64,000 nucleotides of DNA from NCBI GenBank assembly GCA_017427065.1, contig JAFRTL010000007.1:163292-227291 (forward strand). Direction: 5' to 3'. Both the position numbers and the translations under genes were made by a program. The notes beneath the pieces were generated by a model, which saw nothing but the letters and a program-made list of their open reading frames with translations, was not told the origin of the DNA and ran no database searches. Below, piece after piece: positions 1-64,000 of this stretch (its first letter is position 1; the number at the start of each line of letters is the position of its first letter). Source of the DNA: Bacteroidaceae bacterium. GTDB taxonomy: Bacteria; Bacteroidota; Bacteroidia; Bacteroidales; Bacteroidaceae.

Positions 1-918
1 AATCTGAGCTTCATGACCAGACTTCACGCTCTGATACAACTTCTCAACCACAGGCTTGATGGCATCGTGGAACGGACCCATCCAATCCAGCGCACCACGT
101 TGAGCAGTAGTAGAACAGTTAGCATACATCCAGTCCATACCCTTCTGAGCGAACAACGGCATAAGTGACTGTGTAAGCTCCTCAACAGTCTCGTTGAAAG
201 CTTCAGATGGAGAGTGACCATTCTCACGCAACACCTCATACTGAGCTAATAACAGACCCTGAATAGCACCCATCAGTGAGCCACGCTCGCCAGTCAAGTC
301 AGAAGTAGCCTCACGCTGGAAGGTCGTCTCAAACAGATATCCAGAACCGATACCAATACCCAGTGCCAAAGTACGGTCAAGAGCCTTACCAGTAGCATCC
401 TGATATACTGCATATGAAGAATTCAAGCCACGACCCTCGAGGAACATGGTACGAAGAGATGTACCAGAGCCCTTAGGAGCCACCATGATCACGTCGATAT
501 CCTTCTGAGGAACACAACCAGTGCGATCATTCCAAGTGATAGCGAAGCCATGAGAGAAATAAAGCGCATTACCTGGCTGCAAGCACTTCTTCAGTGTAGG
601 CCATACAGACATCACTGCTGCATCAGAGAGCAGACACATCACGATGGTGCCTTTGGTAGCAGCCTCTTCGATAGAGAACAGAGTCTCACCTGGTACCCAA
701 CCGTCAGCAATAGCCTTTTCAAAAGTCTTACCTTGACGCTGACCAACGATTACATTGAAGCCATTGTCACGCAGGTTACAAGCCTGACCAGGACCCTGCA
801 CACCATAACCAATCACTGCGATTGTTTCATCTTTCAAAATCTCACGAGCTTTTTCCAATGGAAACTCTTCGCGGGTAACCACTTCCTCGATTACACCGCC
901 AAAATTCATTTTTGCCAT
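1..918 (-). CDS. ilvC: Ketol-acid reductoisomerase (partial, C-terminus beyond the left edge)
   Basis: This enzyme isomerises and reduces acetolactate or acetohydroxybutyrate with NADPH, the second step of valine and isoleucine synthesis. 306 codons are visible, from ATG at 918 (MAKMNFGG) to the window edge, with no stop. The Rossmann nucleotide-binding stretch GYGVQGPGQACNLRDNG lies near residue 38, and the family stretches APKGSGTSLR and SDLTGERGSLMGAIQGL follow. The visible part ends after a typical GALDWMGPFHDA segment, so perhaps 40 residues are missing, assuming the usual length of about 350. It is the last visible gene of the ilvD-ilvB-ilvN-thioesterase-ilvC run; the 72-nt gap before it shows no terminator, so it is probably cotranscribed under the leader attenuator upstream of ilvD. 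The identification is firm. Confidence 0.95.
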   Translation of the reverse strand, partial: MAKMNFGGVIEEVVTREEFPLEKAREILKDETIAVIGYGVQGPGQACNLRDNGFNVIVGQRQGKTFEKAIADGWVPGETLFSIEEAATKGTIVMCLLSDAAVMSVWPTLKKCLQPGNALYFSHGFAITWNDRTGCVPQKDIDVIMVAPKGSGTSLRTMFLEGRGLNSSYAVYQDATGKALDRTLALGIGIGSGYLFETTFQREATSDLTGERGSLMGAIQGLLLAQYEVLRENGHSPSEAFNETVEELTQSLMPLFAQKGMDWMYANCSTTAQRGALDWMGPFHDAIKPVVEKLYQSVKSGHEAQI

Positions 919-990
919 AAATACTTTTTTTATTGAGCATTGAACATGTTCAGATGCCCGTCGTTATTATTTTAAATTACAATTTTCCAT

Positions 991-1737
991 TTAACAAAAG
1001 ATCACTTTCGAGCGACAAACGGCTTCGCCGCTTTCCTTTCGCACCTCCACATCGTAATTGTCTGTCCCCTCTTCTTTATCCATGAAGAAGAATAGTTTCT
1101 CTCCAAAATAACTCTCAGCCATATAGGCTATCTCGAAACGGCGTACACGTTTCTCCTTAAACTTCTCCAAGGGGAAAAGATCCAATACATGCTCAATATA
1201 GCGCACACTGTTGAAATGCCCATTGATATCAATATCACTATATTTTGCCGTAATCGATGCCACAGGCTCCTGGTTCTTTACCTTGATGCGCGATGGTTTC
1301 TCTATTGGGCATGAACGTTCACAGATATAGTCTGTAATATTCCCATTATGCATCGCCATCAGGTCGGCTGGTTTACGGGTCACTGTACTTATCATTGCCC
1401 AAACAGAGCGAGCATAGCCCAATGTTTTGCCATTTTTATCAAGGACAGCAAAATTACGATCTGTAAACAGGCGATAGACATTCTCTACCCAAGTTTCCAC
1501 ACTAAAAGGCTCATATTGATAAGGCATCTCATCAAGTTCTATGGCCAAACGAGAAAGTACCCACGTATAATCCTCCTCATTAAGTTTGGCAATGCCAAAA
1601 CCACGTTCCGTAGAGTGAAAGCCTGCAGCATTGAGTAGATGATTACCCAGTACACCCATCGTCAACCTCCCAGTAAAATCAACATGGAATGGTTCGGCCA
1701 CAAAGTGATAGGTTCCTATTTTATTTGCTACGGTCAT
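991..1737 (-). CDS. Acyl-ACP thioesterase
   Basis: A 248-residue protein of the FatA/FatB-like acyl-ACP thioesterase family, which releases fatty acids from acyl carrier protein in the cytoplasm. It shows a double hot-dog layout: an N-terminal half with GNHLLNAAGFHSTERGFG, and a C-terminal half with DIDINGHFNSVRYIEHVLDL, which carries the Asn-x-His pair expected at the active site. The start overlaps the ilvN stop by ATGA (1734-1737), implying translational coupling. Lying inside the branched-chain amino acid operon, it may link acyl release to branched-chain precursor supply; that link is inference. Family identity is likely; substrate chain length cannot be read from sequence. Confidence 0.85.
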   Translation of the reverse strand: MTVANKIGTYHFVAEPFHVDFTGRLTMGVLGNHLLNAAGFHSTERGFGIAKLNEEDYTWVLSRLAIELDEMPYQYEPFSVETWVENVYRLFTDRNFAVLDKNGKTLGYARSVWAMISTVTRKPADLMAMHNGNITDYICERSCPIEKPSRIKVKNQEPVASITAKYSDIDINGHFNSVRYIEHVLDLFPLEKFKEKRVRRFEIAYMAESYFGEKLFFFMDKEEGTDNYDVEVRKESGEAVCRSKVIFC

Positions 1738-2285
1738 TGCTTGCTCTTCTCGTACTTTGCCTGACGTTTCTCTAGATATTCATCAACACGTTCAAATCTG
1801 CTCTTAGTGATGGCCACGCGACCAGAGCGAACAAATTGCAAGACACAACCTAGGGCTTTCAACTGCTCATTGAGTGTTGTAATCTCCGAACTCAATCCAT
1901 CCTGAATGAGGATTGAATAAACTGAGTTCACTTCCACGATGCGAGCGCCACTGCGACGAATCACTTTCGATACTTCTCTATTACTTTCCAACACTTGCGT
2001 CTTCAGTTTGTAAAGTGCAATTTCATCTTGGAATATCTCGTCATCGGTGAAATACTGCGTCTGCACCACGTCGATCTTCTTGGATATCTGCTTTGCCACT
2101 TTCTCCATCGTATCTGGGTCGGTCCAAGCCGTGATGGTATATTTATGTACTCCAGGGATAGAAGACGCGGATACGTTCAGACTTTCTATATTAATCTGCC
2201 TTCGCGTAAATACTGCAGTTACCTGATTCAGCACACCAGCCACGTTCTCCGAGTGTACGATGATGGTATATAAATTCTTCTCCAT
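1734..2285 (-). CDS. ilvN: Acetolactate synthase, small (regulatory) subunit
   Basis: A 183-residue regulatory subunit of acetohydroxyacid synthase, expected to bind IlvB and confer valine feedback. An N-terminal ACT domain opens with YTIIVHSENVAGVLNQVTAV and continues RRQINIESLNVS; the C-terminal half (about 80-165) matches the second ACT-like domain, with IVEVNSVYSILIQDG. The length is typical of bacterial IlvH/IlvN. It starts 12 nt downstream of the ilvB stop and overlaps the thioesterase start by four bases, so it is clearly within the operon. Confidence 0.93.
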   Translation of the reverse strand: MEKNLYTIIVHSENVAGVLNQVTAVFTRRQINIESLNVSASSIPGVHKYTITAWTDPDTMEKVAKQISKKIDVVQTQYFTDDEIFQDEIALYKLKTQVLESNREVSKVIRRSGARIVEVNSVYSILIQDGLSSEITTLNEQLKALGCVLQFVRSGRVAITKSRFERVDEYLEKRQAKYEKSKQ

Positions 2286-2297
2286 AATTCTTACATT

Positions 2298-3998
2298 TTA
2301 ATCCGTCTCCAGCATAATTTCACTGATGGCGCTACCAGGAGGAGTCATTGGTAACACGTTTTCTTCTTCTGCCACACAAGCCTCAAGGATGAATGGTCCA
2401 TCAGTTGCCAACATACGTTCAACAGCAGGTTTCAATTCCTCACGTTCAACAATCCTCGTGGCAGGGATGCCATAAGCCTCAGCTATCTTCATATAATCCG
2501 GATTCATCATATGAGTAAAGGAATAACGCCTATTAAAGAACAATTCCTGCCATTGACGAACATTTCCAAGGAAATGGTTGTTCAGGATAATCACCTTTAC
2601 AGGTACTTTATGCTCCATCACAACTCCCAGTTCCTGAATGGTCATCTGAGCTCCTCCATCACCCATGAACACACAAACGGTACGATCGGGTGCTCCAAAG
2701 CAAGCTCCTATGCCTGCAGGAAGGCCAAAACCCATGGTTCCAAGTCCACCAGAGGTAACCATACTACGCTGCTTAGCCAACTTGAAATAACGTGAGGCCG
2801 TCAACTGATTCTGACCAACATCTGTCACCAATATCGCCTCATGTTTCGTCGCCTCAGCCACTGTATTCACCACTTCTCCATAAGTCAGAGGGCCAGATTC
2901 TGGATATAGTTCATTATGAATGACCTTGTCATATTCCAACTTCTCATAAGTAGAGAAGCTATCTACCCACTTCGTATGTTTCGTAGGCTGAAGCAATTTT
3001 CCCACTTCTGTAAGAGTCTGCTTACAATCACCCAATACAGCCACATCGACCTTCACATTCTTATTGATCTCAGCAGGATCGATGTCGAAATGGATAATCT
3101 TCGCCTGTTTGGCATAGTTAGGAAGGAAACCTGTCACACGATCGCTGAATCGCATACCCACCGCAATCAGCACATCGCATTTGTTGGTATTCACATTCGG
3201 GCCAATATTGCCGTGCATACCCAACATACCCTTATTCAGTGGGTGGTTATAAGGAATAGCAGAGAGGCCCAACATCGTAGTGCCGCAAGGGATATCTGCC
3301 TTTTCTATAAAATCTCGCAGTTCTTGCTGTGCATTACCCAGTTCTACACCCTGCCCCACCAACATGAATGGACGCTTGGCGTTATTGATGAGTTCTGCCG
3401 CTTCTCTAATCGATACAGGATCCGTATCTGGCACTGGGTCATAACTGCGGATATAATCTATCTCTGCAGGTTCATACTCTATCATCTGCGTCTGTGCACT
3501 TTTTGGAAAGTCCAACACTACAGGTCCAGGTCTGCCACTCTTGGCGATATAGAAAGCACGTGCCACGGCTTTGGCTATATCATTAGCATCACGAATCATA
3601 TAGCTCCACTTGGAGATAGGTTGTGTCAAACCTACCCAATCAACCTCCTGAAATGCATCCGTTCCCAAGGCACTTACACCCACCTGACCAGCAATCACTA
3701 CTATTGGGGTACTGTCGATCATAGCATCAGCAATACCCGTTACGGTGTTAGTAGCACCAGGGCCACTAGTAACCAAGCAGACCCCAACCTCTCCAGAGAC
3801 TCGAGCAAAGCCTTCAGCCGCATGGGCAGCCCCTTGTTCATGACGCACCAGAATGTGGTTTAGTTTGTCCATATGGTCATACAATGCATCATACACAGGC
3901 ATGATACTACCGCCAGGATAGCCGAAGATGGTCTTCACTCCTTGATGTTCCAAAGAACGCATCAACGCTTCCGAACCTGAAATCTTTTCCTTTTCCAT
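2298..3998 (-). CDS. ilvB: Acetolactate synthase, large (catalytic) subunit
   Basis: A 566-residue ThDP enzyme that condenses pyruvate with pyruvate or 2-oxobutyrate, the first committed step of branched-chain synthesis. The N-terminal PYR domain carries FGYPGGSIMPVYDAL and RHEQGAAHAAEGFAR, where the Glu activates the cofactor. The C-terminal PP domain shows the ThDP/Mg motif GDGGAQMTIQEL followed by NNHFLGNVRQW. I take the ATG at 3998 (MEKEKISGSEAL) as the start. An in-frame TTG at 4046 overlaps the ilvD stop, but it would add a 16-residue tail unlike the family's usual N-terminus. The gene sits 44 nt after ilvD. Confidence 0.95.
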   Translation of the reverse strand: MEKEKISGSEALMRSLEHQGVKTIFGYPGGSIMPVYDALYDHMDKLNHILVRHEQGAAHAAEGFARVSGEVGVCLVTSGPGATNTVTGIADAMIDSTPIVVIAGQVGVSALGTDAFQEVDWVGLTQPISKWSYMIRDANDIAKAVARAFYIAKSGRPGPVVLDFPKSAQTQMIEYEPAEIDYIRSYDPVPDTDPVSIREAAELINNAKRPFMLVGQGVELGNAQQELRDFIEKADIPCGTTMLGLSAIPYNHPLNKGMLGMHGNIGPNVNTNKCDVLIAVGMRFSDRVTGFLPNYAKQAKIIHFDIDPAEINKNVKVDVAVLGDCKQTLTEVGKLLQPTKHTKWVDSFSTYEKLEYDKVIHNELYPESGPLTYGEVVNTVAEATKHEAILVTDVGQNQLTASRYFKLAKQRSMVTSGGLGTMGFGLPAGIGACFGAPDRTVCVFMGDGGAQMTIQELGVVMEHKVPVKVIILNNHFLGNVRQWQELFFNRRYSFTHMMNPDYMKIAEAYGIPATRIVEREELKPAVERMLATDGPFILEACVAEEENVLPMTPPGSAISEIMLETD

Positions 3999-4042
3999 TT
4001 TATCTATATCAAGTATCCTATTGGATAATTCTCCATTATCAA

Positions 4043-5845
4043 TCAATCTATTATTCTCACGCCACCCTTATCTGCCGAGCTCACGCTCTGAGCATAGGCA
4101 CGCAATGCCTTGGACACCACACGCTGACGCTTCAATGGTTGTTGTGGACGGGCAGCCAACTCCTCATCGGAGAGGCGTACGTTGATGCTGCGATTAGGGA
4201 TGTCTATTTCTATGATGTCCCCATCTTTCACTTTTCCGATATTTCCACCAGCAGCAGCTTCAGGAGAAATATGACCTATACTCAATCCTGAAGTACCTCC
4301 GCTGAAGCGACCATCAGTAATCAGAGCACACTCCTTACCTAAATGACGACTCTTGATGTAAGAAGTTGGATACAGCATCTCCTGCATGCCGGGGCCACCC
4401 TTCGGACCTTCGTGGGTGATAACCACCACGTCACCACTCACCACACTGCCATTGAGGATGCCCTCGCAAGCGTCTTCCTGAGAATCGAAAACCTTAGCAG
4501 GACCACTAAACTTCCAAATGCTCTCATCCACACCTGCCGTTTTCACCACACAGCCGTCTTGAGCAATGTTTCCAAACAGCACGGCCAAGCCACCATCCTT
4601 AGTGTAGGCATGCTCAATATCACGGATACAGCCATTAGCACGATCAGTGTCAAGGGTATCATAAACACATTCCTGACTACCCATCACATTGCTGAATTTA
4701 TTGGCAGGAGCAGTACTATAGATGCGCTTTGCTTCAGCATCGATATTTTCGGAGAGGATATTATACTTCTTCAGATCTTCTGCCAACGTGGCACCATTGA
4801 CGCGCTTCACCTGCGTATGCAACAAATCGCCTTTAGCCAGTTCGCCGAGGATGCCGAGAATACCTCCAGCACGTCCACACTCCTGTACGCTATACTTCTG
4901 CGTATTCGGAGCCAACTTACAGAGGCAAGGTACCTTGCGACTAAGTTGGTCGATATCTTTCATCTGGAAATCCACGCCACCCTCTTGTGCTACTGCCAAC
5001 AGATGTAGAATCGTGTTCGTAGATCCACCCATTGCAATGTCCAAGGTCATGGCATTGAGGAAAGCCTCACGGGTGGCGATGCTACGTGGCAATACGCTCT
5101 CATCGCCTTCCTCATAATATTTATAGGCATTCTTAACTATCTGACGGGCAGCATCCTTGAAGAGCTGGATACGGTTCTTATGAGTGGCCAAGATGGTGCC
5201 GTTTCCTGGTAAAGAAAGACCGATGGCTTCTGTCAGGGAGTTCATTGAGTTGGCCGTGAACATACCAGAGCAGCAACCACACCCAGGGCAAGCTCTGTTC
5301 TCAATCTCAGCCAATTCCTCATCACTCACACTGGTATCTGCACCTTTCACCATCGCGGCGATCAGGTCCACATTCTCCCCTTTATACTTACCAGCCTCCA
5401 TCGGACCGCCACTGCAGAATACCGCAGGGATATTCAGTCGCATGGCAGCCATAAGCATACCTGGGGTCACTTTATCACAGTTGGAAATGCAGATCATCGC
5501 ATCCGCCTTATGGGCATTGACCATGTATTCCACAGAATCGGCAATGATATCACGTGAAGGCAATGAATAGAGCATACCATCATGTCCCATAGCGATACCG
5601 TCATCGATGGCAATCGTATTGAACTCTGCGGCATAGCATCCCATGCTTTCTATCTCCTTCTTCACAATCTGTCCTATTTCATGCAGATGTGTGTGCCCAG
5701 GCACAAACTGCGTAAAAGAATTGACAATAGCAATGACAGGCTTGCCAAACATCTCACGCTTCATACCATTGGCCACCCACAAAGCACGGGCACCTGCCAT
5801 TCTGCGACCTTCCGTACATACGGCACTTCTCAAAGGATGTTTCAT
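4043..5845 (-). CDS. ilvD: Dihydroxy-acid dehydratase
   Basis: A 600-residue Fe-S dehydratase that makes 2-oxo acids, the third step of valine and isoleucine synthesis. Cysteines expected for the cluster appear in [11 protein letters not shown] and [31 protein letters not shown] and the C-terminal [20 protein letters not shown] are also family motifs. The start is the ATG at 5845 (MKHPLRSAV). An in-frame TTG at 5869 lies within the 3' flank of the attenuator hairpin and is rejected. It is the first structural gene of the operon, directly downstream of the attenuator, so it is the gene most directly subject to it. Confidence 0.95.
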
Positions 5846-5867
5846 TTTCTTTTTCTTTAAATAAATC

Positions 5868-5901
5868 AAAAAGCCTTCCCCAATATGTGAGAAAGGCTTT
5901 T
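5868..5901 (-). terminator. Attenuator terminator in the ilv leader
   Basis: On the minus strand the arm at 5901-5891 pairs with 5879-5869 over 11 bp (one G-U), with an 11-nt loop; the 3' arm ends in a run of T. It lies between the leader peptide (stop at 5950) and ilvD (start 5845), so it can only act as a premature terminator of this operon. Six bases of its 5' arm are also claimed by the antiterminator pairing at 5887-5896, so the two structures exclude each other. Confidence 0.85.
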
Positions 5902-5947
5902 CCTATTTTTTATTAATCTGAATACATACACCAACAACCTTTCTCAC
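5887..5947 (-). promoter_or_regulatory. Antiterminator pairing of the ilv attenuator
   Basis: Minus-strand GTGAGAAAGG (5947-5938) is a perfect 10-bp complement of CCTTTCTCAC (5896-5887), which includes part of the terminator 5' arm. The first segment begins two bases after the leader stop codon, so a ribosome that reaches the stop would cover it and allow termination, while a ribosome stalled earlier on Leu, Ile or Val codons would leave it free to pair. The pairing is read directly from the sequence; the mechanism follows classical leader-peptide attenuation. Confidence 0.8.
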
Positions 5948-5949
5948 GC

Positions 5950-6018
5950 TTATAGCTCGACGACCACAAGACGGACAATAATCAAATCTACTAGGTTGAG
6001 TGATGTAAGCTTATTCAT
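5950..6018 (-). CDS. ilv operon leader peptide (22 aa, Leu/Ile/Val-rich)
   Basis: The ORF reads MNKLTSLNLVDL followed by IIVRLVVVEL and a TAA stop. Of 22 residues, 6 are Leu, 5 Val and 2 Ile, with IIV and VVV clusters near the end. A GGAG lies just upstream of the ATG, and the ORF starts about 18 nt after the predicted transcription start. Its product is presumably not functional; its translation would sense charged tRNA for branched-chain amino acids and set the choice between terminator and antiterminator before ilvD. The composition, placement and exact match to the operon's function make this call strong. Confidence 0.88.
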   Translation of the reverse strand: MNKLTSLNLVDLIIVRLVVVEL

Positions 6019-6043
6019 AATCTCCTTTTTTAAATTTCGGTTG

Positions 6044-6075
6044 CAAAGTTAAATAGATTTTTCTCATACACCAAA
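6044..6075 (-). promoter_or_regulatory. Promoter of the ilv operon
   Basis: On the minus strand, TTTG (6075-6072) is followed by 20 nt and TAACTTTG (6051-6044), a full match to the Bacteroidota -33/-7 pattern TTTG and TAnnTTTG. Transcription should start near 6037, giving a leader of about 190 nt before ilvD. Confidence 0.8.
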
Positions 6076-6196
6076 CAATTGTAAGAGAAAGTTGCATCTT
6101 TTATTTAAAATTGTAAGGATTCGCATTCTTTGAACGCAAAATGATGGTTATTTGGAAACTTATCACTACCTTTGTGCTCTAATAATAGTAAATGAT

Positions 6197-6745
6197 ATGG
6201 AGAATAAGTACTACAAAGTAGCCTACAAGCTATATACCATCGAGGATGGAGAGCGCGATTTTGCTGAAGAAGCCCCTGCAGATGAGCCATTCGAGTTTAT
6301 CACAGGTCTGGGCCTGGCCATTGAGGCTTTTGAAAAAAAGATGGAAGCATTGGTCACTGGTGACAAGTTCGACTTTGTCATTCCTCAAAATGAGGCCTAT
6401 GGTGAATATGATGAAACCCATGTAGTGGAGTTGCCAAAGAGCACCTTCTTCATCGATGGCAAATTTGATGATGAGCATGTGCAGGAAGGAGCCATCATTC
6501 CACTGATTTCAGCAGATGGAGATCGTTTCAGTGCTGTAGTCAATGAAATCAAAGAGAATGTGGTAGAGGTTGACCTCAATCACCCTTTGGCTGGTTGCGA
6601 CCTTAATTTCATTGGTGAAGTCATCGAAGCTCGTCCTGCCACTGCTGAAGAAATTGCTGCTGTGACAGCACCTGCAGGATGCAGCGGTTGTGAAAAAGGG
6701 AAGAAAGGCTGCAACTGCGAAGGCGGCTGCGAAGGTTGCTGTTAA
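6197..6745 (+). CDS. FKBP-type peptidyl-prolyl cis-trans isomerase, SlyD-like
   Basis: A 182-residue SlyD-type FKBP: a short FKBP domain interrupted by an insert-in-flap chaperone region. Typical segments are GLGLAIEAFEKKMEALVTGD, then VIPQNEAYGEYDE, and NHPLAGCDLNFIGEVIEA. The C-terminal tail (about residues 163-182) is rich in Cys, Gly and Lys (CSGCEKGKKGCNCEGG), where the Escherichia coli protein has a His-rich metal-binding tail. It probably folds proline-containing proteins in the cytoplasm and may bind metal. The start is the ATG at 6197 (MENKYYKV); an in-frame TTG at 6152 lies upstream of the -7-like TACCTTTG at 6167-6174 and is rejected. It is monocistronic, ending at a strong terminator. 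Confidence 0.88.
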   Translation: MENKYYKVAYKLYTIEDGERDFAEEAPADEPFEFITGLGLAIEAFEKKMEALVTGDKFDFVIPQNEAYGEYDETHVVELPKSTFFIDGKFDDEHVQEGAIIPLISADGDRFSAVVNEIKENVVEVDLNHPLAGCDLNFIGEVIEARPATAEEIAAVTAPAGCSGCEKGKKGCNCEGGCEGCC

Positions 6746-6771
6746 GATAAATAACATCGTTTTATTGGTTT

Positions 6772-6815
6772 CAGAGCGCATCAGTCTTTCAATGAGGATG
6801 CGCTCTGTTTTTTTT
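6772..6815 (+). terminator. Intrinsic terminator of the slyD-like gene
   Basis: An 11-bp perfect stem, CAGAGCGCATC (6772-6782) with GATGCGCTCTG (6797-6807), followed by eight T (6808-6815), 26 nt after the stop codon. Confidence 0.92.
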
Positions 6816-6842
6816 ATCTAGTGATGCACAGTGCTCCTACAG

Positions 6843-7090
6843 CAACTGAAAACTGAGATTTTGAGATGCATAAATATACATTCTCCACAAGAAACCACAG
6901 ATGCAGTAACGAAAAATGCCTCACTCTGGATTTTTTCTTCCCTCACGAGGGCGTAAAATTTTCCTCACTAGAAACCCGGAATTTGCGCTAAAGAAAACGA
7001 TTAATAAAGTTGAGCGAATATGCATATATATACGCTTCCTTTTATTTTAGAACGCATAAATATGCATCTCAAAATCTCAGTTTTCAGTTG
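6843..7090. repeat. MITE-like non-coding element with 30-bp terminal inverted repeats
   Basis: The left end (6843-6872) and right end (7061-7090) are perfect inverted repeats of 30 bp; the left one begins CAACTGAAAACTGAGATTTT. The 188-bp interior has no ORF and is AT-rich, with several ATGCAT/ATATGCATAT-type words. There is no obvious target-site duplication at the edges. It fills most of the gap between the slyD-like gene and the TPR gene. It could be a miniature transposable element, or a very large stem-loop. The inverted repeat itself is certain; its origin is not. Confidence 0.6.
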
Positions 7091-7340
7091 TTTTAAGAAT
7101 ATAGCCGTGCACAACATTTGTTGGTACACAGTTTAATGTTTCTTTCGAAACACTGAAATGCTGGATTTTTTATTTTGAATCATTTCGTTTTTCTACAAAG
7201 TTTACATTATCTTTGCAGATAGTAAACTCATAGTACCCACCTACATCATGCTGATAGGCGATGGCGATCTGTGAGACATGGAATTTTGTCAGCATATTCT
7301 CTTGGCTTTATATTTACGTTTATATTTCATAATTTATCAG

Positions 7341-8192
7341 ATGGGCTTTTGGAAATCACTCTTTACTGGCAAGGATGAAACGCCAGAAGAAAGCATACAA
7401 AAAGAAGAGGCAAAGAACTTCGATATCTTCAAGTTCGATGGTGTAAGAGCACAACGAATGGGACGCTTGGATTACGCCTTACGTTGTTATGACGAAGCAC
7501 TGAACCTGAAGGAGGATTTTGAGACATTGAGCTATAAGTCCACTACCCTTATTGCCATGAATCGTCTGGAAGAGGCGCGTGATGTGTTGAAGCGTATGTC
7601 AGAATTGCAACCTCAGAGAACAGAGACACACATCACCCTTGCCAACATTCTGTTTATGACAGACGAGTACGAGGCCATGAAAGCCAGTGCAGCGAAGGCG
7701 GTGGAGTGCAACGAGGAGAATCCTATGGCATATTATCTTCTTGGAAAGGCAGAGGAAGCATTGCAGCATCCAGAGGCTGCCATCGAAGCACTGACAAAAG
7801 CCATTGAAAAGCAACCCGATTTTATTGAGGCACTGAATTCGCGTGCTGGTCTCTTGGAAGAGTCTGGCAACAGCGAGAAAGCCATGGCTGATATAAAGGA
7901 AGTGTTGAAACTGAATGAAGAAGATGAAACAGCCTTAGCACTTCGAGCATACATATACTATAAGGTAGAAAACAACACGGAAAAGGCTAAAGCAGACTAT
8001 CGGCATATCATAGATCTGAATCCATTCAACAAGCAAGCCTACATTGCCCTGATAGCTTTACTTCAATCTGAAGGCAACACTGAAGAGGCCCAAAAACTGG
8101 AGGAAGAAGCCAGTGCCCTGAACCTGAATAATGAGGATATGCCTAACTATTCCATTGGAGGTATGGAGAAGCGGGATGTGTTGGGGCTGTAA
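7341..8192 (+). CDS. Tetratricopeptide repeat protein
   Basis: A 283-residue soluble protein made almost entirely of helical TPR units: for example GRLDYALRCYDEALNLKEDF, HPEAAIEALTKAIEKQPDFI and GNSEKAMADIKEVLKLNEED, about six repeats from residue 30 to 270. It presumably acts as a protein-protein scaffold; no partner or enzyme domain is visible. I chose the ATG at 7341 (MGFWKSLFTGKDE) because the upstream in-frame ATG at 7278 would add 21 residues of an unusual hydrophobic tail; that longer form cannot be excluded and would look like a signal anchor. A -7 box TATCTTTG lies at 7208-7215. It is a single gene, followed by the aromatic operon leader. Confidence 0.82.
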   Translation: MGFWKSLFTGKDETPEESIQKEEAKNFDIFKFDGVRAQRMGRLDYALRCYDEALNLKEDFETLSYKSTTLIAMNRLEEARDVLKRMSELQPQRTETHITLANILFMTDEYEAMKASAAKAVECNEENPMAYYLLGKAEEALQHPEAAIEALTKAIEKQPDFIEALNSRAGLLEESGNSEKAMADIKEVLKLNEEDETALALRAYIYYKVENNTEKAKADYRHIIDLNPFNKQAYIALIALLQSEGNTEEAQKLEEEASALNLNNEDMPNYSIGGMEKRDVLGL

Positions 8193-8235
8193 GACATTGA
8201 GCATTGAACATTAAAAAAATAAAATTTTGTGACAA

Positions 8236-8269
8236 TTTGTTTGGAAATAAGAAATTTTCATTACATTTG
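8236..8269 (+). promoter_or_regulatory. Promoter of the aromatic amino acid operon
   Basis: TTTG occurs twice (8236-8239 and 8240-8243), with TACATTTG at 8262-8269; the spacing is 22 or 18 nt, close to the Bacteroidota pattern. Transcription would start near 8275, about 22 nt before the leader-peptide ATG. Confidence 0.7.
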
Positions 8270-8296
8270 CACCCGATAAGCATATAATTTGTAAAA

Positions 8297-8383
8297 ATGA
8301 AGCAGTTTACTTACGCATATTACTCCTTTTATTACTTTTACTTTGGCCAAGAAGTAGAGCGGGAGTTTGTATGTGCCGAGTGA
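8297..8383 (+). CDS. Aromatic operon leader peptide (28 aa, Phe/Tyr-rich)
   Basis: The ORF reads MKQFTYAYYSFYYFYF followed by GQEVEREFVCAE and a TGA stop. Ten of the 13 residues from 4 to 16 are Phe or Tyr. It precedes an operon making exactly these two amino acids and is followed by a terminator hairpin before pheA. Translation speed across the aromatic block would decide between antiterminator and terminator. The composition is far from chance for a 28-codon frame, so the call is strong although no peptide product needs to accumulate. Confidence 0.9.
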   Translation: MKQFTYAYYSFYYFYFGQEVEREFVCAE

Positions 8384-8438
8384 CAGCGACGCTTAAGAAC
8401 TAAAAAAGAACAGAAAGTTAAACATAGAAATCCCGCTC
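8357..8438 (+). promoter_or_regulatory. Antiterminator pairing of the aromatic attenuator
   Basis: GAGCGGGA (8357-8364, inside leader codons 21-23) is a perfect 8-bp complement of TCCCGCTC (8431-8438), which is the core of the terminator 5' arm, so the two pairings exclude each other. A ribosome stalled in codons 4-16 would leave 8357-8364 exposed and favour antitermination. A weaker competing pairing ACTCC (8322-8326) with GGAGT (8362-8366) may protect the segment in other states. Confidence 0.75.
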
Positions 8439-8459
8439 AATGATTGAGTGGGATTTTTT
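8428..8459 (+). terminator. Attenuator terminator before pheA
   Basis: A 13-bp stem with one G-U, AAATCCCGCTCAA (8428-8440) with TTGAGTGGGATTT (8444-8456), a 3-nt loop, and a run of T to 8459. It ends only 12 nt before the pheA ATG, well placed for premature termination of the leader. Confidence 0.88.
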
Positions 8460-8471
8460 ATTAATCATTTT

Positions 8472-9314
8472 ATGAAAAAGATAGCAATACAAGGAGGTAT
8501 CGGATCGTTCCACGATGTAGCTGCGCATCAGTTCTTTTCAGATGAGGAAATAGAACTATTATGTTGCTCTACCTTTGAGCAGGTATTCGATGCCATCAAG
8601 GACGACAGCCACGTGATAGGTCTCTGTGCCATAGAGAACACCATCGCAGGCAGTCTGTTGCACAATTACGAACTGCTGAAACAAAGTGGCGTACAGATAG
8701 TGGGAGAGCATAAGCTGCGCATCTCCCATAGCTTCGGCTGTCTGCCTGACGATGATTGGGACGATATCACTGAAGTGAACTCCCACCCTATTGCCTTAAT
8801 GCAATGTCGTGATTTTCTGAACAAACATCCTCACATGAAATTAGTGGAAACGGAAGACACGGCGCTGAGTGCCATGATTATCAAACGGGATAATCTACAT
8901 GGACATGCCGCCATCTGCTCAAAGGCTGCTGCAGAATACTACGGCATGAAGGTACTGCAAGAAGGCATAGAGACCAACAAGCACAACTTTACGCGCTTCT
9001 TGGTGGTAGCAGACCCTTGGCAAGCTGACGAACTGAAGCAAAAGGGTACATACAACAAAGCCAGTCTGGTCTTCACCCTTCCCCACCATGAGGGCAGCTT
9101 GTCGCAAGTACTGAGCATTCTGTCGTTCTATCAGATCAACCTCACGAAAATACAGTCGCTCCCCATCATCGGAAGAGAATGGGAATACCAGTTCTACGTG
9201 GATGTGGAGTTTACCAATATATTAAGGTATAAACAAAGCATCAGTGCCATCAGTCCACTGACGAAAGAACTTAAAATACTCGGAGAATATGAAGCAGGAA
9301 AATCAACCATCTAA
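8472..9314 (+). CDS. pheA: Prephenate dehydratase
   Basis: A 280-residue enzyme converting prephenate to phenylpyruvate in phenylalanine synthesis. The catalytic dehydratase domain (about 1-180) shows ENTIAGSLLHNYELL, the segment HAAICSKAAAEYYGM and the conserved TRF in NFTRFLVVAD. An ACT domain follows (about 195-275), beginning KASLVFTLPHHEGSLSQVLS. The usual Phe-binding ESRP motif reads QSLP here (KIQSLPIIG), so classical feedback inhibition may be altered. There is no chorismate mutase domain; that activity is fused to the DAHP synthase two genes downstream. The start is the ATG at 8472; a GTG at 8448 lies inside the terminator stem. It overlaps the next gene by 26 nt. Confidence 0.93.
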   Translation: MKKIAIQGGIGSFHDVAAHQFFSDEEIELLCCSTFEQVFDAIKDDSHVIGLCAIENTIAGSLLHNYELLKQSGVQIVGEHKLRISHSFGCLPDDDWDDITEVNSHPIALMQCRDFLNKHPHMKLVETEDTALSAMIIKRDNLHGHAAICSKAAAEYYGMKVLQEGIETNKHNFTRFLVVADPWQADELKQKGTYNKASLVFTLPHHEGSLSQVLSILSFYQINLTKIQSLPIIGREWEYQFYVDVEFTNILRYKQSISAISPLTKELKILGEYEAGKSTI

Positions 9315-10473
9315 GATACAGCCAGCAGATAGGCTGAATAGTGTGAGCGAGTATTATTTCTCTCGCAAACTGAAAGAAGTGGCACAGATGAATGCCGCAG
9401 GTATGGACGTGATAAGTCTAGGTATAGGAAGTCCTGACATGCCACCTTCGGAAAAGGCTATCAATCGCCTTTGTGAAGAAGCGAAGAATCCCAATGGGCA
9501 TGGGTATATGCCCTATGTAGGCATTCCTGAACTTCGAAAGGGATTTGCAGACTGGTACAAGAAATGGTACAACGTGGAGTTGGATCCTCAAACTGAAATA
9601 CAGCCCTTGATAGGTTCCAAGGAAGGTATCCTACACGTTACTTTGGCTTTCGTAAACCCTGGGGAACAGGTGCTGGTGCCTAATCCTGGTTATCCTACTT
9701 ACACTTCACTAAGTAAAATCCTCGGAGCAGAGGTTATCTACTATGATTTAAAGGAGGAAAACGGATGGATGCCCGACTTTGCACAATTGGAGCAAATGGA
9801 TATGAGCCGCGTGAAACTGATGTGGACCAATTATCCACACATGCCGACAGGCACGAATGCCACGCCTGAGCTTTATGAAAAATTGGTAAAACTGGCCAAA
9901 GAGAAAGACATCGTGATAGTAAACGACAATCCTTACAGTTTCATCTTGAACGACCATCCTCTGAGTATTCTCAGTGTTCTAGGAGCCAAGGACTGCTGCA
10001 TAGAGTTCAACAGTATGAGCAAGGCACACAACATGCCTGGATGGCGTATCGGCATGCTGGCATCGAACAAAGATTTCATCAGTTGGGTGCTAAAGGTGAA
10101 GAGCAACATCGACAGTGGCATGTTCCGCGCCATACAGTTGGCTGCTGCCACCGCTTTGGAAGCTGAAGCCGACTGGTATGATGGCAATAATGCCAACTAT
10201 CGTCGCCGTCGTGCATTAGCTGGAGAAATCATGAAGGCACTAGGTTGCACTTACGATGAGAAACAAGTAGGTATGTTCCTCTGGGGACGCATTCCTGACC
10301 ATTATTCCGATGTGGAAGAGTTGACGGAGCGCGTGCTGCACGAGGCTAGAGTTTTTATCACGCCAGGCTTCATCTTTGGTAGCAATGGCAAGCGTTTCAT
10401 ACGCATCTCGCTTTGCTGCAAGGACGAGAGGCTTAATGAAGCACTTCAACGAATTAAAGAATTGAAACATTAA
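9289..10473 (+). CDS. PLP-dependent class I/II aminotransferase (probable aromatic aminotransferase)
   Basis: A 394-residue fold-type I aminotransferase. It has the N-terminal SLGIGSPDMPPSEKAI segment, a substrate/PLP region with PNPGYPTYTS, NYPHMPTGTNA and VNDNPYSFIL, and the PLP-lysine segment NSMSKAHNMPGWRIGM. Its place between prephenate dehydratase and DAHP synthase/chorismate mutase suggests it makes Phe and Tyr from phenylpyruvate and hydroxyphenylpyruvate; sequence alone would also allow an aspartate- or diaminopimelate-type enzyme. The start overlaps the end of pheA by 26 nt, which suggests translational coupling. Confidence 0.87.
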   Translation: MKQENQPSKIQPADRLNSVSEYYFSRKLKEVAQMNAAGMDVISLGIGSPDMPPSEKAINRLCEEAKNPNGHGYMPYVGIPELRKGFADWYKKWYNVELDPQTEIQPLIGSKEGILHVTLAFVNPGEQVLVPNPGYPTYTSLSKILGAEVIYYDLKEENGWMPDFAQLEQMDMSRVKLMWTNYPHMPTGTNATPELYEKLVKLAKEKDIVIVNDNPYSFILNDHPLSILSVLGAKDCCIEFNSMSKAHNMPGWRIGMLASNKDFISWVLKVKSNIDSGMFRAIQLAAATALEAEADWYDGNNANYRRRRALAGEIMKALGCTYDEKQVGMFLWGRIPDHYSDVEELTERVLHEARVFITPGFIFGSNGKRFIRISLCCKDERLNEALQRIKELKH

Positions 10474-10484
10474 AACTTAATAAT

Positions 10485-11552
10485 ATGGAACTGGATTTAC
10501 AACCCATCAAGCTGCAAGGCGTAAGTGAAGAGCGCCCACTGGTAATAGCTGGTCCATGCAGCGCAGAGACTGAAGAACAAGTGATGACCACTGCCAAAGC
10601 TTTGGCTAAGAATGGCATTAAGATATTTCGTGCTGGCATCTGGAAACCTCGTACCAAACCAGGTGGTTTCGAGGGTGTAGGTGAACCTGGACTGGCCTGG
10701 ATGAAACGGGTTAAGGAAGAAACGGGTATGTATGTTACGACGGAAGTGGCTAACACCAAGCATGTGGAAGCTGCCCTAAAGGCTGGTATCGACATCCTGT
10801 GGATAGGAGCACGTACGTCTGCCAATCCTTTTGCCATGCAGGAAATTGCAGATTCCCTGAAAGGAGTGGATATTCCTGTGTTGGTAAAGAATCCTGTGAA
10901 TCCTGATTTGGAGCTTTGGATTGGTGCTATGGAGCGACTGAATAATGCAGGCATACGTCGTCTGGCTGCCATTCATCGTGGTTTCACGACCAATGATAAG
11001 AAGATTTATCGCAATATGCCGTTGTGGCATATTCCTATTGAGATGCGTCGTCGCATTCCAGACCTCCCCATCATTTGTGACCCTAGTCACATGGGAGGCA
11101 AGCGTGAGCTGATAGCTCCTCTTTGCCAGCAAGCCATGGATCTAGGCTTCGATGGTCTCATAGTGGAGAGTCACTGCAATCCAGACAAGGCTTGGAGCGA
11201 TGCAGCACAGCAAGTGACTCCAGACATACTCGATTACATCTTGAACCTTTTGGTTATACGTGATGTGAAATATACTACCGAGAGTCTGGCAGAATTGCGC
11301 AAGCAGATTGATGAATGTGACGAAAGCCTTATCCAAGAATTGGCAAAACGCATGAGGGTGGCCCGTGAGATAGGAACTTACAAGAAGGAACACAATATGG
11401 CCATCGTACAGACAGGTCGCTACAATGAAATCTTGGAGAAACGTGGCTCTCAGGGAGCCCTCTGTGGATTAGGAAGCGACTTCGTGAAGGTTGTTTTCGA
11501 AGCCATACATAGCGAGAGCGTACGACAACAGTTAGAGATACTTAATAAATAA
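10485..11552 (+). CDS. 3-deoxy-7-phosphoheptulonate synthase fused to chorismate mutase
   Basis: A 355-residue bifunctional enzyme. The N-terminal domain (about 1-260) is a DAHP synthase of the KDO8P-synthase-like class, with AGPCSAETEEQV, RAGIWKPRTKPGGFEGVG and CDPSHMGGKRELI. The C-terminal domain (about 265-350) is an all-helical AroQ-type chorismate mutase, with LAELRKQIDECDESLIQELA and RMRVAREIGTYKK. It thus starts the shikimate pathway and also commits chorismate to prephenate. Fusion of the two is common in Bacteroidota and some Firmicutes, where the mutase domain can confer feedback by prephenate. It follows the aminotransferase by 11 nt. Confidence 0.93.
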   Translation: MELDLQPIKLQGVSEERPLVIAGPCSAETEEQVMTTAKALAKNGIKIFRAGIWKPRTKPGGFEGVGEPGLAWMKRVKEETGMYVTTEVANTKHVEAALKAGIDILWIGARTSANPFAMQEIADSLKGVDIPVLVKNPVNPDLELWIGAMERLNNAGIRRLAAIHRGFTTNDKKIYRNMPLWHIPIEMRRRIPDLPIICDPSHMGGKRELIAPLCQQAMDLGFDGLIVESHCNPDKAWSDAAQQVTPDILDYILNLLVIRDVKYTTESLAELRKQIDECDESLIQELAKRMRVAREIGTYKKEHNMAIVQTGRYNEILEKRGSQGALCGLGSDFVKVVFEAIHSESVRQQLEILNK

Positions 11553-11564
11553 AATACCTATCAT

Positions 11565-12338
11565 ATGAGAATACTTATTTTAGGAGCTGGTAAGATGGGA
11601 ACTTTTCTGGCTGATGTGCTGAGCTTTCAGCATGAAGTAGCCGTGTTCGATACCAATGTTCAAGCCCTGCGCTTCATCTATCATACTTACCGCTATACTA
11701 CGTTAGATGAAATTAAGGAGTTCGCTCCAGAGCTGGTGATCAATGCTGTCACGTTGAACCATACGCTGGATGCTTTCAGTACAGTAATTCCGGCTTTGCC
11801 AAAGGACTGTATCCTGAGTGACATTACCAGTGTGAAGACTGGTATGAAGGAATTCTATGAGCAAAGTGGTTTTCGTTTTGTAAGTAGTCACCCTATGTTC
11901 GGTCCCACATTTGCCAACCTGAGTAACCTCAGTAACGAAAGTGCTATCATTATTAAAGAGGGCGACCATCTAGGGCGCATCTTCTTCAAGGACCTGTACC
12001 AGCAACTCAACCTCCGAATTTTTGAATATACCTTCGAAGAGCACGACGAAACGGTGGCTTACTCGCTTTCTATCCCATTTGTCTCTACCTTCGTGTTCTC
12101 TGCTGTAATGAAGCATCAGGATGCTCCTGGTACTACGTTCAAGAAACACTTGGCCATTGCTCATGGCGTATTAAATGAGGACGATTATCTATTGCAGGAA
12201 ATACTTTTCAATCCCCGCACGCAGCATCAAGTGGAAAATATCCGTAAGGAATTGAAGGAGTTACTCGGAATCATAGAGCAGAAAGATGAGGAAGGCATGA
12301 AACGATACCTAGAGAAAATCAGAAAGAACGTGCTCTGA
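11565..12338 (+). CDS. tyrA: Prephenate dehydrogenase
   Basis: A 257-residue NAD(P)-dependent dehydrogenase making hydroxyphenylpyruvate for tyrosine. The N-terminal Rossmann motif is LILGAGKMGTFLADVLS; catalytic-domain landmarks are SDITSVKTGM and SSHPMFGPTFANLSNLS, whose His is the expected catalytic residue. The C-terminal helical part includes HDETVAYSLSIPFVSTF. It is shorter than fused TyrA proteins and has no ACT domain. It is the last gene of the Phe/Tyr operon, 12 nt after the fusion enzyme. Confidence 0.92.
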   Translation: MRILILGAGKMGTFLADVLSFQHEVAVFDTNVQALRFIYHTYRYTTLDEIKEFAPELVINAVTLNHTLDAFSTVIPALPKDCILSDITSVKTGMKEFYEQSGFRFVSSHPMFGPTFANLSNLSNESAIIIKEGDHLGRIFFKDLYQQLNLRIFEYTFEEHDETVAYSLSIPFVSTFVFSAVMKHQDAPGTTFKKHLAIAHGVLNEDDYLLQEILFNPRTQHQVENIRKELKELLGIIEQKDEEGMKRYLEKIRKNVL

Positions 12339-12366
12339 TAAGAAAGAAATCACTATCTTTGCTCAC

Positions 12367-14400
12367 ATGATTGACCAACCCACTGTAGAACGGATTCTGG
12401 ACACAGCACAGATAGTAGATGTAGTGTCCGACTTTGTCACACTGAAGAAACGCGGTGTGAACTATGTGGGTTTGTGTCCTTTTCACGATGACAAGTCGCC
12501 CTCTATGTACGTGTCACCAGCGAAAGGGATTTTCAAGTGTTTCGCTTGCGGAAAAGCAGGCAACGCTGCCGGCTTCGTGATGGAGCATGAACAGATGTCG
12601 TGGCCCGATGCCTTGCGCTATTTGGCTAAAAAATACAACATCGAGATCAAGGAAAAGGAACTGACTGATGAAGAGCGCCAAACACAGACGGAACGCGAAA
12701 GTCTGTTTGTAGTCAATCAGTTTGCCCGCGACTTTTTCCAGCAACATCTTCAACAGAGTGAAGAAGGGCGTAGTATTGGACTAGCTTACTTTCGCGATCG
12801 TGGATTCCGAGATGACATCATCGAGAAGTTCCAATTAGGTTACTCTCCTGAAAAGCGCGATGCCTTAGCAAATGAAGCCCTAAAGAAAAGTTATAAGAAA
12901 GACTATCTGATAAGGACTGGTCTCTGTTTCGAAACAGAAGACCATCGACTGCGTGACCGTTTCTGGGGACGCGTCATATTCCCCTTCCATACCCTGAGCG
13001 GTAAGGTAGTGGCCTTTGGTGGTCGTGTACTTTCTCGTGAAACCAAGGGAGTGGCGCAGAAATACGTCAATTCTCCAGAAAGTGAGATCTTCACTAAAGG
13101 CAATAATCTCTATGGACTCTACTTTGCCAAACAAGCCATCATGAAAAAAGATCGTTGCTTCTTGGTTGAAGGTTATACCGATGTTATCTCCATGCACCAG
13201 AGTGGCATTGAGAATGTAGTGGCATCCAGTGGAACGGCACTAACAGAGGCTCAAATCAGATTGATACATCGCTTTACCAGCAACATTACAGTATTGTACG
13301 ATGGTGACGAGGCAGGAATCCATGCGGCACTCCGTGGAACCGACTTGCTTTTAGCAGAGGGTATGAACGTGAAAGTATGCCTTTTGCCCGATGGAGAAGA
13401 CCCTGATTCTTTCGCCCGCAAACATAATGCATCGGAATACCAAGCTTTCATTGAGGAGCATGAGACCGATTTCATTCGCTTCAAGACCAATCTGCTGATG
13501 AAAGATGCCCAACGCGACCCTATTAAACGGGCAGAGCTTATTGGTAGTCTGATGGAGAGTATTGCAGTAATTCCTGAAGCCATTGTGCGTGATATCTATA
13601 TTAAGGAATGTGCGCAAATGCTGCAAATGGACGATAAGATTCTGGTTAGTGAAGTCGCCAAAAGAAGGGAAAAACATGCTGATGAAGAAGCCAAACGTAA
13701 GGAAAGAGAGAAGAATAGGCAACAAGATGCGCCTTCTTCTTCTGAATCTGCACCCGATGATAACTTCCCACCTCCAGTACCCGAGGAATGGAATATTGTA
13801 GAGCCCAAGCCGGCAGAACAACAAACAACAGGTAAAGATAATCGCGTCTTTGAAGCATACGAACGTATGCTGACACAGATGATTGTCCGCTATGGTGAGC
13901 TCATCATGTGTGAAGAGGATACGGAAGATGGGAAAAAACCTGTCAATGTGATAAGTTACATCGCGCATGAAATGGCCATTGACAGTTTACAATTCCATCA
14001 CCCTATTTATCAGCAGATATTAGAAGAAGCCATATGTCATCAATCGGAAGATGGATTCAAGGCCGAACACTTCTTCACGCATCACAACAATCCTGAGATC
14101 AACCAAATCAGTGTAAACTTGATTAGTGACAGATACCAACTAAGCAAGTATCATTTTAAGAATCAGACGGTAGTAAATGATGAGGACAGGTTGGCAGAAT
14201 TGGTCCCCATTCTGATGACCAATTTCAAATATGTCGTTGTCAGCAACAAGCTAAAGACGCTAATGCATGAACTGCAAGAAGCATCCAAGACAAGAGATGA
14301 ACAACAATGTAATACTATTATTAAAGAATATTCTGAACTCCTCGAAGTTCAGAAAATAATGGCCAAAACCTTAGGAGACCGTGTTGTATTAAACTTATGA
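12367..14400 (+). CDS. dnaG: DNA primase
   Basis: A 677-residue replicative primase that makes RNA primers at the fork. The CHC2 zinc finger is at residues 37-61 (CPFHDDKSP then [10 protein letters not shown]). The catalytic core and TOPRIM domain follow (about 150-350), with [20 protein letters not shown] and the acidic [13 protein letters not shown]. After a charged, Pro/Ser-rich linker (about 425-490) comes a helical C-terminal region that should bind the DnaB helicase. It starts 28 nt after tyrA. A TATCTTTG box only 5 nt before the ATG could give a leaderless message, or be chance. It is convergent with folE, overlapping by 6 nt. Confidence 0.95.
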
Positions 14401-14982
14401 CTTATTCCTAATTAAGTCCATAAACTCGGCACGGGTCTTAGCTTGATTGAAAGCTCCCGTAAAATCAGAAGTGGTGGTTATCGCATTCTTTTTTTCTACG
14501 CCACGCATCTGCATACACATGTGCTTCGCTTCCAACACCACCATCACACCCATGGGATTAAGTGTTTCCTGAATGCACTCCTTAATCTGTGTAGTCAAAC
14601 GTTCCTGTACTTGTAGTCTATGAGAAAAGATATCTACCACACGAGCTATCTTACTGAGCCCGGTGATATATTCATTAGGGATATAAGCCACATGAGCTTT
14701 ACCATAGAAAGGAAGCATGTGATGCTCGCAGAGAGAGAAGAAATCAATATCCTTCACTATGACCATCTGCTTATAATCTTCCCTGAAACGGGCAGAAAGC
14801 AGAACTTCGTGAGGATCTATCTCATACCCTTTGGTCAGCGTAATCATGGCTTTTGCCACACGCTCTGGTGTTTTAAGCAATCCTTCACGATGCACATCTT
14901 CTCCTAAAAGAGTAATAATGTGCTTATAATGATCTTTCAATTCCTCCAATACTGGAGATTCCACAACTTCGTTTTCTAACAT
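14395..14982 (-). CDS. folE: GTP cyclohydrolase I
   Basis: A 195-residue enzyme converting GTP to dihydroneopterin triphosphate, the entry to folate synthesis. Zinc and active-site landmarks are [20 protein letters not shown] and the later [29 protein letters not shown] is also typical. It begins one base after the stop codon of the SPOR-domain gene upstream, and ends overlapping dnaG on the other strand by 6 nt. Confidence 0.96.
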
Positions 14983-14983
14983 C

Positions 14984-15463
14984 TTATTCAGCAGGTATAA
15001 CTATTTGATCTTTAACAACGGAAACTTCCCTGAATTTTCCTTCTTTCCTTAATTCTCTCATGGCTGCATGGGCCTCTTCGATAGTTCTGAAATCTCCCAC
15101 ACGACAAAGCCAACGCGGAGGATTGAACATGGCATAAACAGTCAGATCTGGAAACTTACTCCTGACTTCTGAAGCCACACGACTAGCCTCATTCTTAGAA
15201 GCTCTGGTATTACTGCCTACATACACTTGCACCCTATATCCTTGCTTCTTCAGAGTACCCTTGTTTGAAGCAGACTTGCCTTGAGAACCCATAGAGGCAG
15301 CCAAGTCGGAATTCAACAAAGCAGCAATATCATTGTCCTGATGGATGGTTATAGTTCCAAGACCTGCTCCATCCTTCTGCAAATGTTCAATAATGCTCTG
15401 TGCTGAGACTCCCATCCCAAACTGAGCAAACAGGAAAAAACAGATTCCTAAAAACTTCTTCAT
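14984..15463 (-). CDS. SPOR-domain exported protein
   Basis: A 159-residue protein with an N-terminal signal peptide ([20 protein letters not shown] then AQ) and a C-terminal SPOR domain (about 83-158): [20 protein letters not shown] and [24 protein letters not shown] domains bind denuded glycan strands of peptidoglycan, so a periplasmic role at the cell wall is likely. It lies between the tpiA terminator and folE, with folE coupled to it. Confidence 0.85.
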
Positions 15464-15493
15464 TTTCTTGAATGCTTTTTACAGTGAAAAAAC

Positions 15494-15525
15494 AAAAGGC
15501 CATGCCAGTAAGCACTGGCACAGCC
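15494..15525 (-). terminator. Intrinsic terminator after tpiA
   Basis: On the minus strand a 12-bp stem (15525-15514 with 15509-15498, two G-U pairs, loop of 4) is followed by TTTTG. It lies 15 nt after the tpiA stop. Confidence 0.8.
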
Positions 15526-15539
15526 AATATAAGAACAAC

Positions 15540-16301
15540 TTATTTCTTCCAAGCATCAATGATGCCATTGAAATCAGCGCACTTCAAAGAGGCACCACCA
15601 ATCAAGCCACCATCAATATCAGGTTTTGCAAACAATTCAGGTGCATTGCTAGCCTTGCAGCTACCGCCATAAAGAATAGAAGTATTCTCTGCTACCTCAG
15701 CGCCATACTTCTCAGCCACACAACCACGGATGTAAGCATGAATCTCTTCAGCCTGCTCTGCAGTAGCAGTCTTACCTGTACCAATGGCCCAAATAGGCTC
15801 GTAAGCGATGACAATCTTTGCAAAGTCCTCAGCATTCAGATTGAATACGCTACCTTCCAACTCTGCCTTTACAACCTCATTCTGCTTATTAGCTTCACGT
15901 TCTTCAAGGCTCTCACCGATGCAGAAGATAACCTTCAAGCCATTAGCCAAAGCCAACAGAACCTTTTCCTTTAAGATCTCAGGAGTTTCTTTATAGTACT
16001 CACGACGCTCAGAATGGCCAAGAATCACATACTGTGCACCTGTGCTCTTTACCATCTTTGCAGAAACCTCACCAGTATAAGCGCCCTTCTCCTTGTCAGC
16101 GCAGTTCTCTGCACCAAGGCCTATCAGGTTGCTATCCAAAACAGAAGCTACTGAAGCCAAGTGAATGAAAGGAGTGCAAATTACCACATCGCAATTTGGT
16201 TTGTCTGCTGCCAAAGCTTCGTTCAATTCCTTTGCCAAAGCAACACCTTCCTGCAGGTCCAGATTCATCTTCCAGTTTCCTGCGACAATTTTCTTTCTCA
16301 T
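15540..16301 (-). CDS. tpiA: Triose-phosphate isomerase
   Basis: A 253-residue TIM-barrel enzyme interconverting dihydroxyacetone phosphate and glyceraldehyde 3-phosphate. [12 protein letters not shown] carries the N-terminal Asn-Lys; [13 protein letters not shown] holds the catalytic His; [17 protein letters not shown] the catalytic Glu and flexible loop; [13 protein letters not shown] the phosphate-binding loop. It follows the DoxX/MauE-like gene by 17 nt, so the two are probably cotranscribed. Confidence 0.97.
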
Positions 16302-16318
16302 TTGTTTCTATTATAAAG

Positions 16319-17617
16319 TTAATAATCAGTTTTACTCTTTCTCTTTCTTAAATAGGACAAGAACTGATCATGTCCCAAAAGCAGGGATAAAGGTATGAAG
16401 AATACCAAGAAGGTCATCAATAACCTCAAAGGCGCATTTACGACCTTTTGTTTCCCTATTTCTATTTCTTCTAACGGACCAGTCATCACAAACTCGTCCG
16501 GCAAATCCCTATTAGACCATTTATTAAGTATCGTTCCGTCTTTCAACAACAGCAATCCTGGATTAGAACGGATTATTGTTTTAAGAGTGATATCATCTGC
16601 CAGGAAAAAATCATACTCGGCGCCTGTTTGCTCACGCCATAGCATGATCTCCTCTTCAGGAGAAGAAGTCAGTGCATAGAAACGATACCCATACTCCACA
16701 CTGAAATCATAGACCTCATTGACTAAATCAATGTCACTTTCATCTGCTTCTTCCACTCTATGAACCACCAAAAGGAAGGTGTAACCCTCATGCTCCAACA
16801 CCTCAGTCGTCATATCATCTCCTGTTTCAAGGTCCATCAAGGAGAAATCATGTATTGGAGGCTCGAAACCTTGCTTGACCAACACTGTTTTTGATTCAAT
16901 GAAAGTCCAAGTACTATCAGGATAATCTTCCAAACCAAACTCTTTTTTTTCCCCTCCTTTTTCCAACACAAATCGTGTGTCATACTTACTCAACTCTGCT
17001 CCTTCGGGAATCTCCATTGCTTGAGGTATATTCACCCCTATTTTATAAGGACGGAAGTCAAACAACGGAATATAATATAACCCATAAAAAGCGATGCCAA
17101 GGATAAACACCAGACTCCAAGAAGTAACCATCCATTCTTTCTTAGATGACAAGATAGGTGTCAACTGGTTATATCCTATAAAAACAACGATAGCCCCAAT
17201 AAGCAACACTACATTCTTATAGAAAGTCTGCCAATTAGATAATACCAGAGCATCTCCAAAGCAGCCACAATCTGAGATTGGATTCGTCAGCGCCAGATAG
17301 AAAGTCAACGGTGTCATCACTGCCATCATCAGCAGTACTAAGATAGTTGCCATACGTCTTCTGACTCTCAATAGGAGCATGATACCAATCAAAAACTCCA
17401 AGCAACACAATGCTATTGAAAGCATCAAGGGCAGGAAATCAGGCACCAGATTAACTAAACCAAATACCTCTATATAATCCTGTATCTTATAACAGGTACC
17501 CAGGGGATCTACCGCCTTTACAAAACCAGAAAAGACAAAGACCAACCCAAGGAACAAAGCACAAAGGTTAAGCAGAATCTTCCAAACGAGACTTTCCTTA
17601 TAGTTAATCTTCTCCAA
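16319..17617 (-). CDS. DoxX/MauE-like membrane protein with C-terminal thioredoxin-like domain
   Basis: A 432-residue inner-membrane protein. The first half (about 12-190) has several membrane helices in a DoxX/MauE arrangement, with FSGFVKAVDPLGTCYKIQDY near the start and the paired cysteines of ISDCGCFGDALVLSNWQTF. The second half (about 200-400) is extra-membrane and resembles a thioredoxin-like fold without a CxxC, including YRFYALTSSPEEEIMLWREQ; a last helix (about 405-422) precedes a basic tail. A role in redox handling or quinone-linked electron transfer is plausible but unproved. It overlaps the DUF1599 gene by 14 nt and precedes tpiA. Confidence 0.75.
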   Translation of the reverse strand: MEKINYKESLVWKILLNLCALFLGLVFVFSGFVKAVDPLGTCYKIQDYIEVFGLVNLVPDFLPLMLSIALCCLEFLIGIMLLLRVRRRMATILVLLMMAVMTPLTFYLALTNPISDCGCFGDALVLSNWQTFYKNVVLLIGAIVVFIGYNQLTPILSSKKEWMVTSWSLVFILGIAFYGLYYIPLFDFRPYKIGVNIPQAMEIPEGAELSKYDTRFVLEKGGEKKEFGLEDYPDSTWTFIESKTVLVKQGFEPPIHDFSLMDLETGDDMTTEVLEHEGYTFLLVVHRVEEADESDIDLVNEVYDFSVEYGYRFYALTSSPEEEIMLWREQTGAEYDFFLADDITLKTIIRSNPGLLLLKDGTILNKWSNRDLPDEFVMTGPLEEIEIGKQKVVNAPLRLLMTFLVFFIPLSLLLGHDQFLSYLRKRKSKTDY

Positions 17618-18155
17618 ACTCCAACTTTATTAAGCCAAAGACCGCGTAATTGATCATATCCATAAAATTGGCATCAATACCTTCCGATACCAATGTCTTA
17701 CCAGCCAAGTCCTCTATCTGTTTTGTACGATAGAGTTTCATTAAAATTACATCTGTATATGAACTAATGCGCATGCCTCTCCATGCCTCATCATAATCAT
17801 GATTCTTTGCCAACATGAGATTCATGGCAGTGTTTACATATTTATCATATAGTTCCAACGCTTTTTCATTGGAGATATCAGCAGTCTCAGCATAGCCAAG
17901 TTCCAATTGAATCAATCCGATTACTCCATAATTGACAATCGCCATAAATTCGGGTTGGATGCCTTCATTCACCATCGCCACTCCCTTGATTTCAATACTG
18001 CGAATTCTATTGGCTTTGATGAAGAGCTGATCTGTCACAGAAGAGGGACGCATGATACGCCAAGCAGGTCCATAGTCATGCAACTTTTTGGCAAATAGTT
18101 CTCTGCAATTGGCAACTACTTTTTCATATTGTTTCCTTGTATCTCTCATAATCAT
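17604..18155 (-). CDS. DUF1599 (nucleotide-modification-associated domain 1) protein
   Basis: A 183-residue cytoplasmic protein built from two copies of one module: residues about 23-40 read KLHDYGPAWRIMRPSS and about 118-137 read KNHDYDEAWRGMRISS. This module defines DUF1599, a family linked by comparative genomics to modified nucleotides; no biochemical role is visible here. Two in-frame ATGs (18155 and 18149, MRDTRKQYEK) are possible. A TAACTTTG -7 box lies at 18170-18177. It overlaps the next gene by 14 nt. Confidence 0.8.
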   Translation of the reverse strand: MIMRDTRKQYEKVVANCRELFAKKLHDYGPAWRIMRPSSVTDQLFIKANRIRSIEIKGVAMVNEGIQPEFMAIVNYGVIGLIQLELGYAETADISNEKALELYDKYVNTAMNLMLAKNHDYDEAWRGMRISSYTDVILMKLYRTKQIEDLAGKTLVSEGIDANFMDMINYAVFGLIKLEFGED

Positions 18156-18236
18156 TACTATATGATGTGCAAAGTTACGAATAATCGAATGCAGTACAAA
18201 AAGAATTTATTCTTTTTTATAACTACACAAAAAGAA

Positions 18237-18262
18237 ATAGGGCACTTTATGAAGTGCCCTAT
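18237..18262 (-). terminator. Terminator after the M23 peptidase gene
   Basis: A perfect 11-bp stem, ATAGGGCACTT (18262-18252 on the minus strand) with its complement at 18247-18237, loop of 4, followed on the minus strand by TTCTTTTTG. It is 23 nt past the stop codon. Confidence 0.88.
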
Positions 18263-18285
18263 CTTATCTTTAAAGATTTATCTTC

Positions 18286-19185
18286 TCAAGAACAACGAAT
18301 CATCTGGCCAGGACGCAACACGGACTTACGTGTTAAATTGTTTAGCTTACAAAGTTGATCAATTGTGATACCTTGCTTAGCAGCAATCTTGGAAAGACTG
18401 TCACCACTCTTCACCTTGTAATAAACAGCACCCTCACCAGTAGGAGCTACAGCAGTAGATTTGCTACCACTCGTTTGCTGCTTAGCCGCTCTTTCCACGG
18501 TTTTATTCTTATAGAAGGTATAAGTATCGGCCACAATATCCTGCTTCTCAAAATCGAACATCAAGGCTGGATTAATGGCAATACCTAAAAATCTTGTCTC
18601 AAAATGAAGATGAGAACCTGTAGAACGGCCAGTACTACCACCAAGACCGATAACATCGCCTGCTCTCACTAATTGATCAGCTTTTACTAAATGCTTAGAT
18701 AAATGGCCATACACTGTTTCCAATCCATTATCATGACGAATAACAATGTATTTTCCATAACCACTGCGGCCCTGATCTTGAACCACACGTACCTTACCGT
18801 CGAAAGCAGCACGAATAGTATCACCGGTCTGAACCTTTATGTCCAAGCCAGCATGACTGCGACGACGACGAGGGCGATAACCGAAGATATCAGTAATCTT
18901 GGTGCTAGGAGTAGGCATGAAGAAACCTGTAAGATCTATTACATAGCTATCAGGAATCTTTGCATCTGAGTAGTTGACATAGTTATTCGTCCATTCAGGA
19001 TAGAGGTCAAGTCCAGGGAACTCATTCTGCTCTGCCTTGATCTGCTTCTGCATGGCCAAAGAGTCTATGCTTCTTATTTTTTTGTCTATCGGTGCCTGAC
19101 TAGCTATCAGGTCTTGTGAGAAAGCATTCGCACTAACGACCATAGCAATGGCACCTGAAAAAAGTATCTTTAGTAAATGTTTCAT
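18286..19185 (-). CDS. M23 family metallopeptidase with C-terminal LysM domain
   Basis: A 299-residue exported peptidoglycan hydrolase or its regulator. A signal peptide (MKHLLKILFSGAIAMVVSAN then AFS) leads to an M23 LytM domain (about 95-210) with the zinc ligands in RRRSHAGLDIKVQTGD and TGSHLHFETRFLG. A LysM domain ends the protein (about 253-298): YYKVKSGDSLSKIAAKQGIT and LRPGQMIRCS, which should hold it on the cell wall. The metal ligands HxxxD and HxH appear intact, so activity is plausible. It is monocistronic, with a TATCTTTG box upstream and a terminator downstream. Confidence 0.92.
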   Translation of the reverse strand: MKHLLKILFSGAIAMVVSANAFSQDLIASQAPIDKKIRSIDSLAMQKQIKAEQNEFPGLDLYPEWTNNYVNYSDAKIPDSYVIDLTGFFMPTPSTKITDIFGYRPRRRRSHAGLDIKVQTGDTIRAAFDGKVRVVQDQGRSGYGKYIVIRHDNGLETVYGHLSKHLVKADQLVRAGDVIGLGGSTGRSTGSHLHFETRFLGIAINPALMFDFEKQDIVADTYTFYKNKTVERAAKQQTSGSKSTAVAPTGEGAVYYKVKSGDSLSKIAAKQGITIDQLCKLNNLTRKSVLRPGQMIRCS

Positions 19186-19299
19186 GCGTATTAATTTAGC
19201 TTCCTAAAAACGGAATTTGGACAAAGATAGTGTTTTTCTTCCTAAGAATTAGACTTTTGCACCATTTTTTTTGCCAAACTATGGTATTTTAACATTCTT

Positions 19300-21396
19300 T
19301 CAGCTAATAGCCGACCAATTCACATTGCTTTTTCTCAAAGTCTTTAACTGTTTCCACAATACAATATTTTCAGGTAATTCACCCTGGGGATCCTTTTTTA
19401 TAACCTCTTGAGCAACTTCCCTGACATATTGGAGCAATTGCCCGTCATGAGCCAAATCGGCAATTTTCAAATCAAAAGCGATACCACTTTGTTGGGTACC
19501 TTCCAAATCGCCAGGCCCTCTCAATTTCAAGTCCGCTTCAGCAATTTCAAACCCGTCATTTGTACGCACCATAATCTCTATGCGCTTCCGGGTATCTTCT
19601 GACAGCTTAAATCCTGTCACCAGAACGCAGTAGGACTGATCAGCCCCTCTCCCAACCCTTCCTCTAAGTTGGTGCAACTGTGAAAGTCCGAAACGTTCTG
19701 CATTTTCGATAATCATGACAGAAGCATTAGGCACATTAACGCCGACCTCAATCACAGTAGTGGCCACCAATATCTGTGCTTTACCTGTCACGAAAAGCTG
19801 CATCTGTTCGTCTTTTTCCGCAGCTTTCATTTTACCATGTACCTTGCAAATGCTATAATCTGGGAAGGCCGTTTTGATACGTTCATAGCCATCCCCTAAG
19901 TTCTGCAAGTCAATTTTCTCACTTTCCTGAATCAAGGGAAAGACAATGTATGCCTGTCTGCCACCATCTATTTGCTTACGGATAAAATCATACAACGGTG
20001 CCCTTCTGTTCTCATATTGGTGAATGGTAGCCACAGGTTTCCGTCCTGGAGGAAGTTCATCTATTACCGATACATCCAAATCACCATACAAAGTCATAGC
20101 CAATGTACGAGGTATGGGAGTGGCTGTCATTACCAATACATGGGGAGGGCTGACGTTTTTTTTCCATAAGCGTGCCCTTTGTGCCACGCCAAATCGATGT
20201 TGTTCATCAATGATGGCTAATCCCAATTTATGAAACTCCACGGTGTCTTCGATGACTGCATGAGTCCCTACCAAAATATCGACCTCACCATTCTGTAATC
20301 CTAGCAATATACGTTCTCTCCGTTTCCCTTTAATGGAGCCCGTCAGCAGTTCCACGCGAACATCCATGTCACGCAAGAACGACTTCAATGTCTCGTAGTG
20401 CTGATTAGCCAATATTTCCGTTGGAGCCATCATGCACGTCTGATAACCATTGTCTATCGCAATGAGCATACACATCAACGCCACCAATGTCTTTCCACTT
20501 CCCACGTCACCTTGAAGCAAACGGTTCATCTGATGTCCAGAGCCTAAGTCTTTGCGGATCTCCCTTATCACACGCTTTTGGGCTTCTGTCAGTTCAAAAG
20601 GCAAATAAGAGGAATAGAAAGTATTGAATGCATTTCCCACTTTTTCAAATACAAAGCCTTTGTATTTGCGCATACGGTCACTGGCATAACGGAGGATGTT
20701 CAGTTGGACATAGAACAACTCTTCAAACTTCAACCTGTATTGTGCCCTTTTCAGTAATTCTACGTTCTGAGGGAAATGAATATTGGCTATCGCTTCAGTG
20801 AGAGGCATCAAGTGATGTTCCTGTAAAATCTGAGGGGAAAGTGTTTCTGGTAATGGTTCTTGTAGGAGTTTCAATGCTGATGCCATGACTTTCTCCAATG
20901 CATGAGAATTAAGCATCGAGCGCTTCATTTTCTCAGTGGTATTATAGAAAGGTTGTAACCCTAAACCTGAAGGAACTTCTTCTGTGATGGCATCAATATC
21001 AGGATGAGCGATATTCACCCTGCCATTGAAGACCGTAGGTTTACCAAAAACCATATATTCTTGGTGCACCTTGTAACGATTCAACAGATACTTAATGCCT
21101 TGAAACCATACCAGATCTATCACTCCAGTACCATCAGAGAAATGCGCTATCAACCTTCTTCCACGTCCTTCTCCTACAGCCTCAAATCCTAGGATTTCCC
21201 CTTTCAATTGAATATAGGGCATAGACGCATCTATCTCATTGATAGTATAGAAGCGACTCCTGTCCACATATTTATAAGGGAAATAATACAAAAGATCATG
21301 TACGGTGGATATGCCAAGTTCTTTATTCAGCATAGCCGCCCTCTGAGGGCCAACCCCTGTCACATATTTTATGTCTCTTGACGCTAAATCGTACAT
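19300..21396 (-). CDS. recG: ATP-dependent DNA helicase RecG
   Basis: A 698-residue branched-DNA helicase for fork reversal and recombination. The N-terminal wedge/OB region starts with DIKYVTGVGPQRAAMLNKEL; helicase motifs are GDVGSGKTLVALM (Walker A), IIDEQHRFGVAQR (DExH-type box), TATPIPRTLAMTLYGD, and motif VI HQLRGRVGRGADQSYCVLV. It is the last gene of a minus-strand cluster and overlaps ispD by 13 nt, so the two are translationally linked. Confidence 0.96.
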   Translation of the reverse strand: MYDLASRDIKYVTGVGPQRAAMLNKELGISTVHDLLYYFPYKYVDRSRFYTINEIDASMPYIQLKGEILGFEAVGEGRGRRLIAHFSDGTGVIDLVWFQGIKYLLNRYKVHQEYMVFGKPTVFNGRVNIAHPDIDAITEEVPSGLGLQPFYNTTEKMKRSMLNSHALEKVMASALKLLQEPLPETLSPQILQEHHLMPLTEAIANIHFPQNVELLKRAQYRLKFEELFYVQLNILRYASDRMRKYKGFVFEKVGNAFNTFYSSYLPFELTEAQKRVIREIRKDLGSGHQMNRLLQGDVGSGKTLVALMCMLIAIDNGYQTCMMAPTEILANQHYETLKSFLRDMDVRVELLTGSIKGKRRERILLGLQNGEVDILVGTHAVIEDTVEFHKLGLAIIDEQHRFGVAQRARLWKKNVSPPHVLVMTATPIPRTLAMTLYGDLDVSVIDELPPGRKPVATIHQYENRRAPLYDFIRKQIDGGRQAYIVFPLIQESEKIDLQNLGDGYERIKTAFPDYSICKVHGKMKAAEKDEQMQLFVTGKAQILVATTVIEVGVNVPNASVMIIENAERFGLSQLHQLRGRVGRGADQSYCVLVTGFKLSEDTRKRIEIMVRTNDGFEIAEADLKLRGPGDLEGTQQSGIAFDLKIADLAHDGQLLQYVREVAQEVIKKDPQGELPENIVLWKQLKTLRKSNVNWSAIS

Positions 21397-22061
21397 TTGT
21401 TCAAGAAAGCCTCAGCTATAATCAAGTCAAATGGAGAAGTAATCTTGATATTTTCCCTATTTCCCTCTACCAAGGAAATCTTTCTGCCATAAGCCTCGAC
21501 CACAGAAGCATCATCTGTGAAGTCGACTGTATAAGGTTGTTTATATGCTTCCTTTAAAAGAGAAATATCGAATACCTGAGGTGTCTGTACTATCCGATAA
21601 TCTCTACGAGAAACCGCCTTACTTTCTTCATCCTCTACTTTGCGAAGAGAGTCAACGACCTCTACTACTGGTACAGCTGCACCTGATTCTTGTGCTGCTG
21701 CAAAACAACGATCAATGGTATCGCAATGCACGAACGGACGTACACCATCATGCACGGCCACCAATCCCTCTTCATTAATGCAAGCCAGTCCGTTTTTCAC
21801 GGAATGGAAGCGTGTTTCCCCGCCTCTGACCACCACATGAGGAATAGTAAAATGATAATCACCACAAAGCTTACTCCAATAAGCCTGTTGGTCGGAAGGC
21901 AAGACCACTATCAGTGTCATAGAAGGATCATAGTCATAGAAAGCCTGAAGGGTATGCATCAAGATAGGAGTCCCATCAATAGGAAGGAACTGCTTTGGCA
22001 GATCCTTCCCCATACGCATACCCTTACCACCTGCTACTATGATGGTATAGAGCCTTTTCAT
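21384..22061 (-). CDS. ispD: 2-C-methyl-D-erythritol 4-phosphate cytidylyltransferase
   Basis: A 225-residue enzyme of the MEP isoprenoid pathway, transferring CMP to methylerythritol phosphate. The nucleotide-binding start is IIVAGGKGMRMGKDLPKQFL; VAVHDGVRPFV and VVEVVDSLRKVEDEESKAV follow, with QTPQVFDISLLKEAY near the C-terminus. It overlaps both the DJ-1 gene (4 nt, ATGA) and recG (13 nt). The next pathway enzyme in this window, ispF, lies separately at 34.3 kb. Confidence 0.95.
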   Translation of the reverse strand: MKRLYTIIVAGGKGMRMGKDLPKQFLPIDGTPILMHTLQAFYDYDPSMTLIVVLPSDQQAYWSKLCGDYHFTIPHVVVRGGETRFHSVKNGLACINEEGLVAVHDGVRPFVHCDTIDRCFAAAQESGAAVPVVEVVDSLRKVEDEESKAVSRRDYRIVQTPQVFDISLLKEAYKQPYTVDFTDDASVVEAYGRKISLVEGNRENIKITSPFDLIIAEAFLNKCTI

Positions 22062-22606
22062 TTCACCAACATGCCTGCAGCCACTTCATTGGCCTTTTCA
22101 TTGCCAACCAACGAAGCTGCCACTTTCAAAGCAAATTCCATCGCAGCAGCAGGCCCTTTGCCAGTGATGACATTGCCGTCTTGCTCTGCCATCTTACCAG
22201 TTACAATTGCTCCTTCCAGATAGTTCTCAAAGCCAGGATAGCAAGTAGCCTTCTTTCCATTCAGCAGGCCTAACTGTCCCAAAACGAAAGGAGCTGCACA
22301 GATGGCACCGTATGGTTTCCCCTCTTCAGCAAAGGCTTTCAGTTGCTTGGTCAAAAGTTCACAAGCTGCTAAGTTGGACGCACCTGGCATTCCGCCTGGC
22401 AATAATAGCATATCAGCCTCAGAAAAGTCTACGTTGTCTATGGTCTTATCACACAGCATCGAGATATCATGGGCACCACGAACAATCTCATCTTCCGTAA
22501 CAGATACCATCAATGCATTGATTCCTGCCCGTCTGAGAACATCCACTGTGGTAAAGGCCTCAATTTCCTCAAAGCCATCGGCAAAAAAAACAAAAGCTGT
22601 TTTCAT
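22058..22606 (-). CDS. DJ-1/PfpI family protein (YajL-like)
   Basis: A 182-residue DJ-1 superfamily protein. The nucleophile elbow reads KPYGAICAAPFVLGQLGLL, with the Cys expected to be redox-active, and the N-terminal acid is in FFADGFEEIEAFTTVDVLRR. Relatives act as glyoxalases, chaperones or deglycases; the exact role here is unknown. It sits in the exbB-exbD-tonB-DJ-1-ispD-recG cluster, 21 nt after tonB and overlapping ispD by 4 nt. Confidence 0.88.
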   Translation of the reverse strand: MKTAFVFFADGFEEIEAFTTVDVLRRAGINALMVSVTEDEIVRGAHDISMLCDKTIDNVDFSEADMLLLPGGMPGASNLAACELLTKQLKAFAEEGKPYGAICAAPFVLGQLGLLNGKKATCYPGFENYLEGAIVTGKMAEQDGNVITGKGPAAAMEFALKVAASLVGNEKANEVAAGMLVK

Positions 22607-22627
22607 AGTATTATCTCCTTAATTAAT

Positions 22628-23506
22628 TTACTTCAATTTAAAATAATAGGTAATCGTTCCTGTCTGATTATTAGTGCCACTCACCTCATTAAAGCGTGCT
22701 TTCTTAGCAGCTTCTTCCGCTGCGCGTCTAAGAGCAGCACTCACGGTATTCGTCTGGCGATTGATTCCTGTCGCTATCACCTGTCCAGCAGGATTGACGG
22801 TAATATCCACCACGACTCTACCTTCTTCCTGAACATTATACGTAGGACGTGGTAAACCACCAGGTCCAATGGAACGACCTCCTAAACTATACGAACCATA
22901 TCCTCCCACTCCTTCTGTGGCACCAGTATCAGAGTTACCATCTGGACTACCTTGAAGGCCCTCACCTTCTGTATTTCCACGACTGCCCATCTGAGTGCCA
23001 CGTCCAAATGCCCCAGATACACGACTACGGGCTGCTGCCTGCGCCTGTCGTTGTTGTTCTGCTGCAGCCTCTTCTGCAGCTTTACGCTCTGCCTCAGCAC
23101 GTGCTTCAGCAGCCCTGCGGTCAGCTTCCGCTTTCTCCTGCGCAATGGGTTGTCGAGGAGTCGTCACTGCAGGCTTGGGAGTTTCCTTCTTCGTTTCCTG
23201 TTTCCTCGCAGGCACAGCTACCGTTTCCTCCTCTTCCTGTACGATCAAGTCCTGTTCCGAAGGAACATCGGGAGCATCCAACGCTTCTGTTGTCAAGGCC
23301 TCCTGTGGCATCACATCCACATCCACCAATGACGGATCAGCAAATCCATAGGCATCAGGCGTATCGCCAAGCATCACAGGCATACCTCCCTCTTCCTGTA
23401 TTTTAGGTAGTGCAAAACTAACCAGAAACAAGAGCAAGAGTATCAGCATATGGACAGCCAATGCACCTACTAAACCTACATATTTCCCTTTCTGTTTCTT
23501 TTCCAT
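22628..23506 (-). CDS. TonB family energy transducer
   Basis: A 292-residue TonB-like protein that should couple the ExbBD proton channel to outer-membrane receptors. One membrane helix near the N-terminus (about 8-30, LVGALAVHMLILLLLFLVSF) is followed by a long Glu/Pro region and an Ala/Glu/Arg-rich coiled-coil stretch (about 115-165), then a Gly-rich linker (about 170-210). The C-terminal domain (about 205-292) ends GTITYYFKLK, preceded by GRVVVDITVNPAGQVIATGI. The start is the ATG at 23506 (MEKKQKGKYVG); an in-frame TTG at 23566 lies inside exbD. It follows exbD by one base. Confidence 0.9.
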   Translation of the reverse strand: MEKKQKGKYVGLVGALAVHMLILLLLFLVSFALPKIQEEGGMPVMLGDTPDAYGFADPSLVDVDVMPQEALTTEALDAPDVPSEQDLIVQEEEETVAVPARKQETKKETPKPAVTTPRQPIAQEKAEADRRAAEARAEAERKAAEEAAAEQQRQAQAAARSRVSGAFGRGTQMGSRGNTEGEGLQGSPDGNSDTGATEGVGGYGSYSLGGRSIGPGGLPRPTYNVQEEGRVVVDITVNPAGQVIATGINRQTNTVSAALRRAAEEAAKKARFNEVSGTNNQTGTITYYFKLK

Positions 23507-23507
23507 A

Positions 23508-23921
23508 TCACTTATTTTCAGGTGGACGTGTGGCCAGTACCATCTTGAAATGATTCTCGTTGGCAATATTCAGCACTTTCACAATCTCTCTATAAGGTAC
23601 ACTCTCATCGGCATAAAGCGCCACGTACATGTCAGGTTCACGATCAGAACAGTCCTGTAAGAATGGAGTTAGTTCTTCGAAACTCAAAGCCTGCTCACGG
23701 TCGTTCCCAAAGGCTGCAAACACATTCAGTTCCTTGTCGATGATGACACGCGTCAATGGTTTGGCAGAAGTCTGTTGCTTGCCTTGTGGCAGCAGCACCT
23801 TGATGGCATTGGGCGACACCATGGTACTGGTGATCATGAAAAAGATCAGCAACAGGAAGATGACGTCTGTCATAGACGACATACTGAACGACGGATTAAT
23901 TTTATTTCTTCTCTTCAGCAT
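23508..23921 (-). CDS. exbD: Biopolymer transport protein ExbD/TolR family
   Basis: A 137-residue partner of the ExbB channel. One membrane helix (about 15-35) starts SFSMSSMTDVIFLLLIFFMI, whose membrane Asp is the expected proton-path residue; the remaining residues form the periplasmic domain, ending NENHFKMVLATRPPENK. Its start overlaps the exbB stop by one base, and tonB follows one base after it. Confidence 0.93.
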   Translation of the reverse strand: MLKRRNKINPSFSMSSMTDVIFLLLIFFMITSTMVSPNAIKVLLPQGKQQTSAKPLTRVIIDKELNVFAAFGNDREQALSFEELTPFLQDCSDREPDMYVALYADESVPYREIVKVLNIANENHFKMVLATRPPENK

Positions 23922-24640
23922 TACTGTTCAGGTTCATTGAGTAAGTCCATAAACGCCATTGTCTTAGCTTCCATTTTATTCACGATGCCATCTACCAATG
24001 TCACCAGATAGTTGTAGGCAAACATGGCGATGATACCCACTATCAAACCACCCACCGTAGTAATCATAGCTTGATAGATGCCACCAGAGAGCAGCGTGAT
24101 ATCTATGTTGTTTCCAGCATTCGACATTTCAAAGAAAGCCCTTACCATACCGATTACGGTTCCAAGGAAACCAATCATAGGTGCACCTCCAGCGATGGTT
24201 GCCATCACATTGAGGCCCTTCTCCAGCTTAGCCACCTCCAAGTTGCCAGCATTCTCTATGGCAGCCTGCACATCGTTCACAGGACGGCCAATGCGACTGA
24301 TACCTCTTTCTATCATGCGGGCAGCTGGTGTATCTGTCTTCTGGCAGTATGTGATGGCTGCCTTCACGTTGCCGTCCTTGATGTAGTCTTTTATCTTGAA
24401 CATGAACTCAGGATCTTCCTTGTCGGCCCTTTTGATGACGTAGTAGCGCTCAAAGAGGATGTAGAAGGCTATCAGTGAAAGCACTGCCAGCACTATCATG
24501 ATCCAGCCGCCTTTCACGGCCAGATCCCATAGGTTCATTGACTGAGCCGTCTCAGCAGCTTCGCTGAGTACGGGCATTGTCTCTACCAAGCCTCCGGCCA
24601 GCTCTTCGGCCTGCTGGAGGAAGAAAATCAATAAATTCAT
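23921..24640 (-). CDS. exbB: MotA/TolQ/ExbB proton channel family protein
   Basis: A 239-residue inner-membrane proton channel. Membrane helices are visible at about 45-65 (GGWIMIVLAVLSLIAFYILF), 140-162 (TIAGGAPMIGFLGTVIGMV) and 183-215 (GGIYQAMITTVGGLIVGIIA), matching the TolQ/ExbB pattern. A TATCTTTG -7 box precedes the gene on the minus strand. It is the first gene of the exbB-exbD-tonB run; the divergent nadK starts 117 nt away. Confidence 0.93.
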   Translation of the reverse strand: MNLLIFFLQQAEELAGGLVETMPVLSEAAETAQSMNLWDLAVKGGWIMIVLAVLSLIAFYILFERYYVIKRADKEDPEFMFKIKDYIKDGNVKAAITYCQKTDTPAARMIERGISRIGRPVNDVQAAIENAGNLEVAKLEKGLNVMATIAGGAPMIGFLGTVIGMVRAFFEMSNAGNNIDITLLSGGIYQAMITTVGGLIVGIIAMFAYNYLVTLVDGIVNKMEAKTMAFMDLLNEPEQ

Positions 24641-24756
24641 TTCTGTCTATTCGTTTTGTTAGTATTTAATAAGGACAAAGATACAAAAACTATTCATACT
24701 TGCTTGTTTAAAAAATAAAAATAGTATCTTCGCATTGTCAATAAATACTAATAACA

Positions 24757-25626
24757 ATGAAATTTGCCATCATAGGGAATAATTATCAGTCCAAAAAGTC
24801 GTCTACTGCAGAGCGTCTCATCCATCTTTTGCACCAACATGAGGCTCAGATTTGTATGGACAAAGAGTTCTATCTTTTTCTAACTAAAGAACAGCATTTC
24901 AATCTTCCTGATATAGAATTGTTTGATGGAACAGACTTTACTGCCGACATGATAGTGAGTTTAGGAGGCGATGGCACTTTTCTGAAGGCAGCCAGTCGTG
25001 CAGTAAAGAAGAACATACCCATTTTAGGCATCAACACTGGTCGTTTGGGGTTTTTGGCCGATGTACAAGCAGACGAAATGGAGGACATGATCGACGAGAT
25101 TTATGCCAACCATTATAAAATAGAGGAACGCGCGATGCTTCATCTTTCCAGCAATGACGAGCGACTTAATGCTGAACCTTATGCGCTGAATGAGATCGCC
25201 TTGCTGAAGCACGACAGCTCCTCGATGATTTCTATCTGCGCCTCCGTAAACGGTCAACACTTGAACACTTACCAAGCCGACGGACTTATCATCGCTACTC
25301 CTACCGGATCAACAGCTTACTCGCTGAGTGTAGGAGGTCCCATCATCGTACCTCACAGTCAGACAATGACACTTACTCCTGTAGCTCCGCATAGCCTTAC
25401 TTGCCGTCCCATCGTAATCTGCGATGAATGGGAAGTACAGTTAGAAGTGGAGAGTCGAAGTCACAACTTCTTGGTTTCCATCGATGGCCACAGCTTCTCT
25501 TGTGATGAGCAGACACGCCTACGCATCACTAAAGCCGACCAGCGTCTGCGTATGGTGAAACGCTTCAATCATCACTTCTTCGACACCCTTCGCCGCAAGA
25601 TGATGTGGGGAGCGGATAGCAGGTAA
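24757..25626 (+). CDS. nadK: NAD kinase
   Basis: A 289-residue kinase phosphorylating NAD to NADP. The signature [19 protein letters not shown] and [16 protein letters not shown] are intact, as is [19 protein letters not shown] in the C-terminal domain. It lies divergent to exbB. The end of the gene is followed by a 198-nt gap containing tandem palindromic repeats and the mdh promoter. Confidence 0.95.
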
Positions 25627-25650
25627 AGCATTTTTCTTTATATAGAAATA

Positions 25651-25709
25651 TAAATGTCCATAACTGTGGACATAAATGTTCACAACTGTGGACGTTAATG
25701 TCCATAACG
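25651..25709. repeat. Tandem 22-bp palindromic repeat between nadK and mdh
   Basis: Two full 22-bp units (25651-25672 and 25673-25694) and a partial third (25695-25709). Unit 1 contains TGTCCATAACTGTGGACA, with TGTCCA/TGGACA arms; unit 2 has TTCACAACTGTGGAC. The spacing is about two helical turns, so the dyads face the same side of the DNA, which fits tandem protein-binding sites. It could also be a folded RNA element at the 3' end of nadK. Confidence 0.6.
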
Positions 25710-25824
25710 TATGAATAAAACTTGCATTTTTACAAAAATATATTCTTATATGGTTGGGCATATCACAGAACTTTCTTATTTTTGCATGAAAGATTATTCA
25801 TTCAATTAAAAATACTGTATTACT

Positions 25825-26811
25825 ATGAAATTCTTAACTGATGAGAAACTGGTCATTGTTGGTGCCGGTGGTATGATTGGCTCTAACATGGTGCAGAGCG
25901 TTCTTATGTTGGGACTGACGCCTAACATTTGTTTGTATGATATCTATGAGCCAGGTGTTCATGGCGTTTTCGATGAAATGTGCCATTGTGCTTTTCCTGA
26001 AGCAAACCTCTCTTATACGGTTGATGCTGCAGAGGCTTTCACAGGTGCTAAGTACATTATTTCTTCTGGTGGTGCTCCTCGTAAGGAGGGTATGACTCGC
26101 GAAGACTTGCTGAAAGGCAATTGCCAGATCGCAGCTGACTTTGGAGAGAATATCAAGAAATACTGCCCAGATGTAAAGCATGTAGTGGTGATCTTCAACC
26201 CTGCTGATGTGACAGCTCTGACTGCACTGATTCACTCTGGTTTGAAGCCTAATCAACTGACCTCTTTGGCTGCATTGGATAGCACCCGCCTGCAGCAGCA
26301 ATTGGCTCAGGAGTTTGGCGTTCGTCAGGACAAGGTGACCAATGCATATACTTATGGCGGCCATGGCGAGCAGATGGCTGTATTTGCAAGCAAAGCTCTT
26401 ATCGATGGCAAGCCTCTCTGCGAACTGCCTCTGACAGCAGAGCGTTGGGCAGAAATCAAGCACATGACTATCCAGGGTGGTAGCAACATCATCAAGCTGC
26501 GTGGTCGTTCTTCATTCCAGAGCCCTGCATATCAGGCTGTTAAGATGATTGAGGGTGCTATGGGTGGCGAACCTTTCACTTGGCCTGCTGGTTGCTTCGT
26601 AAAAGCATTCGGCTTCGAAAACGTGATGATGGCTATGCCAACCGTTATCGACAAGGATGGCGTTCACTTCACCAAGCCTGAGGGTACAGAAGAGGAAATG
26701 GCTGCTCTGCAAGCATCTTACGAGCACCTGCAGAAGATGCGTGATGAGTTGGTAACTCTGAACATCATTCCTCCTATCTCTGAGTGGAACAAGGAGAATC
26801 CTAATCTTTAA
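25825..26811 (+). CDS. mdh: Malate dehydrogenase (lactate/malate dehydrogenase family)
   Basis: A 328-residue NAD-dependent dehydrogenase interconverting malate and oxaloacetate, or a close relative. The N-terminal dinucleotide fold reads LVIVGAGGMIGSNMVQSVL; ISSGGAPRKEGMTREDLLKG and ALDSTRLQQQLAQEFGV follow, and TYGGHGEQMAVFAS holds the expected catalytic His. An upstream TATTTTTG -7 box fits a promoter of its own. Two terminators follow in tandem. Substrate choice between malate and other 2-hydroxy acids is inferred from Bacteroidales usage. Confidence 0.88.
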   Translation: MKFLTDEKLVIVGAGGMIGSNMVQSVLMLGLTPNICLYDIYEPGVHGVFDEMCHCAFPEANLSYTVDAAEAFTGAKYIISSGGAPRKEGMTREDLLKGNCQIAADFGENIKKYCPDVKHVVVIFNPADVTALTALIHSGLKPNQLTSLAALDSTRLQQQLAQEFGVRQDKVTNAYTYGGHGEQMAVFASKALIDGKPLCELPLTAERWAEIKHMTIQGGSNIIKLRGRSSFQSPAYQAVKMIEGAMGGEPFTWPAGCFVKAFGFENVMMAMPTVIDKDGVHFTKPEGTEEEMAALQASYEHLQKMRDELVTLNIIPPISEWNKENPNL

Positions 26812-26827
26812 CAATTTATATATCGAC

Positions 26828-26866
26828 GCCTTAGCACCCAGTTAATCTGGGTGTTTTAAGGCTTTT
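26828..26866 (+). terminator. mdh terminator, first of two
   Basis: A nested stem: outer GCCTTA (26828-26833) with TAAGGC (26857-26862), and inner CACCCAG (26835-26841) with CTGGGTG (26847-26853), then T5. Confidence 0.85.
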
Positions 26867-26874
26867 TATAACAA

Positions 26875-26913
26875 GGCCGTGCGCATTTTAACATATTGCG
26901 ACACGGCTTTTTT
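26875..26913 (+). terminator. mdh terminator, second of two
   Basis: Stem GCCGTG (26876-26881) with CACGGC (26902-26907), inner CGCA with TGCG, then T6. It lies 9 nt after the first terminator and before the -7 box of the next gene. Confidence 0.8.
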
Positions 26914-26969
26914 GGTGGTATGCATTAGAATGCTTATCTTTGCCGCGGTAATCTAAAAAACAAGGGATT

Positions 26970-27842
26970 ATGAAAAAGAATACATTATTTATTATTATAG
27001 GCATTGTACTTCTTGCGGCTTTAGGTGTAATGGCATACCTCTTGCTGAATGAGAAGCAAGCCAACACTGAACTTCGAGAAGAGTTCCGTCTGGAAAAGGA
27101 AGATCTGGAAAGCGAATACACCACGTTCGCTCGTCAGTATGATGAGTTGAAACTTACTGTATCCAACGATTCTCTAGCACAACTACTGGAACAAGAACAG
27201 TTGAAGACTCAACGCCTTCTGGAAGAACTGCGCACTGTGAAAAGTACCAATGCTACAGAAATTCGCCGTTTGAAGAATGAACTGGCGACCCTACGTTCTG
27301 TGATGGTGAGCTACATCAACCAGATTGATTCTCTAAACCAAATTAATGCCCAACAAAAAATGGTCATTGCAGAGGTTACTCAGAAATACAATGATGCTTC
27401 TCGCCAGATAAGCGACTTGACAGAAGAGCGCAAAAATCTGACAGAGCAAGTAACCTTAGCCTCGCAACTAGATGCCACCAACATTCGTGTCCTTCCACTG
27501 AACAAGCGAGGCAAGGAAGCTAAACGAACCAAAGACACAGAAAAATTGCAGATCAGTTTCAACATCGCCAAGAATATCACTGCCAAGACTGGCGATCGCA
27601 CACTATATGTTCGTATCTTAAAACCTGATAATGATGTACTGACCAAAGATGCCTCTGATACTTTCAGCTATGAGAACAGAGAGCTCTCTTACTCCATCAA
27701 GAAATATATAGAATACACAGGAGAAGAACAGCCAGTAAGTGTTTATTGGGATGTACAGGAGTTCCTCTACGCAGGCAACTATCGATTGGATGTATTTGCC
27801 GAAGGAAATCTGATTGGATCATCGACGTTTAGTTTGAAATAA
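26970..27842 (+). CDS. Membrane-anchored coiled-coil protein of unknown function
   Basis: A 290-residue protein with one N-terminal membrane helix (about 5-26, LFIIIGIVLLAALGVMAYLL), a long charged coiled coil (about 30-170, for example LEQEQLKTQRLLEELRTVKS) and a globular, beta-rich C-terminal domain (about 185-290) with TAKTGDRTLYVRILKPDNDV. Topology suggests an anchor in the inner membrane with the rest in the periplasm or cytoplasm. I do not recognise a named family. A TATCTTTG box lies about 33 nt before the start. It is monocistronic, ending at a bidirectional terminator shared with apbC. Confidence 0.82.
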   Translation: MKKNTLFIIIGIVLLAALGVMAYLLLNEKQANTELREEFRLEKEDLESEYTTFARQYDELKLTVSNDSLAQLLEQEQLKTQRLLEELRTVKSTNATEIRRLKNELATLRSVMVSYINQIDSLNQINAQQKMVIAEVTQKYNDASRQISDLTEERKNLTEQVTLASQLDATNIRVLPLNKRGKEAKRTKDTEKLQISFNIAKNITAKTGDRTLYVRILKPDNDVLTKDASDTFSYENRELSYSIKKYIEYTGEEQPVSVYWDVQEFLYAGNYRLDVFAEGNLIGSSTFSLK

Positions 27843-27844
27843 AT

Positions 27845-27878
27845 AAAAAACGTCCTCTCTATAGACGGGACGTTTTTT
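27845..27878. terminator. Bidirectional terminator between convergent genes
   Basis: A perfect 11-bp stem, AAAAAACGTCC (27845-27855) with GGACGTTTTTT (27868-27878). A and T runs on both sides let it serve the coiled-coil gene (+) and apbC (-). Confidence 0.88.
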
Positions 27879-27880
27879 AT

Positions 27881-28981
27881 TTATCTATGCATTTCCACGA
27901 CATGCGTAGGAGGCATTTCTAAATTACGTTTATCTACTTGACGAACTACTGCAGTAGCAAACTGAAGGAAGGCCTGTCCTGTCATCGTATTGGAATCTAG
28001 GGCTACAGGTTCGCCAGCATCACCACTTTCACAGATGCTTTGTACCAAAGGAATCTGACCGAGTAAAGGGACATTCATCTCCTCAGCCAGTTTTTTCACA
28101 CCTTCACGTCCGAAGATATAATATTTATTTTCAGGTAGTTCTGCAGGGGTAAACCATGCCATATTCTCAACTAGTCCAAGGATAGGAACATTCACCTGCT
28201 CATTGGTAAACATATTGATACCTTTACGAGCATCTGCCAATGCCACTTGTTGAGGCGTGCTTACCACAATGGCACCTGTAAGCGCAATATTCTGAACGGT
28301 TGTCAGATGAATGTCACTTGTACCAGGAGGGAGATCTATCAAGAAATAATCCAAATCCCCCCAAGCAGCATCACCAAGTAGCTGCTTCAAGGCATTACTA
28401 GCCATTCCACCACGCCATAAAGTAGCTTGATCAGGGTCAACAAAGAATCCAATAGACAATAACTTGATGCCATATTTCTCAATAGGAACTATCAGATCTC
28501 TTCCATCAATATGTTCTGCATAAGGACGCGCATCTTCCACATGAAACATTTTGGGCATGGAAGGGCCGAAGATATCGGCATCGAGCAAGCCTACCTTGAA
28601 ACCCAACTTTGTGAGGGCAATGGCAAGGTTGGCTGCAATGGTGCTCTTTCCCACACCTCCCTTTCCACTAGAAATGGCAATGATATTCTTCACACCTGGC
28701 AACATACCACCAGCTTCTGGACGAGGAGCCTGACGACTTTCAGTCTTTATCTCAACCTTCACTTCTGGAGAAACATAGGTATGAATAGCTGTTTCCGCGG
28801 CCTTAACAACGGAGCGCATAAAAGGATCTGTGGACTTCTCAAAAACCAATGAGAAACTCACAGACATGCCGTCAATTCTCATATTATCGGCAAGCATACC
28901 TGCCTCAATCAAATCTTTACCAGAGCCCGGATATCGCACTGTCTTTAGTGCATCTTTTATCAAATTAGGATAAAGTGTCAT
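27881..28981 (-). CDS. apbC: Mrp/ApbC family iron-sulfur cluster carrier ATPase
   Basis: A 366-residue P-loop ATPase that assembles or delivers Fe-S clusters. An N-terminal DUF59/MIP18-like domain (about 1-90) includes LKTVRYPGSGKDLIEAGM; the ATPase domain has the deviant Walker A motif ISSGKGGVGKSTIAANLAI and DYFLIDLPPGTSDIHLT. The usual C-terminal CxxC is not obvious in the last part, which reads ENMAWFTPAELPENKYYIFG where many relatives have two cysteines. A TATCTTTG -7 box lies at 29006-29013. The 585-nt gap upstream separates it from trmB. Confidence 0.92.
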   Translation of the reverse strand: MTLYPNLIKDALKTVRYPGSGKDLIEAGMLADNMRIDGMSVSFSLVFEKSTDPFMRSVVKAAETAIHTYVSPEVKVEIKTESRQAPRPEAGGMLPGVKNIIAISSGKGGVGKSTIAANLAIALTKLGFKVGLLDADIFGPSMPKMFHVEDARPYAEHIDGRDLIVPIEKYGIKLLSIGFFVDPDQATLWRGGMASNALKQLLGDAAWGDLDYFLIDLPPGTSDIHLTTVQNIALTGAIVVSTPQQVALADARKGINMFTNEQVNVPILGLVENMAWFTPAELPENKYYIFGREGVKKLAEEMNVPLLGQIPLVQSICESGDAGEPVALDSNTMTGQAFLQFATAVVRQVDKRNLEMPPTHVVEMHR

Positions 28982-29100
28982 ATTCTCAATTCAGTTATAG
29001 TCTAGCAAAGATAGTGTTTTTCAATGATAACATTGCAATCACTCTCCAAAAACTTGCAAAGGTCCGTCGCATACTATTGGTTTGCTAATTTTGCGTTTTT

Positions 29101-29318
29101 CCCTTCACACTTCACAAATAGCATTTATTCGTCTGCATTCCAAGCGTTTATATGCGTGAAGTGTTGGTGAAAACACATCACCACTCTTCACGCTTTTAAC
29201 TTTAAACCTGATTTCTATTGTCTATGATGTGTGAAGTGTTGTGAAGTGTCTGTAGCGACACTTCACACTCATTATCATCAGAGTATCATTAAGTTAGGTG
29301 TCTTCTGTGAAGTGTGAA
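29101..29318. repeat. GTGAAGTG-rich repeat cluster with hairpins upstream of apbC
   Basis: Within the gene-free stretch 28982-29566, words of the type GTGAAGTGT or ACACTTCAC occur at least six times. They form two long hairpins: 29154-29193 (GCGTGAAG with CTTCACGC, extended with a mismatch and bulge) and 29241-29266 (perfect 10-bp stem GTGAAGTGTC with GACACTTCAC). Another copy is at 29306-29318. No ORF is supported here. Beyond this cluster the gap also holds the dispersed TAGGAAAAAATATTTT element at 29441-29464 and the apbC promoter region at the other end. Confidence 0.6.
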
Positions 29319-29440
29319 GACTTAAACAGAGAGCAAAGCCTTTAGTTAGTGTATCTAAAGCAGTCTATGTGGACGACATTACGGATTGTTTCTACGCACA
29401 GCCGCAAATTTTCTCTAACACAAAAATTATTCTTGCTAAC

Positions 29441-29464
29441 TAGGAAAAAATATTTTCCTAACTA
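29441..29464. repeat. Dispersed intergenic repeat, copy 1
   Basis: The 24-bp sequence TAGGAAAAAATATTTTCCTA plus ACTA matches, with one difference, the reverse complement of 46971-46994. A weaker relative (AAAATTTTCCTCACTAG) occurs near 6956, inside the MITE-like element. All are non-coding. Confidence 0.55.
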
Positions 29465-29566
29465 GAGAGTAATAAAATCCCAATCAGCGTAGCCATAAAT
29501 TGAATACATAGAAACAGGTTGCACGGATGGCGTTGAAGCCCCCTTTTTTATCATCTTAAGCAATCC

Positions 29567-30325
29567 TTATTTTGCTGTCAGCAATCCACTGCGTTTGCTT
29601 CTGTTATAGCTACGATAGTCATCCATCTCTATCTCCACATCTGGCTCACGAAGAGTGCCTTCTTTAGGCAGGGCGAACTTGATGTACTTGATATTCATCC
29701 CTCGGTCCAGCCATTGCTGCTCGTAATAGGTCTGTATGCTTAAGATTTCATCGGCCTGGCCAGAATGATAGAGGTCGTCTGTCTGCACTAGCACTGGTAA
29801 CTGGTTTTCTTCTATCAGCAACCTGGTGTAAGTATAGAGGAAGTTGCTGTCTGTTTTCAGATGCACCAGACCTCCATCCTTTAAGAACCTGCGATAGCGC
29901 TCTAGGAAAAAGGAAGACGACAGGCGCTTGGTGGGTTTCTTCATCTGTGGGTCTGAGAAAGTCAGCCATATCTCACTGACTTCATTTTCTCCGAAGAATC
30001 TGTCGATAATCTCGATGTTGGTGCGCAAAAAAGCGACATTATTCAATCCCTCACGTAGAGATTCTGTAGCACCTGTCCACATGCGAGCTCCCTTGATATC
30101 TACCCCTATGAAGTTTTTCTCAGAAAACAGTCGACCAAGTCCAACAGTATATTCACCACGTCCACAACCCAATTCAAGCACAATGGGATGGTCATTCTTA
30201 AAAAATGACTCACCCCATTTTCCTTTTAGTTCAAATGGCACATTATCCACAACAGAGTAAGGATATTCGAATACATGTGGATAGTTAGCCAGATCAGCAA
30301 ACTTTGCAAGTTTTCCTTTTCCCAT
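29567..30325 (-). CDS. trmB: tRNA (guanine-N7)-methyltransferase
   Basis: A 252-residue SAM-dependent enzyme that methylates G46 of tRNA. The SAM site is [19 protein letters not shown]; the family segment [20 protein letters not shown] carries the acidic and basic residues of the active site. A C-terminal extension ends [11 protein letters not shown]. It starts 5 nt after the ilvE stop, so both are likely on one transcript. Confidence 0.95.
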
Positions 30326-30330
30326 TAGCT

Positions 30331-31353
30331 TTATTCAATAACGACCTTGGTCCATCCATGCTTGTCTTCCTCAATGCCATACTGGATGTTACGCAAGTGA
30401 TTATAAAGTTGGGTAGATACAGGCCCAGGTTTTCCATCCTTGGAGAAAGTATAGCGTTTACCCGTATCCAGGTCATCGATATAAGAGATCGGTGAAATCA
30501 CTGCAGCCGTTCCGCAAGCACCAGCCTCCTCAAATGTTTCCAGTTCATCTTCAGGAATCTGACGACGTTCCACTTTCATACCATAATCCTCAGCCAACTG
30601 CATCAGGCTCTTGTTAGTGATACTAGGAAGAATAGACGTTGACTTTGGAGTCACATAGGTATTGTTCTTGATACCAAAGAAGTTAGCAGCACCGCATTCA
30701 TCCATGTATTTCTTTTCCTTAGCATCGAGATAGAATTCACAGGCATAGCCCTTCTGGTGTGCAATATCATTCGCTTTCAGCGAAGCAGCGTAGTTACCAC
30801 CAACCTTATAGATACCCGTACCCAAAGGAGCAGAGCGGTCGTACTCACGTACAATCACGTAAGGATTGGTTGAGAAACCACCCTTGAAATAAGGTCCTAC
30901 TGGCGTCACAAAAATCAAGAACAAGTATTCTTTGGAAGGATGAACACCCACTTGAGCAGAAGTACCAACGAGCAAAGGACGGATATATAGCGTAGCTCCA
31001 CTCTCATAAGGAGGGATGAAGCGCTCATTCAAGCGAACAACTTTCGTCACCATCTCTTCGAACTTTTCTACAGGGAGTTCTGGCATCAAAATACCACGAC
31101 AAGTACTCTGCAGACGCTTGGCATTCTCATCCATGCGGAATACACGCACTTTTCCATCTGGACAGCGATAAGCTTTTAAGCCCTCAAAAGCTTCCTGACC
31201 ATAGTGCAAGCAGGTAGCAGCCATGTGCATAGGAATGGTTTCCTCACTGCAAATCTCTATCTCGCCCCATTTGCCATCACGATAGTATAATCTCACATTG
31301 TAATCTGTCTTCATATATCCAAAAGACAGGTTCTTCCAATCAATTTCTTGCAT
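30331..31353 (-). CDS. ilvE: Branched-chain-amino-acid aminotransferase
   Basis: A 340-residue fold-type IV PLP enzyme for the last step of Leu, Ile and Val synthesis. Landmarks are [20 protein letters not shown], the PLP-lysine region [18 protein letters not shown], and [19 protein letters not shown]. The ATG at 31353 ([16 protein letters not shown]) is the start; an in-frame TTG at 31362 is rejected. A TAATTTTG -7 box is at 31394-31401, with no leader peptide, so this gene is not under the ilv attenuator. It is followed directly by trmB. Confidence 0.95.
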
Positions 31354-31417
31354 ATCTTTCAACCTTTTTAGTTTAAAACCAAAACTATCGACGCAAAATT
31401 ACTATTAATTATTAACT

Positions 31418-31612
31418 TTATTGCCCGTCCGACAATAAAATTTCAACTTCTTTATCAACATGGGTCAATTTTTCTGTACAAAACGCTATAATAGCCTTTG
31501 CTTCCTTTATCTTCTCAGCCAATTCATCAATGTCCAATTCACCACTGTCTATCTGTTGGACAATCTGTTCCAGACGTTGTATGGATTGTGTATACGTCTC
31601 TTTTTTCTTCAT
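31418..31612 (-). CDS. xseB: Exodeoxyribonuclease VII, small subunit
   Basis: A 64-residue helical subunit that partners XseA. The family segment is YTQSIQRLEQIVQQIDSGEL followed by DIDELAEKIKEAKA. It starts at the ATG at 31612 (MKKKETYT), one base after the xseA stop; an in-frame start further upstream would lie inside xseA and is rejected. Confidence 0.92.
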   Translation of the reverse strand: MKKKETYTQSIQRLEQIVQQIDSGELDIDELAEKIKEAKAIIAFCTEKLTHVDKEVEILLSDGQ

Positions 31613-31613
31613 A

Positions 31614-32870
31614 TCATTGTTCCTCCTTATTATTAATGATCTCCCCAACTTCTGACATCAAGACGCCATTTGCTAGGATAGTTTTCAAAGAATCTCCTTT
31701 CTTGAGAGCATTGACATTCTTTACTGCATGTCCATCAACCATGGTAATACTGTATCCACGAGCCAATTGTTTCTCTGGTGAGGCATCTAGCACTTTCTGT
31801 TCCCACATCTCCAGTTGATGTCTCTGTTCTAAGAGTTTCTTATGCACAAGAAACTTCAACCGACTTCTAGTTTCCTGAAACTTGAGTTTCTCTACAGAAA
31901 GTCTGCGAGAAACTCCAGCAGGAAGAGTCTGTGCAAGCAAGTCCAGTTTACCCTTCTTATTCTTCAGAAGTTGTTTAGTCCCATTATAAAGCCTACTTTT
32001 CAATGTGTTCAATGTTTCTACAGCATCAAGCATGTATTCTATCAGTAATTCAGCAGCAGCTGTAGGCGTTTTTACGCGAGTATGAGCTACAATATCAAGT
32101 ACCGTATCATCTCTTTCATGACCAATGCCCGTGATAATCGGAAGAGGGAACTGCGCACAAGCAGAAGCCAACATATAACTATCAAAATCGGCCAGTTCTG
32201 AAGTTGCTCCACCTCCTCGAATAATCACCACCACATCAAATTCATCCATCCGTGCATTGATTATATCCAGTGCCTGTAAGACAGATTCCTCCAGTCTAGC
32301 ACCTTGCATCAATGCAGGAAACAATTCCACTCTGAAATAAAAACCATAGGCATTATTCTTCAATTGGTCACAGAAATCGCCAAATCCTGCAGCAGTTTTC
32401 GACGAGATAACTGCCACACGTTGGGGTAATACTGGCATCTCTAGTTCTTTGTTCAATTCAAGCACACCCTCTTCTTCAAGTTGGCGCAGAATCTTCAATC
32501 TCCGTTGAGCTAAATCACCTAAAGTATAGGTAGGATCAATTTCAGTAACAACCAAACTATATCCATATAGTTCATGAAAGTTCACAGAGACCTTTACCAG
32601 TACTTTAATTCCAGCAACAAATGCCTGTCCAGTGGACGACTCAAAATAGCCTTTCAGCAAAGGATAGACATTCGCCCAGATGATACCTCTCGCTTTGGCC
32701 ACCAGACTGTTTCCCCGCTCATTCTTCTGAATGAATTCCACATAGCAATGTCCCGTTGCATTTGCACGCACCTCACTCAGTTCTGCCCTTACCCAATACT
32801 CATCGGGCAGACCTGTCTCCAAGGTTTCACGCACCAATGCATTCAGTTCAAGCAGGGAAAGTGACTCCAT
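31614..32870 (-). CDS. xseA: Exodeoxyribonuclease VII, large subunit
   Basis: A 418-residue single-strand-specific exonuclease subunit. An OB domain at the N-terminus (about 1-100) leads to the catalytic region with VAVISSKTAAGFGDFCDQL, VVIIRGGGATSELADFD and ITGIGHERDDTVLDIVAHTR; a coiled-coil region follows, and the C-terminal QLARGYSITMVDGHAVKNV is typical. It begins 16 nt after the S8 protease gene and abuts xseB. Confidence 0.95.
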   Translation of the reverse strand: MESLSLLELNALVRETLETGLPDEYWVRAELSEVRANATGHCYVEFIQKNERGNSLVAKARGIIWANVYPLLKGYFESSTGQAFVAGIKVLVKVSVNFHELYGYSLVVTEIDPTYTLGDLAQRRLKILRQLEEEGVLELNKELEMPVLPQRVAVISSKTAAGFGDFCDQLKNNAYGFYFRVELFPALMQGARLEESVLQALDIINARMDEFDVVVIIRGGGATSELADFDSYMLASACAQFPLPIITGIGHERDDTVLDIVAHTRVKTPTAAAELLIEYMLDAVETLNTLKSRLYNGTKQLLKNKKGKLDLLAQTLPAGVSRRLSVEKLKFQETRSRLKFLVHKKLLEQRHQLEMWEQKVLDASPEKQLARGYSITMVDGHAVKNVNALKKGDSLKTILANGVLMSEVGEIINNKEEQ

Positions 32871-32886
32871 AAAATGATTCTAGGAA

Positions 32887-34272
32887 TTACTGTACAACCT
32901 TCGCATAGCCAGAGAGGTATGCTTGATAAGCTTTCCACATATCAGGTATACCATATCCATATATATTATCAGGGAATTCTGCCCTATCACCAGCACTCTT
33001 TACAAGTTCTATCACTTGCTTAGCTGTGAGGTTCGGACAAGCTTGCCACAAACAAGTCACCATGCCACACATAATTGGAGAAGCGAAGGAGGTACCATTA
33101 GCTCGTCCCTGATTACCATTTGGACGTATCACATCCGACATCAATCCAACGGCTACCACATCTGGCTTAATGCGTCCATCTGACGTCGTTCCAATGGACG
33201 AGAAAGCAGCAAGATTTCCGTCCTTTCCTATAGCGCCGACCGTTAACACATCAGTAGCATCACCAGGAGCAGTGGTCTTCTTCCATGAGTTGGAACCAGA
33301 ATTACCAGCACTGCAAACCAAAATCATACCCTTCGAGGCAAGACGAGAGGCCTGACGAGACATCAGCGACGTCTTTCCATCTAAGTCGCGCAGCTGATAA
33401 TTCATTGTCTTATCATCGAACTCGTTATAACCCAGAGAGGTGTTCATAACATCCACACCCACACTGTCTGCATACTCCACGGCTGCACACCAGTTATCCT
33501 CCTCAGAAGGAGTTTCCGAACTTTCATCTTCACTTCTAATGAGCCAAAATTCCGCCTCTGGAGCAGTTCCTATCATCTGATAAGGAGTGTTAGTACCAAT
33601 ACATGAAAGCACGCTCAATCCATGAGAACTTGCAGCGAAAATGTCTGAACCTGGATCGACAAAATCCTTGGTACCCAAAACCTTGACATTCTTCATAATG
33701 TCTATCTTATCATAGTTATGGAAACCACCATCGATGATGGCTATAGTCATGCCTGCTCCCTTGAAGCCAGCCTCATGCAGTTTATCAGCATTGCTGATCT
33801 GGATTTGTTCGGTGCCTGAACCATAGATAGAATCCGGATGTTGCTTCACCTCATTTGCCACATCCATACGTCTATCAGAGGTGGTAGTCGGCTTGCTGGT
33901 TTCCGAAGACCAGACTTTCTCAACCTTGCTTACGAAAGGCAGTTTGGCGAAACGTTCTGCTGCATTGGCGCCATCGGCCATCACCGTGACAAAATTTTCC
34001 CACTTACCTACAATGAGTACACGTCCACCTTCTTTCTCGATAGCCTGGATATAGCTGCGACTCACAGGAAGGTCGGTAGAATCTACCCGAATTCCCTGTC
34101 TTGTTCTGCGTGCCAATGCCTTCTCGGAAAGAAACTCCTGAGGGCGACTCAAGGAATAACCGGTTCCCACTTTGTCTTTTAAGCTGATCCGATATTTAGC
34201 CGAATCTTGTGCAACAGCTTTCATCCCTGCCACTGTAAAGATGAGCATCATTAAAACAAGTAACTTTTTCAT
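32887..34272 (-). CDS. S8 (subtilisin-like) serine peptidase, exported
   Basis: A 461-residue secreted protease. A signal peptide (MKKLLVLMMLIFTVAGMKAV then AQ) and a propeptide-like region (about 25-140) precede the S8 domain. The catalytic triad is visible: Asp in MTIAIIDGGFHNYD, His in ASSHGLSVLSCIG and Ser in NGTSFASPIMCG. No C-terminal sorting domain is obvious. It lies in a mixed cluster with ispF and xseA, apparently by operon packing rather than shared function. Confidence 0.93.
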   Translation of the reverse strand: MKKLLVLMMLIFTVAGMKAVAQDSAKYRISLKDKVGTGYSLSRPQEFLSEKALARRTRQGIRVDSTDLPVSRSYIQAIEKEGGRVLIVGKWENFVTVMADGANAAERFAKLPFVSKVEKVWSSETSKPTTTSDRRMDVANEVKQHPDSIYGSGTEQIQISNADKLHEAGFKGAGMTIAIIDGGFHNYDKIDIMKNVKVLGTKDFVDPGSDIFAASSHGLSVLSCIGTNTPYQMIGTAPEAEFWLIRSEDESSETPSEEDNWCAAVEYADSVGVDVMNTSLGYNEFDDKTMNYQLRDLDGKTSLMSRQASRLASKGMILVCSAGNSGSNSWKKTTAPGDATDVLTVGAIGKDGNLAAFSSIGTTSDGRIKPDVVAVGLMSDVIRPNGNQGRANGTSFASPIMCGMVTCLWQACPNLTAKQVIELVKSAGDRAEFPDNIYGYGIPDMWKAYQAYLSGYAKVVQ

Positions 34273-34290
34273 TGTATCTATTTATTTACA

Positions 34291-34770
34291 TTAATATTTT
34301 TCGATCAATACCACTGCATATGCTGCTATTCCTTCCTCTCTTCCCGTAAACCCTAATTTCTCAGTAGTAGTAGCCTTAATTGATACTTCATCCAAGTCTA
34401 TATGCATAATATCGGAGAGTACTTGCTGCATCGCAGGAATATGAGGATTCAACTTAGGGCGTTCGGCACAAACCGTCGCATCTACGTTCCCCACTTTATA
34501 TCCTTTTTCTGCAATTAACTCAACTGTCTTCTGGAGCAAGATCTTGCTGTCGATATTCTTAAAGTGCGGATCTTTGTCTGGAAAATGAAAACCGATGTCC
34601 CTCATGTTGGCTGCGCCCAACAATGCATCACAAATGGCATGAATCAGAACGTCAGCGTCAGAATGGCCCAACAATCCCATCTCATGCGCGATATGAACAC
34701 CACCAATCCACAGTTCACGCTCTGGAACCAACTGGTGCACATCATAACCGAATCCTACTCTTATCTTCAT
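34291..34770 (-). CDS. ispF: 2-C-methyl-D-erythritol 2,4-cyclodiphosphate synthase
   Basis: A 159-residue MEP-pathway enzyme. The metal-binding start is VGFGYDVHQLVPERELWIGG and the characteristic GLLGHSDADVLIHAICDALL follows; RDIGFHFPDKDPHFKNIDS and ATTTEKLGFTGREEGIAAYA complete the pattern. The ATG at 34770 follows an AGGTG and lies just after the upstream stop; the GTG at 34776 is a weaker alternative that would overlap it by four bases. Confidence 0.96.
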   Translation of the reverse strand: MKIRVGFGYDVHQLVPERELWIGGVHIAHEMGLLGHSDADVLIHAICDALLGAANMRDIGFHFPDKDPHFKNIDSKILLQKTVELIAEKGYKVGNVDATVCAERPKLNPHIPAMQQVLSDIMHIDLDEVSIKATTTEKLGFTGREEGIAAYAVVLIEKY

Positions 34771-34772
34771 TT

Positions 34773-35390
34773 TCACCTCACATAAAAGTCCAACACATTC
34801 TTATCTTCGATATATCCCTGCAGATGTTGATTCACTACAACAGGTCCCACACCTGCAGGCGTTCCAGTATAAAGCAAATCACCAATCTTCAGTGTCATGA
34901 ACTGACTGACATAAGAGATAATCTCATCTACCTTAAACAACATGTCCGACGTATGCCCATGTTGTACGGTCTTACCATCTATATCCAGATGAAAATCGAT
35001 GTTCTGAACATCTTTACCAAGATCTGCCAAAGGGATGAAATCGCCCAAAGCTGCAGACGCGTCAAAGCCCTTGCTCAATAACCAAGGAAGTCCTTTCTCA
35101 CGCAATCGTTGTTGGAGATCACGAGCCGTAAAATCGATACCTACCGTCACAGCATCATAATACCTATGCGCAAACTTCGGGGCTATATGTCTTCCTAATC
35201 GGCATATCCGGACTACTACTTCTGCCTCATAGTGTACATTTTGCGAAAAATCTGGGAGAAAGAAAGGCGAACCATTTCTCAAGATGGATGAATCTGGTTT
35301 CAAAAACAGCACAGGTTCCTCATTCTTTTCCTTATGTCCAAGCTCCGTATTATGTTGGGCATAATTCATTCCAACTGCCAAAATTTTCAT
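34773..35390 (-). CDS. Fumarylacetoacetate hydrolase family protein
   Basis: A 205-residue FAH-fold protein acting on 2-oxo or acylpyruvate-type substrates. Metal-site landmarks are YEAEVVVRICRLGRHI, VTVGIDFTARDLQQRLREKG and the C-terminal GDLLYTGTPAGVGPVVVNQH. The substrate cannot be told from sequence. It is the first gene of the FAH-ispF-S8-xseA-xseB run, with a TATCTTTG box upstream on the minus strand, and it faces the divergent SUI1-like gene. Confidence 0.88.
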   Translation of the reverse strand: MKILAVGMNYAQHNTELGHKEKNEEPVLFLKPDSSILRNGSPFFLPDFSQNVHYEAEVVVRICRLGRHIAPKFAHRYYDAVTVGIDFTARDLQQRLREKGLPWLLSKGFDASAALGDFIPLADLGKDVQNIDFHLDIDGKTVQHGHTSDMLFKVDEIISYVSQFMTLKIGDLLYTGTPAGVGPVVVNQHLQGYIEDKNVLDFYVR

Positions 35391-35492
35391 TCCTAACTAA
35401 GTATTTTTGCAAAACCTACTAAATATGATGCACAAAGATAATGTATTTTCCCTGATAAATGCGTATTTTTGGCAAACTAAAACAAGAAAGAA

Positions 35493-35840
35493 ATGAAAAG
35501 CAACGATTGGAAAGACAGGCTCAATGTGGTTTATTCTACAAATCCTGACTACATATACGAAACCACCAAAGAGGAAGAAGTCGTGACCATACCTCCACAG
35601 CAACAGAAACTGCGCGTAAGTACAGATAAGCATCAGCGTGGTGGTAAGACGGTTACCTTAGTCAAAGGTTTTATTGGAACAGATAATGACTTGAAAGAAC
35701 TTGGAAAGTTTTTGAAAGGAAAATGTGGCGTCGGAGGGAGTGTCAAAGAGGAAGAAATCATCATACAAGGTGATTTCAAGATGAAAATCGTAGAACTCCT
35801 CAAAGCTGAAGGATATACCCAGACAAAGCACGTTGGATAA
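35493..35840 (+). CDS. SUI1/eIF1-like translation factor
   Basis: A 115-residue YciH-like protein with a basic N-terminal tail and a SUI1 domain (about 45-113): GKTVTLVKGFIGTDNDLKEL followed by GKCGVGGSVKEEEIIIQGDF. Bacterial relatives act in translation initiation or stress, but the role is not settled. A TATTTTTG -7 box lies at 35464-35471. It ends at a terminator shared with the convergent tsf gene. Confidence 0.92.
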   Translation: MKSNDWKDRLNVVYSTNPDYIYETTKEEEVVTIPPQQQKLRVSTDKHQRGGKTVTLVKGFIGTDNDLKELGKFLKGKCGVGGSVKEEEIIIQGDFKMKIVELLKAEGYTQTKHVG

Positions 35841-35842
35841 AA

Positions 35843-35874
35843 AAAAGCCTCTTCCGTTTCCGAAAGAGGCTTTT
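35843..35874. terminator. Bidirectional terminator between the SUI1-like gene and tsf
   Basis: A perfect 11-bp stem, AAAAGCCTCTT (35843-35853) with AAGAGGCTTTT (35864-35874), flanked by A and T runs; it can serve both convergent genes. Confidence 0.88.
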
Positions 35875-35891
35875 CTTATCATAGCTTTGTA

Positions 35892-36887
35892 TTACTCAGC
35901 ATGCAAAGTGAAACGCTTGAAATCTGAAACGGTAAGTTCCTTATCGAAAGACTTCAGGTATTCTGCTACCGTAATCTTCGCATCCTTGTTGTATGCCTGC
36001 TGCAGCAGACAAACATCCTTGAAGAATTTAGCCATACGACCTTTGGCGATATTCTGAATCATAGCCTCAGGCAGATTAGCAGCCTTCTGCTCAGCAACGG
36101 TCTTGCGAATCTCGCGTGCCTTTTCAGCCTCAGCTTCAGTCAACCAACCCTTAGCGATGTTTGACTCAATGTGATCTTCGCTATCCACGAGGTTGGCATT
36201 GATACCAGCCTTATTGATTGCAGCAACCACAGCCTTCTCAATTTGCTCTTCTTTCGTCTTCTGAATAGCAACAGCCAGCTCATTATCCTTCACGCTCTGA
36301 GGAACATTAGCCTCATCCACAGCGATAGGAGACATAGCAGCGATCTGCATAGCAACCTCATGACCAGCCTCATCGAAACCAGGCTTGTTCAGTACTGCCA
36401 TTGTGCAGAGGAAGTTGCGGTTCATGTGGTTATACACAGCGATAGTTGGACCCTCAACGGTAGCATAGCCATCCAATTCCATCTTCTCACCAGTGATACC
36501 ACTACGATCAGTTACAGCCTGCTGAACAGTAGTACCAGGAACCAGTTCCAGTTCCTTTACCTCGTCCAGAGTCTTGCACTTATTAGCAAAAGCTACGTTC
36601 AAGATATCCTGAGTCAGTTTGATGAAATCAGCATTATTAGCCACGAAGTCTGTTTCGCACTTCAGCGCAATCATAGCGCCGTAGCCATTTTCAGCCTTAG
36701 CCAGTACGCAACCCTCAGAAGCTTCGCGGTCTGAACGCTTAGCAGCCACAGCCTTACCCTTCTCGCGGATAATCTTCATAGCCTCATCGAAATCACCGTT
36801 AGCATCGTTCAATGCGTTCTTGCAGTCCATCATGCCAGCACCGGTCAGTTTGCGGAGCTTGACAATATCAGCCATTGTTACAGCCAT
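35892..36887 (-). CDS. tsf: Elongation factor Ts
   Basis: A 331-residue nucleotide exchange factor for EF-Tu. The N-terminal UBA-like domain reads VKLRKLTGAGMMDCKNALND, and the core has KRSDREASEGCVLAK and IALKCETDFVANNADFIKL. The C-terminal part ends YLKSFDKELTVSDFKRFTLH. It is the last gene of rplM-rpsI-rpsB-tsf, 31 nt after rpsB. Confidence 0.97.
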   Translation of the reverse strand: MAVTMADIVKLRKLTGAGMMDCKNALNDANGDFDEAMKIIREKGKAVAAKRSDREASEGCVLAKAENGYGAMIALKCETDFVANNADFIKLTQDILNVAFANKCKTLDEVKELELVPGTTVQQAVTDRSGITGEKMELDGYATVEGPTIAVYNHMNRNFLCTMAVLNKPGFDEAGHEVAMQIAAMSPIAVDEANVPQSVKDNELAVAIQKTKEEQIEKAVVAAINKAGINANLVDSEDHIESNIAKGWLTEAEAEKAREIRKTVAEQKAANLPEAMIQNIAKGRMAKFFKDVCLLQQAYNKDAKITVAEYLKSFDKELTVSDFKRFTLHAE

Positions 36888-36918
36888 AGTATTTGTTTCC
36901 TTTCTTTAAATGTTAATA

Positions 36919-37761
36919 TTAAGCCTCTTCCTCATCCTTGATGAAAGCAGCAGCCTTTGATGCGTTGATAGCATCCTCATCTGACTTATCCAGACGAGCC
37001 TTAGCGCTTCTCTTACGAGGTTTAGCCTGGGCTTCCGTAGCCTCACCAGCAGCCTCAGTATCAATCTTCTCAGCCTTGCGCTCTTCCAGACCTTCCTGGA
37101 TAGCTGCACAGCAAGCGTCGAGGATTACCTCTACAGACTTGGTTGCATCGTCATTGGCAGGGATGATAAAATCGATGTTTGAAGGATCGGAATTAGTATC
37201 AACGATACCGAATACAGGGATACCCAGACGGTTAGCCTCGCGCACTGCGATATTCTCCTTCATTACGTCCACTACGAACAGAGCAGAAGGGAGACGAGTC
37301 AGATCCTGGATAGAACCTAAGTTCTTCTCCAACTTAGCACGCTGACGCTCAATCTGCAGCTTCTCACGCTTAGACAGATTAGAGAAAGTACCGTCAGAGG
37401 TCATCTTGTCGATATTGTTCATTTTCTTCACAGCCTTACGGATGGTGGGGAAGTTAGTCAACATTCCACCTGGCCAACGCTCGATTACGAAAGGCATGTT
37501 TACAGAGGCAGCCTTATCAGCTACCACCTGCTTAGCTTGTTTTTTAGTAGCAACAAACAGGACTCTTTTTCCTGATTTAGCGATTTGTTTCAAAGCTTCA
37601 GCAGCTTCGTCAATCTTAACGACCGTCTTATTCAGGTCGATGATGTGGATACCATTGCGCTCCATGAAAATATAAGGAGCCATAGCAGGATTCCATTTTC
37701 TCTTCAGGTGACCGAAGTGGCAACCTGCTTCCAGTAATGTATCAAAATTTGTTCTAGACAT
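36919..37761 (-). CDS. rpsB: 30S ribosomal protein S2
   Basis: A 280-residue small-subunit protein. Landmarks are LLEAGCHFGHLKRKWNPAMA, ERWPGGMLTNFPTIRKAVKK and GIVDTNSDPSNIDFIIPAND. The C-terminus carries a Lys/Ala/Glu-rich tail (about 225-280) longer than in many bacteria. It follows rpsI after a 117-nt gap that holds a structured element. Confidence 0.98.
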   Translation of the reverse strand: MSRTNFDTLLEAGCHFGHLKRKWNPAMAPYIFMERNGIHIIDLNKTVVKIDEAAEALKQIAKSGKRVLFVATKKQAKQVVADKAASVNMPFVIERWPGGMLTNFPTIRKAVKKMNNIDKMTSDGTFSNLSKREKLQIERQRAKLEKNLGSIQDLTRLPSALFVVDVMKENIAVREANRLGIPVFGIVDTNSDPSNIDFIIPANDDATKSVEVILDACCAAIQEGLEERKAEKIDTEAAGEATEAQAKPRKRSAKARLDKSDEDAINASKAAAFIKDEEEA

Positions 37762-37800
37762 TGTTCTATTCTTTAAATCGTTTACTTTCTTTTTTGTTTC

Positions 37801-37848
37801 CTAAACCAACCGCCGGGTAGTCTTAGCCTACGAGTCCCGGTGGTTTAG
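37801..37848 (-). promoter_or_regulatory. Structured leader between rpsI and rpsB
   Basis: Between the rpsI stop and the rpsB start, minus-strand CTAAACCA (37848-37841) pairs with TGGTTTAG (37808-37801), with an inner CCGGG/CCCGG stem and a small GTAG/CTAC stem. There is no T-run, so it is not a simple terminator. Its position upstream of rpsB suggests a regulatory or processing site for S2-EF-Ts synthesis. Confidence 0.5.
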
Positions 37849-37878
37849 ATGCTAAACGCTATTATCAGTTCCAGCACA

Positions 37879-38265
37879 TTAACGCTTGCTGAACTGGAAT
37901 CTGCGACGTGCCTTTGGCTGTCCTGGCTTCTTACGCTCTACAGAACGAGGGTCACGAGTCATGAAACCTTCAGCTCTCAAAGCTGCCTTATCTTCAGGAT
38001 TGATTTTCACCAAAGCGCGGGCAATGGCCAAGCGCAATGCTTGTGACTGACCAGTGAAACCACCACCGCAAAGATTTACCTTAATGTCATATTTCTCAGA
38101 AGCATCGAGTTTCTCCAGTGGCTGCTTAACCACATACTGCAGAATGCTTGATGGGAAGTACTCTTTCAGGTCACGGTTGTTGATAGTAATCTTGCCAGTT
38201 CCCTCACTTACGAAAACACGTGCGATAGAACTTTTACGTCTGCCTAATGCATTTACTACTTCCAT
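37879..38265 (-). CDS. rpsI: 30S ribosomal protein S9
   Basis: A 128-residue small-subunit protein with the typical start NALGRRKSSIARVFVSEGTG, core GGGFTGQSQALRLAIARALV and basic C-terminal tail GQPKARRRFQFSKR that reaches the decoding site. It starts 5 nt after the rplM stop; the L13-S9 pair is conserved widely. Confidence 0.98.
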   Translation of the reverse strand: MEVVNALGRRKSSIARVFVSEGTGKITINNRDLKEYFPSSILQYVVKQPLEKLDASEKYDIKVNLCGGGFTGQSQALRLAIARALVKINPEDKAALRAEGFMTRDPRSVERKKPGQPKARRRFQFSKR

Positions 38266-38270
38266 ATCTA

Positions 38271-38732
38271 TTATTTAAGTGCGTTAATATCAATCATTTT
38301 AGGTTCCTGTGCCTGCTGCTTGTGCTCCTCGCCTGCATAGATATACAGATTATTAAGGATCTTTGCACCCAGCTTTGTTTTAGGCAACATACCCTTTACT
38401 ACAGTTCTCAGTAAGCGGTCAGCACCGTCTGGTTTTGCTAGCATCTGTTCAGGAGTCGTGAAACGCTGTCCACCAGGATAACCTGTGTAGCGCACGTACA
38501 CCTTGTCCGTCCACTTTTTACCACTTAATCTCACCTTGTCAGCATTGATAACAATCACGTTATCGCCACAATCTACATGAGGGGTGAAGTTTGGTTTATA
38601 CTTACCTCTCAAAAGTTTCGCAACCTTAGAGCCAAGACGACCCAGAATCTGGTCCTTAGCATCTACAATGACCCATTCTTTGTTCACTGTAGCCTTGTTT
38701 GCAGAAATGGTTTTGTAACTTAAAGTATCCAC
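38271..38732 (-). CDS. rplM: 50S ribosomal protein L13
   Basis: A 153-residue large-subunit protein. Landmarks are NKEWVIVDAKDQILGRLGSK, the HVDCGDNVIVINADKVRLSG segment, and AVKGMLPK-like VVKGMLPKTKLGAKILNNLY. It is the first gene of the operon and has a 120-nt structured leader. Confidence 0.97.
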   Translation of the reverse strand: MDTLSYKTISANKATVNKEWVIVDAKDQILGRLGSKVAKLLRGKYKPNFTPHVDCGDNVIVINADKVRLSGKKWTDKVYVRYTGYPGGQRFTTPEQMLAKPDGADRLLRTVVKGMLPKTKLGAKILNNLYIYAGEEHKQQAQEPKMIDINALK

Positions 38733-38787
38733 TCTTTTAAATAATTAAATAAAATTGTTACTACTATCTTCACCACGTTTTCCGAGA

Positions 38788-38852
38788 TAGGCCAAATATC
38801 GTAAAACGCTATGAATTAAACATTTATCCTTTTACGGATAATAATCGGCCTA
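38788..38852 (-). promoter_or_regulatory. Structured RNA leader of the rplM operon
   Basis: Just downstream of the predicted start, minus-strand TAGGCC (38852-38847) pairs with GGCCTA (38793-38788), closing a junction. Inside are a 6-bp hairpin TTATCC/GGATAA (38841-38836 with 38829-38824) and a hairpin around CGT/ACG (38808-38800, extendable to ATA/TAT at 38812-38796). It occupies a place where autoregulatory ribosomal-protein leaders are found in other bacteria. The pairing is read directly; ligand and effect are inference. Confidence 0.55.
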
Positions 38853-38884
38853 CAAAGGTAGGGATTTTCTGTATATTAACCAAA
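38853..38884 (-). promoter_or_regulatory. Promoter of the rplM-rpsI-rpsB-tsf operon
   Basis: Minus-strand TTTG (38884-38881), 20 nt, then TACCTTTG (38860-38853): a full match to the Bacteroidota promoter pattern, giving a start near 38846. Confidence 0.82.
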
Positions 38885-38912
38885 GTTTTCTCCTATTTTT
38901 TACAAGACAAAA

Positions 38913-38937
38913 AGGCTGTCCTCTTAGAAGACAGCCT
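38913..38937 (-). terminator. Terminator after asnS
   Basis: Minus-strand AGGCTGTC (38937-38930) pairs with GACAGCCT (38920-38913), followed by TTTTTGTC. It lies 23 nt past the asnS stop and upstream of the rplM promoter. Confidence 0.85.
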
Positions 38938-38959
38938 CTTGTCGTATATACACTTCTTG

Positions 38960-40363
38960 TTAGAAATCTGCATTTCTAGGAGTACGAGGATAAGGTATCA
39001 CGTCACGGATGTTCGACATGCCCGTTACGAAAAGCAGCAGACGCTCAAAGCCCAGGCCAAAACCAGCGTGAGGACAAGTACCATATTTACGCGTATCAAG
39101 ATACCACCACATATCCTTCATTGGGATGTTGCGCTGTGCCACTTCTGCCTCCAGTTTTTCCAGACTCTCTTCACGCACGCTTCCACCAATGATCTCACCG
39201 ATGGCAGGGAATAACACGTCGGTACCCTGCACGGTCTTACCATCGGTATTCTGCTTCATGTAGAAAGCCTTGATTTCCTTTGGGTAGTCTATCATGATGA
39301 CAGGTTTCTTGAAATGATGCTCCACCAGATAGCGCTCATGCTCGCTGGCCAAGTCCACACCCCATGAAACAGGAAACTCAAACTTATGTCCGTTCTTCAC
39401 AGCTTCTTCCAGAATGCGGATACCTTCTGTATAAGGCAAGCGCACAAACTCTTCTTTCACTACACCCTGCAAGCGCTCAATCAACGTCTTGTCAATCATG
39501 TTGTTCAAGAACTGCAGGTCGTCCATACAGTTGTCCAGTGCCCATTGAACACAGTACTTGATGAAATCCTCTTCCAGATCCATCAGGTCATGTAAGTCAC
39601 AGAAAGCGATCTCTGGTTCAACCATCCAGAACTCTGCCAAGTGGCGAGGAGTATTGGAATTCTCTGCACGGAACGTAGGACCAAAGGTATAGATGGCGCC
39701 TAGGGCCGTAGCAGCCGTTTCACCCTCCAGCTGACCGCTTACAGTCAGAGAAGTCATCTTCCCGAAGAAGTCGTCGTCATATATAATCTTGCCATCCTCA
39801 TCTTTCTTCAAGTCATAAAGATTCTTCGTTGTCACCTGGAACATCTCACCAGCTCCCTCGCAGTCGCTTGCTGTGATAATAGGTGAATTAAAATAGAAGA
39901 ATCCATGCTCATGAAAATACTTATGGATAGCTATTGCCATGTTGTGACGAATGCGGAACACAGCACCGAAAGTATTAGTACGCATACGAAGGTGAGCTAT
40001 TTCGCGAAGGAACTCGAAAGAGTGTCCTTTCTTTTGCAATGGATACGTATTATCACACTTACCCAGTACCTCAATCTCACGAGCTTGTATCTCTACCTTC
40101 TGACCAGAGCCGACCGACTGTACCAACTCACCGTTGACGCTCAAGCAGGCTCCAGTAGTAATATCCTTTAAAAGATTTTCATCGAAGTTAGCTAAGTCTA
40201 CCACTACCTGCACATTATGGATGATAGAACCATCGTTCAGTGCAATAAATGATACCTGTTTGCTTCCACGGCGGGTTCGCACCCACCCTTTTACATTGAC
40301 CATAGCCCCGAAGTCTTCACGCTTCAGAAGGTCAACAATCTTTGTTCTGCGAATAATCTCCAT
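38960..40363 (-). CDS. asnS: Asparaginyl-tRNA synthetase
   Basis: A 467-residue class II synthetase. An N-terminal OB anticodon-binding domain (about 15-105) starts [20 protein letters not shown]. Class II motifs follow: [20 protein letters not shown] (motif 2) and [20 protein letters not shown] (motif 3). The Asn form is favoured over Asp by [19 protein letters not shown]. It follows rluB by 16 nt in the purB-rluB-asnS cluster. Confidence 0.95.
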
Positions 40364-40379
40364 TTTTACATTTATCTTT

Positions 40380-41723
40380 TTATTCGAAAGAACCCATGCG
40401 CAGGAAATTCACTTCATTTTCTGTTAAGAAACGCCAATCACCCCTACGCAGACCTTTCTTTGTCAGACCAGCGAAATAAACGCGGTCCAGCTTCAATACT
40501 TTATATCCCAGAGACTCGAAGATACGTCGTACAATACGGTTACGACCAGAATGAATCTCGATACCTACATCTTCTTTCTTGTTTTCATCTACATAACTGA
40601 TGGCATCTGCATGGATCTCACCGTCTTCCAGCTGTATGCCGTGTGCTATCTGATCCATATCAGCGCGAGTCAGCTTCTTGTCGAGGTGTACCTGGTAAAT
40701 CTTCTTCTTCAAGAATTTAGGATGCGTCAACTTGGAAGCTAAATCGCCATCGTTGGTAAGCAACAAAACACCAGTAGTGTTGCGGTCCAGTCGTCCTACA
40801 GGATAGATACGCTCAGGACAAGCATTCTTTACTAGATCGAGTACAGTTTTGCGTGCCTGAGGATCATCAGACGTAGTTACGGTATCCTTTGGCTTGTTCA
40901 GCAAGATATAAATCTTGCGCTCTATAGTAACAGGCTGGTCGTGGAACATCACCTTGTCGCCACGCTTGATCTTAGTACCCAATTCAGTAACCACTTCACC
41001 ATTAACAGTTACCACACCTGCTGTGATGAATTCATCAGCCTCACGGCGAGAACATACACCAGCATTGGCCAAATACTTGTTCAAACGTATTGGCTCCTCT
41101 GGATCCACGAATTGCTCCTTATATTCAATCTGTTTCTTACGACTATATTTCGCATTTGGTTTGTAACCAGGACGGCTCTGCTGGAACTTACGTTGGCCGC
41201 CACGACCTTGATGGTCGTCACCCTGGAAACGGGGGCGGAACGGACGTTCACCAAAAACACGCTGAGGACGGTCGCCATAAGAACGCTGACCACCTTCACT
41301 GTTGAAGCGAGGACGATAAGGACGATCGCCTTGAGGACGCTGTGGGTGCTCCCCTTCCTCACCACTATTATAGGAACGATAAGGACGATTATACGAACGA
41401 GCGGGGCGATCGCTATTGTCGCTGCTATAGTAAGAGCGTTGTGGGCGGTCGCTTGAATAAGCGCGCTGAGGACGGGCATCGCCTTCAGCACTTTCGAAAC
41501 GAGGACGATAAGGACGACTGCTACTGTAGCTTACGCGTCTACCTGCTTCACCTGCATTAGGATTGAATCGTGGACGAGGTGTGCGTCCCGTACCATTACT
41601 ACTGTAACTTCTCTGTGGGCGAAAACCCGGAGTGTGGCCATAATCTTCTCTGTCAAACTGATTACCATCACGGCCGGCGTCTGCATTCTCATTGTCACGC
41701 CAAACTTCATCTTCTGAACTCAT
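40380..41723 (-). CDS. Pseudouridine synthase (RluB/RsuA family) with low-complexity N-terminus
   Basis: A 447-residue rRNA pseudouridine synthase. The first ~200 residues are disordered and rich in Arg, Tyr, Ser, Pro and Gly in repeating blocks such as RPYRPRF and RPQRSY. The S4 domain follows with [20 protein letters not shown], then the catalytic domain with the active Asp in [19 protein letters not shown] and [20 protein letters not shown]. Bacterial RluB proteins usually lack such an extended N-terminus, though Bacteroidota members often have one; it may help RNA binding or condensation. It follows purB by about 100 nt. Confidence 0.9.
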
Positions 41724-41824
41724 AGTGTTTTATACGTATAAAATTAAACATTAGCCATCACGGCCATTATCTTTACAAATAAATATTCTAATAACTCTAA
41801 ACCCTAAACTCTAATCTCTAAACT

Positions 41825-43171
41825 CTAGAGACCTGTATAACTATGTGGGGTTATTTGGTGCAATTCATTCTTTACTTCTTGGCTTACCTCTAAAGTATCT
41901 ATAAACGTACTGATTGATGCCTCAGTAATAGCATCGTTAGTTCTGGTCAGTGCCTTCAACGCTTCATAAGGATGTGGATAACCTTCTCTTCGCAGGATGG
42001 TTTGTATAGCCTCAGCCACCACACTCCAGCATCCATCAAGGTCGGCATTGATGGCCTGCTCATTCAGCAGCAGCTTACGCAGTCCCTTTAGGGTGCTCTG
42101 AATAGCTATCACAGCATGTCCCATAGGTACGCCAACGTTTCTGAGCACCGTACTGTCAGTCAGGTCTCTCTGGAGTCTGGACACTGGCAACTTCGTGGAA
42201 AGATGTCCCAAAATGGCATTGGCAATTCCCATATTCCCTTCAGAATTCTCAAAGTCGATAGGATTCACCTTATGCGGCATGGCGCTAGAGCCCACTTCCC
42301 CTGCCTTAATCTTCTGATGGAAATAACCCATAGAGATATACATCCAGAAGTCACGGTCCATATCCACCACGATGGTATTGATGCGTCTCATGCCATCGAA
42401 AACTGCTGCCAAGTTATCATAATTGGATATCTGGGTGGTATATTGCTCACGCTCCAAGCCCAGTTTCTCACTGACGAACTTATTGCCAAAGCTTTTCCAG
42501 TCTATCTGTGGATAAGCCACATGGTGTGCATTGTAGTTTCCTGTAGCACCACCGAATTTAGCGGTCAGCTTACAAGCCTTCAATTCGTCCAACTGGCTCT
42601 GCAATCTATAGACATATACCTGTACTTCCTTACCTAAACGGGTAGGTGAAGCAGGCTGTCCATGAGTCTTTGCCAGCATCGGAATGTCTTTCCATTCTTC
42701 TGCATAGGTACGGAGTTGAGCAATCAACTCTTCCACCAACGGATAGAACACTTTCTGAAGCGCATCCTTTATCGACAGAGGCACCGAAGTATTATTGATG
42801 TCCTGTGATGTAAGGCCAAAGTGAATGAATTCCTTCACATCATCCAAACCACCAAGCTTGTCGAACTGCTCCTTTAGGAAGTACTCTACAGCCTTCACGT
42901 CATGATTGGTCACACTCTCTATTTCCTTAATGCGGGAAGCATCAGCCTCCGTAAAATGACGATAAATATTTCTCAGTGACTCAAAATAAGCTGAATCCAC
43001 TCTCTGAAGCTGAGGAAGCGGCAACTCACAGAGGGTGATGAAATACTCCACCTCCACCTGCACACGGTATTTGATTAATGCAAATTCCGAGAAATACTCT
43101 GCCAATGATTCTGTCTTACCACGATAGCGCCCATCAATGGGTGAAATGGCTGTCAGCGCATCAAGTTTCAT
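41825..43171 (-). CDS. purB: Adenylosuccinate lyase
   Basis: A 448-residue fumarase-superfamily enzyme acting twice in purine synthesis. Landmarks are the start ALTAISPIDGRYRGKTESLA, the His-containing TSQDINNTSVPLSI, KTHGQPASPTRLGKEVQVYV, and the signature GSSAMPHKVNPIDFENSEGN. It is the first gene of purB-rluB-asnS. A TAACTTTG -7 box is at 43215-43222. Confidence 0.97.
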   Translation of the reverse strand: MKLDALTAISPIDGRYRGKTESLAEYFSEFALIKYRVQVEVEYFITLCELPLPQLQRVDSAYFESLRNIYRHFTEADASRIKEIESVTNHDVKAVEYFLKEQFDKLGGLDDVKEFIHFGLTSQDINNTSVPLSIKDALQKVFYPLVEELIAQLRTYAEEWKDIPMLAKTHGQPASPTRLGKEVQVYVYRLQSQLDELKACKLTAKFGGATGNYNAHHVAYPQIDWKSFGNKFVSEKLGLEREQYTTQISNYDNLAAVFDGMRRINTIVVDMDRDFWMYISMGYFHQKIKAGEVGSSAMPHKVNPIDFENSEGNMGIANAILGHLSTKLPVSRLQRDLTDSTVLRNVGVPMGHAVIAIQSTLKGLRKLLLNEQAINADLDGCWSVVAEAIQTILRREGYPHPYEALKALTRTNDAITEASISTFIDTLEVSQEVKNELHQITPHSYTGL

Positions 43172-43248
43172 AGTCGTCTATCCTTCTTTTTTACTAAACT
43201 ACCTATTGGAAGTGCAAAGTTAAGAAATAATTTTCATATAAACACAAA

Positions 43249-43278
43249 AGAGGTCTCACAATTTCTTGTAAGACCTCT
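43249..43278 (-). terminator. Terminator of the tRNA-Val gene
   Basis: Directly after the tRNA CCA, a 13-bp minus-strand stem (43278-43266 with 43261-43249, one T-G pair) closes a GAAA loop and is followed by TTTTG. Confidence 0.88.
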
Positions 43279-43356
43279 TGGTGGGCGTTGACGGATTCGA
43301 ACCGCCGACCCTCTGCTTGTAAGGCAGATGCTCTAAACCAGCTGAGCTAAACGCCC
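43279..43356 (-). tRNA. tRNA-Val (anticodon UAC)
   Basis: A complete cloverleaf of 78 nt with encoded CCA. The acceptor stem pairs GGGCGTT with AACGCCC; the anticodon loop CTTACAA carries TAC, so it reads GTA and related Val codons; the T-loop is TTCGAAT. It lies between carB and purB on the same strand, with its own terminator. Confidence 0.97.
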
Positions 43357-43439
43357 TTTCGCTCTTCATTTCTGAAAAGCGATGCAAAGATACGGCTATT
43401 TTTTGTATCTGCAAACTTTTAGCGAACTTTTTTTCTTTT

Positions 43440-46400
43440 TTATTTATATTCCTGCCAACTCTTAATCTGGACATCATCCAATGACATACTTGTAAATGCC
43501 TCAATAAAAGCACTTGCCAAGCGAGCATTGGTAATCAGTGGGATGTTATGGTCGATGGCAGCACGACGAATGCGGTATCCGTTGGTTACCTCACGCTTGG
43601 TGTGGTTTTTCTGGATGTTCACAATCAGGTCAAACTCATGTCCGCTGATCATACGCATCACGTTGTTCTGTGCATCAGGACGCTCATCTGGCCAGAATAC
43701 AGGGATGGTGCTCACGCCATGGGCATTCAGGAAAGCAGCAGTACCTGCTGTAGCATAGATCTTGTAGCCCAACTTAAACAGCATCTGGGTAGCAGGCAGC
43801 AAGTCCACTTTCGACTTCATGGCACCTGTAGATACCATCACACCCTTCTCTGGACGAGGAATCTTGTAGCCCGTAGAGATCAGCGCACTGAGCAGCGCCT
43901 CATTCACTGAGTCGCCAATACAGCCAACCTCACCCGTTGACGACATATCCACACCCAGCACAGGGTCAGCATTCTGCAGACGAGAGAAGGAGAACTGAGC
44001 AGCCTTCACACCTATCCAGTCAATGTCAAACTCGCTCTTGTCAGGAGTTGTATAAGGAGCATCCAGCATGATGCGGGTGGCGGTCTCAATGAAGTTCTGC
44101 TTCATCACCTTCGAGATGAATGGGAAGGTACGTGACGCACGCAGGTTGCACTCGATCACCTTCACCTCGTTGTTGCGTGCCAGATACTGGATGTTGAACG
44201 GACCCGTAATGTTCAGCGCCTTGGCTATCTGGCGACTGATATGCTTGATGCGGCGTGCCGTAGCGAAGTAGATCTTCTGTGCAGGACAAACCAGTGTCGC
44301 ATCACCAGAGTGTACGCCCGCAAATTCGATGTGTTCAGAAATGGCATATTCCACCACCTCACCGTTCTGTGCTACGGCATCAAACTCTATCTCCTTGGTG
44401 TTCTCCATGAACTTAGACACCACTACAGGATATTCCTTACTTACCTTGGCTGCCAGCTTCAGGTACTCTGCCAGTTCGTCGTCGTCGTAGCATACATTCA
44501 TTGCAGCCCCAGAAAGAACATACGATGGACGTACCAATACTGGATAGCCCACACGCCCGATAAAATCTTTCACATCATCAATATTGGTCAGCTCCTGCCA
44601 AGCAGGTTGGTCGATGCCCAGCTGGTCGAGCATACGAGAGAACTTATCACGGTTCTCAGCACGGTCGATGCTTAGAGGAGAAGTACCCAAGATAGGCACA
44701 TTCTGGCGATAGAGCTTCATGGCAAGGTTGTTAGGAATCTGACCACCCACAGAAACAATGACACCACGTGGTTTCTCCAGATCGATTACATCCATTACAC
44801 GCTCGAAGGAAAGCTCGTCGAAGTAGAGACGGTCGCACATGTCATAGTCGGTAGATACCGTTTCAGGGTTATAGTTGATCATGATGCTCTTGTAGCCCAA
44901 CTGTCTGGCAGTCTGTGCAGCGGTCACGGAGCACCAGTCGAATTCCACGCTACTACCAATGCGGTAAGCGCCACTACCCAATACTGCCACAGACTTCTCA
45001 TTCTGGTAGTATGACACGTCATGGCCTTGAGTTCCGTAAGTCATATACAGGTAGTTGGTCAGTTCTGGATGCTCAGAAGCCACGGTGTTGATGCGCTTCA
45101 CAGCAGGCAAGATACCCAGTTCCTTACGACGGGCACGCACCTGCAGGTTCTCCTTCTCCATGTTGCCTTCTGGCTTCAGTACGAAGCGGGCAATCTGGAA
45201 GTCAGAGAAGCCCAGACGTTTGGCCTCACGCAGCACATCGGCTGGCAGGTCTTCTACCTTATTATATTTAGAGAGCAGCACCTTGTAATCCACGATGTTC
45301 TTCATGCGACTGATGAACCATGGGTCAATCTTGGTGATTTCACTGATGTGCTCCACAGTTTCACCCTGTTCCAATGCCTGAGCGATGGCAAACACGCGCA
45401 GGTCGGTAGGATTCTCCAACTCCTTATCCACATCGTCAAACTTCACATCATTGCCCACGAAGCCATGCATGCCCTGTCCGATCATACGCAGACCCTTCTG
45501 GATCACCTCCTCGAAGCTACGACCGATAGACATTACCTCACCTACCGACTTCATGCTGGAGCCGATCTCACGACTCACACCCACGAACTTAGTCAGGTCC
45601 CAACGAGGGATCTTGCAAATCAGGTAATCCAGTGAAGGAGCCACATACGCAGAGTTAGTGGTACCCATCTCACCTATCTGGTCGAGCGTATAGCCCAAAG
45701 CGATCTTCGCTGCCACGAAAGCCAACGGATAACCCGTAGCCTTGGATGCCAGCGCTGAAGAACGTGACAGGCGCGCATTGATTTCAATCACACGATAGTC
45801 GTTGGTCTCCGCATTGAAAGCAAACTGGATGTTGCACTCACCTACGATGTTCAGATGCTTCACACACTTGATGGTCAGCTCCTGCAGCATCTTCACCTGA
45901 TCGTCGCGCAGAGAGCAAGTAGGTGCCACCACGATACTCTCACCCGTATGAATGCCCAGAGGATCGAAGTTCTCCATGCTGGCCACCGTGAAGCAATGGT
46001 CATTGGCATCACGAATGCACTCAAACTCTATTTCTTTCCAGCCCTTCAGGCTTTCTTCCACCAATATCTGATTAGAGAAGGTAAAAGCACTCTCAGCCAG
46101 CTCTATAAAAGCAGCCTCATCCTTGCAGATACCACTACCCTGACCACCCAATGCATAAGCAGAGCGGATCATTACAGGGAAGCCTATCTCATGCGCAGCC
46201 TTCAGAGCATCCTCCATGCTCTCTACTGCATGGCTCTTAGGCGTCTTCATTGGAATCTGGTTCAACTGGTTCACGAAAAGGTCACGGTCTTCCGTATTCA
46301 TGATAGCCTCTACGGAAGTACCCAGCACTTCTACGCCATACTTCTCCAGCACACCATTCTGGTACAGCTCCGTACCGCAGTTCAGTGCCGTTTGTCCACC

Positions 46401-46664
46401 GAATGCCAGCAAGATACCGTCAGGACGTTCTTTTTCAATGATACGCTCCACGAAATACGTGGTAATAGGCAAGAAATACACCTTGTCGGCAATGCCTTCA
46501 GATGTCTGAATCGTAGCAATGTTAGGGTTCACCAGTACAGAACTGATACCTTCTTCACGCAGAGCCTTGAGGGCCTGAGAACCAGAGTAGTCGAACTCTC
46601 CAGCCTGACCGATCTTAAGCGCACCTGAGCCTAAGACGAGTACTTTTTTCCATTTCTTCTCCAT
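43440..46664 (-). CDS. carB: Carbamoyl-phosphate synthase, large subunit
   Basis: A 1074-residue enzyme making carbamoyl phosphate from bicarbonate, ATP and glutamine-derived ammonia, for arginine and pyrimidines. Two homologous synthetase halves each carry an ATP-grasp domain: the first with GFPVMIRSAYALGGQGSGIC and IEINARLSRSSALASKATGY, the second with GYPVLVRPSYVLSGAAMNVC and IECNLRASRTFPFISKVMK. The C-terminal MGS-like regulatory domain (about 930-1074) includes VMVSTGAMKSKVDLLPATQ. The start is the ATG at 46664 (MEKKWKKVLVLGSG). The glutaminase subunit CarA is not next to it in this window. A leader with a terminator lies upstream. Confidence 0.95.
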   Translation of the reverse strand: MEKKWKKVLVLGSGALKIGQAGEFDYSGSQALKALREEGISSVLVNPNIATIQTSEGIADKVYFLPITTYFVERIIEKERPDGILLAFGGQTALNCGTELYQNGVLEKYGVEVLGTSVEAIMNTEDRDLFVNQLNQIPMKTPKSHAVESMEDALKAAHEIGFPVMIRSAYALGGQGSGICKDEAAFIELAESAFTFSNQILVEESLKGWKEIEFECIRDANDHCFTVASMENFDPLGIHTGESIVVAPTCSLRDDQVKMLQELTIKCVKHLNIVGECNIQFAFNAETNDYRVIEINARLSRSSALASKATGYPLAFVAAKIALGYTLDQIGEMGTTNSAYVAPSLDYLICKIPRWDLTKFVGVSREIGSSMKSVGEVMSIGRSFEEVIQKGLRMIGQGMHGFVGNDVKFDDVDKELENPTDLRVFAIAQALEQGETVEHISEITKIDPWFISRMKNIVDYKVLLSKYNKVEDLPADVLREAKRLGFSDFQIARFVLKPEGNMEKENLQVRARRKELGILPAVKRINTVASEHPELTNYLYMTYGTQGHDVSYYQNEKSVAVLGSGAYRIGSSVEFDWCSVTAAQTARQLGYKSIMINYNPETVSTDYDMCDRLYFDELSFERVMDVIDLEKPRGVIVSVGGQIPNNLAMKLYRQNVPILGTSPLSIDRAENRDKFSRMLDQLGIDQPAWQELTNIDDVKDFIGRVGYPVLVRPSYVLSGAAMNVCYDDDELAEYLKLAAKVSKEYPVVVSKFMENTKEIEFDAVAQNGEVVEYAISEHIEFAGVHSGDATLVCPAQKIYFATARRIKHISRQIAKALNITGPFNIQYLARNNEVKVIECNLRASRTFPFISKVMKQNFIETATRIMLDAPYTTPDKSEFDIDWIGVKAAQFSFSRLQNADPVLGVDMSSTGEVGCIGDSVNEALLSALISTGYKIPRPEKGVMVSTGAMKSKVDLLPATQMLFKLGYKIYATAGTAAFLNAHGVSTIPVFWPDERPDAQNNVMRMISGHEFDLIVNIQKNHTKREVTNGYRIRRAAIDHNIPLITNARLASAFIEAFTSMSLDDVQIKSWQEYK

Positions 46665-46689
46665 ATGCTTTTTGTAGTTGTTATTATTC

Positions 46690-46746
46690 TCACTCAAAAA
46701 AAACGCCACCCTTGAATAAGGATAGCGTCTCAATAGGAAATATCAT
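46690..46746 (-). other. Alternative short frame reading through the carB terminator
   Basis: In a different frame from the 35-codon leader, an 18-codon ORF (MIFPIETLSLFKGGVFFE, then TGA) runs through the whole hairpin and its T-run. In pyrBI the leader peptide is translated through the terminator; this frame could play that part, but its start has no convincing ribosome-binding site of its own. The role is speculative. Confidence 0.3.
46696..46728 (-). terminator. Attenuator terminator upstream of carB
   Basis: An 11-bp stem with two G-U pairs, minus-strand 46728-46718 with 46713-46703, closes a 4-nt loop and is followed by a long T run (46702-46696). It is located 31 nt before the carB ATG, within the leader. 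Confidence 0.82.
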
Positions 46747-46837
46747 TTTCAGAAAAGGAAACAAGCCCCCAATCACCTCCTGCCTGCATGGCACATGGCT
46801 GCGTGATAGCCTCGTTTCTTACTCTTTTCTGCATCAT
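46730..46837 (-). CDS. carB leader ORF (35 aa)
   Basis: It starts ATG ATG at 46837, behind a GGAG, and encodes MMQKRVRNEAITQPCAMQAG followed by GDWGLVSFSENDISY. The TGA stop ends one base before the terminator 5' arm (46728), so a ribosome finishing the leader would cover that arm. Arg codons (AGA, twice) lie at positions 5 and 7. A stretch AGGAGGTGAT (46781-46772) matching the ribosome's anti-Shine-Dalgarno is inside the ORF, unusual for this phylum. A leader role is likely; what it senses is open. Confidence 0.65.
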   Translation of the reverse strand: MMQKRVRNEAITQPCAMQAGGDWGLVSFSENDISY

Positions 46838-46853
46838 AACTCCAAAATTTGTG

Positions 46854-46885
46854 CAAAGTAACACATTATTTTCGGAACAGCCAAA
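46854..46885 (-). promoter_or_regulatory. Promoter of the carB leader
   Basis: Minus-strand TTTG (46885-46882), 20 nt, then TTACTTTG (46861-46854), one mismatch from TAnnTTTG. The start would be near 46847, about 10 nt before the leader ATG. Confidence 0.68.
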
Positions 46886-46970
46886 TTTCTGACATAAAAA
46901 TCCAGGAGAAAAGTTACAGCCTATTTTCTATTTTACCCTGTGCACATTCTACGTTAGAAATTTATTTTCT

Positions 46971-46998
46971 TAGTTAGCAAAATATTTTTTCCTAACTA
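46971..46998. repeat. Dispersed intergenic repeat, copy 2
   Basis: In reverse orientation this reads TAGGAAAAAATATTTTGCTA plus ACTA, one mismatch from copy 1 at 29441-29464. Here the flanks TAGTTAG and CTAACTA also make a 7-bp inverted repeat. It is in the gap between glmM and the carB promoter. Confidence 0.55.
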
Positions 46999-47032
46999 GA
47001 AAAATTAAATTTCAACTAGATACTATTGAAGG

Positions 47033-48427
47033 CTACAGCATCTCCTTCACCATATCCACGATTTGCTGACCTATCTCCTCAGCTTCCTGAAGGGTATGTG
47101 CTTCACTATACACACGAATGATAGGCTCGGTATTGCTGCGACGCAGGTGTACCCACTTGTCCGTGAAATCAATCTTCACACCATCGATGTCGTTGACATT
47201 GACTTCCGTCTGACCAGCATACATGGCTTTTACCTTATTTAATATAGCATCGATGTCAGTATCTGGACGGAGGTCGATGCGATTCTTGGCCATGAAATAG
47301 GATGGATAGGTGGCACGAAGCTCACTTACCTTCTTGCCCTCATGTGCCAGATGGCTGAGGAACAGGGCAATACCTACAAGGGCATCACGACCATAGTGAA
47401 TGGCTGGATAGATGACTCCACCATTGCCTTCACCTCCGATAACGGCCCCTACTTCCTTCATCTTCGTGGTGACATTGACCTCACCAACGGCAGATGCAAA
47501 ATACTGCTGTCCGTATTTTTCAGTAACGTCGCGAAGGGCACGGGTAGAACTGAGGTTGCTCACAGTGTTGCCTGGCGTATGTTTAAGGATATAATCAGCA
47601 ACAGTGACCAGGGTGTATTCCTCACCATACATGGTGCCGTCTTCACAAATCATCGCCAGACGATCCACATCGGGATCTACCACGAAGGCCACATCATGAC
47701 CTCCCTGACGCATCAGTGCCATGATATCGCCCAGGTTTTTCTCTAAAGGCTCTGGATTATGCTGGAAGTTGCCTGTTGGCTCCGTATAGAGACCGCTGAT
47801 ATGCTCCACGCCAAGCTGCTGAAGCAACTGTGGTAGGATGATGCCACCCACAGAGTTTACGGTATCAATGGCTACGCGGAAGTGTGCCTTGCGGATAGCT
47901 TCCACATCCACCAATGGCAAAGCCAACACTGCATCGATGTGCTTCTGATTGTAGCTCAAGTCCTTGCGATAGCTACCCAACTGATCGACCTCTGCAAACG
48001 TAAACGCCTCTGCCTCAGCAATGCGCAGTACCTCATTGCCTTCTTCAGCATTGAGGAACTCGCCATGCTCATTGAGTAACTTCAAGGCATTCCATTGCTT
48101 GGGGTTATGTGAAGCGGTAAGGATGATGCCACCACTGGCACCTTCCATCGTGACTGCCAACTCGGTGGTAGGGGTAGTTGCCAAATCGATATCGACAACA
48201 TCCCAGCCCATACCCATAAGGGTACCAACCACGACACTGCGTACCATCTCACCAGAGATGCGGGCATCACGGCCCACAACGATCTTATTGTTTTTTACTG
48301 TACAAGTCTGACGGATAAGAGTGGCATAAGCAGCGGTGAACTTCACCATATCAAGCGGACTGAGGCCTTCACCTGCCTGACCGCCAATGGTTCCGCGAAT
48401 GCCAGAAATAGATTTAATCAGAGTCAT
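47033..48427 (-). CDS. glmM: Phosphoglucosamine mutase
   Basis: A 464-residue phosphohexomutase of the GlmM/phosphomannomutase family, converting glucosamine-6-phosphate to glucosamine-1-phosphate for cell-wall precursors. The phosphoserine loop is ILTASHNPKQWNALKLLN; the metal loop is VVDPDVDRLAMICEDGTMYG; the sugar loop appears as GGEGNGGVIYPAIHYGRD and the phosphate loop as LRRSNTEPIIRVYSEA. GlmM rather than a mannose enzyme is inferred from family context. It starts 10 nt after the DUF4827 lipoprotein gene. Confidence 0.88.
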   Translation of the reverse strand: MTLIKSISGIRGTIGGQAGEGLSPLDMVKFTAAYATLIRQTCTVKNNKIVVGRDARISGEMVRSVVVGTLMGMGWDVVDIDLATTPTTELAVTMEGASGGIILTASHNPKQWNALKLLNEHGEFLNAEEGNEVLRIAEAEAFTFAEVDQLGSYRKDLSYNQKHIDAVLALPLVDVEAIRKAHFRVAIDTVNSVGGIILPQLLQQLGVEHISGLYTEPTGNFQHNPEPLEKNLGDIMALMRQGGHDVAFVVDPDVDRLAMICEDGTMYGEEYTLVTVADYILKHTPGNTVSNLSSTRALRDVTEKYGQQYFASAVGEVNVTTKMKEVGAVIGGEGNGGVIYPAIHYGRDALVGIALFLSHLAHEGKKVSELRATYPSYFMAKNRIDLRPDTDIDAILNKVKAMYAGQTEVNVNDIDGVKIDFTDKWVHLRRSNTEPIIRVYSEAHTLQEAEEIGQQIVDMVKEML

Positions 48428-48437
48428 AGGATTTATC

Positions 48438-49046
48438 TTACTTATAAAAAGTTATTTTTCGGAGATCGTAATAGTAAGGATGCACATACTGCATGGAGGC
48501 TTCGTGTCCCATCTTGGAAGGAACGATGAGCTTTACATGAGCACCGTCGCGAACGAACGGGAGAATAGCCAACCAGCCCGCAGGGACAGCGGTTTTCTGA
48601 TAGGTGATGTACATGGCACCGCTGATGAAGGTTCCCATCGCTGAAGTAGCAGTTGACACATAACGGAACTCATCTACCACATAAGGATAGGACACATTGG
48701 TACAAGAGACATTCATCGTGTCGGAAATGTTGTACTCCACGAAGCGCACCAGCACATGATCGTTGCTGCTGATGGTATCTGCAGGATCATCGGAACCCTT
48801 GTCCACAATCTGCATATACACGCCACTCGCCAACTGCACGAACTCATTGCGACTGAGGTTGGTGGTGGAATCCTGGGCATAGAATTCACTTTGCGAAATG
48901 ACCACGATACCACTGTCCTTTATCAGGTTGCTGATCATGCGATTCTCGTCTTTCAACATATCGGCGTAGGTCACATTGTCGTGGCATGACTGAAAAGCCA
49001 TGCTGCACAAGCAGAGTCCCACGATGAAATATACCAGTTTCTTCAT
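48438..49046 (-). CDS. DUF4827 lipoprotein
   Basis: A 202-residue lipoprotein: the signal MKKLVYFIVGLCLCSMAFQSC has its acylation Cys at position 21. The mature part matches DUF4827, a Bacteroidota family without known function; it includes NISDTMNVSC and the C-terminal YVHPYYYDLRKITFYK and looks related to FKBP-like outer-membrane lipoproteins. A TATTTTTG -7 box lies at 49066-49073. It precedes glmM, so both may share a transcript. Confidence 0.82.
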   Translation of the reverse strand: MKKLVYFIVGLCLCSMAFQSCHDNVTYADMLKDENRMISNLIKDSGIVVISQSEFYAQDSTTNLSRNEFVQLASGVYMQIVDKGSDDPADTISSNDHVLVRFVEYNISDTMNVSCTNVSYPYVVDEFRYVSTATSAMGTFISGAMYITYQKTAVPAGWLAILPFVRDGAHVKLIVPSKMGHEASMQYVHPYYYDLRKITFYK

Positions 49047-49122
49047 CTTTACTAGAAAATTTTTGCAAAAATAGGCTATTTCTATGTAATTGTCATCAAA
49101 AGCCTACGAAACTTCGCAAGAT

Positions 49123-50217
49123 TTAACGTTTGGAGAGCCTGAATGAAACCCGTTGCTCTGCTTTGCAAGCAGCATCAAGCTGTTCCTTGAATTCTGCCAA
49201 CACCTTGATAAGTTCTTTCTTTACCTCCTGAATGGTGCTCTGGGGACGCTCGGCACCCGAAGCATTCAGATGGCCACCCCCTCCGAAGCGTTTGGCAACC
49301 TCCTGAGAAGGGAAATCCCCTATGGAACGGAAAGAAAGCTTTATCTGATCACGCTCTGTGTCTTCACGCAGGAAACAGGTGAATATCACATCCTTGATAC
49401 CCAAAGGCAGGTTGACGAAACCCTCGCTATCGCCTCGATGATAATCTTGCCGTTCTTGTTGCTCCTTGCTTAGCTCCAGAATGGCTGTATGATACTTGGG
49501 CAAGTAAGTCATGTGGCTCAGCACCTCCCCTTGTAAGTGAAGACGCGCTGCTGTATAGCTATTGTTAACTTTGCGATAGATCACGTCTTTATTGATGCCC
49601 TTATCCAGAAGCAGACTCACAATGTAGAAGATATCTCCACGAGTAGAATTAAAGGTAAACCCACCTGTATCTGTCATCATGCCAGTATAGATGCAAGCCG
49701 CTTCATTGACAGTCATTTCCTCATAGTGTCCCAGATCGCACAAGAAGCGGAACAGCAACTCACACGTGGAAGACTGGCTTGGGAATGAGATAGTCAAATC
49801 GGCAAAGTCGCCTGGATTCAAATGATGGTCGAGCAACAGGGTCTTCGCATCCGCCTGTTCTACCAACGCACCGACCTCATCGATACGCGAGAGCTCGTTG
49901 AAATCGAGGCAGCAGATCACCTCTGCCTCACGGATGACACGCTCCACACGCTCTATGTTTTTACGACTGTGGGAGGCATTGCGGTAGAATATCACTGTGT
50001 CGCTCCCAGGAAGCCACTTCAAGAAATCAGGAAACACATTTGGCATCACCACTTGTGCCTGCTTACCCTTGGATTGAAGGAAATGGTACAAGGCAAGTGT
50101 AGAGCCTACGGCATCACCATCGGGAGAGGTATGACCCAAAATGACAAACTTATGGTATTGTTCTATCCATGCAGCAAACTGACTTACGCTTTGTGGATCT
50201 ATGATTTTCTGTAACAT
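49123..50217 (-). CDS. DHH family phosphoesterase (NrnA-like)
   Basis: A 364-residue DHH/DHHA1 phosphoesterase, as used to degrade nano-RNA or pAp. The DHH domain has LGHTSPDGDAVGSTLALYHF and LLLDHHLNPGDFADLTI; the DHHA1 domain ends with AKRFGGGGHLNASGAERP. The substrate among short oligonucleotides, pAp or cyclic-dinucleotide products is inferred only from family. It is divergent to the GH30 gene. Confidence 0.9.
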   Translation of the reverse strand: MLQKIIDPQSVSQFAAWIEQYHKFVILGHTSPDGDAVGSTLALYHFLQSKGKQAQVVMPNVFPDFLKWLPGSDTVIFYRNASHSRKNIERVERVIREAEVICCLDFNELSRIDEVGALVEQADAKTLLLDHHLNPGDFADLTISFPSQSSTCELLFRFLCDLGHYEEMTVNEAACIYTGMMTDTGGFTFNSTRGDIFYIVSLLLDKGINKDVIYRKVNNSYTAARLHLQGEVLSHMTYLPKYHTAILELSKEQQERQDYHRGDSEGFVNLPLGIKDVIFTCFLREDTERDQIKLSFRSIGDFPSQEVAKRFGGGGHLNASGAERPQSTIQEVKKELIKVLAEFKEQLDAACKAEQRVSFRLSKR

Positions 50218-50295
50218 CGCTAAACTTTTAGGTTTGCGAAGATAAGGAAAATTATTATTAAATCCTTATCTTTGTAGCAATAAATAGCTGATTTT

Positions 50296-51723
50296 ATGAA
50301 AACATCCGCCTTCTTATCCGTCTGTCTGGCATCTTTATGCCTTTCTGTTAGTGCTCAAGAACGTGTTCAAAGTCTGACCACCACTGCCTCACGCAGCATG
50401 GACCTTACCCTTAGTACCCTGAACTTTGGACAAGCTGCCAACGCCGCTTCAAGCATCACGCTCAACGAAGCAGTGCGCTACCAAACCATCGATGGTTTTG
50501 GAGCTGCCATCACAGGCTCCACAGCATACAACCTCTCCCTGATGCCTGCCGATGCTCGCCGTGCATTTCTGGAAGAGACCTTTGCACCCGATAAGTACAA
50601 CTTCAGCTATGTGCGCATCAGCATCGGATGTTCCGACTTCTCGCTCAGTGAATATACCCTTTGTGACGAGCCTGGAATAGAGCATTTCGGCCTGACCATT
50701 GAAGAGACAAAGTATGTGATTCCAGCCTTGAAAGAGATTCTGGAGATAAATCCCGCTTTGAAAATCCTCGGTTCTCCTTGGACTTGTCCGAAGTGGATGA
50801 AAATAAAGAGTTTGGAAGAGCCTGTGCCTTTCGATTCTTGGACCAGTGGACAACTAAATCCTGCTTATTATCAAGACTATGCGCTTTACTTCGTGAAATG
50901 GATAGAAGCCATGCAAGAGGCAGGAATACCTATCTACAGCATTACGTTACAGAACGAACCGCTGAACAAAGGCAATTCGGCTTCACTCTTCATGACTTGG
51001 CAAGAACAACAGGCTTTCATGAAACAGGCTTTGGGACCAGCATTGAAAAAGGCGGCCCTGAACGTGAAGGTGTATGCCTTCGACCATAACTATAACTATG
51101 ACAACATGCCTGATCAGCAGCAGTATCCACTACATATTTATGAAGATGCAGAAGCTGCCCGCTACTTTGCAGGGGCTGCTTATCATAATTATGGCGGACG
51201 TCCCTCGGAACTACTGAAGATTCATCAAGAAGCGCCAGATAAAGAACTGCTTTTCACAGAAGCCAGTATCGGTACTTGGAACAAGGGTAGAGATCTGGAA
51301 GTGGCCTTGTTGCGCGATGTGCGAGAACTGGGACTGGCCACAGTAAATGGCTGGTGCCGTGGTGCCATCCTGTGGAACCTGATGCTGGATACTGATAGAG
51401 GGCCTCACCGTGGAGAAGGAGCCTGTGCCACCTGCTACGGAGCCGTGGATATCGATAACACGAACTATACAGATATTACCCGAAACTCGCACTATTATGC
51501 GATGGCACATTTATCTGCAGTAGTAAAACCTGGAGCCATACGAATAGACACCACCACGCAAGGGACAGATGACCTCACACTGGCGGCTTTCATCAATCCT
51601 GATGGAAGTCGGGCAGTGGTCATCTGCAACGAAGGGGATGCCCAATCAGTGAACGTAATAGATGACCAACAGGTATTTACAGCCAACCTGCCTGCCCGTA
51701 GTGTCAGTTCCTATCGCTGGTGA
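50296..51723 (+). CDS. Glycoside hydrolase family 30 enzyme, exported
   Basis: A 475-residue glucosylceramidase-like beta-glycosidase. A signal peptide (about 1-20, MKTSAFLSVCLASLCLSVSA) leads to a TIM barrel. The acid/base Glu is at about 221 in SITLQNEPLNKG and the nucleophile at about 322 in ELLFTEASIGTW. A C-terminal beta-sandwich (about 395-475) ends SVSSYRW. Bacteroidota GH30 enzymes act on beta-glucans or related glycans; the substrate here is unknown. It has its own TATCTTTG box and no SusCD neighbours. Confidence 0.92.
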   Translation: MKTSAFLSVCLASLCLSVSAQERVQSLTTTASRSMDLTLSTLNFGQAANAASSITLNEAVRYQTIDGFGAAITGSTAYNLSLMPADARRAFLEETFAPDKYNFSYVRISIGCSDFSLSEYTLCDEPGIEHFGLTIEETKYVIPALKEILEINPALKILGSPWTCPKWMKIKSLEEPVPFDSWTSGQLNPAYYQDYALYFVKWIEAMQEAGIPIYSITLQNEPLNKGNSASLFMTWQEQQAFMKQALGPALKKAALNVKVYAFDHNYNYDNMPDQQQYPLHIYEDAEAARYFAGAAYHNYGGRPSELLKIHQEAPDKELLFTEASIGTWNKGRDLEVALLRDVRELGLATVNGWCRGAILWNLMLDTDRGPHRGEGACATCYGAVDIDNTNYTDITRNSHYYAMAHLSAVVKPGAIRIDTTTQGTDDLTLAAFINPDGSRAVVICNEGDAQSVNVIDDQQVFTANLPARSVSSYRW

Positions 51724-53865
51724 TCATTGCTCTACGCCTTTCATGCTGAAGGCGATACGATGACGTTTCTCATCGATCTCCAAGACACGCACCCGCACAT
51801 GCTGATGCAAGTGCACGATGTCGTTAGGGTCGCTCACGTAACGATTGGCCAGTTGTGAAACATGCACCAATCCGTCTTGATGTACTCCTACATCTACGAA
51901 AACGCCAAAGCGGGTGATGTTTGTCACAATGCCCGGAAGTTCCATGCCTATACGCAGGTCTTCGATGTGATTCACACGCTCATCAAACTTGAATACCTCT
52001 ATCTGCTCACGAGGGTCGCGGCCAGGTTTCTCCAGTTCCTTCATGATATCGGTAAGGGTTGGTAATCCCACTTCTTCGGTGACATAACGCGCCACCTCCA
52101 CCTTACTGCGTTTATCAGCATCTTTAATGAGTTCAGAGACAGAACATCCGGCATCCTTTGCCATGCGCTCCACAATGGCATAGCTCTCAGGATGCACGGC
52201 ACTATTGTCCAAGGGATTCTCCGCCCCACGAATACGAAGGAAGCCCGCACACTGCTGATAGGCAGCAGGTCCTAAACGTGGCACTTTCAGCAACTGCGTC
52301 CTACTGGTAAACGCGCCATTCTCCTTGCGATAGTCCACGATGTTCTTGGCCAGTTGCGGACCTAAGCCACTGACATAGGTCAGCAAGTGCTGACTTGCAG
52401 TGTTCAGATCGACTCCCACGGCATTCACACAACTCTCCACCGTCAGGTCAAGTTTCCGTTTTAACTTAGATTGGTCTACATCATGCTGGTACTGTCCCAC
52501 CCCAATACTCTTAGGATCTATCTTCACCAACTCTGCCAAAGGATCCATCAGACGGCGACCAATGGACACAGCTCCACGCACGGTTACATCATATTCAGGG
52601 AACTCTTCCCTACCCAACTTAGAAGCAGAATAGACGGAAGCTCCATCTTCACTCACAACAAAAGCTTGAATATCATCCCCCAAATGCAGACGTTCCACAA
52701 AGTTGGCTGTCTCACGACTGGCAGTTCCATTGCCTATAGCGATAGCTTCAATCTTATAGGATTCTATCATACGCTCCACGGCACGGGTGGCCTTTACGCG
52801 TTCCGATTGTGGAGGATTGGGATAGATGGCTTCGTAATGCAGCAGATTGCCCTGAGCATCCAGACAGACCACCTTGCAACCCGTGCGGAAACCTGGGTCG
52901 ATACCCATCACGCGCTTCTCGCCAAGTGGTGGGGAAAGCAGCAACTGACGCAGGTTTTCTGCAAAGACCTTGATGCATTCTTCATCGGCCTTTTCCTTGG
53001 TCATGGTCGCAAACTCTGTTTCAATGGAAGGTTTCAGCAGGCGCTTATAGCCATCGGCCACAGCCTCACCAACCAACTTACTACATGGGCCTGTACCTCT
53101 CACATAGTGACTCTGCAATTGCTCTAAGAAGGCTGCCTCATCGGGAGAGATAGATACCCTCAAGAAACCTTCGGTTTCTCCACGGCGCATGGCCAACAAA
53201 CGATGGGAAGAGCAGCGCTTCAGAGGTTCCGACCAATCGAAGTAGTCAGAGAACTTAGCTGCTCCTTCTTCCTCCACTTTAGCCTTAATCACTTTAGAAG
53301 TGATGACACCTTGACGACGGAATGCCCCACGAAGCTGGTTGCGTGAACGCTCGTCTTCACTTACCATCTCGGCAATGATGTCTTTAGCCCCTTGCAAGGC
53401 CTCTTCTACGCTTGGCACTTCGGCATTCACATAGCGCTGTGCCACCTTTTCAATCTCACGCTCCCGTTGCATAAGCAAAGTCTTGGCCAATGGTTCCAAT
53501 CCGTGTTCCCTGGCTACCTGTGCCTTTGTCCTACGCTTAGGACGGTAAGGCAGATAGATATCTTCTATCTCAGACGCATCCCAACTCTCCGTGATTCGTT
53601 GCCTAAGCTCAGGAGTAAGTTTTCCCAGTTCCTCAATAGTATTCAGGATGGTTTCCTTCCGTTTCAGTAATTCCTGGAATTTCTGGTAAAGTTCGCCTAT
53701 CTGCGCTATCTGCACTTCATCAAGAGAACCTGTACGCTCCTTGCGGTAACGGGCAATGAAAGGAATAGTGGCACCATCATTGAGTAATTCAATGGTATTA
53801 TTCACGCTGCGCTCCGAAAGTTGGAGTCGCTGCGCTATACGGGATGTGAATTGATTCTGCTCCAT
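51724..53865 (-). CDS. tex: Tex family RNA-binding transcriptional accessory protein
   Basis: A 713-residue cytoplasmic nucleic-acid-binding protein. The N-terminal helical part includes LNDGATIPFIARYRKERTGS; a YqgF-like domain (about 325-450) has VMGIDPGFRTGCKVVCLDAQ; helix-hairpin-helix motifs (about 490-560) include LNTASQHLLTYVSGLGPQLA, and the C-terminal S1 domain starts PGIVTNITRFGVFVDVGVHQ. The start is the ATG at 53865 (MEQNQFTSRIAQ), rejecting an in-frame start at 53889. It ends next to the GH30 gene, convergent with it and without overlap. Confidence 0.94.
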   Translation of the reverse strand: MEQNQFTSRIAQRLQLSERSVNNTIELLNDGATIPFIARYRKERTGSLDEVQIAQIGELYQKFQELLKRKETILNTIEELGKLTPELRQRITESWDASEIEDIYLPYRPKRRTKAQVAREHGLEPLAKTLLMQREREIEKVAQRYVNAEVPSVEEALQGAKDIIAEMVSEDERSRNQLRGAFRRQGVITSKVIKAKVEEEGAAKFSDYFDWSEPLKRCSSHRLLAMRRGETEGFLRVSISPDEAAFLEQLQSHYVRGTGPCSKLVGEAVADGYKRLLKPSIETEFATMTKEKADEECIKVFAENLRQLLLSPPLGEKRVMGIDPGFRTGCKVVCLDAQGNLLHYEAIYPNPPQSERVKATRAVERMIESYKIEAIAIGNGTASRETANFVERLHLGDDIQAFVVSEDGASVYSASKLGREEFPEYDVTVRGAVSIGRRLMDPLAELVKIDPKSIGVGQYQHDVDQSKLKRKLDLTVESCVNAVGVDLNTASQHLLTYVSGLGPQLAKNIVDYRKENGAFTSRTQLLKVPRLGPAAYQQCAGFLRIRGAENPLDNSAVHPESYAIVERMAKDAGCSVSELIKDADKRSKVEVARYVTEEVGLPTLTDIMKELEKPGRDPREQIEVFKFDERVNHIEDLRIGMELPGIVTNITRFGVFVDVGVHQDGLVHVSQLANRYVSDPNDIVHLHQHVRVRVLEIDEKRHRIAFSMKGVEQ

Positions 53866-53938
53866 AACGAACAACGGATTATACGACAAAAATATAAATT
53901 AATCCGTATAATCCGTACAATCCGATGTTAAAAAAGAG

Positions 53939-55105
53939 TCAAATCAGAGGGAGTAATCCGTCTTTGATGCGTTGGAGTCCTTCTTCCAAGCGAGCACGAG
54001 GGCAAGCCATGTTGATGCGGATAAAGCCTTCGCCAGCCTCTCCATACATGCTACCAGCATTTACCCAGACTTTTTGTTCTTCCAAGAGGCGTTCTTCCAA
54101 TTGCTCTGACGTAAAAGGCAAACTCCGACAATCTACCCAAGCCAGATAGGTGCCTTCCATCTTCAAGACAGGGAACTGAGGCAGATGCTCTTCGAAGAAG
54201 CGACACAGGAAAAGGTAATTCTCATAAATGTATTGCTTCAGTTCCTCCAACCATGCCTCACCTTCATTATAGGCTGCCATCAGAGCTTCTATACCCAATG
54301 GATTCACATCGCACACCTCATTGTCATTGATGGCACGATCAATTTTCTGTCGCCATTCAGCCTTGTCGCTGATGATATTGGCAATCTGCAAACCTGCGAT
54401 ATTGAATGCCTTACTGGGCGATGTGCAGGTAATGGAATTGTGCAGACACACGTCAGAGGCAGCAGCAAAAGGAATATAGGTATAACCAGGGAAGGTAAAC
54501 TCGCCATGTATTTCATCGCTTACGACGATTACTCCATGACGCTGGCAGATCTCGCCCATTCGGACCAATTCCTCACGTGTCCAAACCCTACCTGCTGGAT
54601 TATGGGGATTGCAAAGCAGGAAAATCTTCACGGCAGGATCAGCAGCCTGACGTTCAAAATCCTCAAAGTCGATATGATAGAATTGATTCTCATAGACCAA
54701 GCGATTCTCTGCCATCACGCACCCATTGTTGCGGATGCTGGAGAAGAAGCAATTATACACAGGCGTTTGCACAAGCACCTTATCGCCAGGTTTCGTCAAT
54801 CCCTTGATAACGGCAGAGATGGCAGGCACAACGCCAGAAGTATAAAGCATCCATTCACGCTGGATGGTCCATCCATGCTTGCGACGGAACCAGTCGATGG
54901 TAGCCTGATAAAAAGCCTCTGGTACATGGGTATAGCCGAATACACCATGCTCCACACGCTTACGCAATGCATCGATGATGGCAGGTGCCGTCTGGAAATC
55001 CATATCGGCTACCCAGAGAGGTATCACGTCTTTACTCGGAGCACTGTCCCATTTATAGCTGTTGGTGCCTCGACGGTCAACGAGGGTGTTAAAATCGTAC
55101 TTCAT
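53939..55105 (-). CDS. MalY/PatB family PLP-dependent aminotransferase or C-S lyase
   Basis: A 388-residue fold-type I PLP enzyme. Start features are PLWVADMDFQTAPAIIDALR and the tyrosine-containing YTSGVVPAISAVIKGL; LLCNPHNPAGRVWTREELVR and SDEIHGEFTFPGYTYIPFA follow, with the PLP lysine in TCTSPSKAFNIAGLQIAN. Members are cystathionine beta-lyases or regulators of sulfur metabolism. The ATG at 55105 begins one base after the DUF3737 stop, so the two are coupled; a TTG at 55117 is a poorer alternative. Confidence 0.9.
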   Translation of the reverse strand: MKYDFNTLVDRRGTNSYKWDSAPSKDVIPLWVADMDFQTAPAIIDALRKRVEHGVFGYTHVPEAFYQATIDWFRRKHGWTIQREWMLYTSGVVPAISAVIKGLTKPGDKVLVQTPVYNCFFSSIRNNGCVMAENRLVYENQFYHIDFEDFERQAADPAVKIFLLCNPHNPAGRVWTREELVRMGEICQRHGVIVVSDEIHGEFTFPGYTYIPFAAASDVCLHNSITCTSPSKAFNIAGLQIANIISDKAEWRQKIDRAINDNEVCDVNPLGIEALMAAYNEGEAWLEELKQYIYENYLFLCRFFEEHLPQFPVLKMEGTYLAWVDCRSLPFTSEQLEERLLEEQKVWVNAGSMYGEAGEGFIRINMACPRARLEEGLQRIKDGLLPLI

Positions 55106-55106
55106 T

Positions 55107-55952
55107 TCAATTCTCAACGATTATCTGGCAATTCCCTGGTTTCTTGATGTTCTCATCGATGATGATTTCACCAACGCTCTTTACCTTGATGACACCACTG
55201 CGTGGATTCTTGATGCTGGTCACATGACCATTGATGTCCACGTTACAACTGCTGTACTCAAAAGCGAGGTCGCAATCCTCCTGCATGGTGCAGTTCTCCA
55301 TCGTCAGATCCTCAATGTAGCACAAAGGTTGTGTTTCCTGAATGTGACAGTTCACCAAACGAAGACGCTTCGCATACCAAGCCAGGAACTCACCGTTGAC
55401 GATAGAGTCGTAAATGGTCACGTTCTCAGTCTCCCAGAATGCATCCTTGGAGTTGAGCACAGAATTGTGAATTTCGATGTTCTTGCTGTACTGGAAACTA
55501 TAGTTGCCATTGATGGTGACATGATCCAAAAAGACATTCTCGCTGTCCTTGAAGATGTAGTTGGCTTCATCAAACACACAGTTCTCCACATGCACGTTCT
55601 TCACATGCCACATGGTTTCCTGAGCATGAGGGAAACGCACATTATTCAACTTGATGCCGTCCATACTGCGGAACATCTTTGGACACTCCACCAAAGAATC
55701 ATAGATCTCACCATTGCGAGAATACCAGAGAGATGACCGGGCACTCTCTTTAAACACGCTGTTGCGCACTACAAAATGGTTATTCTCCCAGAACACATAT
55801 TTACCCTCAAACTGACAATGGTCAGCCTCAATGTTATAGCACTCCTTAATGGAAGACTCACCGAGATGAATCGTCACATTTTCCAATTGCAGGTCGTGCC
55901 TACAATATAAAGGTCTTTCACCTCCAAACTCTTGGTCCTTAATTATTTCCAT
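55107..55952 (-). CDS. DUF3737 family protein (right-handed beta-helix)
   Basis: A 281-residue protein of DUF3737, made of repeated short strands such as VTIHLGESSIKECYNIEADH and NGEIYDSLVECPKMFRSMDG that indicate a right-handed beta-helix. No signal peptide is visible, so it is likely cytoplasmic; function is unknown. Its stop and the MalY start are one base apart, suggesting coupling with PLP-dependent sulfur or amino-acid metabolism. An AT-rich inverted repeat separates it from MATE. Confidence 0.85.
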   Translation of the reverse strand: MEIIKDQEFGGERPLYCRHDLQLENVTIHLGESSIKECYNIEADHCQFEGKYVFWENNHFVVRNSVFKESARSSLWYSRNGEIYDSLVECPKMFRSMDGIKLNNVRFPHAQETMWHVKNVHVENCVFDEANYIFKDSENVFLDHVTINGNYSFQYSKNIEIHNSVLNSKDAFWETENVTIYDSIVNGEFLAWYAKRLRLVNCHIQETQPLCYIEDLTMENCTMQEDCDLAFEYSSCNVDINGHVTSIKNPRSGVIKVKSVGEIIIDENIKKPGNCQIIVEN

Positions 55953-55988
55953 ATTTATCTTTTCTAATAGTATTTATATTAATTGAGG

Positions 55989-56046
55989 ATTGAGAATTGA
56001 AAATTAATCTGTCTGCATAGCAATTCTCAATTTTTAATTTTCAATT
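55989..56046. repeat. Bistable AT-rich inverted repeats between MATE and DUF3737
   Basis: ATTGAGAATTG (55989-55999) pairs with CAATTCTCAAT (56021-56031), and the overlapping AATTGAAAATTAA (55995-56007) pairs with TTAATTTTCAATT (56034-56046). The two pairings compete. It may act as a terminator after MATE, although no T-run follows. Confidence 0.5.
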
Positions 56047-57447
56047 CTTCTTAATCCACTTCCCCCACTTCAGCCTGATAAGGAAGATGATGCCACGGAA
56101 GCAAAGCTCGATGCACATGGCTATCCAAACGCCCTTCAGTCCTAAAGTAGGAGCCAACAAGGCAGCCAATGTCAGACGCACTGCCCACATGCTGGCAAAG
56201 TTCATCAAGCAAGGCACCAATGTACTGCCTGCTCCCACAAACACACCATAGGCCACGATGCTAGCTGCAAACATCGGCTCTGCAAAAGCCTCGATACGCA
56301 GCGCCATCACACCCAACTCCTTCACCTCTTCCACAGGCGTCATAAGTCCCATCATCAGAGGAGCTGCCACATACATGATGATACCCATGAAAGTCATCAC
56401 AATGATACCCAACCACACAGTGATCTTCGCAAAGCGCTTGGTGAGGTTCACACGCCCAGCACCTACACTCTGCCCCACCAAGGTAGTCGCCGCATCACCG
56501 ATACCATAGCCTGGCATATAGCAAAGGCTCTCGGCAGTAATAGCAAACGAGTTGGCAGCTATCGCAAAGGTACCTAAGGGTGCCACAATAATGGTCGTCA
56601 TGATCTGAGCGCCACACATCACCACGTGCTCTATACCCATAGGCAAGCCTATCTTTACAGCGCGTCTCAAAGTCTCGAAGGTAGTCTTGAAACTTCCATG
56701 TGTGCCAATCAGTTTCAGTTCCTTCGAGCGGAACCACATGAAATAAAGCATCAGCAGTCCGATGATATAGCAAGCGATCATAGTGCCCATCGCTGCTCCC
56801 TTCACCCCTAAACCAAACCCAGGAATAGTGAGATTCATACCCAGCAGGCTCACCTCACGGGTAGGGAAAATCAAGAAGAAGTTGAACACCACGTCGAGTA
56901 CACAGAGCAGCACATTGAGCAGGCTCGGAATCAATATATTACCACTGCAGCGCAGCATACCTCCCGCCAAAGAATTCATCTGGAAGGCTGGCAGGGCCAG
57001 ACTAAATATCAGGAAATAGGTGGAAGCATCCGCTGTAATGTCAGGATTTCCGCCCAACCAAACGGGCAAACCACCACTGATGCTCACACCTATGGCTGTC
57101 ACCATCAGCACCCACGCCATACAAGCGAAGAGCGACTGACGCAGGACATTCTTGGCGCCATCAAAATCGTTGGCTCCTATACGATGCGCCACCTGTACAT
57201 AAAAGCCCACAGCTGCAGCAGAAGGCAGACCTCCGAAAAGCCAGGTAGAAGTAGATACCAGACCGATGCTGGCAGCAGGCTCTGCACCTAAGCTACCCAC
57301 CATAGAGGCATCTATATACTGCATGATGATAGACGAAATCTGTGCCATGATGGCTGGCATGGAAAGCAACGCCACCAGATGCAGTTGCTGACTGGTGGTC
57401 ATCTCCTTCCCTGTACGAATGAGCGTTAAAAGATCGTCTTTCTTCAT
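56041..57447 (-). CDS. MATE family efflux transporter
   Basis: A 468-residue inner-membrane exporter with about 12 membrane helices in two halves, typical of Na+- or H+-driven MATE pumps. Signature segments are ALLSMPAIMAQISSIIMQYI followed by DASMVGSLGAEPAASIGLVS in the first half, and GIGDAATTLVGQSVGAGRVN in the second. The substrate is unknown. A TATTTTTG -7 box is at 57468-57475. DUF3737 and MalY follow it on the same strand. Confidence 0.92.
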   Translation of the reverse strand: MKKDDLLTLIRTGKEMTTSQQLHLVALLSMPAIMAQISSIIMQYIDASMVGSLGAEPAASIGLVSTSTWLFGGLPSAAAVGFYVQVAHRIGANDFDGAKNVLRQSLFACMAWVLMVTAIGVSISGGLPVWLGGNPDITADASTYFLIFSLALPAFQMNSLAGGMLRCSGNILIPSLLNVLLCVLDVVFNFFLIFPTREVSLLGMNLTIPGFGLGVKGAAMGTMIACYIIGLLMLYFMWFRSKELKLIGTHGSFKTTFETLRRAVKIGLPMGIEHVVMCGAQIMTTIIVAPLGTFAIAANSFAITAESLCYMPGYGIGDAATTLVGQSVGAGRVNLTKRFAKITVWLGIIVMTFMGIIMYVAAPLMMGLMTPVEEVKELGVMALRIEAFAEPMFAASIVAYGVFVGAGSTLVPCLMNFASMWAVRLTLAALLAPTLGLKGVWIAMCIELCFRGIIFLIRLKWGKWIKKN

Positions 57448-57497
57448 TGTCTCTTTAATTCCGTTTGCAAAAATAGTAAATTATATTGTGTAAAAAA

Positions 57498-57539
57498 GTT
57501 AAAGACGAATCTACTTATACTTGTAAATTCGCCTTTAAC
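57498..57539 (-). terminator. Terminator after prfC
   Basis: A 17-position stem with near-perfect pairing, minus-strand GTTAAAGGCGAATTTAC (57539-57523) with GTAGATTCGTCTTTAAC (57514-57498), followed by a T run. It separates prfC from the MATE promoter. Confidence 0.88.
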
Positions 57540-57562
57540 CTATTTTTTTCATTATGCGGTGA

Positions 57563-59131
57563 CTAAAACTCCGAAGTAAAATGGAACTTGATGTGCTTGA
57601 AATCACTCTGCGCCATTTGCAATACATAGTTGCTATCTGCCAAGAACACATCCCTACCCTCACGATCCTTAGCCATATACTGGTATTTGCGTTTCATGAA
57701 GTTGTCAAGTTCTGCAGGGTCTTCGCTTTCTATCCAGCAAGCCTTATACAGATGCACAGGTTCCCAACGGCATTTGGCATTGTATTCATTCAGCAGACGA
57801 TACTGGATAACCTCAAACTGCAACTGTCCCACGGTGCCGATGATCTTGCGCTGATTGAACTGATTCACAAAGAGCTGTGCCACACCCTCATCCATCAGTT
57901 GGTCGATACCCTTAGCCAATTGTTTCTGCTTCATCGGATCATCGTTCTCGATGTATTTGAACATCTCTGGCGAGAAGCTAGGCAGTCCACGGAAATGCAA
58001 CACTTCACCTTCCGTCAATGTATCACCTATCTTAAATGTCCCATTATCAGGCAGTCCGATGATATCGCCAGCCCAAGCCTCATCCACCGTACTCTTACGC
58101 TGAGCCATGAATTGCACCGGACTGGTAAAACGGATCTGCTTGTTATGCCTTATATGTAAATAAGGCGTATTGCGCGAAAATCTGCCAGAACAGATTTTGC
58201 AGAATGCGATGCAGGAACGGTGATTGGGGTCGATGTTGGCAGTAATCTTGAAGATAAAGCCCGTAAACTTCTGTTCATCAGGTTGCACCATGCGTTCCAA
58301 TGCCTGTACAGGACGAGGACAAGGAGCGATCTCTACAAAACAATCGAGCAGTTCCTGCACACCAAAGTTATTCAAAGCAGAACCGAAGAACACAGGAGCC
58401 AAATGTCCATCCAGATAAGCCTGATGATCAAACTCCGGATAAACGCCTTCCAGCAAATCAAGGTCGGCACGAAGCTGCTCTGCCTGCCTACTGCCAATAT
58501 GCTGCTCCAGTTCCTCCGTATGGATATCCACCTCCACTTTCTCCGTCACCACTTGCTTGGAAGGCTGGAACAGATTGAGGCGCTGTTCGTAGATATTATA
58601 CACGCCCTTGAAGCGAGCACCGTTGTCGATAGGCCATGAAAGCGGGCGCACACTGATTTGCAGTTGTTCTTCCAGTTCATCGAGCAGGTCAAATGGATCC
58701 TTGGTTTCACGGTCCATCTTGTTCACGAAGATAATCACAGGCGTATTGCGCATACGACACACCTCCATGAGCTTCAGCGTCTGAGCCTCCACACCCTTGG
58801 CACCATCAATCACGATGATCACACTATCCACCGCTGTCAGCGTGCGATAGGTATCTTCAGCAAAGTCCTGGTGACCAGGAGTATCCAGAATGTTGATCTT
58901 GTAGTCATGGTAGTCGAACTCCATCACACTGGTAGTCACGGAGATACCGCGCTGCTTCTCAATATCCATCCAGTCGCTGGTAGCCGTCTTCCGAATCTTG
59001 TTACTCTTCACGGCACCAGCCACCTGTATCTGTCCGCCAAAAAGCAGCAGTTTCTCTGTCAATGAAGTCTTACCAGCATCAGGGTGAGCGACGATGGCAA
59101 AGGTACGCCTGCGGGCTATTTCGTTGTTCAT
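57563..59131 (-). CDS. prfC: Peptide chain release factor 3
   Basis: A 522-residue GTPase that recycles RF1/RF2. G motifs are [19 protein letters not shown] (G1), [14 protein letters not shown] (switch I), [18 protein letters not shown] (G3) and [20 protein letters not shown] (G4). Domain II and III follow. It is monocistronic, with a full promoter match upstream and a terminator after it. Confidence 0.96.
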
Positions 59132-59156
59132 TTTCTTTGATTTTGCTATTGGGCTG

Positions 59157-59188
59157 CAAAATTACAAATATTCCACTGGTTTAACAAA
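59157..59188 (-). promoter_or_regulatory. Promoter of prfC
   Basis: Minus-strand TTTG (59188-59185), 20 nt, then TAATTTTG (59164-59157), a full match to the Bacteroidota pattern. The start would be near 59150, leaving a short leader before the ATG at 59131. Confidence 0.8.
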
Positions 59189-59339
59189 TTATTACTACTT
59201 AATCTCTCAAAACAGCCTATCAAAACATTATCCAAGTCATTTCCCTAAGAAAAACGGGAAAAAACGACAAAAACATTGAACAATTCTCATGTTTTTAGAA
59301 AAATATTTGTATTTTTGTCAGTGAAATAAGAAAAATACG

Positions 59340-60161
59340 ATGGAAGACAATAAACCATTCAAATACATCGAGATTCATCTATTTCCAGAAGAGCAAATAG
59401 GCCTCCATGAAAATGACTTATGGGAACTTATTTACGTCAGACAAGGCCAAGGCACCAGAATCATTGCTGACAAGGTTACACCATTCAAGGCAGGAGAAGT
59501 GACACTCATTCCTCCACATATTCCTAATTGGTATCAATACAACAAAGAAGATACCGATAAGGAAGGCAAAATCTGTAGTTTTAGTGCGTTTTTCTCTGCC
59601 GATTTCCTGAATCGCTGTTCAGACACTTTCCCAGAACTCAAAGAGCGCATCGAGAAATTCATGCAGCTGGATTCTGCCATTGAGTTCGAAAAGAAACTGT
59701 CACAGCGCATCTGCAGTGTCCTGCTCTCCATGCGTGGGATGGACGACCTTCAGCGCCTCTCTCAGATGGTTCATTTGGTAGTGCTTATGACAGAACCAGA
59801 AGCAGGCTTTAGCATTACTGAGCGTAAAAAATCGGTAGAAAGAGAACAGAAACTGCTGAACGATGTAGAAGTCTATGTGTATTGCAATGCCCAACGAGAT
59901 TTTAAGTTAGAACATATTGCCAAGCATGTGGGCATGAACCGAACGTCGTTCTGCGTGTTTTTCAAACGCGCCACTGGTAAAACCTTCATCACCTACCTCA
60001 ATGAGTATCGCATGAGCCTTGCTTGCAAGCTCTTGCGTGAAGGCAATCTCTCCATCTCGGAGGTCTGCTTTAAGTCGGGCTTCAACGATGTGCCCTACTT
60101 CAATCGTACGTTTAAGAAAATGCACGGAGTCAGTCCTACAGAATATAGAAATCAGAAATAA
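59340..60161 (+). CDS. AraC family transcriptional regulator
   Basis: A 273-residue regulator with an N-terminal cupin-like sensor (about 1-150: DLWELIYVRQGQGTRIIADK and PFKAGEVTLIPPHIPNWYQY) and a C-terminal AraC-type double helix-turn-helix (about 175-270: LEHIAKHVGMNRTSFCVFFK and FKSGFNDVPYFNRTFKKMHG). Such regulators in Bacteroidota often control sugar uptake; the ligand is unknown. A TATTTTTG -7 box is at 59310-59317. A paralogous sensor without DNA-binding domain lies 84 nt downstream. Confidence 0.92.
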   Translation: MEDNKPFKYIEIHLFPEEQIGLHENDLWELIYVRQGQGTRIIADKVTPFKAGEVTLIPPHIPNWYQYNKEDTDKEGKICSFSAFFSADFLNRCSDTFPELKERIEKFMQLDSAIEFEKKLSQRICSVLLSMRGMDDLQRLSQMVHLVVLMTEPEAGFSITERKKSVEREQKLLNDVEVYVYCNAQRDFKLEHIAKHVGMNRTSFCVFFKRATGKTFITYLNEYRMSLACKLLREGNLSISEVCFKSGFNDVPYFNRTFKKMHGVSPTEYRNQK

Positions 60162-60184
60162 AATTTGTTTTATATTGTCCAATA

Positions 60185-60216
60185 TTTGCTTTTCACAAAA
60201 ATAAGCCCTAGTTTTG
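60185..60216 (+). promoter_or_regulatory. Promoter of the orphan AraC-sensor gene
   Basis: TTTG (60185-60188), 20 nt, then TAGTTTTG (60209-60216), a full match to the promoter pattern; transcription would begin about 20 nt before the ATG at 60246. Confidence 0.78.
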
Positions 60217-60245
60217 TGGGCTTGATGGGCTGAATATAAGACAAT

Positions 60246-60698
60246 ATGGAGCATTATTCTTTTATATACGATTATAAAAAACAACCGCCCTTAACGCCTA
60301 TAGAAGTGGCCCCAGAAGACAACTGGGAACTTTCTTATCTTGTCAAGGGAGCCGAACAGGTAGGACAGGAAGAATCAGAAGCACCGCCGATGATCTCAGG
60401 CGATGTGATGTTGTTTCCGCCTAACCTGACGCATAACTGGACCTTCAATTGTCAGATTGTCAATGAAGAGGGTGATGTGGAATTCATTCGCCTCTTCTTA
60501 CCCGTTTCATTTTTAGAACGGTTGGTACGTAATTTTCCCGAATATCAGGAGACAGTGGCTCGTCTTCAGCAAAATACATGTCCTATCCGTTATGACTCTT
60601 TAAAAGCCAATCGCATCATTGAAGAGTTAGAAATCATGCGCGAACTCTCTGATATAGAGCGCATCCCCCATGTACTTAATCTACTGAGCCTACTCTAA
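60246..60698 (+). CDS. Orphan AraC-type sensor domain without DNA-binding domain
   Basis: A 150-residue protein resembling only the sensor half of the AraC regulator just upstream: DNWELSYLVKGAEQVGQEES and MISGDVMLFPPNLTHNWTFN match the upstream DLWELIYVRQGQ and GEVTLIPPHIPNWYQY segments. It stops at TAA (60696) after LNLLSLL, where the paralog continues into its helix-turn-helix; no helix-turn-helix appears in any frame after it. It could be a truncated relic, or a free sensor that heterodimerises with the intact regulator. The perfect promoter argues that it is expressed. Confidence 0.65.
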   Translation: MEHYSFIYDYKKQPPLTPIEVAPEDNWELSYLVKGAEQVGQEESEAPPMISGDVMLFPPNLTHNWTFNCQIVNEEGDVEFIRLFLPVSFLERLVRNFPEYQETVARLQQNTCPIRYDSLKANRIIEELEIMRELSDIERIPHVLNLLSLL

Positions 60699-60750
60699 AT
60701 TAATATCCGACAAGTCTATTGAATAATAAGGCAAGACTATACCCCTATAA

Positions 60751-60810
60751 TGAACTAACTTTGTGCCAGTAAGGTTATATGCATTGCGTATAATCCTAAA
60801 TGTTAGTTCA
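60751..60810 (+). ncRNA. Structured element downstream of the orphan sensor (possible small RNA or UTR)
   Basis: TGAACTAAC (60751-60759) pairs with GTTAGTTCA (60802-60810) to close a stem; inside, GGTTATATGC with GCGTATAATCC forms a second hairpin with one bulge. A TAACTTTG box (60756-60763) lies in the left arm. The unit ends at a terminator 9 nt later. It may be a 3' UTR, a small RNA, or a protein-binding palindrome; evidence is only structural. Confidence 0.4.
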
Positions 60811-60818
60811 AAATAATG

Positions 60819-60853
60819 CCGCTACATCGATGTGAATCGAGGTAGCGGTTTTT
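60819..60853 (+). terminator. Terminator downstream of the orphan sensor
   Basis: Stem CCGCTAC (60819-60825) with GTAGCGG (60842-60848), inner TCGA/TCGA, then T5 (60849-60853). Confidence 0.82.
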
Positions 60854-60901
60854 GTTATGGTACGAGTTATAAATACCAAACAGCAAAGACAAGGTAAAAA
60901 A

Positions 60902-60933
60902 TTGGGGAGCGTACCTTGCGGTATGCTCCCCAA
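60902..60933 (-). terminator. Terminator after susD
   Basis: A 14-bp stem, minus-strand TTGGGGAGCATACC (60933-60920) with GGTACGCTCCCCAA (60915-60902), loop of 4, followed by six T. It ends the susC-susD transcript and stops any further genes on that strand from being cotranscribed. Confidence 0.9.
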
Positions 60934-60956
60934 ATATTCATTGTAAATTTAAGCAA

Positions 60957-62846
60957 TTACTTCCAAGCTGAGTTCTGAACCAGCAGACCCTGCATGGTCA
61001 CGATCTCATCGTTAGGAATTGGGAACATCACCCACTTAGGATTATAAGTCTTACCCTGATATTTTGCCAGGAAGCCAGACTCATAGTTGATGAAGTCCTG
61101 AACGGTTGACTGAGCAATACCCCAACGAGCAAGGTCGAACCAGCGGTGACCTTCCAGTGCCAACTCCATGTGACGCTCAGCGATCAGAGCCTTTCTTGCA
61201 TCAGTACCTGCAGGCCACAGACCGATACGGTAGTTACCAGCAGCACCTTCCTTCACTGTGCCGTTTACCAGGTCTTCCAGAACGTATGGACCACCAAGGG
61301 TAGTAGCGTCAGCCTTTACGTATGAGTTGGCTGCACGTGCACGTACCTTGTTGATGTATTCCAATGCAGTTGCGTTGTCACCGGTCTCGATGCAGCACTC
61401 AGCATAGAACAGCAGAATGTCTGCAAAGCGGATCAAGTGGTGGTTCTTTGCAGTTGAACCAGTAGAGTTGGTATTACTCAAGCTACCCTTATCAGCCTTC
61501 TTAGGCATGTACTTCTTGTTCAGGTAGTAACCACCATTAGAAGTAGAACGTACCCATCCATCAACAGTCTCAGGAGTACCCCAGTCATAGTAAGGAACAC
61601 CGAAACGACCTACTGCATAATCCAGACGTGGGTCAGTATAAACATCAAGGTCAGTCTTGATAATTTCCTTCCACAACAGGTTGCCGTCATCATCCTTCTT
61701 CTGCTCACCTGTCTTAGGATCAATGTCTGGCTTACCCTTTGGATCTGGCACAGACAAGGTACCGCCTAAGTCTTCTACAGGAAGACCATTTGCATCGGTC
61801 TTCATAGAAGAAGTCAGATATACTGAAGGCTGGAAGAAACCCCAACCACCACCGATAGCACCTGCCATAGCGATATGAGAACCACCAAGCAGAGCTGATG
61901 GGTTGTTGTTAGAAGTACCTACAATAGTAGCCTGAATGTCGAATACAGACTCACCTGTCCAGTCGCTCTTACCTGCAGTCCAAAGCTCTTCGTAAGTATC
62001 AGCCAGTCTGAACTTCTGACCCTTAGAATCAACACCACTGTTGATGATCTGCTCCAGGATAGACTTAGCAGCAGCCCAGTTACCAGTCTTACCGGCACCG
62101 TTCTCTGCACCTGTATAAGGAGAAGCCTGATAGATCAGCACTTTTGCTTTGTAAGCAGCAGCAGCCCACTTATTAACGCGACCCACCTGGTTAGATGGCC
62201 AAGTCTCTGGCAGGTTGTTCATGGCATAGTCAAAGTCAGCAAGGATATTGTCCCAGATAAAGATGTAGTTGCCATTCTCATCTACATTGCTAACCTTAGG
62301 GTCAGTTGCAGAGATAGAAGCCTCATAGCTTACGTAAGGAACAGCAGCACCAAACAACTTCACAGCCTCGAAGTGGAACAGACCACGCAGGAAGGCTGTC
62401 TGAGCTTTTACACGGGTAAGTTCAGCCTCAGTAATCTTGCCAGCCTCTGCGGTCATGTTAGCGATACGCTCGGCATCGTTGGCATACTTCACACCGTCAT
62501 ATACATAGCGGTACTTGCTACGGATATAACCATTAGCTGAGTTGAAAGAGTAAGTCTCGATCTCCGTAAAGTCTGACTGGTCAGCGAATTCAGAACCCTT
62601 ATTGGCATCACCACCGAAGCAGTCACCATAGGTATAGTTTACCAATGGGCAGGAGAAATAGTCACGGCCTGGGGCATACAGGTTGGCGTATGCCTTGGTC
62701 AGCACATAGTCCACACCTTGTGCATCCATCAATGTTGACTCAGTCACAACACCCACAGGCTCCAGCAACAGAAAGTCGTCACCGCAGCTACTCATGGTCA
62801 TTGTAGCTGCCAACGCCATAGCTGAATATAATAATGTTTTTTTCAT
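60957..62846 (-). CDS. SusD-like outer-membrane lipoprotein (RagB/SusD family)
   Basis: A 629-residue surface glycan-binding lipoprotein. The signal MKKTLLYSAMALAATMTMSS ends at the acylation Cys21. The SusD helical core carries KVSNVDENGNYIFIWDNILA and GGYYLNKKYMPKKADKGSLS; HHLIRFADILLFYAECCIET and the C-terminal RHMELALEGHRWFDLARWGI are classic family segments. It starts 61 nt after the SusC stop. No other polysaccharide-utilisation genes follow on this strand, so the rest of the locus, if any, lies beyond the right edge. Confidence 0.95.
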   Translation of the reverse strand: MKKTLLYSAMALAATMTMSSCGDDFLLLEPVGVVTESTLMDAQGVDYVLTKAYANLYAPGRDYFSCPLVNYTYGDCFGGDANKGSEFADQSDFTEIETYSFNSANGYIRSKYRYVYDGVKYANDAERIANMTAEAGKITEAELTRVKAQTAFLRGLFHFEAVKLFGAAVPYVSYEASISATDPKVSNVDENGNYIFIWDNILADFDYAMNNLPETWPSNQVGRVNKWAAAAYKAKVLIYQASPYTGAENGAGKTGNWAAAKSILEQIINSGVDSKGQKFRLADTYEELWTAGKSDWTGESVFDIQATIVGTSNNNPSALLGGSHIAMAGAIGGGWGFFQPSVYLTSSMKTDANGLPVEDLGGTLSVPDPKGKPDIDPKTGEQKKDDDGNLLWKEIIKTDLDVYTDPRLDYAVGRFGVPYYDWGTPETVDGWVRSTSNGGYYLNKKYMPKKADKGSLSNTNSTGSTAKNHHLIRFADILLFYAECCIETGDNATALEYINKVRARAANSYVKADATTLGGPYVLEDLVNGTVKEGAAGNYRIGLWPAGTDARKALIAERHMELALEGHRWFDLARWGIAQSTVQDFINYESGFLAKYQGKTYNPKWVMFPIPNDEIVTMQGLLVQNSAWK

Positions 62847-62907
62847 ATCAATTTCTATTATTTATATTATTAGATTTCTGTTTTTAAGTGATACTTAAGA
62901 ACGCCTA

Positions 62908-64000
62908 TTAGAAACCAATGTTCACACCGAAGAGATACTGACGTGGCATACCATATGCACCGTAGTCAACACCCTTATTCATATCGCTACCTACACGGCC
63001 GGTTTCAGGATCCAGACCAGAGTAACCAGTGATAGTGAATACGTTAGACATCTGAGCGTACAGACGGATTCTTGACAAGGTCAGCTTCTGAGCTATCTTA
63101 CGTGGGAAGGTATAACCCAGAGTCAAAGTCTGCATACGCAGGAATGAGCCGTCCTCAATATACATTGAGTTAGATACGTTACCAGACTCAGTAGCCTCAG
63201 CATTTGTACTTACCCACATTGGGTACTTACCGTTTGGATTCTCAGGACTCCAAGAGTTGTCACGACGGTCGTAGCTGTAGTTAGAACCCAAGTTACCGAA
63301 GTGAGTGTAGTACTTGTAGTGAGCAAAGTTGTCGTTACCGATTGAGTAGTACAGGTAAGTGCTCAGATCCCACTCCTTCCAGTTCAAGCTGATGTTCACA
63401 CCACCTGTCAGGTCTGGATGAGGATTACCGATGATTTGACGGTCATTCTGGTTGATAATACCATCACCATTCAAATCCTTCATGATATAGCGTCCAACCC
63501 AATCTTCTGGATGTGCCTTTACATAATCATCATCGCCCTCAACACCTCTACCAATCAAGTCATAAATACCATTGGCAGCACCGTAAGGAGCAACTCCGTG
63601 TGAAACAACCTCTGATGCACTCTTATAAATGCCATCCACTACATAACCGTAGAACATACCGATAGGCTGTCCTGGAGTAGTGATGGTGATATCTGTCAGA
63701 CGGGAACCGTAGAAGATGTCAGAAGCACCCAGCTTAACCACCTCGTTCTTGTACCAAGAAGCGTTGGCGCTGATGTTGTAGCGTAGCTGGCCGATCTGGT
63801 CTCTCCAACCGATGGAGAAGTCAATACCGGTGTTCTTCATCTCACCTACGTTAGCGTATGGACGAGATGCCAAACCAGTCTGGTATGACCAAGGAGCTGG
63901 AACCAACATGTCAGAAGTCTTCTTGATATAGAAGTCGAAGCTTGAAGTCAACTTGTTGTTGAAAGCGGTCAGGTCATAACCTACGTTGAACATCTTTGAG
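62908..64000 (-). CDS. SusC-like TonB-dependent outer-membrane receptor (partial, N-terminus beyond the right edge)
   Basis: The last 363 residues of a SusC/RagA barrel are visible; the frame is open at the right edge (codon TCA at 63999-63997), so the true start lies outside. Beta-strand features are SSFDFYIKKTSDMLVPAPWS, IDFSIGWRDQIGQLRYNISA and LRMQTLTLGYTFPRKIAQKL, ending in MPRQYLFGVNIGF with a terminal Phe as expected for outer-membrane insertion. It works with the downstream SusD to import a glycan or other nutrient, energised by TonB. Confidence 0.95.
   Translation of the reverse strand, partial: SKMFNVGYDLTAFNNKLTSSFDFYIKKTSDMLVPAPWSYQTGLASRPYANVGEMKNTGIDFSIGWRDQIGQLRYNISANASWYKNEVVKLGASDIFYGSRLTDITITTPGQPIGMFYGYVVDGIYKSASEVVSHGVAPYGAANGIYDLIGRGVEGDDDYVKAHPEDWVGRYIMKDLNGDGIINQNDRQIIGNPHPDLTGGVNISLNWKEWDLSTYLYYSIGNDNFAHYKYYTHFGNLGSNYSYDRRDNSWSPENPNGKYPMWVSTNAEATESGNVSNSMYIEDGSFLRMQTLTLGYTFPRKIAQKLTLSRIRLYAQMSNVFTITGYSGLDPETGRVGSDMNKGVDYGAYGMPRQYLFGVNIGF

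Follow-up and report, generated by a model that had tools for sequence, protein, structure and literature searches.

A putative Phe/Tyr leader-peptide attenuator upstream of pheA in Bacteroidaceae and its codon content across the Bacteroidia

Can a single leader peptide monitor two amino acids at once? This question is raised by a locus in a 64,000-nucleotide stretch of DNA (hereafter, the window) from assembly GCA_017427065.1 (contig JAFRTL010000007.1, positions 163,292 to 227,291, forward strand), whose nearest named relatives are Bacteroidaceae and Bacteroides. There, pheA is clustered with genes for an aminotransferase, a fusion of 3-deoxy-D-arabino-heptulosonate-7-phosphate synthase and chorismate mutase (DAHPS/CM), and tyrA (Table 1), so the cluster makes both phenylalanine and tyrosine. 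An initial annotation proposed that a short leader upstream of pheA senses both products. Our preferred reading, in which we have considerable confidence, is that this is a ribosome-mediated transcription attenuator whose one leader reads both charged tRNA-Phe and charged tRNA-Tyr and responds if either one is short.

Table 1. Features of the attenuator and the operon, in window coordinates
Feature	Position	Strand	Remarks
Putative Bacteroidota-type promoter	8236..8269	+	TTTG near -33 (8240-8243); TACATTTG (8262-8269, TAnnTTTG)
Leader peptide ORF (predicted)	8297..8383	+	28 amino acids, MKQFTYAYYSFYYFYFGQEVEREFVCAE; ATG 8297, TGA 8381-8383
Control run, codons 4-16	8306..8344	+	4 Phe and 6 Tyr codons; kept in relatives
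Region 1, 3' end of the control run	8336..8344	+	Putative protector helix (1:2) with 8351-8359
Region 2, antiterminator 5' strand	8357..8374	+	Within the leader ORF; core at 8357-8364
Small hairpin at the leader's stop codon (candidate RNA polymerase pause hairpin)	8373..8392	+	8373-8377 with 8388-8392
Region 3, antiterminator 3' strand	8422..8438	+	Overlaps the terminator 5' arm
Intrinsic terminator, 3:4	8428..8459	+	13 pairs, with the loop at 8441-8443 and the U tract at 8454-8459
pheA, prephenate dehydratase with ACT domain	8472..9314	+	Pfam PF00800, 1.6e-53; ACT domain scores under the cut-off
Aminotransferase, class I/II, LL-DAP aminotransferase-like	9289..10473	+	
DAHP synthase - chorismate mutase fusion	10485..11552	+	PF00793 and PF01817
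tyrA, prephenate dehydrogenase	11565..12338	+	PF02153, 1.3e-9

The initial annotation quoted just the first 16 residues of the leader; the full predicted peptide is longer (Table 1). The run of 10 aromatic residues in 13 codons that it described is there, and no such run arose in 20,000 mononucleotide shuffles of positions 8193 to 8471. Upstream of the leader are TTTG near -33 and a match to TAnnTTTG, which we take to be the promoter consensus of the Bacteroidota. TAnnTTTG is found within 60 nt upstream of the leader's ATG in 77 of 78 Bacteroides-group sequences versus 97 of 3,900 mononucleotide shuffles. The single exception, L010, lacks an ATG in frame, and no upstream region was assigned to it in this count. 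Upstream of pheA, L010 does have the aromatic run, the tail of the leader, and the terminator; the sequence 5' of its run is unlike that of its relatives.

The leader is followed by the 13-bp terminator that the initial annotation reported: positions 8428-8440 pair with 8444-8456, and one of the 13 pairs is G-U. (A scan for consensus terminators did not list the terminator at 8428-8459.) The alternative pairing of the terminator's 5' arm with the inside of the leader also held up, as GAGCGGGA (8357-8364) and TCCCGCTC (8431-8438) are perfectly complementary. This 8-nt match arose in 148 of 20,000 shuffles of 8346-8427, which is only modestly beyond chance for a single sequence; what settles the pairing is its conservation in relatives. 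In the window, this 2:3 helix can be lengthened to 16 bp (8357-8374 with 8422-8438).

We aligned 31 non-redundant Bacteroides-group sequences, which were picked from 74 with a recognized terminator. The core 2:3 helix (8357-8364 with 8431-8438) is paired in 247 of 248 cells and covaries: four cells are changed on both sides, and 0 of 500 shuffles attained the covariation score. Slid versions of the core pairing are just 25-51% paired. The 16-bp version is 91.8% paired, with the last two pairs present in under half of the sequences. Individual relatives illustrate the compensation: in L049, one change is carried through regions 2, 3, and 4 (GAGTGGGA / TCCCACTC / GTGGGA), and L076, L077, and L080 share a compensated pair (AAGCGGGA with TCCCGCTT). 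The terminator (3:4) covaries as well (0 of 500 shuffles attained its score). The leader (with its tail in 78 of 81 sequences), the terminator, and the antiterminator are all conserved in relatives. Two sequences, L020 and L075, lack the terminator's 5' arm and are otherwise intact; possibly, the hairpin collapsed during assembly.

Two other helices were identified. The putative protector helix (1:2) pairs TTTTACTTT with a stretch matching AAAGTAGAG in 278 of 279 cells (99.6%) across the 31 sequences, with zero double changes. Around the leader's stop codon, a short hairpin (GURUC/GAYGC) is paired in 94.5% of cells, and 0 of 500 shuffles attained its covariation score; one of its pairs is C-A in the window. 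It might be an RNA polymerase pause hairpin. An overlapping alternative (AAGUG/YGCUU) is 93.8% paired and covaries less strongly: 21 of 500 shuffles attained its score. From the leader stop onward, positions 8382-8400 (GACAGYGAYGCTTAAGRAC) are strongly conserved in most of the aligned sequences, which exceeds what the hairpin needs, and the conserved stretch 3' of the hairpin is single-stranded. In L063, L066, L076, L077, and L080, the hairpin or the conserved stretch is missing or much altered. Overall, the anatomy, as predicted from sequence, is that of a classical leader-peptide attenuator, and it is very likely that the locus is an attenuator.

To find the attenuator in other genomes, we built a model (R1) from the 31-sequence alignment and used a threshold of E = 0.01. 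At the level of the family, R1 matched 181 of 251 genomes, and at that of the order, 65 of 247; weak matches may be due to chance. pheA itself was detected in 103 of the 247 order-level genomes. The genome that contains the window is 83% complete; only the copy upstream of pheA scores there (E = 6.5e-23), and we rejected the idea of paralogous copies because the second-best match has E = 0.42. We also considered a hand-picked subset of 40 pheA places from the order and found a leader in 33. The model has no match in the genomes of 39 of these places; in the other genome, G503, it matches on another contig. L386 has just 15 nt of upstream sequence. Another 29 places (L318-L346) are more distant, with 26 from the same class and 3 from the same phylum. 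They were taken as the top-scoring pheA among 128 matching genomes and not as a random sample, and 27 of them have a leader. Across these 69 further loci, a leader was found 5' of pheA in 60, versus 29 of 1,380 shuffles. The predicted attenuator is widespread in relatives, over the class Bacteroidia.

One genome of genus g10 has a second strong copy of the attenuator (L208:292-432 in G344:C51; E = 2.1e-13), with a Phe-rich leader (MYTIFFSFFFFYFSNKVKREFVCVQE). This copy sits 5' of a gene that resembles a beta-barrel porin (Pfam BBP2, E = 0.00084, below the cut-off) and not an aromatic gene. The attenuator may have moved.

We then compared the codons in the leaders with the genes that follow. 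We excluded repeat places and well-covered genera (L001, L082-L121, L123-L126, L128, L131, L160, L161, and L248), as well as L251-L295 (except L280, L283, and L284), L311, and L386-L392; these exclusions removed seven leaderless detached pheA (L275-L279, L281, and L282). The 293 loci that were kept include 9 without a recognized gene, 19 without a leader, 8 whose gene content is unknown, 7 with a lone pheA (according to tblastn), and 250 multigene operons with a leader, which give 232 leaders (211 distinct sets) from 51 families. None of the 232 lacks Tyr and none lacks Phe, so the proposal that codons for both amino acids share a single peptide before an operon that makes both turns out to be the rule. 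Within a 10-residue window, these leaders average 3.65 Tyr, 4.66 Phe, and 0.13 Trp. With so little Trp (30 of the 232 leaders have one), we rejected Trp as a third input in general. The eight loci of unknown content all have mixed leaders, and when more of the surrounding genome is included, four of these loci (L173, L221, L231, and L238) prove to be multigene.

Some loci have tandem attenuators, with two Phe/Tyr leaders before pheA (L236, L237, L150, L155, L219, L225, L227, L234, and L228). These occur in several families, and in L150, L155, and L219, both leaders had a terminator in the model run described below. We rejected the idea that tandem leaders are separate sensors for Phe and Tyr, since each member of the pair is mixed wherever a multigene locus has two; several of the pairs involve weak ORFs.

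A different pattern is seen where pheA has become separated from the aminotransferase, DAHPS, and tyrA and has kept its leader: in seven genomes from five families (G252, G401, G411, G618, G421, G625, and G481), the run contains Phe only. The runs are MTRFFTHFFFFFTQQ in G401, RFFFFFAFFF in G411 and G618, SFFFFFFR in G421, GFFFFFFG in G625, FVFGFLFCF in G481, and FFSNFFFVF in G252; the leaders of G481 and G252 do have one Tyr, but it is residue 2 and not part of the run. When leaders were scored mechanically by 10-residue window, the only sets with zero Tyr were L283, L284, L353, and L385: in L280, a second upstream chance ORF adds a Tyr, and L364 has the Tyr at residue 2. (G252 was found after this count and was noticed through extra matches.) Fisher's exact test gives P = 2.6e-7 for 5 families versus 51, a comparison that ignores phylogeny and in which families f1, f19, and f29 are on both sides.

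We checked the neighbors of these pheA. For five of them, which were re-fetched, tblastn found no partner gene in the following 5-6 kb, and no Tyr gene is among the downstream neighbors of any of the seven. In G401, G411, and G618, the next large ORFs after pheA are on the other strand. In G421 and G625, ilvD follows about 200 nt after pheA, and G421 also has a thiamine pyrophosphate enzyme of the acetolactate synthase kind; in G481, an ARMT1-like gene lies 1 kb after pheA. In G252 (L393), a pyridoxal phosphate enzyme (trpB-like) and anthranilate synthase component I follow about 320 nt after pheA, so this pheA may share a transcript with trp-type genes. The Phe-only leader of G252 has a single Trp after the run. 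Another apparently lone pheA, L306, has a mixed leader, and Pfam identified a gene for prephenate dehydrogenase downstream; hence, tblastn had missed its partner.

In G411 and G618, the operon without pheA retains a mixed, Tyr-rich leader. In G252, the aminotransferase-DAHPS/CM-tyrA genes are 7.1 kb away on the same contig and have their own attenuator, whose leader (MQQLNAYVYSYYYFTLTR) has the run YVYSYYYF, with five Tyr and one Phe. All eight of the congeners of G252 that we fetched have pheA and the aminotransferase together, with mixed leaders; in one of them, tyrA lies outside the stretch. The mixed leader of L401 lies beyond the first 300 nt upstream. As for G401 (99% complete), tyrA was not found in the genome. 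Its pheA (L262, L280) is 60% identical to the window's, versus 41-53% for the family's other pheA, and was possibly acquired together with the attenuator.

Not every detached pheA has a leader. No leader was found before the detached pheA in six of eight genomes of family f29, in five of genus g30, or in G490. ORFs in two of the six f29 loci (L282 and L317) pass a loose threshold of 5 of 10, and we judged these to be due to chance.

It could still be that the attenuator responds to phenylalanine only and that the tyrosine codons are neutral. This was reported for the AroR leader of Corynebacterium glutamicum, whose Phe-Tyr-Phe answers to limitation for phenylalanine and not tyrosine (according to excerpts of PMC11802643). 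Also, pairing fixes the TTT and TAC codons with which the run ends, so some of the tyrosine codons could be driven by the RNA. However, all 232 multigene leaders counted keep Tyr, the runs before detached pheA lack it in five families, and it dominates the leader of the tyrA operon that is detached in G252. Neutral codons would not follow gene content in this way, and we consider a phenylalanine-only response to be unlikely. The match between the split in codons and the split in gene clusters suggests instead a single, ribosome-read switch that watches both amino acids, and the window's leader probably does sense both.

More broadly, we lean toward the view that the ancestral leader was a Phe/Tyr OR-gate across the Bacteroidia and that, when pheA and tyrA were split and a leader was kept, the codons of the kept or copied sensors changed one at a time to suit the genes behind them. 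If so, then the specificity of a ribosome-based sensor evolves in step with gene content, becoming Phe-only for pheA and Tyr-dominated for the tyrA operon of G252, and these operon splits are natural gain and loss experiments on what leader peptides sense.

A second alternative is that the leader peptide itself acts, whether by arrest of the nascent chain or as a free peptide, via its conserved tail. Within the genus group, the VEREFVC-type tail hardly varies: it is present in 78 of 81 Bacteroides-group sequences, and the remaining three have at most 143 nt upstream. However, the synonymous sites in the tail are equally frozen. For example, arginine is encoded by CGG alone in 76 of 77 sequences, and the 77th has tryptophan (TGG) instead, with compensation in regions 3 and 4. 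Furthermore, outside the nearest genera, the ORFs of other families often stop straight after the run (FYFTK*). Both observations imply that the tail follows the RNA pairing; it looks like a feature of the RNA and not of the protein. We rejected the tail as a functional protein, and an acting peptide is very improbable.

To ask whether the geometry would support control by the ribosome, we modeled the ribosome as a 30-nt block and folded the window's RNA up to region 3. With the ribosome stalled anywhere from codon 3 to codon 17, the probability of the 2:3 pairing, P(2:3), was 0.97; from codon 18 to codon 28, it was 0.00. Until region 3 has emerged, region 1 holds region 2: the probability of this is 0.77 for a ribosome at codons 1-3, and it is about 0.3 over codons 7-11 and 0.12-0.49 over codons 12-18. 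Given this hold, the effective control codons would be about 6-17, which include both Phe and Tyr. Of 247 distinct leaders that we modeled, 229 have a terminator by a simple stem search. In 212 of these (93%), P(2:3) is above 0.5 with the ribosome at the last aromatic codon, compared to 267 of 687 in a shuffled-spacer control. This proportion falls to 81%, 45%, and 19% at one, two, and three codons past the last aromatic codon, so that, in the model, the run mostly ends zero to two codons ahead of the masking boundary. Three Phe-only leaders (L353, L364, and L385) do not have a clear step in the model, and their complementary strands can be read by eye.

With the ribosome on the leader's stop codon, this crude model gives P(2:3) = 0.74 in the window and above 0.5 in 77 of 229 leaders. 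If the RNA is untranslated as region 3 emerges, then 2:3 is favored (0.84 in the window, and above 0.5 in 175 of 229 leaders). In the full-length RNA of the window at equilibrium, 3:4 wins for every ribosome position (0.94-0.96), so the choice between 2:3 and 3:4 must rest on kinetics that are outside the model. As modeled, a stall in the run would free region 2 and onward movement would mask it; the prediction is weak at the stop codon. A constitutive terminator with an unused ORF and no switch at all would fit with equilibrium folding's poor account of the fed state, but it is very improbable, as the mutually exclusive pairings covary, the run mostly ends just before the masking boundary, and the leaders recur in distant relatives.

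We propose that a shortage of either phenylalanine or tyrosine would stall the ribosome at about codons 6-17, which would break the 1:2 helix and leave region 2 free. The 2:3 helix would then form, and the polymerase would read through into pheA-aminotransferase-DAHPS/CM-tyrA. If both amino acids are plentiful, then the ribosome would move on and cover region 2, and 3:4 would terminate transcription. The anatomy, its conservation, the compensatory changes, the step in the modeled geometry, and the match of codons to genes are what we observed; the response to starvation, the role of tyrosine, and the pause hairpin are inferred. Attenuation of this kind requires that transcription and translation be tightly coupled at these leaders; to our knowledge, such coupling is not settled for the Bacteroidota. 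The locus also makes the integration of two amino acids by one peptide directly testable.

Rfam does not seem to describe this RNA. At the gathering threshold, the window yields a tRNA only. A search with 291 bases, listing matches up to E = 10, gave low scores for Phe_leader (RF01859; 21.2 bits, below the gathering score of 55) and for BTnc005 (RF04178; 25.5 bits, E = 0.00048, below the gathering score of 174.8). BTnc005 scores so far below its threshold that we do not consider it to be the same RNA, and it was not named in the open-licence literature among the matches listed. Neither Bacteroid-trp (RF01692) nor the T-box matches the leader region up to E = 10. Thus, a widespread device for controlling Phe and Tyr synthesis in gut Bacteroides relatives is absent from Rfam at threshold.

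In the classical pheL-pheA system, the leader is rich in the product amino acid, phenylalanine only, and uses the logic of protector, antiterminator, and terminator. Bacteroid-trp RNA is also an attenuator. Enterobacterial pheL-pheA is regulated by charged tRNA-Phe (excerpts of PMC11802643). Like pheL, the window's leader is rich in product amino acids and lies upstream of prephenate dehydratase; unlike pheL, it has Phe and Tyr together, and the operon is larger. Within the Bacteroidetes, Bacteroid-trp is described as a candidate cis-regulatory RNA (excerpts of PMC2864571) and so resembles our locus, but it concerns Trp genes, judging by its name. For Flavobacterium psychrophilum, there is a report of leader-peptide attenuation, and B. 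thetaiotaomicron is suspected of using it too (PMC9723704, PMC7366714). These cases share the phylum and short ORFs in 5' untranslated regions, which in Flavobacterium precede amino-acid operons; the excerpts of these articles do not name a Phe/Tyr leader or pheA. In Acholeplasma, uORFC-13-1 (24 representatives) combines a Phe-coding upstream ORF with a terminator before aroF, the first shikimate gene (excerpts of PMC8632094). It shares the Phe codons and the terminator with our locus and differs in its phylum and in that Phe alone is named. Among the matches listed from the open-licence literature and the excerpts of it, none describes a Phe/Tyr leader for the Bacteroidota.

The closest functional precedent is AroR, the leader of aroF in C. 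glutamicum (Neshat et al. 2014, as described in excerpts of PMC11802643). Both have Phe and Tyr codons in one leader before an aromatic-pathway operon. Unlike the window's leader, AroR is from another phylum, only its Phe-Tyr-Phe is named there, and it is reported to be insensitive to tyrosine. What seems new here, relative to that open-licence literature, is the presence of two product amino acids in one run, the spread of the predicted attenuator across a class, and its apparent retuning when the operon splits.
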